Positions 1-34,313 of a DNA stretch of 34,313 bases are shown here, in pieces. The position numbers and the translations under genes are program-made. Position 1 is the first letter of the stretch. Every line of letters starts with the position of its first letter. Below the pieces are notes generated by a model. The model made no database searches and was not told the DNA's origin. It worked only from the letters and a program-made list of their open reading frames with translations. This DNA comes from Nitrosomonas sp. (GTDB taxonomy: Bacteria > Pseudomonadota > Gammaproteobacteria > Burkholderiales > Nitrosomonadaceae). The stretch is taken from positions 1-34,313 of the forward strand of contig JAJFJI010000365.1 of NCBI GenBank assembly GCA_021774205.1, read 5' to 3'.

Positions 1-2024
1 GCGGTGTAGTCTTTTTCGCTTTCCATATTAACATCGTCAATATTTGATCCGCCTTTAGCAATTTCTGCGGCAACTCTTGCCAGTACGCCATGTTTATTAA
101 GCGATGAAATTTTTAAGTTGACTTTAAAGGTGGTGCTGAGATTTTTCCCCCAAGTCACATCTAACCAATTATCAGGATTTTTATGACTTTTAGTGACTGC
201 TGGGCAGTCGTGCAGGTGAATGACTAGTCCCTGATCTTTTTTAATAAAACCAACAATGTCATCGCCTGGAATAGGATGGCAACATTTAGCAAATTGGACA
301 GTTAAGCCTTCAGTTCCAAGGATCGTGATCGCTCCATTTGCTCCGCTTTCACTTGGAATGGATTCTCCAGGCGATACTAGGCGTTTTGCGATAACTGCAG
401 GTAGTTGTTTTCCAAGGGCCATATCTGCCAGCAAATCATCTTTTGATTTGACGCCACTGTCCCGGACTAGCTTTTCCCATTGTGCTTCGTTTATGGTTTC
501 CGGATCAATATTGAAAGACTGTAATGCTTGATTTAGTAAGCGTTCGCCTAACTTAACGGATTCATCATATTGTATAGTTCTAAGAAAATGACGAATGTGA
601 GAGCGTGCTCTGCCTGTAGTCACATAAGATAGCCACTTTGGATTTGGTTTTGCATACGGTGCTGTTACAATTTCAACACGATCACCACTCTTTAATTTGC
701 TGCGCAGTGGCGCACTTTCCCCGTTGATCTTAACGGCGACACAGCAATTGCCAATGTCAGTGTGAACGGCATAAGCAAAGTCCACGGCTGTCGACCCCCT
801 TGGTAACGATAATATTTTTCCTTGCGGGGTAAATACAAAGACTTCACCTGGGAATAAATCAACTTTGAGATGTTCCAGGAATTCCAGTGAATCGGTCGTG
901 TCGCTCAATGATTCAAGTAAACTTTGCAGCCATTGATTGGTTTTCATATGCAGATCGTCCAGGTCTGCGTTCGGGCTTTTGTAAAGCCAGTGTGATGCAA
1001 CACCATCTTCAGCGATTCTGTGCATCTCAGTGGTGCGAATTTGTATTTCTATTGGCAGGCCGTAAGGGCCGAGTAATGTATTGTGTAAAGATTGATAACC
1101 ATTCGCTTTAGGGATTGCAATGTAATCCTTGAATTTTCCAGGAATGGGTTTGTACAGACTATGTAGCGCGCCTAGTGCTACATAGCACGAGGGGATGTCC
1201 TTAACGATAACGCGAAAAGCATAAATATCCAACACTTCCGAAAATGTAAGGTGCTTATCCGCCATTTTGTTGTAAATGCTGTAAAGATGTTTTTCCCGCC
1301 CGTTTACTTTTACATCCAACCCGGATTCCTGTAATCGAACCTCAATTGCATTGCGAATTTTGCCAACCACTTCGCGGCGATTGCCACGTGCTGCTTTGGT
1401 TGCTTTGACCAAAACCTTGTAACGGGTCGGATAGCAATAGCAAAATCCAAGCTCCTGTAATTCCTGGTAAATATTGTTAAGTCCGAGTCGGTGCGCAATG
1501 GGTGCATAAATTTCCAGTGTTTCACGGGCAATGCGACGTTGTTTGATTGGCCGCATTACTTCAAGGGTGCGCATATTGTGTAGTCGATCAGCTAGCTTAA
1601 TAAGTATGACACGTACGTCGCGCGCCATAGCAAGCAGCATTTTGCGAAAATTTTTAGCCTGAGCATCTGTGGGCGTTTGGGATTCAATCTTATCCAGTTT
1701 GGAAACGCCATCCACAAGTTCCGCAACAGTCGCACCAAATCTTTCACTGATTTCTGTGCTCGAGATATCGGTATCTTCTACAACATCATGAAGTAGCGCT
1801 GCAGCCAGGGTATGTGCATCTAGATGCAATTCTTCAAGAATGCTTGCGACAGCAAGTGGGTGGGAGATGTAGGGCTCGCCAGTTTTACGGAATTGTCCGG
1901 AATGCGCGCCCTGACTAAATGTATAGGCAAGCTTAAGTTGGGAAACATCTTCCGGCTTAAGGTATTCTGCGGTAGCAGAAAAGAATAGCTCCGCTTCAGA
2001 CATGGATATATGCTGCATTGTCAT
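1..2024 (-). CDS. spoT: Bifunctional (p)ppGpp synthetase/hydrolase SpoT (C-terminus cut by window edge)
   Basis: Reading the minus strand from ATG at 2024 gives an open frame of about 674 residues running off the left edge. It carries an HD hydrolase domain with an intact HD...ED signature (HDVVEDTD, residues 79-86), a RelA/SpoT synthetase domain (about 230-360), a TGS domain (about 390-450, VFVFTPQGK) and the start of the C-terminal regulatory region. The family makes and degrades the alarmone (p)ppGpp in the stringent response. The intact HD motif points to a bifunctional SpoT/Rel type, not a RelA with a dead hydrolase. In-frame ATGs at 2018 and 2003 are alternative starts. It follows gmk and rpoZ as in many proteobacteria, but about 430 bp separate it from rpoZ, so it may have its own promoter. 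Confidence 0.95.
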   Translation of the reverse strand, partial: MTMQHISMSEAELFFSATAEYLKPEDVSQLKLAYTFSQGAHSGQFRKTGEPYISHPLAVASILEELHLDAHTLAAALLHDVVEDTDISSTEISERFGATVAELVDGVSKLDKIESQTPTDAQAKNFRKMLLAMARDVRVILIKLADRLHNMRTLEVMRPIKQRRIARETLEIYAPIAHRLGLNNIYQELQELGFCYCYPTRYKVLVKATKAARGNRREVVGKIRNAIEVRLQESGLDVKVNGREKHLYSIYNKMADKHLTFSEVLDIYAFRVIVKDIPSCYVALGALHSLYKPIPGKFKDYIAIPKANGYQSLHNTLLGPYGLPIEIQIRTTEMHRIAEDGVASHWLYKSPNADLDDLHMKTNQWLQSLLESLSDTTDSLEFLEHLKVDLFPGEVFVFTPQGKILSLPRGSTAVDFAYAVHTDIGNCCVAVKINGESAPLRSKLKSGDRVEIVTAPYAKPNPKWLSYVTTGRARSHIRHFLRTIQYDESVKLGERLLNQALQSFNIDPETINEAQWEKLVRDSGVKSKDDLLADMALGKQLPAVIAKRLVSPGESIPSESGANGAITILGTEGLTVQFAKCCHPIPGDDIVGFIKKDQGLVIHLHDCPAVTKSHKNPDNWLDVTWGKNLSTTFKVNLKISSLNKHGVLARVAAEIAKGGSNIDDVNMESEKDYT

Positions 2025-2455
2025 AAATCTGGATTCTCTCGCGCCCCATCATTTTAGAAATTTGGACTGTTTGTATTCAGAATGTGCGCAACGTAGTTCT
2101 GCTACGCTAGCGGAATTCCTTGATCAGAACGGCAAAATTACAATAAATTAGTACCTAATAATTCCTAATCTAGTACTCCGTCAACTTGATATTTGCGCAT
2201 TCAGTGTTCGTAAGGTGCTTCGACACAAAGCGCTGCATCAGACAATGGTTATTCCATTCGCAAGTGCAGCAACGTGGTGGCGGAACATCTTGTGAACGCC
2301 TTGCGGGTTGACTTTTTAGCGCCCCTGGCAAGTTTGCGACTGTTTAGCTGCAAAATTGGGTTATGAAAACGTTTTGTCCATGCAAACTTTGCGTGTTTTC
2401 CTTGTTCTTAAAACCGGTGGTGGTCATGAAGGGCTATTGAGTAGGGGCTGAAAGA
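2025..2455. other. Gene-free spacer between rpoZ and spoT with a repeat copy
   Basis: This stretch of about 430 bases has no convincing gene on either strand. It holds one diverged copy of the dispersed repeat described separately (about 2171-2207). It presumably contains the spoT upstream region; I do not see a promoter strong enough to call. Confidence 0.5.
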
Positions 2456-2662
2456 CTAAATATTCTTAGGGTTAAGAATATCAAGCTCAAATTTTCCTTG
2501 AGACAGTTCCCGTAATGCAATCACTGTCGGCTTGTCACGACCAGGCTCAATCATAGGCGCAGACCCTATTGAAAGCTGTCTGGCGCGCGCAGTCGCTGCT
2601 AAAGTCATATCAAATCGATTTGGAATTCTTTTCAAACAATCGTCAACGGTAATACGTGCCAT
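2456..2662 (-). CDS. rpoZ: DNA-directed RNA polymerase omega subunit
   Basis: The 68-residue product begins [19 protein letters not shown], the classic start of the omega subunit, and continues with the conserved RARQL and [10 protein letters not shown] segments. Omega helps fold beta-prime and assemble RNA polymerase, and in proteobacteria it contributes to the ppGpp binding site, which fits its place next to spoT. It lies about 60 bp downstream of gmk and is probably co-transcribed with it. The length is in the normal range of about 65-90 residues. Confidence 0.96.
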
Positions 2663-2721
2663 AATGTGATCCTCAGTGTGGTGTGTGTTAGAAAGATAGT
2701 GATGTAAAAAGCGCCGGATGG

Positions 2722-3345
2722 TTATGATTTTTCAAGCTGTGTTATTAGCTCATGGTGATTAAGCAGTTGGCGCGTTGTTTTTATACGTTCGGCTTTTACA
2801 ATGCTAACAAGATCCTTAAGCGCGCCCTCCAATCTATCGTTAATAATAGCATAATCGAATTCATCTATATGGCCGACTTCTTCCCGTACAGCAGTTAGTC
2901 TTTGTTTGATGATCTCAGGATTATCTTGTCCCCGTGTTTTTAAGCGTTCTGCTAAGGTATGGGGTGATGGTGGGAGTATGAAAATTCCTATTGATTGAGG
3001 AAAAAATTTGCGCACCTGCTGCGCACCTTGGCAGTCTATTTCAAGCAGGATGTCTTTGCCTGATGAGATGGCTTCGTTTATCCATTTTTGTGAAGTTCCA
3101 TATAGGTTTCCATAAACTACCGCGCTTTCAAGAAATTCACCTTGCGCTTGCATTTGCTTAAAATCCGCTTTGCTGATGAAATGATAATCGCGCCCATTAA
3201 TTTCCTCCGATCGTGGGGGACGTGAAGTATGTGAGATTGATAAACTTAGGTTGGGGTCGGTTTGCAATAATGCCCTTACCAGACTGGTTTTCCCTGTACC
3301 AGAGGGGGCACTGATAATAAATAAAATGCCTTTTGTTGTCTTCAT
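2722..3345 (-). CDS. gmk: Guanylate kinase
   Basis: The 207-residue protein phosphorylates GMP to GDP using ATP. The P-loop [11 protein letters not shown] sits near residue 12, followed by the GMP-binding region ([19 protein letters not shown]) and the lid and core segments ([22 protein letters not shown]). Length and layout are typical of bacterial Gmk. It is the first gene of gmk-rpoZ, upstream of spoT. The start at 3345 places the P-loop at the usual distance from the N-terminus. Confidence 0.97.
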
Positions 3346-3545
3346 GCTGGCCCCGTTAAACTTAAAAACTGCAGTTGGATGGTGTAGTACGCTGTGCTTT
3401 GTTCCTGGTAAGGCGCAATGAGGCGTTATAGCGTGTTATTACAACAAATCGCAAAGCTGACAGAGACGAACGGCAACGCATTATAAGTGCCATAGCCGTA
3501 TTCGCCCATAAGGCCAACGAAGTAACTGAGTATATGCAATTAAAA

Positions 3546-3591
3546 TTTATTTGGTTAGTTTTCATTTGTGGCGATCAACGGCGGTTTTTAG
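3546..3591 (+). repeat. Second dispersed repeat, copy 1
   Basis: This 46-bp segment resembles 7136-7181. Both share TTTATTTGGT at the start, TCATTTGT in the middle and a CGATCAA..GCGGTTTTT end; the last 28 bases match at 24 positions. Copy 2 lies between dsbA and the SPOR-domain gene. Identity of the element is unknown. Confidence 0.45.
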
Positions 3592-3770
3592 GTTAAAGAA
3601 GAGTGGTGCTATATTAACCCGTAAATTAGATAAATTCACGCATCAACATCTTTGCAGGAAAATTTTTGAAAAAAATGTCGCGTAATGAAGAATGCGGGCG
3701 CTAAGGGAAACTGATTGGCCAAATGATTAGCCCAAAATCTGTCATCTTCATTAAGCTTTTGGAATATTGC

Positions 3771-3806
3771 TAGTACTCTGTCAAGTTAGTATTGATGGGT
3801 TCAGCG
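3771..3806 (+). repeat. Dispersed repeat, copy b (reference copy)
   Basis: The copy starts TAGTACTCTGTCAAG and ends TATTGATGGGTTCAGCG. Related copies in this window lie at 2171-2207 (+), 4072 back to about 4034 (-), 5838-5859 (+, right part only, 20 of 22 bases shared) and 6388 back to about 6352 (-). All are intergenic or sit at gene ends. I do not recognise the family; short length and dispersal suggest a MITE-like or REP-like element. Confidence 0.6.
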
Positions 3807-4033
3807 TTACGCAGATGATCCAATCCTGCTTTGTGGCCTTTGTACAGGGCTGGCCATTTCCAGCGAGGGCTGTCTAACCGTCAACCACTTCCCGAATCCA
3901 ATATGTAATTATTCAGTACATCGCAGTGACTGTTCAGATTGCTCCTAAAACTCGTCAGTTCAAGGCGCAAAATATGAGTTTACATGTGACAATGATCATT
4001 TTGTAACGCCGAAATGGCGGATTTGAGGGGTAA

Positions 4034-4072
4034 GCTGAATAGTTGCGTCAATATTAGCATGACGGAGTATTA
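4034..4072 (-). repeat. Dispersed repeat, copy c, overlapping the HDOD stop codon
   Basis: Read on the minus strand, this copy begins TAATACTCCGTCATGCTAA. Its first three bases, TAA, are the stop codon of the HDOD-GAF gene (4070-4072). The copy after dsbA has the same arrangement. Confidence 0.55.
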
Positions 4073-5629
4073 GCGAAAAGCAGTTATTACATGTTCTTTT
4101 AATTGCTTGATAAGCGTTTTCTCATCTGATGAAATACCTTCTGGCGCTTCCAATTTTCGGTCAGCGTAAAGTAAGCCAATTGGTTTATTATTCTTAATCA
4201 TTGGCAGCATGATGAAACTGAGCGCATCGGGCAATAAAGCTTGATGCCATGCTGGAATAAGATTGTGTATTTTTACGTCTGCAGCATTGGAAATAAATAA
4301 ATCCACCCCTTTTTCAATCACCAGATGAAATAAGTCTTGAGATGAAGTTACGGGAAAAAAGAAAGCGCTCTGGCGTGTGGCATGGTCTTCTCCCAAAGAA
4401 CTGTACGCTTGAAATTGGTTGGTTTGTGTATTTTTCAAACAAACTGTCGCAAATCGAAAACCGAGACCGTAGTATATGGTTTTCAGGAATAATGTAATTA
4501 AATTTTTATTATTAAAATCATGGCTGGCAATCAATCTTGTGATATCTTGATTGCCAGCCATGAGTAGTTTTTTCGAATTAAACGGTTTGCCACTTGAATG
4601 GGTTTCAGCAACTTGTGACCCACTTGTGTCGTCATGTTTGACAAGCAGTTCTTTGGAATCTACATTTGTTTTGCTATTTGGATCAATTTGATATTTAAGA
4701 TTTGCGCTTTCGGTTAATACCTGCGTATGCTTTTCTGCATTGATAAATAATTGTTCCAAGCTGGTTTCATCCAGATGCAATGATTTGCCAAATCGAGCTA
4801 TTAGTGCCTCATTAGTTTGGTCTTTTTTGTCCTGATCGGTTGCCTCTAGTATCAGCGGTACAACCGCTTCACTAAAAATAACAGCTTGCCACATCCATTC
4901 TTGCCGGGTTTTAGGGGGCGTTAAGGCTCTGGGAGAAAAAATTTTCATGGCCTGAATAATTGCATCGGGAATTTGCCATTTTTCTAGGGCAATTTCAGTC
5001 AACATATCAAAGCTGTAACCAAGTTTTAATTTCGATGCTTGCGTTGGGGTTTGGATATCCAATTTTACCAGCACCATAATATCTTCATATAATTTTTCGT
5101 CATAAGCCGCTACTAACAAACGGCCTATGTTTTTAAACAATGCTGCAATCGCTACTTCTTCGGCATCTTTGAAATGTATGCGCTTGGCGAGTTCACGTCC
5201 TATCACACTAGCAGTCAGTGCGCGCGCCAGCTCATTGCGAACGCACTGCGCCTTTTTGCCTGGCATGTTATCGACTAAAATTATTGCCAGTGCGCAAGTT
5301 TTAACCGTGTTCAGTCCGAGTAAATGAATCGCTTTTGAAATATTTGTGACTTCTTTCCCAGAGACAGAGCGAAAATTAACTGAATTTGATAAACGCAAAA
5401 TTTTCTGAGTCAATGAAACATCAGATAGTACAAACTGCGCGAGCTCTTGTATCGACCCATTGCTCGATGATGATAGCTTTACTAGGCGTGATACAGTGCT
5501 GCCAAAAGTTGGGAGATCAGAATTCTTGCATATCGCTTCTATCAAATTATCTGTCATAGCAATTGTGTTATCACTGCTGGGCGCAGTGATATCAGAAGCG
5601 TTGGTAATAACCTGTGAGTTATTTTGCAC
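4070..5629 (-). CDS. HDOD domain plus GAF domain signalling protein
   Basis: The 519-residue protein has an N-terminal HDOD domain (about 40-245; LPTFGSTVSRL, LSDVSLTQKILRLSNS and HLLGLNTVKT are typical) and a C-terminal GAF-like domain (about 365-515; ends IGLLYADR then DEKTLIKQL). HDOD domains resemble HD phosphohydrolases but usually lack the metal-binding residues and act as signalling or scaffolding modules; GAF domains bind small ligands. A low-complexity linker (about 300-350) joins them. The start used is GTG at 5629 with a weak ribosome site; ATG at 5557 (MTDNLIEAICKN) is a reasonable alternative. The stop codon lies inside a repeat copy. The specific role is unknown. Confidence 0.88.
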   Translation of the reverse strand: MQNNSQVITNASDITAPSSDNTIAMTDNLIEAICKNSDLPTFGSTVSRLVKLSSSSNGSIQELAQFVLSDVSLTQKILRLSNSVNFRSVSGKEVTNISKAIHLLGLNTVKTCALAIILVDNMPGKKAQCVRNELARALTASVIGRELAKRIHFKDAEEVAIAALFKNIGRLLVAAYDEKLYEDIMVLVKLDIQTPTQASKLKLGYSFDMLTEIALEKWQIPDAIIQAMKIFSPRALTPPKTRQEWMWQAVIFSEAVVPLILEATDQDKKDQTNEALIARFGKSLHLDETSLEQLFINAEKHTQVLTESANLKYQIDPNSKTNVDSKELLVKHDDTSGSQVAETHSSGKPFNSKKLLMAGNQDITRLIASHDFNNKNLITLFLKTIYYGLGFRFATVCLKNTQTNQFQAYSSLGEDHATRQSAFFFPVTSSQDLFHLVIEKGVDLFISNAADVKIHNLIPAWHQALLPDALSFIMLPMIKNNKPIGLLYADRKLEAPEGISSDEKTLIKQLKEHVITAFR

Positions 5630-5810
5630 TTTTATTGATCTGGGCTAAAAGGTTCTTTATGGTGAAAATCAGCGTCTTTTTATAAAGAAGTAAACTCCAC
5701 CTGAAAATGTTGGTCCCTGCTAAAGCATATGCCAGCAGAATGTGATACGTAAATGTATGACATTACAGACTTTATATCGACATAAAACTAAGAAAATTGA
5801 AAAACTTTTG

Positions 5811-5882
5811 TAACTATTCAGTACATCGCAGTAGCGGTTTAGTATTGATAGGTTCAGCGATTCGGGAAGTGTTGACCGTTAG
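5811..5882 (+). repeat. Mosaic repeat block downstream of msrA
   Basis: Three pieces also found in the gmk upstream spacer are joined here in a different order and orientation. 5811-5832 matches 3906-3927 (21 of 22). 5838-5859 matches 3785-3806 (20 of 22). 5860-5882 matches the reverse complement of 3874-3897 with one gap and one mismatch. The block ends directly against the msrA stop codon. The shuffling suggests these are modules of one mobile element. Confidence 0.6.
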
Positions 5883-6347
5883 TTACCCAATGCCATGTTT
5901 TTCAAAATAGCACTGATGATATTCTTCGGCAGGATAAAATAGGTTGGCTGGTAAAATTTTTGTTACGACAGGGTCTCGCCAATAACCACTAAGATTTTGT
6001 TCGTTCTTGGATATTTCTGCGGCGGACTTTTGTTCGGGTGTGAAAAAAAATATAACGGAACGGTATTGGGAGCCGATATCAGCGCCTTGTCGGTCTTGCG
6101 TGGTTGGGTTGTGGCAGCGCCAGAATGTATCAAGTAGCGTTTTGAAATTTATCTGGCGTGGATCATATTCAACTTGTACGACTTCAATATGGCCCGTGCT
6201 GCCAGTACAAACATCTGAATAGATCGGATTATCGGTATGGCCGCCAGCGTAGCCGCATGTTGTCTTGGCTACGCCGTTTATTTTGCGAAAAGCGGCTTCT
6301 ACGCCCCAGAAACAGCCTGCGCCGAAAATTACTTTTTCTTTTGTCAC
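5883..6347 (-). CDS. msrA: Peptide methionine-S-sulfoxide reductase MsrA
   Basis: The 154-residue enzyme reduces methionine-S-sulfoxide in proteins, repairing oxidative damage. The catalytic signature GCFWG is at residues 11-15 with nucleophilic Cys12. The conserved GYAGG, HIEVVQVEYDP, RCHNPTTQDRQGADIGSQYRS and YHQCYFEKH segments follow. The last contains Cys within YHQC, a resolving-cysteine region. It is short but complete for cytoplasmic MsrA. The start is GTG at 6347, since no in-frame ATG lies nearby upstream. It follows dsbA after a 38-bp gap filled by a repeat copy. Confidence 0.96.
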   Translation of the reverse strand: MTKEKVIFGAGCFWGVEAAFRKINGVAKTTCGYAGGHTDNPIYSDVCTGSTGHIEVVQVEYDPRQINFKTLLDTFWRCHNPTTQDRQGADIGSQYRSVIFFFTPEQKSAAEISKNEQNLSGYWRDPVVTKILPANLFYPAEEYHQCYFEKHGIG

Positions 6348-6351
6348 GGTA

Positions 6352-6388
6352 ACGTTGAGTCCATCAATACGAGTATGACGGTGTATTA
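6352..6388 (-). repeat. Dispersed repeat, copy e, overlapping the dsbA stop codon
   Basis: On the minus strand this copy starts TAATACACCGTCATACTCG, and its TAA is the stop codon of dsbA (6386-6388). It continues TATTGATGG, matching the right part of copy b. It fills almost the whole gap between dsbA and msrA. Confidence 0.55.
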
Positions 6389-7036
6389 GTCATTTGTTTC
6401 TCTTTCTTTACGTGTCTTCTCGATTAATTTTTCTAAAATTTTAATGGTGTTTTCCGGACTTCCGCCCATGCTGCCACTGGTTAAATATTTACCGTCAACG
6501 ACGATTGAAGGCGTGCCAGTGAGCTCGTATTGCCGCGACATCTGGGTGGATCTGGCAACCTGGTTCTGTACTGAGAATGAGTGATAGGCTTTTTCAAATT
6601 TTTCTCGTTCTATGCCTTGTTTCTCAACCCAGTCAAATAAAATGGGTTCTTTATTGAGGTCAATTTTATCACGATGGATGGCGTCATAGACCTTGTCGTG
6701 AAGTATTTCTGATTCTTGAATGGCTTCTATTGTGTAAAAAATTTTGGCGCCCGATACCCAATTGGGGCGGAAGATTGTCGGTACATAACGAAAACTTACG
6801 TCATCGGGTTTATTTTTTAACCAGGTCTTAATATGTGGATGTAATTTGTCGCAATGTGGACACCCGTACCAGAAAAATTCGAGCACCTCGATTTTTTCCT
6901 TGTTTTCTGTCGGTTGAGGGTTTGTGAGGGTGGTGTAATCTTTCCCCTCTGTGATTCCCGTGCTTGCCATTGTTAAACTAGCAAAGCCAATGCTGAAAAA
7001 TAGAAATAATGCGGTAATAAATCGGACTGAATTCAT
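6386..7036 (-). CDS. dsbA: Thiol:disulfide interchange protein DsbA
   Basis: The 216-residue periplasmic oxidase introduces disulfide bonds into exported proteins. It has a hydrophobic signal peptide (about residues 5-24, cleavage probably after MAS) and a thioredoxin fold with active site C59-P-H-C62 in FFWYGCPHCDKLHPH. The cis-proline loop is seen as TGTPSIVVDGKYL. Length matches betaproteobacterial DsbA. Its stop codon coincides with the start of a repeat copy, so the original C-terminus could have been altered by insertion. Confidence 0.96.
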   Translation of the reverse strand: MNSVRFITALFLFFSIGFASLTMASTGITEGKDYTTLTNPQPTENKEKIEVLEFFWYGCPHCDKLHPHIKTWLKNKPDDVSFRYVPTIFRPNWVSGAKIFYTIEAIQESEILHDKVYDAIHRDKIDLNKEPILFDWVEKQGIEREKFEKAYHSFSVQNQVARSTQMSRQYELTGTPSIVVDGKYLTSGSMGGSPENTIKILEKLIEKTRKERETND

Positions 7037-7135
7037 TTTTTCTCCTCAACGTAAGTCACTTTTGACGGCAGACAGGATGATACATCAGCGATAGATAGCT
7101 GTAATTGGTAATAATAAGCATGTTACCCCGGATTG

Positions 7136-7181
7136 TTTATTTGGTGAGTAATCATTTGTATCGATCAATTGCGGTTTTTTG
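7136..7181 (+). repeat. Second dispersed repeat, copy 2
   Basis: Partner of the copy at 3546-3591. It occupies the spacer between the SPOR-domain gene and dsbA and stops just before the end of the SPOR gene. Confidence 0.45.
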
Positions 7182-7195
7182 GGGCAATAAAAGTG

Positions 7196-7801
7196 TCATT
7201 GTGGGTTTTCGCGTACTTTGATGAAGCTGACTTCGATACTGTTTTGTTGTAAAGAAGTGCGTACTTGATTAACGTTGTCCATTTCTGTAAACGGGCCAAT
7301 TCTGACTCGGTGCCAGAGTCCTTTCTCGGGTAAGTTCGCGGACTGGATGGTGGCAACTACGCCCAATAAAGCAAGTCTTGCTTTTAGATTTTCTGCTTCT
7401 TCGGTGCTTCTGAATGCGCCAGCTTGAAGAAAATATTGTTCTGAAGGGATGTTGCTTGTTCGGTTTTCTGTTGTTGGTGCAGCTTGTTGTTGGATAGCCT
7501 GTTCTAAATCCTGCTCAACCATGGGTTCTTCAATACCCGGCAGGATTTTATAAAAATCAAATTTAGGTTTTTCATCAACTTCAGCTATTTTTTTTTCGAT
7601 GGGTATATCAATTTGCGTTTCTTTTTGGGTGGTCGTCTTTTTTTCTTCGGTTAGAAAAGGGCTGGGTGCCTGACTGATGTACATCCAAACACCTATGGCA
7701 CTGACAAGGCCAAGCGTATAACCTATAAAGATTCCAGCAATCAGTGAGCTGCTGCTTTTTCTGGTTGTGGATGTCTTACGGGATTTGTAATCTCGGCTCA
7801 T
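7196..7801 (-). CDS. SPOR domain membrane protein
   Basis: The 201-residue protein has a short basic cytoplasmic tail, one transmembrane segment (about 20-42), a charged and Gln-rich periplasmic linker, and a C-terminal SPOR domain (about 120-198, starting EQYFLQAGAFRSTEEAENL). SPOR domains bind denuded peptidoglycan glycans at the division septum. The layout resembles a short FtsN-like protein, but I would not name it FtsN. It starts 22 bp after argS ends on the same strand, so it is probably co-transcribed with it. Confidence 0.9.
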   Translation of the reverse strand: MSRDYKSRKTSTTRKSSSSLIAGIFIGYTLGLVSAIGVWMYISQAPSPFLTEEKKTTTQKETQIDIPIEKKIAEVDEKPKFDFYKILPGIEEPMVEQDLEQAIQQQAAPTTENRTSNIPSEQYFLQAGAFRSTEEAENLKARLALLGVVATIQSANLPEKGLWHRVRIGPFTEMDNVNQVRTSLQQNSIEVSFIKVRENPQ

Positions 7802-7823
7802 GGGGATCCTTCTATATTTTTTG

Positions 7824-9581
7824 TTACATTTTTTCCGGGGCAGATACGTCTAGTAGGGCGAGTCCATTGCGCAATACTTGCTGAACCGAAGCAACGAGTG
7901 CTAACCGAGCATGTCGTAATGGTATTTCTGTTACCAGAAAACGTGTTGCATTATAGTAACTATGAAATTCGCTTGCCAGTTCTCGAAGGTAAAAAGCGAT
8001 AAGATGCGGTGCTGATTCCCTTGCTGCGGATTCAACCATATCAGGGAAATCAATGAGTTTCTGTAGTAATGCTAGTTCCATAGGACTGGTCAGCATTGTA
8101 GTGTCTGTGCTGTGCAGTATCGCTGCATCTTCGTCCCATTGTGCCATTACACTACAAACCCGGGCATAGGCATATTGAATATAATATACGGGATTGTCAT
8201 TGCTTTGTGATTTGGCTAAATCCAGATCAAAATCCAAATGCTGATCACTTTTTCGCATGACATAAAAAAAACGTGCGGCATCTTTACCCACTTCCCGCCG
8301 AAGGTCCCGAAGTGTTACAAATTCACCGGAACGGGTAGACATAGGCGCTTTTTTCCCTTCTCGATAGAGCACAGCAAATTGTACTAGTGAGATTTCAAGC
8401 TTCGCAGGATCAAGTGCCAATGCCTGAATGGCGCCTTTTATTCGAGAAACATAACCGTGGTGGTCTGCTCCCCATACATCAATCATCTGATCAAAACCAC
8501 GTTCAAACTTGTTGAGATGGTAAGCAATATCGGAAGCGAAATAAGTAAATTGTCCGTTTTCACGCTGTACGACGCGATCTTTTTCGTCACCAAAGTGGGT
8601 TGAACGGAACCATGTGGCGCCATCTTGTTGGTACAAATAGTTTTTTTTCTCGAGTAACTCGACCGCATGTGCCACCATACCATTGTCAAATAATGATTGT
8701 TCTGAGAGCCAAGTGTCAAATTCGACGCCAAATTCCATTAAATCATTGCGGCAGTCGCCCAGCTGTTCGGTAAGGGCAAAATTATGGATATACGCATAAT
8801 CTTCACCCAATATCTTTTTTGCACTGACAATCCATTTATTTAATTGTTCTTCTTCATCAACTTCTATTTCCAAGGGGGTTGAGGAAAGATTTTGTAACAG
8901 CAGATCGGGCTGATGGACATAGCGTTTTCCATGCGCTTTTTCTATCAGCTGCGCCATGTCGCGCACATACTCACCTTGATAAGCGTTTTTGGGGAATGGG
9001 ATGGTGAAGCCATTGAGTTGCAAGTAGCGTAACCAGGTGGAAAGTGCCAGTATGTCCATTTGACGTCCAGCATCATTGACATAGTATTCACGTGTAACGG
9101 TAAAACCAGCGGCAGCTAAGATGTTGGCAAGACTTGCGCCGAATGCTGCGCCGCGTCCGTGACCGACATGTAATGGCCCGGTTGGATTAGCTGAAACGAA
9201 TTCCACTTGGATTTTTTTACCTGCGCCAATATTTTGATGGCCGAAATTACTGCCATGCTTTAATACATAATATGGGAATTGTTGTTTAGCTGAAATTTGA
9301 AGAAACAGATTGATAAATCCAGCGCCTGCGACCTCGGCTTTTTCCAGGTAAGGTGAGGGGGGTAGGGCATCAATGAGTAACGTGGCGATTTCCCGGGGAT
9401 TTTTGTGTAAAGGCTTGGCCAGTTGCATAGCCAAATTGCAGGAGTAATCACCATGTTTAGCTTGCTTAGTGCGGGCCAACTCAATGCGTGTAGTTAAATC
9501 AGAGGATGCTACCTTGCTCGCGGCGTGATGCAGAAGTTCGGCAAAATGTGATTTAAAGTTGGGCTGGTTAGGCAGTATCAT
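7824..9581 (-). CDS. argS: Arginyl-tRNA synthetase
   Basis: The 585-residue class I synthetase charges tRNA-Arg. It has the ArgS-specific N-terminal additional domain (about 1-110), the HIGH-type motif in NPTGPLHVGHGRG (about 131-143), a catalytic core with VWGADHHGY, the KMSKS-equivalent loop KAPMSTRSG, and the DALR anticodon-binding domain at the C-terminus. Lack of a true KMSK lysine is usual for many ArgS enzymes. Length is normal. Confidence 0.97.
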   Translation of the reverse strand: MILPNQPNFKSHFAELLHHAASKVASSDLTTRIELARTKQAKHGDYSCNLAMQLAKPLHKNPREIATLLIDALPPSPYLEKAEVAGAGFINLFLQISAKQQFPYYVLKHGSNFGHQNIGAGKKIQVEFVSANPTGPLHVGHGRGAAFGASLANILAAAGFTVTREYYVNDAGRQMDILALSTWLRYLQLNGFTIPFPKNAYQGEYVRDMAQLIEKAHGKRYVHQPDLLLQNLSSTPLEIEVDEEEQLNKWIVSAKKILGEDYAYIHNFALTEQLGDCRNDLMEFGVEFDTWLSEQSLFDNGMVAHAVELLEKKNYLYQQDGATWFRSTHFGDEKDRVVQRENGQFTYFASDIAYHLNKFERGFDQMIDVWGADHHGYVSRIKGAIQALALDPAKLEISLVQFAVLYREGKKAPMSTRSGEFVTLRDLRREVGKDAARFFYVMRKSDQHLDFDLDLAKSQSNDNPVYYIQYAYARVCSVMAQWDEDAAILHSTDTTMLTSPMELALLQKLIDFPDMVESAARESAPHLIAFYLRELASEFHSYYNATRFLVTEIPLRHARLALVASVQQVLRNGLALLDVSAPEKM

Positions 9582-9697
9582 GGCTGGAAGTTGATTTTGT
9601 AGCCGTTATTATAGCGGGATTAAGGCAGTTTTAGTATGTAAGTTTTTGTTGCTGGCTAACTTTTGTGGTGGGTTTTGATACTGAATTTTGGGAAAAA

Positions 9698-10462
9698 TCA
9701 GCTTTCGTTAGTGGTGGCCGGTATGGTCGTTAGTTGTTGCCGGTATGTTTCAAATAAACAGATCCCCGCACTGACTGAAACATTGAGGCTTTCCACGTTG
9801 CCCAGCATGGGAATGCGTGTTATTTGGTCGCAGTTTTCTCGCGTTAATCGCCGCATACCTTGTCCTTCTGCGCCTAAAACCCAGGCAACGGGTCCATGAA
9901 GGTTAAGCGTATTCAGATCGCAATCTGCATTGCTATCGGTTCCAATGACCCATATACCCCGTTGTTTTAGTGTCCGTATCGTACGGGCCAGATTGGTGAC
10001 TGGGATAAAGGGGATGGTATCTGCTGCACCGCTGGCAACTTTGTGTACTGTGGCGGTAAGACCGACAGCGCGGTCTTTCGGTGCTATGACGGCATGAACG
10101 CCAAAAGCATCGGCAACGCGTAAACATGCGCCTAAATTATGCGGATCTTGTACGCCATCCAGCACAAGAAGTCGCGCGGGTTCGGAAAGTGTTTCTAGTA
10201 CATCTTCAATAGAGAGATAACCTCGTGTTGTATCAACGATGGCTGTTATACCCTGATGACGCTTGTTGCCTGTTATTTTGTCAAGCCTCTCGTGATCGCA
10301 GGATATCAATCGAATATCTTTGAATTCAGCAAGTTTTATTAATTCGCGGGCTCGTTGATCGCGACGATCGGCGTCAATGAAAATTTCTTTGATGCTATCT
10401 GGATTCTGTCGTAAACGGCTGGTAACCGCATGAAAACCAAATATCGGACGGGTGTTAGACAT
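9698..10462 (-). CDS. rlmB: 23S rRNA (guanosine-2251-2'-O)-methyltransferase RlmB
   Basis: The 254-residue SPOUT-class enzyme methylates the ribose of G2251 in the 23S rRNA P-loop using SAM. The N-terminal substrate-binding domain (about 1-80) starts with IFGFHAVTSRLRQNP. The SpoU core shows VLDGVQDPHNLGACLRVADAFG, VLGAEGQGMRRL and IPMLGNVESLNVSVSAGI, which form the trefoil-knot SAM site. The start overlaps the end of rnr by 8 bp, the frequent rnr-rlmB pair, implying coupled expression. Confidence 0.95.
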   Translation of the reverse strand: MSNTRPIFGFHAVTSRLRQNPDSIKEIFIDADRRDQRARELIKLAEFKDIRLISCDHERLDKITGNKRHQGITAIVDTTRGYLSIEDVLETLSEPARLLVLDGVQDPHNLGACLRVADAFGVHAVIAPKDRAVGLTATVHKVASGAADTIPFIPVTNLARTIRTLKQRGIWVIGTDSNADCDLNTLNLHGPVAWVLGAEGQGMRRLTRENCDQITRIPMLGNVESLNVSVSAGICLFETYRQQLTTIPATTNES

Positions 10463-12698
10463 ATTCTGCTTTTTTCTTTTTTTGACGTTTGTTGCTTGCC
10501 TTAGTTGGCAAATTCGATGCGGCCTTGTTTTTAGTTTCTGCTAACACGAAATCAATTTTGCTGGTCTCTAAATCCACACGTACAAGCTTGACACGCAGCC
10601 GATCGCCAAGGCGAAATTGCATGCCGCTTCTTTCTCCAAGTAACAGGTGTTTGGTGGCGTCAAATTGAAAATAATCACTGGGTAATTCGGAAATATGCAC
10701 GAGTCCTTCTACATAAATGTTATCGAGCGCGACAAAAAGTCCGAAGCCGGTTACGCTGCTAATGACGCCGTCAAAACTCTCGCCGATTTTGTCTTGCATG
10801 TAGAAGCACTTTAGCCATGACTCTGCATCACGGACAGCTTCATCAGCACGTCGTTCAGTTTGTGAGCAATGCATTCCTAGGGCATGCCAGTCACCAGGCG
10901 AATATTTTTTGTTACTCAATATTGCTTTTATTACGCGGTGTATCAACAAATCAGGGTAACGGCGAATGGGGGAAGTGAAGTGCGTGTAGGATTCATATGC
11001 CAGTCCAAAATGCCCAACATTATCGGGGCTGTAAACTGCCTGGCGCAGCGATCTTAGCATGACAGTTTGTAACAATTGCGCGTCGGGTCTATCATGAATT
11101 TTGCTGAGTGTTTTGGCATAATCTTTAGCATGAGGATCATCGCCACCACCTAGTTGCAGGCCAAACTCCTTAAGAAAGTCACGTAAACCAACAAGTTTTT
11201 CAGGTGCCGGGCCTTCATGAATACGGTAAATGGCAGGCTGCTCATGTTTTTGTAGAAAATCTGACGTGCATACGTTCGCAGCCAGCATGCATTCCTCAAT
11301 CAGCCGGTGAGCGTCATTGCGGTGAACAGGTGAGATTTTCTCGATTTTTCCCTGGTCGTTGAAAATCATTTGCGTTTCGGTTGTTTCAAATTCTATGGCG
11401 CCGCGTTTCTTTCTTGTCTTCAGCAACACCTTGTATAGCTTGTGAAGCAGCTGGATATGAGGTAAAAGTTTTATATGCTGCTTGGCTTCTTTACTTTTCG
11501 CATTATCTATCATTGCTGCGACTTTGTTGTACGTAAGGCGTGCGTGCGAGTGCATGACTGCGGGGTAAAAACGATAGTCTATAAGATCGCCATTTGATTT
11601 GAACTGTATTTCACATACCATGCAAAGTCGATCACATCGTGGCTTAAGCGAGCATAAGCCGTTGGAAAGCACTTCCGGAAGCATTGGAATTACCCGTCTG
11701 GGAAAATAGACTGAATTGCCGCGTTCAAATGCTTCCTTATCTAGTAAATCGTTAGCATGTACATAGTGACTGACATCGGCGATGGCAACATACAACTTGT
11801 AGCCTTTTTTGTTGTCTTCGCAATAGACGGCATCATCAAAATCTCGCGCGGTTTCGCTATCAATAGTTACTAGCGGCAAGTGCCGGAGATCTTCTCTTTT
11901 AGCTAATTCCTTTTTGAGTATTCTCTTGGGTAACTTGGCGCAAAGTTTCTCCATTTCGGGTGAAAATTCATGAGGCAAGTCATGTTTGCGTAGTGCGATC
12001 TCAATTTCCATACCTGCTGATGTGTAATCCCCAAGAATTTCAATAATATCGCCAATCGGTTGCGCTTTTTTGCTGGGTTGTTGAATAATTTTTACAATGA
12101 CCACTTGCCCCGCTTTCGCGTTCATAGATTTTTCTTTCGGTATCAAAATATCCTGGCTGATACGTCGGTTTTCTGCTTCTACAAATAAGATTCCATGGTC
12201 ATCATGCAATCTTCCTACAAGTTGTGAATTGGCACGTTCTAGCACTTCAACAATCGTTGCCTCTCTGCGTCCTCGCCGGTCCACTCCAATTTCTCGTACG
12301 ACTACTTGATCACCATGAAGCGCTTTATGCATTTCCTTTGGGCTTAAGAATAAATCAGTGCTGCCATCGTCCGGGATTAGAAAACCGAATCCATCGGCAT
12401 GGCCCTGTACTTTACCTTTAATGAGCGCCAGTTTTTCCATGATGCAAAGATCACCTTTGCGATTACGTATAATCTGACCTTCACGCACCATCGCGGCAAG
12501 CCGGCGACTAAAGATTTCATTTTCATCAGGGGAAATACCGAGCAGTTTTTGTAATGCTGGGTCGGTAACAGGAACGCCTTGTTCTTCCATGATTTGCAGA
12601 ATATATTCCCGGCTTGGCAGCGGATGGCCATAAAGCTCTTTTTCACGCTCAAGGTGTGGGTCGAGATTGCGTAGCTTATGCTTCTTCTTAATTGACAA
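10455..12698 (-). CDS. rnr: Ribonuclease R
   Basis: The 747-residue 3'-5' exoribonuclease degrades structured RNA. Domains in order: N-terminal winged-helix (about 25-85), cold-shock OB folds (about 90-240), the RNB catalytic domain (about 270-600) with the acidic cluster in SETARDFDDAVYCED, a C-terminal S1 domain (about 645-725), and a lysine-rich tail (SNKRQKKKK). Length and order match RNase R, not the shorter RNase II. Its 5' end faces the tRNA-Leu gene, and the two promoters must overlap in the short divergent gap. Confidence 0.97.
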   Translation of the reverse strand: MSIKKKHKLRNLDPHLEREKELYGHPLPSREYILQIMEEQGVPVTDPALQKLLGISPDENEIFSRRLAAMVREGQIIRNRKGDLCIMEKLALIKGKVQGHADGFGFLIPDDGSTDLFLSPKEMHKALHGDQVVVREIGVDRRGRREATIVEVLERANSQLVGRLHDDHGILFVEAENRRISQDILIPKEKSMNAKAGQVVIVKIIQQPSKKAQPIGDIIEILGDYTSAGMEIEIALRKHDLPHEFSPEMEKLCAKLPKRILKKELAKREDLRHLPLVTIDSETARDFDDAVYCEDNKKGYKLYVAIADVSHYVHANDLLDKEAFERGNSVYFPRRVIPMLPEVLSNGLCSLKPRCDRLCMVCEIQFKSNGDLIDYRFYPAVMHSHARLTYNKVAAMIDNAKSKEAKQHIKLLPHIQLLHKLYKVLLKTRKKRGAIEFETTETQMIFNDQGKIEKISPVHRNDAHRLIEECMLAANVCTSDFLQKHEQPAIYRIHEGPAPEKLVGLRDFLKEFGLQLGGGDDPHAKDYAKTLSKIHDRPDAQLLQTVMLRSLRQAVYSPDNVGHFGLAYESYTHFTSPIRRYPDLLIHRVIKAILSNKKYSPGDWHALGMHCSQTERRADEAVRDAESWLKCFYMQDKIGESFDGVISSVTGFGLFVALDNIYVEGLVHISELPSDYFQFDATKHLLLGERSGMQFRLGDRLRVKLVRVDLETSKIDFVLAETKNKAASNLPTKASNKRQKKKKAEYV

Positions 12699-12719
12699 AA
12701 CAGTGATTTCCTATAGAAT
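12692..12719 (+). promoter_or_regulatory. Promoter of tRNA-Leu
   Basis: TTGACA at 12692-12697 and TAGAAT at 12714-12719 are separated by 16 bp and point towards the tRNA, whose first base is 39 bp downstream of the -10 box. The -35 box overlaps the first codons of rnr on the other strand. Confidence 0.65.
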
Positions 12720-12757
12720 TACCGACGTTTTGCCTCCTCGGATAGGAAGCGGATAAC

Positions 12758-12842
12758 GCCCAGATGGCGGAATTGGTAGACGCGCATGGTTCAGGTCCAT
12801 GTGCCTTCGGGTGTGGAGGTTCGAGTCCTCTTCTGGGCACCA
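12758..12842 (+). tRNA. tRNA-Leu (anticodon CAG)
   Basis: The 85-nt gene has a perfect 7-bp acceptor stem (GCCCAGA with TCTGGGC), the D-arm sequence GGCGGAATTGGTAGACGCG, an anticodon loop TTCAGGT between CATGG and CCATG, a long variable arm with stem GTGCC-TTCG-GGTGT, a T-arm with GGTTCGAGTCC, and encoded ACCA at 12839-12842. The class II variable arm and the CAG anticodon make it leucine. The gene is intact beside the integrase, so its 3' part is the likely phage attachment site. Confidence 0.96.
12800..12842 (+). other. Probable attachment site (one end of the prophage)
   Basis: A tyrosine integrase begins 165 bp after an intact tRNA 3' end and everything to the right is phage-like, so recombination most likely used the 3' half of the tRNA as core. 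The second copy of the core would lie at the far end of the prophage, outside the window, so its exact length cannot be seen. Confidence 0.6.
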
Positions 12843-13006
12843 CGATACTTTTTTTGATTGTTTCGTAATATTCCATAAAACGCATTAAGCCTTTAGTTTA
12901 TACCGGTTTAAGCAGTTTTCTTTATGCCTCGTAAATCTGATTTTTGCTGATTCTTTCCCATTCTTTCGGTATCATTCGCGGATATTGTACGGAAAGGATT
13001 ACGGAT

Positions 13007-13984
13007 ATGGCGTCGATCAGGAAAAAAGGTGCTGGCTATGAGGCAATGATCGCCCGCAAAGGTATTCGCAAGTCTCGCACATTTCGCACGAAAACAGAAG
13101 CACGCATGTGGGCGTCCGAAGTTGAGCTGAATATTATACGCGGCGACCACGGCAAAATAGCCAACAAATCATTCGCAGAGCTAATGCAGCATTATGGCGC
13201 CATAGTCTCGCCAGGTAAGCGCGGAGTACGTTGGGAACTAATGCGCATTAATGTTGTTTGCCGTGATCCAATTGCGGATGTGAGACTGGAAGATCTGCAG
13301 CCATCGCATTTTGCAGCATGGCGCGACCGTCGGTTAAAAGTCGTCTCTGTGGCTACGGTATTGCGCGACTGGAATTTGGTATCTCATGCTCTTAACGTCG
13401 CAGTTAATGAGTGGGGATGGTTGCCAGCGAACCCGATTAAACAAGTTAAGCGGCCAAAGCCACCGGCAGCACGCGAACGCAGGATCAGCCAGGACGAAAT
13501 TGACCGGCTGTTATTCGCGCTAGGTTATGATTATACAGAAAAGCCAGAAACAATCACCGCCACGGTCGGCGCTGCAATGCTATTTGCGATCGAAACTGCA
13601 ATGCGTGCTGGTGAGATTGTTTCGCTTACGTGGGATAATATTGATCTTGATAATCGTGTTGCCAGGTTGCCGGTTACTAAAAACGGCTTGCCACGTGATG
13701 TCCCGTTATCCGACGAGGCAGTGCGGATTATTAAGCAGGTTAGGAATGATCCTGATTCAGTGTTCAATCTAAAAACAAGCCAAATAGACTCGTTATTCAG
13801 AAAAGCCAAAGCAAGAGCAATCATTGATGATTTACACTTTCACGATACCAGAGCGGAAGCAATAACACGGCTATCGAAAAAAGTTGATATTCTCACGTTG
13901 GCGCGTATCTCAGGCCATCGTGACTTGAGGCAGCTTCAAATATATTTTCGTGAAAGCATGGCTGATATCGCTAAACGGATCTGA
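13007..13984 (+). CDS. int: Tyrosine recombinase, phage integrase
   Basis: The 325-residue protein (ATG at 13007 preceded by GGAAAGG; an ATG at 12944 in the same frame has no such support) has a basic N-terminal arm-binding part (MASIRKKGAGYEAMI), a core-binding domain (about 55-150) and a catalytic domain. Catalytic residues are visible as R200 (AMRAGEI), H279 and R282 (HFHDTR), H304 (SGHRD) and nucleophile Y313 (LQIYFRES). It should integrate and excise the prophage at tRNA-Leu. It converges on, and overlaps by 14 bp, the AlpA-like gene. Confidence 0.95.
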   Translation: MASIRKKGAGYEAMIARKGIRKSRTFRTKTEARMWASEVELNIIRGDHGKIANKSFAELMQHYGAIVSPGKRGVRWELMRINVVCRDPIADVRLEDLQPSHFAAWRDRRLKVVSVATVLRDWNLVSHALNVAVNEWGWLPANPIKQVKRPKPPAARERRISQDEIDRLLFALGYDYTEKPETITATVGAAMLFAIETAMRAGEIVSLTWDNIDLDNRVARLPVTKNGLPRDVPLSDEAVRIIKQVRNDPDSVFNLKTSQIDSLFRKAKARAIIDDLHFHDTRAEAITRLSKKVDILTLARISGHRDLRQLQIYFRESMADIAKRI

Positions 13985-14258
13985 TTTTTTTGCCGCCTTT
14001 GATATATTTCAGCGCCCAATCAACAACATCCTGCGCGATCCATTTTACATTACCTTTGCCGCCTGGCCGTGGCAACTGTCCTGCCTTCGGGAAGTCTGGC
14101 AGAGGTGCATACGTCGCCATGAAATATTTCTTGGACACACCAAGGTACCCGGCACATTGATCAGCATTCCATAGCGTTTGGTCAAGGCGTAGCTGTGGAT
14201 AAACGTTATTGGATATCAGATCGCCAATCTTGTCGATTATTTCTATTTGTTCGGTCAT
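13971..14258 (-). CDS. AlpA-like helix-turn-helix protein, probable excisionase
   Basis: The 95-residue protein has a MerR/AlpA-type winged helix (LWNADQCAGYLGVSKKYFMATY, about 29-50), then FPKAGQLPRPGGKGNVKW and DVVDWALKYI, the usual design of AlpA regulators and recombination directionality factors. It is the last gene of the leftward operon and abuts int tail to tail, the expected position for xis. Excisionase is inferred from position; regulator of int is the alternative. Confidence 0.8.
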   Translation of the reverse strand: MTEQIEIIDKIGDLISNNVYPQLRLDQTLWNADQCAGYLGVSKKYFMATYAPLPDFPKAGQLPRPGGKGNVKWIAQDVVDWALKYIKGGKKIRSV

Positions 14259-14323
14259 GGTTATTTATCTGCTTAATGTGTATTCATAGATTGTGTTATC
14301 ACACGTTGATGCGTTCATAACAA

Positions 14324-14530
14324 TCAATCCCTAGCCATCTGATTCAAATGCGCCATACTCTCAACGCCATCTATTCGATCCCATCTGATACGTTTTTTGC
14401 AGGCTCTTTCGTATCGCCTCAGTAATTCAAACCGGTCAACCGTATGCTGATCGCTGCATGTGCCAAGTTTGTTGATAAATTCCATTTCTGATTGAGTTGT
14501 GTATGGTGCGTTTGAGCTGTTATCTGTCAT
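14324..14530 (-). CDS. Hypothetical protein, 68 aa
   Basis: Not recognised. The product is charged and helical (FELLRRYERACKKRIRWDRI) without membrane segment or cysteine motif. It starts 3 bp after the upstream 164-aa gene stops, which fits co-transcription in the leftward early operon. Confidence 0.65.
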   Translation of the reverse strand: MTDNSSNAPYTTQSEMEFINKLGTCSDQHTVDRFELLRRYERACKKRIRWDRIDGVESMAHLNQMARD

Positions 14531-14533
14531 TGG

Positions 14534-15028
14534 TTAATTTCCTGTATTGCAGGTTGCATCTGTGTTTTTGATATCCAACGATAACTCTGCAAACGCTGCT
14601 TGCACTGCCTTAATAATCCGGCACAGATATTGATACTCATAGTTAGCCATCTTCGGCAAGCTATAGTGCCATTCACTCATGTCTGATCCGTACATATTCG
14701 CTAGAAAGTCATGATCATTCCAAGGATCATCGCGCCAACATTCAATTCCATTCTTTTCTGCATCTTCACGGATTTTGTCTATGTCATATACTTCTGAATC
14801 AATGCTGCTAAGTTTATTTGCAATATAATGCTCATTGGAGTCACAAAAAAATTCAGTTATGGTTTGGTCACCCATGCCACCCCAGTAGGTACTCCATGCT
14901 TTACCAAAACACTCAATAGTTATTTTTCCTTGGCCTTTGCGGAGGTCTTCAACTATTACTGAAACAGGGTCTAGTCTGTCCAGCTCAGAAAGCCTTAGTT
15001 TTGTTACTTGTGAAGTTTCAATCTTCAT
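14534..15028 (-). CDS. Hypothetical phage protein, 164 aa
   Basis: Not assigned to a family. It is a soluble acidic protein rich in aromatic residues in its first half (TIECFGKAWSTYWGGMGD) with a helical C-terminus (YQYLCRIIKAVQAAFAELSL). I have the impression that similar proteins recur in phage early operons beside recombination genes, but I cannot name one. Its start lies 1 bp before the stop of the small membrane protein upstream. Confidence 0.7.
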   Translation of the reverse strand: MKIETSQVTKLRLSELDRLDPVSVIVEDLRKGQGKITIECFGKAWSTYWGGMGDQTITEFFCDSNEHYIANKLSSIDSEVYDIDKIREDAEKNGIECWRDDPWNDHDFLANMYGSDMSEWHYSLPKMANYEYQYLCRIIKAVQAAFAELSLDIKNTDATCNTGN

Positions 15029-15196
15029 TTAAGCTCCAGTATCGTTACACTGCTGCGCCACCATCTCAGCCCTAAGCTCTCGATCACGCTCTTCCATAAA
15101 GCCGAGCAGGGCAACCAGTAAAAGCAACCCAGCACAATAAATCCATATCTTGTCGCTGTTGTCTGGCGCTTTATAGCCCTTGTAGTCATTCAACAT
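15029..15196 (-). CDS. Small single-span membrane protein, 55 aa
   Basis: A short frame starting MLNDYKGYKAP has one clear transmembrane segment (about 18-34, IWIYCAGLLLLVALLGF) followed by a charged tail (EERDRELRAEM). Its ATG overlaps the end of the upstream HTH gene by 7 bp and it stops immediately before the next gene, so coupling supports reality. Function unknown. Confidence 0.6.
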   Translation of the reverse strand: MLNDYKGYKAPDNSDKIWIYCAGLLLLVALLGFMEERDRELRAEMVAQQCNDTGA

Positions 15197-15681
15197 ATTT
15201 CACCCCTCTCAAGTTTCTTCTTGTACTTAGACGCGACGCTACGTACTGAATTTTCTTTTAATCCAAGAGCAGCAGCGATTTCTTTTTCACTAATGCCTTT
15301 CATTTTCATTTCATAAGCAATCTTCCCGGTTTCTCTGCCAAATCCACTCAGGCCGAGCCGTTTTCTCACATTTGAAATAATGTCCGATATCTTCGCCAAT
15401 GATGGATGCCTGCCATCAATTGACGCCGGCATCATTTCTTTCTCAATCAGAAGATCGTATATTTCTTCTGCGGTTAATTTCTCTTCTATTTTCTTTTCTG
15501 CGAATGCTTCAATTTCTGAAACCTGCTCTTTGGTGAGCTTTACCCTTTCAAAGAAAGTATCTGGCTCTGGTTTGGGCATGCCGCTTTCTATGTCCTGGAT
15601 AACCTTTTCTGGTAGTGGAAGCAGGCCAAGGCATATTTGCCAGGATTGCAGGTCGGTTTTAATTGGTTGTTGGGTCAGCAT
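15190..15681 (-). CDS. Helix-turn-helix protein, 163 aa
   Basis: The C-terminus (about 125-160) carries a LuxR/sigma-like HTH, GISEKEIAAALGLKENSVRS, followed by VASKYKKKL. The N-terminal two thirds is helical and acidic and is not recognised. It sits between the exonuclease and the small membrane protein in the leftward operon. It may regulate phage genes or bind the excision complex; nothing decides between these. Confidence 0.75.
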   Translation of the reverse strand: MLTQQPIKTDLQSWQICLGLLPLPEKVIQDIESGMPKPEPDTFFERVKLTKEQVSEIEAFAEKKIEEKLTAEEIYDLLIEKEMMPASIDGRHPSLAKISDIISNVRKRLGLSGFGRETGKIAYEMKMKGISEKEIAAALGLKENSVRSVASKYKKKLERGEIC

Positions 15682-15692
15682 GTTGTTTGTTC

Positions 15693-17327
15693 TCAGAAAA
15701 TTATCTTGACGTTTTTTATTTCGTCATTTGCGATTGCCTTAATAACCGCAGAAGCTGGACCAAAGCCTAGAAATGGAATTTGCTTTATAAGTGACTCCCT
15801 GGCTTCAATTATTAATTTTTCACGAAGGGCTATATCATCGCGCTCAGCTGCTGGCCTTGACGCATGCATCTCACCTTTGTTTAAATGTTTATTTACGGGA
15901 GGTAGATGCTCAGTTCCTTTCTCGAATGTTTCTTGTTTTTTTGCTTCTTCAATTTTGACGTGTTCTTTTGCTTCAGCTTCTTGCCTTGCTAATTCTTCAG
16001 CCTTCTTTTCAGCGTCAATTTTCTTCTGTGTCTCTTCGGCAACCTTCTTTTTGTGATCTGAAATACGTGTTTCAACAAGCAACTTGAAATCGTCGTTGTT
16101 CTTAATGATTATTTGCTGAATGTCAGGGAATAACCATTCATGGTTGGTATCAACTAGAAACGCTATTTTTTCTCGAATATTTTTAGCTGCAGCATCTAAA
16201 TGGATCTTTACTTCTGCCAGGTATGTATCAACTGCGTTATGCAGGCTTGACAAGGTGCGTTTGTTTTTTGTGGACTGAATGAAATCACGTTTCATGCATA
16301 GCGAATCAGCAATAATATGAAACTTAACAAGTTTTATTTCGCAGGCTAGGTTGCCAACATGGTCTCTTGCTAGCTCATATGAATCATCGATAATCTTGTT
16401 TCTGATTGTTTCCTTCTGAGTCTTAACTAGTTTTTCCAATGCCAGGCGTTTAACTCTTAATGAATCTTTAATATGATCCATTGTTCGCATCAGATCATCG
16501 ATGCTTGATGTTTGCGCTATGGCAGCATCTTTAGCCAATTCGATTTTCTTTTCAGTATCAGCGCAAAATTTAACGGTTGATTCTGCATTGGCAAAATCTT
16601 CGTCAGTCTGCAGATTGGTTTTAATATTTGAGATAAACGTTTCAGCAGCTTTTTTAAACTGCGGTAGATTGCTTGTGGTAACTTCGCCTTTTATCTGAAT
16701 GGATAGGGCGGGTAGCTGCATGATTGCTTCTGCTTCTGGTTTCTCAGTTATCTCGCGCGGCTTGTATTCCTTTAAATCTTTCCTGAATTGCTGCCAACCT
16801 GTAATTATTCGATTGGCCCAGTCTGGATTTATGTAAACGGTGGTCTCTTCTCTGTTTGATTCTGTACCATCTGACACACCGAAGAACAATTCATGCGCGC
16901 CTGTAATCATCAAGATTTGTTGGCATTGAGGCATATATTCGTCAGGCACTATGCCATTACGAACACTTTCAGCTAACGCGTCATTCCATTGCTTGTGTTC
17001 CCAGGCGATAGATTCATCCAGCGTCAGGCCGTCGCAAGATGCTGATAAATCGCCATCAGAACAAGTAACCGGGTATAAATCTTCGCCTAGTTCTGCTTCC
17101 ATGATTGGCCTTGCTAATTCCTCTAATTCGTGACCATTCGCAAACAAAACATTTTCTACCCAGTCACTATATTCTTTAGCTATGCCGGTATGCTTCATTT
17201 TAAGAAGCTCATTTCTTGTAACTTTGCTGGACAACCCAAGCATCGCGGCAGCTTCGCTCGCGCCAAAATGATCTAGCCTGAATTGATCCCATTCAGGACT
17301 TCCTTGTGTTAAATTATGTATCTGCAT
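15693..17327 (-). CDS. YqaJ/lambda-type exonuclease with long C-terminal extension
   Basis: The 544-residue protein begins with a YqaJ viral recombinase domain (about 5-190). GASEAAAML is the N-terminal signature, and a PD-(D/E)XK site is seen as D99 (SCDG) and E110-x-K112 (AWEHKQ). Such enzymes chew 5' strands at double-strand ends and work with a Bet/RecT annealing protein, here encoded just upstream with a 14-bp overlap. The family core is about 200-330 residues. The rest here is helical and coiled-coil, including a segment rich in K, E and A (about 425-475, KKVAEETQKKIDAEKKAEEL), plus a C-terminal tail. Confidence 0.88.
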   Translation of the reverse strand: MQIHNLTQGSPEWDQFRLDHFGASEAAAMLGLSSKVTRNELLKMKHTGIAKEYSDWVENVLFANGHELEELARPIMEAELGEDLYPVTCSDGDLSASCDGLTLDESIAWEHKQWNDALAESVRNGIVPDEYMPQCQQILMITGAHELFFGVSDGTESNREETTVYINPDWANRIITGWQQFRKDLKEYKPREITEKPEAEAIMQLPALSIQIKGEVTTSNLPQFKKAAETFISNIKTNLQTDEDFANAESTVKFCADTEKKIELAKDAAIAQTSSIDDLMRTMDHIKDSLRVKRLALEKLVKTQKETIRNKIIDDSYELARDHVGNLACEIKLVKFHIIADSLCMKRDFIQSTKNKRTLSSLHNAVDTYLAEVKIHLDAAAKNIREKIAFLVDTNHEWLFPDIQQIIIKNNDDFKLLVETRISDHKKKVAEETQKKIDAEKKAEELARQEAEAKEHVKIEEAKKQETFEKGTEHLPPVNKHLNKGEMHASRPAAERDDIALREKLIIEARESLIKQIPFLGFGPASAVIKAIANDEIKNVKIIF

Positions 17328-18126
17328 GTTGGTTCTCCCATGACCTGATTTCTTCTTCTTGTGCTTCTGTTAACCGAGCTTTCGTGCATATAAAAGCGAT
17401 TAATTCATCAGCATTTTTCTTGCCTGACCTAACAATTGCTTCCCACTTTGAGCTGTTCCCGATGAATTTTTCATCGCTACACAATCCAACCTGTTTGATT
17501 TCTCTACTGGTTGGCGTGGGTGTTACGTCAATTTCCTTGCCTTCCATTTCGTCCGCCGTAGGTTGTGATCCTATTTCGGGGAATGCCTTACGCAATGCCT
17601 GCGCTTCTGCGCACTTTGCAATCTGTCCATAAGGACGTTTTAGCCACATTGCGTTAGGTGCAGTTGATTTGCTCTTCATTGCGTAGTTTTCTTTCCAAAA
17701 CTCAATTGAAGTAAATTCAGCAATGTCGCCATTAGCAAGCTGGCGTTTTACAGTTACTTTGCACCACTTTGGATAAGTTACTTTCACGCTGTCTAGTTTC
17801 TCTGTTACATCATCACCATATTCTGGCTCAGCAGCGCCAGCATAGCTGCCGGTGCGCGCTGCTTGTATTCTGTATAGGCCGATGCCTGGCATTACTACAT
17901 CACGCATGGCCTTAATGTCATAACCATTGGCATCTTTCTTACCTGTGGCGCAATACATCGGTACGATATGGACAGGCTTTTGCATTGGATCAAGGCCTGC
18001 AGCTTGGCAATATCCAAGCACCAATTTAATAGACTCGTCCTGTGCGCCGACATAAAGAGAACTTTTTAGTACATCAAACAACTCGTTCTCGCTGAGTGTG
18101 GTTTGTGGCAAATTATCGTTGTTCAT
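17314..18126 (-). CDS. bet: Bet/RecT-family single-strand annealing protein
   Basis: The 270-residue protein resembles lambda Bet throughout. Signatures are LVLGYCQAAGLDPMQKPVHI, GIGLYRIQAARTGSYAGAAEP, CKVTVKR, and WLKRPYGQIAKCAEAQALRK followed by AFPE. It binds single-stranded DNA left by the neighbouring exonuclease and anneals it to complementary strands for phage recombination and repair. Length is near that of lambda Bet (261). It overlaps the exonuclease gene downstream and a 59-aa gene upstream by 14 bp each. Confidence 0.92.
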   Translation of the reverse strand: MNNDNLPQTTLSENELFDVLKSSLYVGAQDESIKLVLGYCQAAGLDPMQKPVHIVPMYCATGKKDANGYDIKAMRDVVMPGIGLYRIQAARTGSYAGAAEPEYGDDVTEKLDSVKVTYPKWCKVTVKRQLANGDIAEFTSIEFWKENYAMKSKSTAPNAMWLKRPYGQIAKCAEAQALRKAFPEIGSQPTADEMEGKEIDVTPTPTSREIKQVGLCSDEKFIGNSSKWEAIVRSGKKNADELIAFICTKARLTEAQEEEIRSWENQHADT

Positions 18127-18292
18127 CTAACTCTCTCCAGTCGCTTATCCATTCAACAAAGCTTGTCGTGTTTTTTGTGGCTTCGCTGATTGCGTCTCGG
18201 CGATCATCAAAGTAGCAATTAACCACATCAACAAATATGAGCTCGTCGTCAGCTTCTCTAATACAGAGTCTGTATGCTGGTTTCCACATCAT
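18113..18292 (-). CDS. Hypothetical protein, 59 aa
   Basis: Reading from ATG at 18292 (a second ATG follows directly) gives MMWKPAYRLCIREADDELIF and on to SDWRELDEQR. No family is recognised. It begins 3 bp after the 109-aa gene stops and overlaps bet by 14 bp, a spacing that supports a translated gene in the leftward operon. Confidence 0.6.
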   Translation of the reverse strand: MMWKPAYRLCIREADDELIFVDVVNCYFDDRRDAISEATKNTTSFVEWISDWRELDEQR

Positions 18293-18294
18293 GG

Positions 18295-18624
18295 TTATGC
18301 CTTTATCTTGTTAGCGAAAAACTTGAATAGCGATAGAGCATCAACACGTTGCTGATAGGCTGTCTCGTAATTCTCAAGCCCATACTTCAATTCCATTGCG
18401 GTCATGCAAGCTTCCATGATTTCAACAGAAGTCGAATAGTCGTTAAACGCTTCTTCTTTCTCGTCGTTGTCAGGTAAATCTATTGCAGCGTCATTCAGCC
18501 ACTCTTTGATTAGGTGCATAATGTCTGTTGCGCCACTTGGGCCTACTTCATTGAGATAACGCTGCACCAAGACTTTTAGATCTGCCCAGTCTCTGTCGGC
18601 GGTTGATTGTGGTTGCACACTCAT
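18295..18624 (-). CDS. Hypothetical protein, 109 aa
   Basis: An acidic, helical, soluble protein (MSVQPQSTADRDWADLKVLV) with no motif I can assign. Its start overlaps the stop of the 53-aa gene upstream as ATGA, so the two are translationally coupled. Confidence 0.68.
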   Translation of the reverse strand: MSVQPQSTADRDWADLKVLVQRYLNEVGPSGATDIMHLIKEWLNDAAIDLPDNDEKEEAFNDYSTSVEIMEACMTAMELKYGLENYETAYQQRVDALSLFKFFANKIKA

Positions 18625-18782
18625 TTCACAGACTCCACTTTCAACAACCTTGGCACATCACCCTGAAGCACCTGCAACGCATTCAAAAGGGCATATGTTG
18701 ACGACTTGAAGCCTATTGCCGTGTATCTGTATGCCGGCTTGCCTTTTGTTGCTACCGTGATTCTGTATTTAAGGTTTTTCAT
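18621..18782 (-). CDS. Hypothetical protein, 53 aa
   Basis: A short basic product starting MKNLKYRITVATKGKPAYRY and continuing with TAIGFKSSTYALLNALQVL. The strand pattern and small size fit phage early genes that sit near bet, but I cannot name it. It stops inside the start codon of the 109-aa gene (ATGA). Confidence 0.6.
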   Translation of the reverse strand: MKNLKYRITVATKGKPAYRYTAIGFKSSTYALLNALQVLQGDVPRLLKVESVK

Positions 18783-18794
18783 GGGTTTGTCCTG

Positions 18795-19301
18795 TTACTG
18801 ATTCGAGTACATCTGATCCAGCATCATCTTGCCTTCGAGAATGCCCACGCCGCGCTCAAACTCAAATTCTGGCAATTCTTCGTGGTGGCCGATCAATCTA
18901 AATGAGTGAGTGGTGGTCATGCGCCAGGCTGGATCAGTAAAGAAAAGATTCAATGGCTCGCCACTTCTCGGTGTGCGATTAAGGATATGGACGGTTGTTT
19001 CATTCTCTTGCTCGTCTACCACGTCAACCCATAGTCCTTCTTCATCCAGCGCGAGTAACTTGAATGACTCGACTATCTGCACTTGCTCATTTGTGCGCTC
19101 GTCAACCATGAGTCCTTTTAATTCGTATTCGTCATTCACGACTTTCATAACGCCGCCAATGAGTATGTGATCGTCAAGAGCGGTATCGAATACTTTGTGC
19201 TCGTCGGTGATAATCGTGCGCTGCAAAATCCAGGTGGATGAGAAATCGGCGTATGCGGTTGTTGCGGTGAAAAATAGGATTGCTGCGATTAGGGTTTTCA
19301 T
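18795..19301 (-). CDS. Exported hypothetical protein, first gene after PL
   Basis: The 168-residue product has a clear signal peptide (MKTLIAAILFFTATTAYA, cleavage after about residue 18) and a beta-rich acidic mature part. It starts at ATG 19301 with GGAGAAACCC before it, about 25 bp after the predicted PL start point, so it would be the first and most strongly made leftward protein. No family recognised. Position and export would fit modification of the cell envelope or exclusion of other phages, which is inference only. Confidence 0.75.
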   Translation of the reverse strand: MKTLIAAILFFTATTAYADFSSTWILQRTIITDEHKVFDTALDDHILIGGVMKVVNDEYELKGLMVDERTNEQVQIVESFKLLALDEEGLWVDVVDEQENETTVHILNRTPRSGEPLNLFFTDPAWRMTTTHSFRLIGHHEELPEFEFERGVGILEGKMMLDQMYSNQ

Positions 19302-19334
19302 GGGTTTCTCCTGGTGGTTTTTGAAGATGAAAGA

Positions 19335-19376
19335 AGTTTAACAAATACTAAACCATGAGTCAAGCGTTCACTAAAC
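19335..19376 (-). promoter_or_regulatory. Leftward early promoter PL with two operators
   Basis: On the minus strand TTGACT (19358-19363) and TAAACT (19335-19340) are exactly 17 bp apart. Two 18-bp near-palindromes cover the promoter: GTTTAACAAATACTAAAC (19336-19353) over spacer and -10, and GTCAAGCGTTCACTAAAC (19359-19376) over the -35. Each matches one operator in front of the Cro-like gene at 16 of 18 positions, and the hexamers are identical to PR, so both promoters should answer to the same repressor. Confidence 0.82.
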
Positions 19377-19415
19377 TTTTTTAAAAGAAAACTGCTACAA
19401 TCCAGATTCGGGACG

Positions 19416-19438
19416 AAAAAAAACCGCCGGGTGGCGGT
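19416..19438 (-). terminator. Rho-independent terminator, second of a pair
   Basis: The stem ACCGCC/GGCGGT (19423-19438) with a 4-nt loop is followed on the minus strand by eight T residues. It ends leftward transcription from the DUF2335 module before PL. Confidence 0.85.
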
Positions 19439-19472
19439 GATTGGAGGGTGTTAGGTGTTAAGGGAGGGCAAT

Positions 19473-19503
19473 AAAAAACCCGCTCTAGTGTTCTAGGCGG
19501 GTT
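19473..19503 (-). terminator. Rho-independent terminator, first of a pair
   Basis: On the minus strand AACCCGC pairs with GCGGGTT (19497-19503 with 19477-19483), enclosing an inner CTAG-AACA-CTAG hairpin, and a T run follows. It lies 27 bp after the 61-aa gene. Together with the next terminator it isolates the lysogenic block from the early operon. Confidence 0.87.
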
Positions 19504-19529
19504 AGATATATTTTGTAATTAGTTTATTA

Positions 19530-19715
19530 TTATGCTGCTTTTTGATCTAAAACAGTACGTGATTTTATTGAAAATAATTCATTCACCAAATCTTTTCCTA
19601 ATCTATTTGCGCTATCTGCTATCGCTCGATCAATGGCAGCATTGATTTCCGTTTTTTGTGTTTCGTATGCCGCGTAAAACGGCGAAGACATAGGTAGCTC
19701 CGTAATCATGTTCAT
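19530..19715 (-). CDS. Hypothetical protein, 61 aa
   Basis: The start at 19715 follows a strong GGAGGG ribosome site. The product is helical (KTEINAAIDRAIADSANRLG) and not recognised. It is the last gene of the module ended by the tandem terminators, 34 bp after the DUF2335 gene, so it is probably expressed in the lysogen. Confidence 0.65.
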   Translation of the reverse strand: MNMITELPMSSPFYAAYETQKTEINAAIDRAIADSANRLGKDLVNELFSIKSRTVLDQKAA

Positions 19716-19749
19716 TTTACCCTCCGTGAATTAATAAATAGATGGTTAG

Positions 19750-20229
19750 TTACTTGTCTTTCTTGTTTTGTAGGAATCCGGTTATAGTGCCAGCTAATGT
19801 TGAAGCTAGTAATGTACCCGCTAGTATGTCTTTATCTATCCATGCAAAGAAAGCTGACAACACGAAGCCAAAAATAATCAACGTCCATGCCATCCAATGT
19901 ACACGTCTGTTATCTTGCACTTGAGCCTCTAGTGCGCGTATTTGTATATCACGTGCGTGCGTAGAGTCTTCTTCAAAAACACGCAGTATTCGTTCTGGGG
20001 CATCAGGTATGATTTCGCCGTATTTACGGAATATTTCCGGGGGCGGGAGAGGACCTTCGAATTGTGTGTGATTTACCAGCGCTTGCGTGCGTTTTTCAAC
20101 TGATAACTCAGTTGTATCTGTTGGCTCTGCAATTCTTGATAAAGCATTGCTCGAAGTTTTTGATACTTCAGGTGGTGAGTTAGCCTTCTGTAATTTCGTG
20201 CTGTTTTTCTTGTTTCTTTGTCGCCTCAT
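19750..20229 (-). CDS. DUF2335 membrane protein
   Basis: The 159-residue product matches my picture of DUF2335 proteins: a variable, charged N-terminus, the segment GPLPPPEIFRKYGEIIPDAP, an amphipathic helix (HARDIQIRALEAQVQDNRRV), and two transmembrane segments at the end (about 113-130 and 133-152). DUF2335 members are common in prophages and their role is not established. It overlaps the upstream 74-aa gene by 50 bp. Placement behind a constitutive-looking promoter suggests expression in the lysogen. Confidence 0.82.
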   Translation of the reverse strand: MRRQRNKKNSTKLQKANSPPEVSKTSSNALSRIAEPTDTTELSVEKRTQALVNHTQFEGPLPPPEIFRKYGEIIPDAPERILRVFEEDSTHARDIQIRALEAQVQDNRRVHWMAWTLIIFGFVLSAFFAWIDKDILAGTLLASTLAGTITGFLQNKKDK

Positions 20230-20404
20230 GTCCCACCTTTTTTATGGCTACATTAAGCCTATTGCCAAGATTTCTCCAGTTATCACGCATCACTATGGCA
20301 GGATCTTTGTGAGTAACGAACTTGCTATAATCATTTGAACTTAACGAATATATTTCTGGGATCGCGGCGATTACTCTACGTATTGATTTTCGTTTCAGTT
20401 TCAT
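20180..20404 (-). CDS. Hypothetical protein upstream of DUF2335, 74 aa
   Basis: A basic protein (MKLKRKSIRRVIAAIPEIYS ... MRDNWRNLGNRLNVAIKKVG). The MRDNWRNLGNRLNVAI part reads like short phage proteins that often precede DUF2335 genes, from memory only. The start follows GGAG with 8-bp spacing. The long overlap with the DUF2335 frame suggests translational coupling. Confidence 0.65.
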   Translation of the reverse strand: MKLKRKSIRRVIAAIPEIYSLSSNDYSKFVTHKDPAIVMRDNWRNLGNRLNVAIKKVGHEATKKQEKQHEITEG

Positions 20405-20541
20405 TGTAATATCTCCATTCTCCTTTTGACCAATTGAATTTATTATTATTATCGTAATATCTATTGGATTATTGAATTTATTAGACGTTCAATAACTACC
20501 TGGCATTATTTATAGCAATTATTTTGTTAATTTAGACTAAG

Positions 20542-20570
20542 AATATAAGCCTATTCCAGTTCGATTTCAA
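20542..20570 (-). promoter_or_regulatory. Promoter of the DUF2335 module
   Basis: On the minus strand TTGAAA (20570-20565) and TATATT (20547-20542) are 17 bp apart, about 140 bp upstream of the 74-aa gene. No operator of the PL/PR type lies here, so transcription could continue in the lysogen. Confidence 0.6.
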
Positions 20571-20650
20571 TCGTTTTGTGCTATGAGGTGTGATTTTTGT
20601 CACTTGCCAGGTGTAAGTAAACTTTGGTGCCGCCGAGTTTATTGCTTATG

Positions 20651-21196
20651 CTAACAAGTAAAATCTTCGCCTGAGTCTATCCAGGTGAATGGTTGATTCA
20701 AATCAAACCAAGATGGAAACCTGGTTAATGTTCCTGTTTTTATTACACCAGTTGGGATCGTACCGCCATCAAATCCGTCGTCACCTGTCCATAAAGCTCC
20801 CGGCGCACTTGGGAATTTGGTAGCCTCAGTAGATTTACTGCCCTGTACTAGAGCTACGCTAGACACGCGGAAACTCGACACATTCGTCATCCCTGTTATG
20901 CTTACATTTATCTTATGTGTAGACGGTAACACGGTAATCTCATACGTGAGACTATCAAAGTCATTCCCGTTAAAGCTCCAATTGCAATTACGACTGTTAT
21001 TCTCAATTGGGTCAATTGAAGAGCTACCGATACTTATTACTTGACCAACAGTTACAACCACATCAGTATAAGTAACGCCTTCAACCGTTATGGTCGGGAT
21101 CGTCAGTAAATTTGTTGCTGGGTCATAAGTGTCAGCGTAAACCGAAGCTGATGTAATTAATGCGATCGCTGCAACTAAGTTTATAGCTCTTTTCAT
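20651..21196 (-). CDS. Exported protein downstream of the repressor
   Basis: The 181-residue product has a signal peptide (MKRAINLVAAIALITSASVYA) and a beta-rich mature domain with little charge; two cysteines (in SRNCNW and the C-terminal residue of DFTC) could pair. The start at 21196 has GGGCGGGA upstream and is better than a GTG at 21250. It lies directly behind the repressor on the same strand, so it should be made in the lysogen. No family recognised; surface change or superinfection exclusion are plausible roles. Confidence 0.75.
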   Translation of the reverse strand: MKRAINLVAAIALITSASVYADTYDPATNLLTIPTITVEGVTYTDVVVTVGQVISIGSSSIDPIENNSRNCNWSFNGNDFDSLTYEITVLPSTHKINVSITGMTNVSSFRVSSVALVQGSKSTEATKFPSAPGALWTGDDGFDGGTIPTGVIKTGTLTRFPSWFDLNQPFTWIDSGEDFTC

Positions 21197-21246
21197 TTTT
21201 CCCGCCCTAAGTTGATTTACATCTACAAAACTCGGCCGTACAGCTA

Positions 21247-21645
21247 TCACTTATCTGAATAATGTTGCTCTTCTTCGTGTTCTTTGTCTCGTTCTTTGTC
21301 TCGTTCTTTCTTTCGGTTTTTTTGCCCTGTTTTGGCGGACAGTTCATTAGCCACATCAAGGAGTCTTTTTGCTTGGGGTCTATTCTCCTTTGGTATTTGT
21401 TGAAGCATTTTTATTAACGCGACAAGTTCTTTGTCTGATGCATCAATATTAAGATCATGAATGCTTAAATTATCTAAATAGCCATCTCCCATTTCGTAAT
21501 CATTTTCAATACGGCGTGCGGCTTTTTCTCCGAAGGAAGCTTTTCCATTAATCAGTTGTGAAATGTAACTCTTCTCAGATTCAGGAATTTTCTTGCCATC
21601 GAACCATTTTTTTAGCTGTGACCTTCTTATTTTTACAATATCCAT
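21247..21645 (-). CDS. Phage repressor (CI-like, HTH)
   Basis: I place the start at ATG 21645 (MDIVKIRRSQLKKWFDGKKI), giving 132 residues. The open frame continues to 21747, but the upstream part would cover the operators. The N-terminal HTH-like region (about 5-55) contains SEKSYISQLINGKASFGEKA then ARRIE, as in Cro/CI-type domains. The C-terminus is helical and highly charged (KERDKERDKEHEEEQ); no LexA-type peptidase with Ser/Lys dyad is seen, so induction by RecA cleavage is unlikely. It is divergent from the Cro-like gene. Confidence 0.8.
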   Translation of the reverse strand: MDIVKIRRSQLKKWFDGKKIPESEKSYISQLINGKASFGEKAARRIENDYEMGDGYLDNLSIHDLNIDASDKELVALIKMLQQIPKENRPQAKRLLDVANELSAKTGQKNRKKERDKERDKEHEEEQHYSDK

Positions 21646-21656
21646 TCTCCAAGTTT

Positions 21657-21713
21657 GATTAACAAATGCTAAACAAGCAAACACTTGACTTTGGGTTAAG
21701 TGTTCACTAAACT
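21657..21713 (+). promoter_or_regulatory. Rightward early promoter PR with operators
   Basis: TTGACT (21685-21690) and TAAACT (21708-21713), 17 bp apart, drive the Cro-like gene at 21747. Operators are GATTAACAAATGCTAAAC (21657-21674) and GTTAAGTGTTCACTAAAC (21695-21712), the second across spacer and -10. A further half-site, AACACTTGAC (21680-21689), lies between them and could be part of a weaker third operator. The repressor promoter must lie in the same 100-bp gap on the other strand; it is not obvious, as expected if it needs activation. Confidence 0.82.
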
Positions 21714-21746
21714 GTGTTTGTATCTTAGCCATAACAATAATTTCCA

Positions 21747-21995
21747 ATGAATCTTAAAGAATATTTTACAAACAAAGAACGTGGAGAGCATTCTCGTTTA
21801 GCAAACGATATAGGTATATCACTCTCTCATTTGTCACAAATGATCGTTGGAAGCACGGCAATATCAAATATCAGGTGTGTGCAAATCGAACAAGCAACAA
21901 ATGGCCAAGTAACCCGTAAAGACCTACGCCCGGACGACTGGCACTTAATCTGGCCGGAACTAGCACAACAAAACAAATCCGAAAAGGTCGCCTAA
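21747..21995 (+). CDS. Cro/YdaS-like repressor
   Basis: The 82-residue protein has an HTH in RLANDIGISLSHLSQMIVGS followed by AISNIRCVQIEQATNGQVTR and RPDDWHLIWPEL, a pattern shared with YdaS-type Cro-like regulators. As first gene from PR, opposite the repressor, it should play the Cro role and bind the same operators to favour lytic growth. Confidence 0.88.
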   Translation: MNLKEYFTNKERGEHSRLANDIGISLSHLSQMIVGSTAISNIRCVQIEQATNGQVTRKDLRPDDWHLIWPELAQQNKSEKVA

Positions 21996-22055
21996 ATGAA
22001 TGAAAACAGCTTTTTCAATATAGACAGCTTACCAACACACGTATATGGCCCATGA
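21996..22055 (+). CDS. Possible 19-aa leader peptide after the Cro-like gene
   Basis: ATG directly follows the TAA of the Cro-like gene and the frame reads MNENSFFNIDSLPTHVYGP. The adjacency allows coupled translation but the length is too small for confidence. Confidence 0.25.
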   Translation: MNENSFFNIDSLPTHVYGP

Positions 22056-22236
22056 GTACCAATTTAGTACTAATCAACTAGAAAAAAACCTAGTACATGT
22101 CAACTAATTTAAGAATCTATTGCCCTCCCACAATGAGCGATAGGTATACCGTGCAGCCAAGCCTACTAGACCGGGCACAGACGCTTAGAGCGTCGGCGGA
22201 TTGGCGCTATGTTTCATTATTTTTTCCTTTTGTTTG

Positions 22237-22282
22237 TTCGCCCGTCCTTCACCGTTTGCGCGGAGTTGGGCGGGATTTTTTT
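22237..22282 (+). terminator. Terminator or attenuator in the rightward leader
   Basis: CGCCC (22239-22243) pairs with GGGCG (22268-22272), extended by G-U pairs, enclosing a small CCG/CGG stem, and is followed by ATTTTTTT (22275-22282). Its place after the Cro-like gene corresponds to tR1 in lambda, so rightward genes may depend on read-through or antitermination. Confidence 0.5.
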
Positions 22283-22343
22283 GGGTAAAGTGAAAAAAAT
22301 AGAAACCATATTGGTGGAAGCGCTTGGGTTACTCACAAGCTAT

Positions 22344-22448
22344 TTACTTGCAAGGCTTCCTTGGTTTGCGCCGTTTGTGGTCCTTGACCGGTACAGTCTT
22401 AGGGCCACGAGGCGGCGTTTTACAAGGTTCACATGGTTTATTAGCCAT
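22344..22448 (-). CDS. Possible 34-aa Pro/Cys/Lys-rich peptide, antisense to the leader
   Basis: On the minus strand an ATG at 22448 follows AAGGAATAATC and opens a frame starting MANKPCEPCKTPPRGPKTVP and ending RKPCK. Three Cys and many Lys and Pro give it a peptide-like composition that random frames rarely show. It would be transcribed against PR. No homologue is known to me. Confidence 0.3.
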   Translation of the reverse strand: MANKPCEPCKTPPRGPKTVPVKDHKRRKPRKPCK

Positions 22449-22613
22449 GATTATTCCTTAATAAGTCAGCAGGTTGAGCCTGCTTCTCTGAGGGTCCCGA
22501 TGACCTTCGCCTTCTATCAAAGGTTTTTTGGGATCAGAAAAACTTACAAGGAATTGCCAAGCGCCTCCATCAATATGATTTCGGCTGAATTATGAAACAC
22601 ATTAGTCTTTTTT

Positions 22614-23822
22614 ATGAGACAAACATTGATCATTGACCAAGAATTTAAGAAATATTTGATACCACTCAAGCTAGATGAGTTTGCTCAGCTTGAGGAAAAT
22701 ATTATCGTTGACGGCTGCAGGGAACCGCTTGTCTTATGGGGAGAAACGCTTATTGACGGGCACAACCGTCTTGAGATTTGCTTACATAATGCCGTTTCTT
22801 TTGAAACAGTTTCGAAAGAATTTGAAAACCGTGAATCAGTCATTGAATGGATAGAAAAAAACCAACTTGGCCGCCGCAATTTAACGCCCGACCAATTTAA
22901 ACTGTTACTTGGTAGGCGGTACAACAGGCTTAAATCGCAAGGGTTTAAGGGCAATCAATATACTGAAAGTGGTAAGGATCAAAATGATCCAGACCAAAAC
23001 CAATCAACATCTGAGAAATTAGCCAATGAACACGGCGTATCTGCGCCAACTGTAAAACGCGCAGGAGCATTCGCTGAATCAATTGACGCCAATGCAACGC
23101 CAGAGCTAATAAATAAAGTTGAAAGTGGAGTGGTTTCAGTAAGTGCGGCCGCTTCGATTTCTGAGTTACCAGAAGAAGAACAAACAGAGCTAATTGCGAA
23201 AGGTGAAAAAGAAATACTGCAAGCTGCAAAAGAAATAAGGGCCAGAAAAACAGAAAGCAGACGCACTGAAAGAATTGAAAATATTGCTGAGATTGCAAAA
23301 GGTAATTCAGAGCTGAATACCGGTACCACATACCCAGTAATCTACGCCGATCCACCTTGGTGTTATGAATATTGCTCAACTGATAACCGACAGATAGAGA
23401 ATCATTATCCAACAATGGATCTTGATGAAATCTGCGCGATGCCGGTTGGCGAGTTAGCCACACAAGATTCAATATTATTTCTATGGACAACCAGCCCGAA
23501 GTTAACCGAATCAATCAAAGTTTTAGATTCATGGGGATTTGAATATAGGACATGCGCTGTTTGGGATAAGCAAAAAATTGGCATGGGGTATTACTTCAGG
23601 CAACAACATGAAATATTACTGATTGCTACAAAAGGAAAAATCCCTGTACCACCACCGTCAGCAAGACATTCATCTGTAATTTCGATAGATCGCGGACTGC
23701 ATAGCGAGAAGCCTGAAAGGTTTTACGAAATTATTGAAAGCATGTATCCGGAATTGCCAAAGATAGAGCTATTTTGTCGTAGTCCGCGTGCTGGTTGGTC
23801 TGTTTGGGGAAACCAATCATGA
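22614..23822 (+). CDS. ParB-like domain fused to MT-A70 adenine methyltransferase
   Basis: The 402-residue protein has an N-terminal ParB/Srx-like domain (about 10-105; PLVLWGETLIDGHNRLEICL then WIEKNQLGRRNLTPDQFKLL), a KorB-like HTH middle (about 135-165, EKLANEHGVSAPTVKRA), a charged linker, and a C-terminal MT-A70 domain (about 235-400) with catalytic DPPW in PVIYADPPWCYEY and FLWTTSPKL. MT-A70 enzymes make N6-methyladenine. In phages this should protect DNA from restriction or mark it. The next gene overlaps its stop as ATGA. Confidence 0.92.
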   Translation: MRQTLIIDQEFKKYLIPLKLDEFAQLEENIIVDGCREPLVLWGETLIDGHNRLEICLHNAVSFETVSKEFENRESVIEWIEKNQLGRRNLTPDQFKLLLGRRYNRLKSQGFKGNQYTESGKDQNDPDQNQSTSEKLANEHGVSAPTVKRAGAFAESIDANATPELINKVESGVVSVSAAASISELPEEEQTELIAKGEKEILQAAKEIRARKTESRRTERIENIAEIAKGNSELNTGTTYPVIYADPPWCYEYCSTDNRQIENHYPTMDLDEICAMPVGELATQDSILFLWTTSPKLTESIKVLDSWGFEYRTCAVWDKQKIGMGYYFRQQHEILLIATKGKIPVPPPSARHSSVISIDRGLHSEKPERFYEIIESMYPELPKIELFCRSPRAGWSVWGNQS

Positions 23823-24367
23823 GCGCGCATGATTTCAAAGAATGCTTGGCGTTTTCACACTCGTTTGAAGATCACCCTGTATGGGCAGCAGTCTATTCAA
23901 AAGCATTTCCAGACATGATTGACTTTATCTCTTATCGTCAAGACGGATTTTGGCAACGAGAAGGCATCGACCGCGGGGTTATGTTATCGAATACCAAGCA
24001 AATCTTTATCGATGAGAAGGTACGCGGGAGAAGCAAAAAAACAGGCGAAGTGTACGACGATATTGCGCTTGAATATTTAAGTGATAACGCAAGGAATACT
24101 CCTGGCTGGGTTTGCAAACCTTTAAGAGCAGATTTTATTGCGTATCTAATTGCCCCGCTTGGCATATGCCATTTACTGCCAGTTATACAACTACAGAGCG
24201 CATGGGTTAAACATGGCGAGCAATGGAAAGAAGACGCCAAGAAACATGTATGGGCTAAGAACCGCGGCTACTACACTGTTTCTGTGCCTGTAAGGCCGGA
24301 AATATTATACAAGGCTATGGGTAATCAACTAAGAGTCAGATTTGCTCCGTTTGAGGTTGATATATGA
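23819..24367 (+). CDS. Phage protein with PD-(D/E)XK-like motif
   Basis: Starting at ATG 23819, which overlaps the methyltransferase stop (a longer frame from 23795 is less likely), the product has 182 residues. The stretch GIDRGVMLSNTKQIFIDEKV shows D51, then D65-E66-K67 at the end of a hydrophobic strand, the spacing of a PD-(D/E)XK nuclease site. The rest is not recognised. Pairing with a DNA methyltransferase raises the idea of a methylation-sensitive nuclease, which is inference. Confidence 0.72.
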   Translation: MSAHDFKECLAFSHSFEDHPVWAAVYSKAFPDMIDFISYRQDGFWQREGIDRGVMLSNTKQIFIDEKVRGRSKKTGEVYDDIALEYLSDNARNTPGWVCKPLRADFIAYLIAPLGICHLLPVIQLQSAWVKHGEQWKEDAKKHVWAKNRGYYTVSVPVRPEILYKAMGNQLRVRFAPFEVDI

Positions 24368-24447
24368 GCATTAAAGTCATGACACTATTTAGTTGCAGGC
24401 AACTATTTCCATTTTGGGAACAGTTCAACATTAATGGATCTTTCTAA
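24364..24447 (+). CDS. Possible 27-aa coupled peptide
   Basis: The frame MSIKVMTLFSCRQLFPFWEQ... (27 residues) overlaps the preceding stop as ATGA and ends in TAATG shared with the next start. Overlap at both ends suggests it is translated, perhaps only to pass ribosomes on to the replication gene. Confidence 0.4.
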   Translation: MSIKVMTLFSCRQLFPFWEQFNINGSF

Positions 24448-25301
24448 TGCCGAATAGATTGCTAAAAGAAGGCATATGCACGTCAGATGCCATCAATTTG
24501 CTGTCAAGTGACAGCGAAGTGTTGTTCTATCGCCTGCTAGTTGCAGCAGATGACTTCGGTCGCATGGATGGGCGTGTGCAGATAGTCAAAAGTCAGTGTT
24601 TCCCGCTGAAAGATTATTTTACGGCAGAAAAGATCAAAGATCTGTTACTAGAACTGATAGAAGCCGACTTAATACAATTTTACCATGTTGATAATAAGCC
24701 ATTCTTTTTTATAAAAAAATGGGATCAACGTGTTCGCAGCAAAGGCAAATATCCAGAGCCGCCAGAAGAATCTCAGGAAGTAATTGACAGCAACTCGCTG
24801 ACAGATGACAGCAATGTGCGGACAGATGACGGCCTGGGTTTGGGTTTGGGTTTGGGTTTGGGGTCGGGGTCGGGTAAGGGAGAAACAAAAGAAAAAATAC
24901 TAAAAAAAGAAAGCCAGCAAGAAAAACCGAAACCAAAAAAAATTGAACCGGGAAAAAAAGAACTGCCTACTCAAGATCTGGTTGATGACGAAACATGGAA
25001 TACATTTTTAGAGCTTAGGAAAAAAATAAAAGCTGTCAATTCACCACAAGCAATCAATTGTTTAATAAAAGAATTAACGAGATTAAGCAATCAAGGTCAC
25101 GATCCCACAGAAGTTATTAATCAGTCCATTAGATCAAGTTGGAAAGACGTTTATCCATTGAAAAATAGAGGTTTACAGGTTGTTTCTCAGCATAGCCGTG
25201 AAGAATACAACCGACAGCAGACTGAGATTGCAAAACGCAAGCTTTTTGGCCTAGAAAATAAAGACGAGAAGGACATAACGCATGAAGCAACAACACTTTG
25301 A
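24447..25301 (+). CDS. Phage replication protein, O-like
   Basis: The 284-residue protein starts with a winged-helix-like region (about 5-95; MPNRLLKEGICTSDAINLLS then LFYRLLVAADDFGRMDGRV), the type seen in phage replication initiators. A low-complexity linker (about 130-170) begins with a Gly-Leu repeat (GLGLGLGLG) and turns to Lys/Glu. A C-terminal helical part (about 180-250; TWNTFLELRKKIKAVNSPQA) follows. By position before a P-like gene it corresponds to lambda O and should bind the origin, which probably lies inside the gene. Confidence 0.82.
   Translation: MPNRLLKEGICTSDAINLLSSDSEVLFYRLLVAADDFGRMDGRVQIVKSQCFPLKDYFTAEKIKDLLLELIEADLIQFYHVDNKPFFFIKKWDQRVRSKGKYPEPPEESQEVIDSNSLTDDSNVRTDDGLGLGLGLGLGSGSGKGETKEKILKKESQQEKPKPKKIEPGKKELPTQDLVDDETWNTFLELRKKIKAVNSPQAINCLIKELTRLSNQGHDPTEVINQSIRSSWKDVYPLKNRGLQVVSQHSREEYNRQQTEIAKRKLFGLENKDEKDITHEATTL
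24800..24960 (+). other. Candidate replication origin inside the O-like gene
   Basis: Two copies of GACAGATGAC (24800-24809, 24821-24830) are 21 bp apart, two helical turns. They are followed by eight runs of three or more G spaced by 1-3 bases (24836-24880, mainly GGGTTT units), then by an A-rich strand (about 24881-24960). Repeats, then an easily melted A/T block, inside the initiator gene, recall lambda ori. The G runs could form quadruplexes on the plus strand. Confidence 0.5.
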
Positions 25302-25956
25302 CGAGTTTTGCGAATTGCTCGATACCGTTGCCGAGCAGTACAGCAAAAACATGACGCCAAGCCTGAAAATGCTCTACTGGCAAGGGTTACATGATGTTGA
25401 TTTTGAGGCTGTAAGGGAAGCACTTTTTCGTCATATTCGAAATACTGATAAAGACGGCGATTTCATGCCAAAAATATCAAATATTCGCAAAATGATCGAA
25501 GGCAGTACCGAAGATTCGTCAATGGTTGCCTGGTCAAAAGTTGACAAAGCTTTGCGGCAAATTGGCACGTATCAATCTGTCACATTTGACGATCCTTTGA
25601 TACACAAAGTTTTGCAGGACATGGGTGGCTGGATACCGCTTGGCACAAAAACGGATGACGAGTGGCCGTTTGTGGCTAGAGAATTTCAGACTAGATACCG
25701 TGGGTTTAAGTCAAGAAATCAAATCCCAGAATATCCTTCTCACCTGATCGGCATTGCGGAATGTCATAACTCAAAAGAAGGCCACCGCCTTGATCCGCCG
25801 AATTTGATCGGTAACGTTGAAAAAGCGAAGCAGGTCATGAATTGCGGCGTGGGACTAATTGAGTTTTCTGACGGTGTTGGACTGCAGCGTTTACAGAAAG
25901 ACTTGAATACCGCTGTTGGCAACATCTCAGAAATAAAAAGCAAGGATGCGGCATGA
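25282..25956 (+). CDS. Phage replication protein, P-like (probable helicase loader)
   Basis: The 224-residue protein begins MKQQHFDEFCELLDTVAEQY and contains LYWQGLHDVDFEAVREALFR and GDFMPKISNIRKMIEGS, features I associate with phage proteins downstream of O-like initiators that recruit the host helicase. No AAA motif is present, unlike DnaC. The C-terminal third is not recognised. It overlaps the O-like gene by 20 bp and the acyl carrier gene by 4 bp (ATGA). Confidence 0.72.
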   Translation: MKQQHFDEFCELLDTVAEQYSKNMTPSLKMLYWQGLHDVDFEAVREALFRHIRNTDKDGDFMPKISNIRKMIEGSTEDSSMVAWSKVDKALRQIGTYQSVTFDDPLIHKVLQDMGGWIPLGTKTDDEWPFVAREFQTRYRGFKSRNQIPEYPSHLIGIAECHNSKEGHRLDPPNLIGNVEKAKQVMNCGVGLIEFSDGVGLQRLQKDLNTAVGNISEIKSKDAA

Positions 25957-26192
25957 AAGACATAGAAACGAATATCAAAAAGATAGTTTCTGAAAATACA
26001 GTTTGTGATATCGAAAAAGTCACGAATGAATCGAGATTACAGCGCGACTTAGGGTCAGATTCACTTGATGGTATCAATATTTTGATGGGCATAGAAGAAA
26101 CTTTTGATATCCAGATAGACGAGACATTTTATGACACGCACGACGACATGACTATTCAGCATCTCATTGATGAAACAAAGAAATATTTATGA
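25953..26192 (+). CDS. Acyl carrier protein (phage-encoded)
   Basis: The 79-residue acidic protein has the full carrier-protein layout: helix I (DIETNIKKIVSENTVCDIEK), RDLGSDSLDGINILMGIEE with the phosphopantetheine attachment serine at position 37 in the DSL motif, and a final helix (MTIQHLIDETKKYL). Length is that of bacterial AcpP. It lies inside the replication block, overlapping the P-like gene as ATGA, so it is not a stray host gene. Whether it carries acyl chains, binds host fatty-acid enzymes or acts as a decoy is not visible. Confidence 0.9.
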   Translation: MKDIETNIKKIVSENTVCDIEKVTNESRLQRDLGSDSLDGINILMGIEETFDIQIDETFYDTHDDMTIQHLIDETKKYL

Positions 26193-26271
26193 GACAAGAG
26201 CTTACTACAAAGAAGCAGAAAAAGAACATGGTGAATTTGCCATGACAAATAAACGTCTCGGTTTGCTGTGA
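26170..26271 (+). CDS. Small phage protein, 33 aa
   Basis: The frame from ATG 26170 reads MKQRNIYETRAYYKEAEKEH and ends KRLGLL. It overlaps the carrier-protein gene by 23 bp and shares GTGA with the start of the NinB gene. Composition is protein-like and the overlap pattern matches its neighbours. A competing frame at 26189-26245 is shorter and less convincing. Confidence 0.45.
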   Translation: MKQRNIYETRAYYKEAEKEHGEFAMTNKRLGLL

Positions 26272-26654
26272 TCGATAAACAAACAATCAATCTAATTGAT
26301 CAACAAAGGAAGCTATACGCGAAGCAATGCGTTGATATGGCGCCAGTAGATTTTGTTTGTATTATTAGGAAAAGGACAAGAAGTTTAGATCAAAATTCGA
26401 AGCTCTGGGCGATGCTTTCAGATGTGTCTGAGCAAGTTGAATGGTACGGCAGGAAACTAAGTTCTGAAGACTGGAAGCATGTTTTTACAGCTTCGTTGAA
26501 ACAAATGGACACAGTACCAGGCATTGACGGTGGAATAGTGGTTTTAGGCCAATCAACAAGCAGGATGAATGTTTCTGAGATGAGAGACTTGGTTGAATTG
26601 ATGAATGCATTTGGTGCGGAACATGAAGTCAAGTGGGCAGCTGCTGATGGATAA
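26268..26654 (+). CDS. ninB: NinB recombination protein
   Basis: The 128-residue product matches NinB (Orf of the lambda nin region): RTRSLDQNSKLWAMLSDVSE, RKLSSEDWKHVFTASLKQ and GGIVVLGQSTSRMNVSEMRD then LVELMNAFGAEH. NinB binds SSB and single-stranded DNA and can replace host RecFOR in phage recombination, complementing the Exo/Bet system here. The start codon is GTG at 26268, overlapping the small gene before it. Confidence 0.93.
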   Translation: MIDKQTINLIDQQRKLYAKQCVDMAPVDFVCIIRKRTRSLDQNSKLWAMLSDVSEQVEWYGRKLSSEDWKHVFTASLKQMDTVPGIDGGIVVLGQSTSRMNVSEMRDLVELMNAFGAEHEVKWAAADG

Positions 26655-27093
26655 CGCAGCCAAAAACCCCATGGGCATGAAAGGCTGGGAGCAACTGTTA
26701 ATCCCAGATTGTGAAGAAGAGAAAAAAGATCCGAATCCTATACCTGTACTTGTCAGAGAGAATCAAAAAAAAGTAAGGCTCTTGATCAAGAAAGCATTAT
26801 TAGAAGGAAGAAAGATATCAGATCTGTATACCGAAATATCTGGCACCGATCTTCTGAAATTTGCAAACAAAGATAAGCACATGGCTATAGCTGCATTTTA
26901 TGAGATAAGCAAATCAGTAAAAAGAGAAATGGGTTTTGTGGATAAGAGAAGAAAACAAATATCAGATTTTATAAAAATGTACTCGTTTGGATATCGGCGA
27001 GGAAAAATAATGCGCGATCTTGGGCTAAGTGATGTGCAATATGAATACCTGTATGAAAGATATCGACTAGTTTGGAAGAATGGCAATGAATAA
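26647..27093 (+). CDS. Hypothetical phage protein, 148 aa
   Basis: I use ATG 26647 (MDNAAKNPMGMKGWEQLLIP), overlapping ninB by 8 bp; the frame is open to 26605. The C-terminal half is basic and helical and ends with an HTH-like stretch (FGYRRGKIMRDLGLSDVQYE), suggesting DNA binding. In lambdoid maps an antiterminator often lies further along this region, but nothing here proves that role. Confidence 0.68.
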   Translation: MDNAAKNPMGMKGWEQLLIPDCEEEKKDPNPIPVLVRENQKKVRLLIKKALLEGRKISDLYTEISGTDLLKFANKDKHMAIAAFYEISKSVKREMGFVDKRRKQISDFIKMYSFGYRRGKIMRDLGLSDVQYEYLYERYRLVWKNGNE

Positions 27094-27370
27094 AGCAACA
27101 AGGCATCACATGGATGTAGTGGCTTCATTGGGATGCGTAGTCTGTCGTAGAGACAGCGGTGTAATAGCGCCGTGCCATGTCCATCACATTGCTGAAGGAA
27201 GCAGCAAGCGCAGCGATTTCATGGTTGCTGGATTGTGCCATTACCACCACGTTTCGCCATATGGATTGCACGGTATGGGTGTTAGGGCTTTTTTATCTGC
27301 GAATAAATTGCCTACTGAGTACCACCTTATTGAGCTTGTTAATAAATACAGGGCGGAGGATAGAGTTTGA
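27080..27370 (+). CDS. Ref-like HNH nuclease
   Basis: The 96-residue protein shows a zinc-binding HNH layout: CVVCRRDSG, then CHVHHIAEGSSKRSDFMVAG with LCHYHH, and HGMGVRAF. This resembles the nuclease domain of phage P1 Ref, a RecA-dependent endonuclease, and short Ref-family proteins in the nin-like region of lambdoid prophages. It starts inside the end of the preceding gene (14-bp overlap; ATG 27086 is an alternative). Confidence 0.82.
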   Translation: MAMNKATRHHMDVVASLGCVVCRRDSGVIAPCHVHHIAEGSSKRSDFMVAGLCHYHHVSPYGLHGMGVRAFLSANKLPTEYHLIELVNKYRAEDRV

Positions 27371-27630
27371 AACATGAATTGAAAATTGACGAGCCGTTTT
27401 TAGAAGCTAAGTTGGCCGGTGACAAGCTGTTTGAAATTCGTTTAAACGATCGTGGTTATCAGAAGGGTCATTTTACAGAGTATGTTGAGTATGGAGAAAT
27501 AGATAAGAGTGGGATTAATCATTCTAGGTTAATAATAAAACACGTGTTTGAAATCACATATGTTTCTAACTATATGCAAAAAGAAAATTATGTTGTTTTT
27601 GGTGAGAAATATATCGGGACTGAGGACTGA
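27367..27630 (+). CDS. DUF3850 (ASCH/PUA-like) protein
   Basis: The 87-residue product begins KHELKIDEPFLEAKLAGDKL then FEIRLNDRGYQKGHF, the DUF3850 signature, and ends YVVFGEKY. ASCH-type folds are thought to bind RNA or modified nucleotides. The start is TTG at 27367, sharing TTGA with the Ref-like gene's stop and preceded by GGAGG; no upstream ATG is available. Confidence 0.82.
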   Translation: MKHELKIDEPFLEAKLAGDKLFEIRLNDRGYQKGHFTEYVEYGEIDKSGINHSRLIIKHVFEITYVSNYMQKENYVVFGEKYIGTED

Positions 27631-27816
27631 ATGACTAATTTCACAAAAGAAGACTTGGCCACAGGCTGGAAAATATGTTCAGTTTGCCGCGACAGAGTTT
27701 TTCTTACTGAGGCTGGTTTTGATGTTGAGCAAGAGAAATGCAAAAGGTGCGATGAGTGGTCGGCGTCTAAGGAAGATTTTTTTATCGATGATTCTGTAGA
27801 GGTTATGAGTAAATAA
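27631..27816 (+). CDS. Small zinc-ribbon-like protein, 61 aa
   Basis: The product has two CxxC knuckles, CSVC (about 16-19) and CKRC (about 37-40), spaced like a zinc ribbon, and an acidic tail. It starts directly after the DUF3850 stop. The family is not recognised. Confidence 0.68.
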   Translation: MTNFTKEDLATGWKICSVCRDRVFLTEAGFDVEQEKCKRCDEWSASKEDFFIDDSVEVMSK

Positions 27817-27828
27817 CAGGAGTTTAGT

Positions 27829-28179
27829 ATGGATAAAATTGAAATAGCAAAAGTGTGCCATGAAGTAAATCGGGCTTATTGTCTGGCACTAGGGGATACA
27901 AACCAGATGCCTTGGATAGATTCGCCAAGATGGCAGAAAGATAGTGCGTTGCATGGCGTCGAGATGCACATTAATAATCCCAATGCTGGGCCGCAGGCAA
28001 GCCATGAAAGTTGGATGAAGCAAAAACTTGATGATGGGTGGGAATATGGGCCGGTTAAGAATGCAGATTTAAAACAACATCCTTGTTTAGTGCCATTTGA
28101 TCAGTTGCCAGTTGAGCAGCAAGCCAAAGATTACATTTTTCGTGCTGTGGTTCATGCTCTAGCAAACTCGCGTGACTGA
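27829..28179 (+). CDS. RyR-domain protein
   Basis: The 116-residue protein is nearly all one RyR-like domain: HGVEMHINNPNAGPQASHES, WMKQKLDDGWEYGPVKNADL, HPCLVPFDQLPVEQQAKDYI. This domain, named from ryanodine receptors, also occurs in bacterial and phage proteins, where its ligand is not well defined. A GGAG site precedes ATG 27829. It overlaps the next gene by 8 bp. Confidence 0.85.
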   Translation: MDKIEIAKVCHEVNRAYCLALGDTNQMPWIDSPRWQKDSALHGVEMHINNPNAGPQASHESWMKQKLDDGWEYGPVKNADLKQHPCLVPFDQLPVEQQAKDYIFRAVVHALANSRD

Positions 28180-28381
28180 CTGCCATGAATGCCAAAAAGC
28201 AAAAAATAATCGGTTACATGGAATCTACACCAGGGCGTGCGTTGGGTGTTGTGCGCGATTGGTTATTTCTGCGCGCCCTGACAGGGAACAGCAAGAAGCG
28301 CAACTTAAATGGATCTCAAGGGACAAAAAAGCGCCAAAACGAGCGGCGATATTGGATTGTGTGAGGGATTACGAGGACTGA
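28172..28381 (+). CDS. Small Cys-rich phage protein, 69 aa
   Basis: Begins MTDCHECQKAKNNRLHGIYT followed by RACVGCCARLV, giving paired cysteines of a probable zinc site, then a basic helix. I believe such short zinc-finger-like proteins are frequent before nuclease and terminase genes in phages but cannot name the family. It overlaps the RyR gene by 8 bp. Confidence 0.68.
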   Translation: MTDCHECQKAKNNRLHGIYTRACVGCCARLVISARPDREQQEAQLKWISRDKKAPKRAAILDCVRDYED

Positions 28382-28385
28382 AAAA

Positions 28386-28655
28386 TTGAATTTAACAAAG
28401 ATTGAGCTAAAAACAAAAGACGGCAAGAAAATCAAGCTTACTGCTGATGAAGCGAGAGAGCTTTATAACCAGTTGCATGAGTTGTTTGGCGCGAAATACA
28501 TACCGATTGCGCCAATTGTTATTGCTAAGCCTTATGTACCGTCGCCGCTGCCTTATTGGCTTGGTTCTACAACGTGCGGTATAGGAAGCGGAGTGTCTGG
28601 TCAGATGCTAGGAAATTCAGAACATCTGGATAGTAGTGAGAAAATTATGCGATAG
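28386..28655 (+). CDS. Hypothetical protein, 89 aa
   Basis: The N-terminus (NLTKIELKTKDGKKIKLTAD and EARELYNQLHELFG) is a short strand pair and helix found in many small phage proteins; the rest is Pro/Gly/Ser-rich and probably disordered. The only upstream start is TTG at 28386, 5 bp after the previous stop. The region following it is the structured RNA. Confidence 0.62.
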   Translation: MNLTKIELKTKDGKKIKLTADEARELYNQLHELFGAKYIPIAPIVIAKPYVPSPLPYWLGSTTCGIGSGVSGQMLGNSEHLDSSEKIMR

Positions 28656-28667
28656 AGCGCCAAGAAG

Positions 28668-29045
28668 CATGGGTATTGGTAGGTTTCGACAACAGGAATT
28701 TTGCAGATTCGTCTGCGTCGGAAAGTGCGTTGCTGCAAACAACGCTGCCTACATACACAGTACCCATGACTTGTTGGTGAGTGTGCAGAATGATTTCTAA
28801 CAAAGAAGCGGCGGCGAAATTGAATTTGAGACTATTACCAAGTATGGGTAGGTATACATACTGTCACAGGGATCGTGCTCAGTCCTTAAAGCTGGTTTTA
28901 ACTCCAGCCCGCTTCTTTGTTGGTGTATCGCAATGTAATGAATTGCTAGAAAGCGGGAGGTTATCGCTATAGCCAGTTTGCGCAGATTGTCTATAGCGTC
29001 CGAACATGGAATATAACCAAGCCGGGTTCATCTCCGGCCACCAAC
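28668..29045 (+). ncRNA. Candidate large structured phage RNA, two domains
   Basis: Domain I (28668-28768) is closed by CATGGGTA/TACCCATG and GTAGG(T)/(G)CCTAC, then branches into one arm (28685-28690 with 28717-28722, capped by GCAGA-TTCG-TCTGC) and a second hairpin GCGTTG/CAACGC. Domain II (28773-29045) is closed by GTTGGTG/CACCAAC and contains a 15-bp helix (28797-28811 with 28909-28923, one G-U), a bulged 9-bp helix (28825-28833 with 28881-28890), and hairpins at 28841-28862, 28891-28908, 28930-28946, 28965-28998 and 29021-29038. All non-Watson-Crick pairs are G-U when read on the plus strand, which supports that strand. No known class is recognised. Confidence 0.68.
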
Positions 29046-29063
29046 TTAACTAATGGAGAGTTT

Positions 29064-29237
29064 GTGAAACACAAAAGAGGTAGACCAAAGAATCGTAGAG
29101 CTGGTTGTTTGATGTGCAAACCGCACAAGATGAATGGATACAATCCAAACCGTATAGGCTCTATTTCAAAATACGGCGGAATGCGAGGGGCAAGACTGAA
29201 TTGCTATGCAGATAATGATTTACGTGTATTGGAGTGA
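29064..29237 (+). CDS. Small basic phage protein, 57 aa
   Basis: From GTG 29064 with GGAG upstream the frame reads MKHKRGRPKNRRAGCLMCKP and HKMNGYNPNRIGSISKYGGM, a basic protein with CxxC. This style of short phage protein is familiar from lambdoid prophages, without assigned function. Its stop overlaps the next start as TGATG. Confidence 0.7.
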   Translation: MKHKRGRPKNRRAGCLMCKPHKMNGYNPNRIGSISKYGGMRGARLNCYADNDLRVLE

Positions 29238-29410
29238 TGACAAAGATTAAACCACCAAACCCAGGCAGCAAAGAAGCCATAGAGCAGGGGTGTAAATGCC
29301 CAGTTTGGGACAATAATCATGGCGTTGGCGTTGGGACTGATTCAGACGGCAAACCGTTGTTTTGGTATTCGTCTGATTGCTGGCTGCATACGAAGGGGCG
29401 TGACAAGTGA
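29237..29410 (+). CDS. Small phage protein with conserved Cys pair, 57 aa
   Basis: Product begins MTKIKPPNPGSKEAIEQGCK and continues CPVWDNNHGVGVG and SDCWLHTK. I recognise the NPGSxEAxxxGCxCPVxDN pattern from other small phage proteins of unknown role. Starts and stops overlap both neighbours (TGATG, GTGA), so it is clearly in the operon. Confidence 0.72.
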   Translation: MTKIKPPNPGSKEAIEQGCKCPVWDNNHGVGVGTDSDGKPLFWYSSDCWLHTKGRDK

Positions 29411-29793
29411 GCGAAATAGAGAAGCTGCGGCAATGTCTCAATCCTAGAGAGTGGACACGTGAAATGTCTGAAGCGTGGCATAAAAATATACCAGATACTC
29501 AGAAAGCTTTTGAGGCATTAGTTGAATCAGCAATCTTGTCTTTATGCGCAGAAGACAAGACGTCCTATGAATCAATACCAGCGTTGGCAGAAATTGTTAC
29601 AGAAATACATGAGCAATGTCGCGCTAAAGATCGCAGAAATGATCCGGCATTTTTTTTAATTTGGGCTGGGATTATTAGAAGTGTTGCTAATGGAGAAGAG
29701 TACACAAGATCATTTTACGATAAGTTTCGCGCAGAGTTTATTAGCGAGCTGTCTAATTTCATAGATGAAGAAGACCTACCAAAAAGAAGATGA
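29407..29793 (+). CDS. Hypothetical protein, 128 aa
   Basis: An acidic, helical, soluble protein (GTG start at 29407, MSEIEKLRQCLNPREWTREM). No motif recognised. It overlaps the gene before it (GTGA) and the nuclease after it (ATGA). Confidence 0.68.
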   Translation: MSEIEKLRQCLNPREWTREMSEAWHKNIPDTQKAFEALVESAILSLCAEDKTSYESIPALAEIVTEIHEQCRAKDRRNDPAFFLIWAGIIRSVANGEEYTRSFYDKFRAEFISELSNFIDEEDLPKRR

Positions 29794-30215
29794 TTAGTTT
29801 TACGATACCAGGCCAACCAATCGCCAAAGGCCGTGCAAGGGCATACGGCGGAGAATACAAAGGGCACTGTCCACTAGAATCGCAAGAGCAGGCGGCATTT
29901 GTTGATTATTTAAGGAAGGTATATCCAAGAACCTATGGCGCCATTGTTATACACATTAAAAATGAAGGCAAAAAAACATTCGGTCAGGCTGCCTACGACA
30001 AAAAACAAGGACAGACTACAGGCGCAAGCGACATAGTAATCCCAGGTAACCCGAGTTTTTGTCTTGAGCTGAAGAGGAAGGATAAGAGAAAGAGCAAGTT
30101 TAGCCATGAGCAAGAAACATACCTAATAAAAGCGTCAGAGAATGGTGCGTTTGCTTGTGTAGCCTATGGGTACGATGCTGCTGTTGAGGCATTTAAGGAT
30201 TGGTTAAATTTATGA
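29790..30215 (+). CDS. VRR-NUC nuclease with RusA-like N-terminus
   Basis: The 141-residue protein has a VRR-NUC core (about 30-138): ESQEQAAFVDYLRKVYP, IHIKNEGK, then D81 in GASDIVI and E93-x-K95 in CLELKRKD, the PD-(D/E)XK metal site. Phage VRR-NUC proteins act as structure-specific nucleases. The first 18 residues, MISFTIPGQPIAKGRARA, instead resemble the start of RusA Holliday-junction resolvases, so the gene may be a join of two nuclease genes of similar position. Confidence 0.86.
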   Translation: MISFTIPGQPIAKGRARAYGGEYKGHCPLESQEQAAFVDYLRKVYPRTYGAIVIHIKNEGKKTFGQAAYDKKQGQTTGASDIVIPGNPSFCLELKRKDKRKSKFSHEQETYLIKASENGAFACVAYGYDAAVEAFKDWLNL

Positions 30216-30547
30216 GAGTTATATTAATTATTTTATTAATGCTTTCATTCAGTGCTGTTGCTGAATCACGTTATGTTGACACAAGATACTGCGGCGAGCC
30301 AGAGCGATATGCAAGCGGCAAGATCAAACGAAACACATCACTGGTGAGAGCATTTAAGCGCATGTATCCATTGCCGGATGGCTACAATAAATCTAAGTGG
30401 CATGTCGATCATGTAGTCCCGCTCTCAGTTGGTGGTTGTGACAGCATAGAAAATCTTCAATGGCTACCGGTTGAGATAAAGAGTTGCGCTGGCACGGTTT
30501 GCAAGGATCGGTGGGAACGTAAGGTTTATCCAAAGAGTTTTGATTGA
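30212..30547 (+). CDS. Exported HNH endonuclease-like protein
   Basis: From ATG 30212, overlapping the nuclease stop as ATGA, the 111-residue product has a signal peptide (MRVILIILLMLSFSAVA) and an HNH motif in WHVDHVVPLSVGGCDSIENL then QWLP. Four cysteines (RYCGEP, GGCDS, KSCAGTVCKD) fit a disulfide-bonded periplasmic protein. Related small HNH proteins with signal peptides occur in phages and bacteria. Why a nuclease is exported beside terminase is unclear. Confidence 0.8.
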   Translation: MRVILIILLMLSFSAVAESRYVDTRYCGEPERYASGKIKRNTSLVRAFKRMYPLPDGYNKSKWHVDHVVPLSVGGCDSIENLQWLPVEIKSCAGTVCKDRWERKVYPKSFD

Positions 30548-31054
30548 ATGAATAAACTAACCCCAAAACAGAAGCGGTTTGTTGATGAGTATCTGATTGA
30601 TTTGAATGCTACTCAGTCTGCGATTAGGGCTGGTTATAGTAAAAAAACAGCAGAGGTCATAGGTCATGAAAACCTAAGAAAACCTAATATTCAACTGTGT
30701 ATATCAGAACGTTTGGACAAACTTAAAGAAATTACTGGAATAACTCAAGAGAGAGTCTTGCAAGAGTATGGAAAAATATCATTCTTCGACCCGAGAAGGC
30801 TTTACGATGACAAAGGCAATTTGCTACCTGTCCATAAGCTAGATGCTGATGTTGCAGCAGCACTAACTGGATTTGATGTGACTGAAACAACTATTAGCGG
30901 CGAGCTTGTTACCACAACAAAGAAAGTTAAATATGCTGAAAAGAAAGGTGCTTTGGATAGTTTGGCTAAGCATTTCGGAATGTTTGATGGAAATCAACAT
31001 CAAGAAAATTGTGGCGTGTTGATTACTTACAGGCGCATTTCTAGCAATGTTTAA
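30548..31054 (+). CDS. terS: Terminase small subunit
   Basis: The 168-residue protein begins MNKLTPKQKRFVDEYLIDLN then ATQSAIRAGYSKKTAEVIGH, the DNA-binding signature of the Terminase_2 small-subunit family, followed by ERLDKLKEITGITQERVLQE and GALDSLAKHFGMF. It recognises phage DNA for packaging and recruits the large subunit, whose gene overlaps it by 8 bp. Confidence 0.93.
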   Translation: MNKLTPKQKRFVDEYLIDLNATQSAIRAGYSKKTAEVIGHENLRKPNIQLCISERLDKLKEITGITQERVLQEYGKISFFDPRRLYDDKGNLLPVHKLDADVAAALTGFDVTETTISGELVTTTKKVKYAEKKGALDSLAKHFGMFDGNQHQENCGVLITYRRISSNV

Positions 31055-32285
31055 AGAAATAATTGTTGATCTGTTGCCGGCACAAGATGATTTTGTTTTT
31101 TCAAAATCACCAAATCCAGCTCTGGTGGGCGGCTTAGGTAGCGGCAAGACGCAGGCAGGTGTCAGTAGACTAATTAGGCTGATGACAGAAGAGCCCGGGA
31201 TAAACACGCTTTATGCCATGCCGACATATGATTTATTAAAGCTAAGGGCAATACCGGGGTTTCAGGAAGAATTATCTAAAATCAGTCTGTCACATACATT
31301 AAACAAGTCAGATTACTCCATTAGAATTTTTGGTCTTGGTATTATCTATCTCAGATCATATGATAATCCGGATAGGTTTATAGCGTTCGAGGTTGGACAC
31401 TCAGTCGTTGATGAAATAGATACGCTCGATAAGGATAAGGCAACGGAAGTCTGGCGCAAAGTAACGGAACGTACAAGACAACAGACCAAGAATGGAATAA
31501 ATACTATCGGGGCAGTCACTTCACCAGACCACGGTATGCAAGGTTTTGTTTATGATAGATGGGCAAGAAATGCTTCTAGTAGGCAAGAATTAATTAAGGC
31601 TAGAACAACAGACAATCCATTTTTGCCTGACGGTTATGTTGAGCAGATTCGGGAAAATTATGATCAGCAATTGGCCGATCTGTACATTGATGGAGAGTTT
31701 GTAAATCTCACTCAGCAAAAGGTCTACCATTTTTTTGACAACAAAAAGCATCATAGAGCAGCACCAAAAGAAGATTCATATAATGCTACGCATATCGGCA
31801 TCGACTTCAATATCGGCGGATGCTGTTCAAACGTTTTTTTGATAGATGATAAAAACGTACACGCTATCGGCGAATTTGTCAGCCACGATTCATATGAATT
31901 TGTTAATAATCTTAACAAGTTTAAAGGCAAGCAGATAACTGTTTATCCGGATGCTTCAGGAAGCAGTAGATCAACTAATGCCAGTCAGACTGATATTCAA
32001 ATTATTCAATCTGCTGGTTACAGGGTTGACGCTGCGCAATCAAACCCTGCCGTTCGAGATAGGGTCAATTCAGTTAATTCTCTGTTATCGAAGGAGCGGT
32101 TATTCATTGATGTTGATAGATGCCCATTATTAACTGAGGCACTAGAGCAGCAGGGGTATACAGATAAAGGCGAGCCTGAGAAGTTTGCCAAACATCCAGC
32201 AATTGATGACTGGGTTGATAATTCAGGCTATTTCATTTACAGAAAATTTCCTTTAACAAGGCCATCTTATGCTTCAAGTTTCTAA
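31047..32285 (+). CDS. terL: Terminase large subunit
   Basis: The 412-residue packaging motor has Walker A GGLGSGKT (28-35), Walker B-like HSVVDE (118-123), and a C-terminal RNase-H-like nuclease domain starting near residue 250 (IGIDFNIGG) with another acidic site in VYPDASGSSRS. It pumps DNA into proheads and cuts it. Length is close to the family norm. Confidence 0.94.
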   Translation: MFKEIIVDLLPAQDDFVFSKSPNPALVGGLGSGKTQAGVSRLIRLMTEEPGINTLYAMPTYDLLKLRAIPGFQEELSKISLSHTLNKSDYSIRIFGLGIIYLRSYDNPDRFIAFEVGHSVVDEIDTLDKDKATEVWRKVTERTRQQTKNGINTIGAVTSPDHGMQGFVYDRWARNASSRQELIKARTTDNPFLPDGYVEQIRENYDQQLADLYIDGEFVNLTQQKVYHFFDNKKHHRAAPKEDSYNATHIGIDFNIGGCCSNVFLIDDKNVHAIGEFVSHDSYEFVNNLNKFKGKQITVYPDASGSSRSTNASQTDIQIIQSAGYRVDAAQSNPAVRDRVNSVNSLLSKERLFIDVDRCPLLTEALEQQGYTDKGEPEKFAKHPAIDDWVDNSGYFIYRKFPLTRPSYASSF

Positions 32286-32306
32286 AACTACAGGAATCAG
32301 ACGAAA

Positions 32307-33719
32307 ATGCCAGAAGATAAATTAAACCCTTTAACCACTAGTCAAGCATATAAGCGCATGTCGCCGAAATGGAAGAAAATAGATACGCTGCTTGGTGGGA
32401 CGGACGCGATGCGCGAAGCGGGTCGATTATATGCACCGCAACATCAATATGAGAGCGATAAGAATTACAAGGCCAGGATCTGCGCGACAACTTTGTTAAA
32501 TATGGTTGAGCAAACACTCATTACGTTAACCGGAAAGCCTTTCTCTGATCCAGTTGTTCTTAGTGATGACATGCCAGATTTAATTCGCGGCACTATCATG
32601 GATGATGTTGATCTTCAGGGTAATAATATTGATGTTTTTGGGCGTAACTGGCTTCGTGCAGGATTGGCCAAATCTTTTTCACATGTTCTTGTTGACTTCC
32701 CAAGAGTAAAAGTCCCAGAAGGTGCGCAACGCACTCTTGAAGATGACAGAAGGGAAGGACTTCGTCCTTACTGGGTTATGGTCAACCCAGAACAATTGAT
32801 TTTTGCGTCGGCGGTGTACGTAAATGGTGTAGAAACACTGATGCATGTGCGTATTGTAGAAGAGACTACAGTTATGGACGGGTTCAGTGAGATTGTTACG
32901 AAGAGAATACGTGTATTAGAGCCTGGAAATGTTCAGATATGGGAAATGCGGAATAAAAAATGGGTTATCACCGATCAATGGCAAACCGGTTTGTCTTATA
33001 TCCCATTAGTTACATTCTATACAAATAGGTCTGCATTCATGGAAGGTAAGCCGCCTTTACTGGATTTGGCTGATAAGAATATTGAGCATTGGGCATCATC
33101 ATCGGAACAACGTAATGTTTTAACTGTCGCAAGATTCCCAGTCCTTGGTGGTGCAGGTGTTAATCATGATGAAAACAACCCTATCGTACTTGCGCCAAAC
33201 CGTGCATTAACAGACCAGAACCCAAATAGTAAATATTACTATGTTGAGCACAGCGGCGCCGCGATAGAAGCTGGCAGAAAAGATTTGCAGGATATTGAAG
33301 CGCAAATGGCTGGCTATGGTGCTGAATTTTTGAAGAAGCGACCTGGGAATGAGACTGCAACTGCGCGGGCATTAGATAGCGCAGAAGCGTCAAGCGATCT
33401 AAGTGCGATGGCAGGTATGTTTGAAGATGCGGTTGCTCAAGCGTTGCAAATAACGGCTGATTGGATGGGAATTAAGGTGTCTGGCGGCAGCATATCCGTC
33501 GTTAAAGATTTTGGTACTGATGACAATTCCGCAGGCCTTGAGTTGCTTTCTAAAGCAAGGGATCGGCGCGATATTAGCCGCAAAACATTGCTCGAGACGT
33601 TTAGAATCCATGGAATTTTGCCAGATGATTTTGACGCTGATAAAGATTTGGCAGAAATTGCAAATGAACCGCCTTCAATATTTGGCGGGTCAGAGTCCAA
33701 TATTGATGCGGGCCAATAA
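32307..33719 (+). CDS. Portal protein (DUF4055 family)
   Basis: The 470-residue protein matches DUF4055 portal-type proteins: RMSPKWKKIDTLLGGTDAMR, RICATTLLNMVEQTLITLTG and KPFSDPV, LVDFPRV, YWVMVNPEQL, then GNETATARALDSAEASSDLS. It should form the dodecameric portal through which DNA is packaged. Position between TerL and the head morphogenesis gene agrees. Confidence 0.88.
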   Translation: MPEDKLNPLTTSQAYKRMSPKWKKIDTLLGGTDAMREAGRLYAPQHQYESDKNYKARICATTLLNMVEQTLITLTGKPFSDPVVLSDDMPDLIRGTIMDDVDLQGNNIDVFGRNWLRAGLAKSFSHVLVDFPRVKVPEGAQRTLEDDRREGLRPYWVMVNPEQLIFASAVYVNGVETLMHVRIVEETTVMDGFSEIVTKRIRVLEPGNVQIWEMRNKKWVITDQWQTGLSYIPLVTFYTNRSAFMEGKPPLLDLADKNIEHWASSSEQRNVLTVARFPVLGGAGVNHDENNPIVLAPNRALTDQNPNSKYYYVEHSGAAIEAGRKDLQDIEAQMAGYGAEFLKKRPGNETATARALDSAEASSDLSAMAGMFEDAVAQALQITADWMGIKVSGGSISVVKDFGTDDNSAGLELLSKARDRRDISRKTLLETFRIHGILPDDFDADKDLAEIANEPPSIFGGSESNIDAGQ

Positions 33720-33725
33720 AGACCG

Positions 33726-34313
33726 ATGGGCACTTCTAACGACGAGTATCGAGACGCTGTTTTAAGACACCAAATTGGTGTCAGAAGATTTAGTGCCGGG
33801 TTGAATAAACGTGTCGCAGAATTGTTGGAAGAAAATGACCGCGATCTTGTCGAGCAGTTGCGCATAAGACTTGGTCGGTTTAAAGGTCAAGAAATAGATT
33901 TCACTAGTAAAAAGTGGAAGGACTTAATTGCTAAAATCACTTTAGAGAGACGGGAATCACTGCTTGAAGCGGAAAACATGATAACGCCAGAACTAAAAAC
34001 GCTGGCTGTTATGGAAGGGGCAAAAGAGATAAACCTGCTGATCGAAGCGGTGCCAATCAAGCTCTCGTTTAATGAAATACCAGACTCACAACTAAAAGCA
34101 ATTGTCACTGAAAGACCATTCTTCGGTCACAGAATGAAAGAATGGTTTTCTGCGCTATCTAATACTGATAGAAGCCGTATAACCAGATCAATACAACTGG
34201 GCATGATCCAGGGCGAGTCAATTAACAACATTGTCCGAAGAGTTGCTGGTACACGCGCAAATAGTTTCAAAGATGGTGATCTATCCATTGCCAGGCGTGA
34301 TGCACGTACTATT
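33726..34313 (+). CDS. Phage head morphogenesis / minor capsid protein (C-terminus beyond window)
   Basis: The frame from ATG 33726 stays open to the end (196 residues visible). Segments VAELLEENDRDLVEQL, MKEWFSALSNTDRSRITRSI and LGMIQGESINNIVRRVAGTR then DARTI are typical of the SPP1 gp7 / Mu F-like head morphogenesis family, just before its conserved C-terminal motif. It follows the portal by 6 bp, as expected. Confidence 0.86.
   Translation, partial: MGTSNDEYRDAVLRHQIGVRRFSAGLNKRVAELLEENDRDLVEQLRIRLGRFKGQEIDFTSKKWKDLIAKITLERRESLLEAENMITPELKTLAVMEGAKEINLLIEAVPIKLSFNEIPDSQLKAIVTERPFFGHRMKEWFSALSNTDRSRITRSIQLGMIQGESINNIVRRVAGTRANSFKDGDLSIARRDARTI

Follow-up and report, generated by a model that had tools for sequence, protein, structure and literature searches.

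The window (the whole 34,313-nt stretch of Nitrosomonas sp. DNA analysed here, to which all positions refer) very probably carries a copy of an apparently undescribed family of structured non-coding phage RNAs whose function is not established. Its members combine a long hairpin (P1) with a four-armed, tRNA-like part (P2) that comes after it. The phages P1, D6 and HK620, all laboratory classics, share this covarying RNA with more than 10% of the complete E. coli genomes sequenced, and yet most of the records examined leave it unannotated. The best explanation as a whole joins this family identity to a tRNA-mimic mechanism, and we assign the combination a probability of roughly 0.5.

The likely layout of the window region is one P1+P2 unit at 28797-29045, preceded by the hairpin of a second, upstream unit at 28656-28781, all on the plus strand. 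The upstream unit is a branched hairpin (stem 28668-28678/28758-28768, 11 bp with one G-U among them; outer pairing 28658-28663/28774-28779) followed by TTGTTGGTGA. Its hairpin, 28658-28779, has a folding z of -4.9, and 57% of its bases pair at p>0.9, where shuffles give 19%. The P1 hairpin spans 28797-28923, with a 15-bp stem (28797-28811/28909-28923) around a branched insert, and it ends in GTT running into P2, which is a feature of family membership. P2 (28919-29045) comprises an acceptor-like stem (28919-28925/29039-29045), a D-arm-like hairpin of 5 bp (28930-28946; GCAAT-GTAATGA-ATTGC), a middle arm (28959-29018) and a T-arm-like hairpin (29021-29038; GCCGG-GTTCATCT-CCGGC) that abuts the acceptor strand. 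Folded by itself without constraint, 28919-29045 takes exactly these four arms at minimum energy, acceptor-like stem included. Two small plus-strand genes provide context only: an 89-aa ORF upstream (28386-28655) with a coding-like codon score, for which no relative was found in viral contigs, and a 57-aa gene downstream (KHKRGRPKNRRAGCLMCKPHKMNGY, 29064-29237), whose protein has 24 relatives in viral contigs. Several of these relatives lie directly behind tRNA-like sequences (L008, L013, L015), as 29064-29237 does in the window.

An earlier note, made from the sequence alone, had proposed a single fold of about 380 nt with at least 13 helices. All the helices it quoted were located in the window, including the perfect 13-bp inverted repeat 28799-28811/28909-28921, extendable to 15 bp, and the pairing 28965-28972/28991-28998; the count itself is uninformative, since many helices form in any 380-nt sequence. 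Dinucleotide shuffling of the region produces a perfect 13-bp inverted repeat in 0.03% of cases. Against such shuffles the folding z is -3.8 for 28660-29050 and -4.0 for 28656-29046, and the plus strand is preferred over the minus strand (minus z = -2.4). Fold energy is not decisive alone, because other loci in the window, some of them in genes, fold equally well: in a dense local scan z-scores were equally low elsewhere, including within the terminase gene, and 22210-22600, ~4370-4680 and 3750-4112 ranked above 28656-29046. As separate observations, the stretch 22200-22606, which directly follows a cro-like gene, has a much stronger fold (z -7.5, with local values as low as -10); it contains an ORF, has no Rfam match, and could be a mobile inverted-repeat element or another RNA. 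At 4371-4677, within the minus-strand ORF 4070-5629, both strands also fold strongly (local z -5 to -7), and a 17-bp perfect inverted repeat is present.

The claim of one fold failed: in the region, the hairpin of a second unit precedes a P1 hairpin and its tRNA-like part. The 7-bp stem that was said to close it, 28773-28779/29039-29045, held in part: the sequence match is real, but 29039-29045 has a second perfect 7-bp partner, 28919-28925, and this is the one kept in homologues. Whole-region energies are nearly equal for the P2 arrangement (-131.3 kcal/mol), the proposed closing stem (-130.8 kcal/mol) and the free optimum (-133.1 kcal/mol). P2 was chosen because the homologues decide, and we regard 28919-28925 as the most likely acceptor partner.

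Searching the whole records behind fetched loci yielded a nearly identical stretch of 22 nt (AGTACCCATGACTTGTTGGTGA versus AGTATTCATGACTTGTTGGTGA) in two host-genus prophages, G472 and G032, in both cases ~5 kb upstream of a related terminase. The regions fetched from them (L143 and L144, respectively) hold the whole layout of the window, in the order hairpin, TTGTTGGTGA, long helix, TTGTTGGTG, GCCGG..CCGGC hairpin and CACCAAC. Their long helices carry compensatory changes relative to the window: the P1 stem reads AACAAGGAAAGGGGC/GCCTCTTTCCTTGTT in both prophages (and other sequences in phages), and the closing stem of the upstream unit changes from GGG/CCC to GAA/TTC. A model built from the window alone (R1) gives 31.9 bits (E 5e-6 in 40 kb) to the G472 counterpart of the upstream unit, a significant link, and 24.2 bits to the one in G032. 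Under strict filters R1 found nothing in 85 genomes of the genus and 399 of the order, although true homologues are there; applied without filters to the fetched regions, it recovered them. By blastn the window stretch had no match in phages, plasmids, E. coli or genomes of the order. An 11-nt pattern scanned over the genus was too short to be informative, scans with GGTTTCGACAACAGGAA and with GGTTTCGAC..GTCGGAAA returned chance matches only, and protein neighbours used as bait led to no RNA homologue; in L028, the closest phage, small genes occupy the place that the RNA has in the window. Two weak matches to a further model, R2 (L092 and L093), were rejected as lying inside ordinary genes. 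A lone type I-E-like CRISPR repeat (TGTTCCCCACGCCCGTGGGGATGAACCG) was also observed in a host-genus prophage (L179, reverse strand 1237), between a cro-like gene and an RNA unit.

With the L143 copy as query, blastn (E up to 1) matched 166 phage and 64 plasmid records, the top matches covering its 3' part. A member from an N4-like phage has matches (E up to 0.01) in 176 phage records, and the HK620 member in 678 of 5,426 E. coli genomes. Carriers include phages P1, D6 and HK620, N4-like phages and E. coli prophages, the last in at least those 678 genomes. The units are mostly unannotated in the listed phage records and E. coli genomes; one of the 40 listed E. coli genomes has an annotated feature under the HK620-member match. 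Members share one architecture, a P1 hairpin of ~13-17 bp (for example AACAGGTAAGAGCA...TGCTCTTTCCGTT, with a variable insert) and then P2, whose arms follow the order acceptor-like stem, D-arm-like hairpin, variable region and T-arm-like hairpin. In sequence, P2 reads GTTGTGGTG, AAT, a D-arm-like GCGC-AGGCTGAT-GCGC, then a variable 30-180 nt, a T-arm-like GCCGG-AGATCAGCA-CCGGC and CACCACAAC. The P1 inserts of some members were seen to hold tRNA T-arm-like pieces (GGTTCAATTCC and GGGTTCGAATCCC; L171 1671-1800, L162 2430-2500), which look like truncated tRNAs in the loop. No description of the P1+P2 RNA was found in the titles and abstracts searched; subscription journals were mostly outside this search, and a prior description cannot be excluded.

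Across an alignment of P2 from 18 members, 96% of cells are paired and both partners differ in 13 of the 18 pairs. Not one of 500 shuffles attained any of five P2 measures, and sliding the alignment lowered pairing to 29-54%. Kinship among the sequences can inflate the shuffle test; the covariation is upheld despite this caveat because the slid-alignment control and the independent pair changes agree. The latter comprise an A-U pair in the acceptor of phage P1 and, in the D-arm, a U-A pair in D6 and an A-U pair in EC.P3; a Pseudomonas phage member has its acceptor rewritten. The T-arm-like helix is paired in every cell of the 18 members, with compensatory changes in two pairs, the pairs of the D-arm-like stem covary across the family, and the P1 hairpin is compensated between copies. 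As to trimming, alignment A7 lacks one base each from L166 and L168, and A8 contains the forms before the trimming of A9. The latter omits one unpaired linker base of the window and of G441, for register, and one outer D-stem pair of L175, with L165 and L174 re-trimmed for register. On two of the checks that the earlier note proposed, homologues show compensatory changes and keep the helices, and no Rfam family matches the region, the only hit being a chance hairpin-ribozyme match (E 1.2, with E up to 10 admitted). Its claim of a structured plus-strand RNA of no known class held, and its suggestion of a smaller, separate class beside GOLLD and ROOL is supported, the class being widespread in phages and not private to this prophage.

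Whether the window copy itself belongs was assessed with a model (R3) built from 11 phage and plasmid copies only, without any host-genus sequence. R3 scores 67.8 bits on G472/L143 (E 9e-16 in 251 kb), 62.7 bits on G032/L144 (E 2e-14 in 251 kb) and 42.8 bits on a further host-genus prophage, G441. On the window its match is 28906-29048, with 16.8 bits and E values of 1.4e-4 for 1.1 kb and 0.03 for 251 kb. In the 1.1 kb tested, this match outscores the next by 10.8 bits, and it has acceptor and T-arm in register. A whole-genome R3 search misses the window copy, whose score is not significant genome-wide; membership therefore rests on the chain from the window to G472/L143 to the phages, together with the shared architecture. 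The D-arm-like hairpin of the window lies 3-5 nt after the acceptor strand, as the family expects; its sequence has diverged, and its loop resembles GTGATGA of Pseudomonas phage 15b (L175). We consider it very likely that the window holds a very diverged family member with a second P1-type hairpin in front.

Units lie among or beside tRNA genes in phages P1 and D6, an N4-like phage, a plasmid and phiEt88, with four R3 matches near the tRNA genes of phage P1. The HK620 unit falls in the interval from the annotated qut site to the tQ terminator; in CUS-3, ENT39118 and phiEt88 the unit has Q on one side and the lysis genes on the other. Several members are away from tRNA genes, and the range of sites covers tandems among tRNAs, the neighbourhood of a repressor gene, capsid regions and intergenic positions without a common downstream gene. 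This gene context is shown, as are sequence, structure, covariation and distribution. The lambda late promoter is constitutive, and without Q action its leader stops short of the lysis genes; Q-to-lysis copies could therefore be made in lysogens. In the mechanism we propose, the P1+P2 RNA would be excised from a long phage transcript, like the adjoining phage tRNAs, and once freed would act in trans as a tRNA mimic. Its stacked acceptor and T-arm would occupy a tRNA-recognising host protein and would not serve translation, the target most likely being a tRNA-directed nuclease or defence enzyme. Transcription, processing, action in trans and the target are all inferred, with no data on expression or binding behind them. 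Acting in trans and serving as a decoy are guesses that remain possible, and the mechanism, which is our best functional guess, is only weakly supported and rather more doubtful than probable. We would also lean slightly against the bolder reading of a new, widespread class of trans-acting phage RNA, a tRNA mimic with a strand-exchanging P1, deployed by phages as unrelated as the lambdoid, P1-like, N4-like and Ackermannviridae groups against a host tRNA-recognising enzyme or defence. Placement in tRNA arrays and between Q and lysis makes expression and function testable in standard strains.

The main rival, which remains possible, is a cis-acting leader switch, in which the shared GTTG strand pairs with either the 5' CAAC (P1) or the 3' CAAC (P2), and the choice would control transcription or translation of downstream phage genes. 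In its favor, both CAAC-type partners are retained in most members, the two arrangements are ~2 kcal/mol apart in the window, and the qut-to-tQ position in HK620 and the Q-to-lysis positions in CUS-3, ENT39118 and phiEt88 would suit a leader. However, units also occur in tRNA tandems, near a repressor, in capsid regions and in intergenic sites with no common downstream gene, and the competition between P1 and P2 would be needed over only 3-6 nt. Less likely, the unit is part of a phage-encoded permuted tmRNA, such as an acceptor piece or processing domain. Tag-like frames lie upstream of units in N4-like phage (ANDDVILMAA), Ackermannviridae (ANDNTFLAVA), HK620 (ANEEMYLAVA), Sa179lw (ANDDVVLMAA) and both P1 and D6 (ANDDLMMVAA), at L157 1314, L158 1318, L161 2302, L176 1617, L162 1873 and L168 1645, and Rfam permuted tmRNA models match near three units below the gathering score (31, 24 and 22 bits). 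Those matches do not cover the unit, however, no tag-like frame was found at the window, G472, G032 or G441, the units are repeated in phage P1 and lack CCA, and neither ARAGORN nor Rfam calls a tmRNA in the window. The option of reading the window itself as a tmRNA (GGTTTCGAC with the T-arm-like end) was rejected. Separately, the tag-like frames may themselves mark unannotated phage tmRNAs, those of P1 and HK620 included. Very unlikely is a DNA-level module kept as a recombination joint between mosaic phages: highly conserved blocks do flank variable inserts, and the CUS-3 annotators marked 'boundary sequences' beside the unit, but compensatory stem changes are expected of RNA or single-stranded DNA and not of homology blocks. 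A pair of small protein genes at 28636-28800 and 28790-28972, their fold arising by chance, is all but excluded: two chained ORFs spanning at least 330 nt occur in just 1% of shuffles and a weak GGTGAG precedes the ATG at 28790, but codon usage in ORFs 28636-28800 and 28781/28790-28972 is off-frame-like, as it is in every frame of the region (one real gene scores similarly), searches of Pfam, PHROGs, phages, viral contigs and 200 genomes turned up no relatives, and it is the helices that homologues keep.

The preferred reading, a phage RNA family with a tRNA-mimic P2, can be set against several known systems. Like tRNA (RF00005), the family has the arm order acceptor-like, D-arm-like, middle and T-arm-like, the last joined directly to the acceptor strand, and its units are often found within phage tRNA arrays. 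Unlike tRNA, it has an acceptor of 7-9 bp, a middle region of 30-180 nt without a clear anticodon arm, a non-canonical T-loop, no encoded CCA and a long P1 hairpin sharing a P2 strand. The window P2 follows suit, with no encoded CCA (it ends in CACCAACTTA), a non-canonical T-loop (GTTCATCT, position 58 not A) and no clear anticodon arm, and neither the Rfam model nor ARAGORN finds a tRNA there. Like tmRNA and permuted tmRNA (RF00023, RF01850, RF04321), it has tRNA-like ends flanking a long insert, and phage tmRNA-tag-like frames lie close to several members; unlike them, the unit has no tag or resume codon and no tmRNA match, and copies occur in tandem. GOLLD and ROOL are structured non-coding RNAs of unclear function (PMC12286853). 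Both occur in phages, as do P1+P2 RNAs, which are likewise structured and non-coding but much shorter, with a tRNA-like core and no Rfam match; the GOLLD and ROOL models do not match in the region. The HK620 and CUS-3 units occupy the Q-to-lysis interval corresponding to that of the lambda 6S, or late leader, RNA, although lambda 6S RNA is not known to hold a P1+P2 unit. RNAs C and D of T4 (species 1 and 2) are stable RNAs without a known role that sit in a phage tRNA cluster. They may be likened to the present family by their location, and the P1+P2 RNA offers a concrete handle on unexplained RNAs in phage tRNA clusters.
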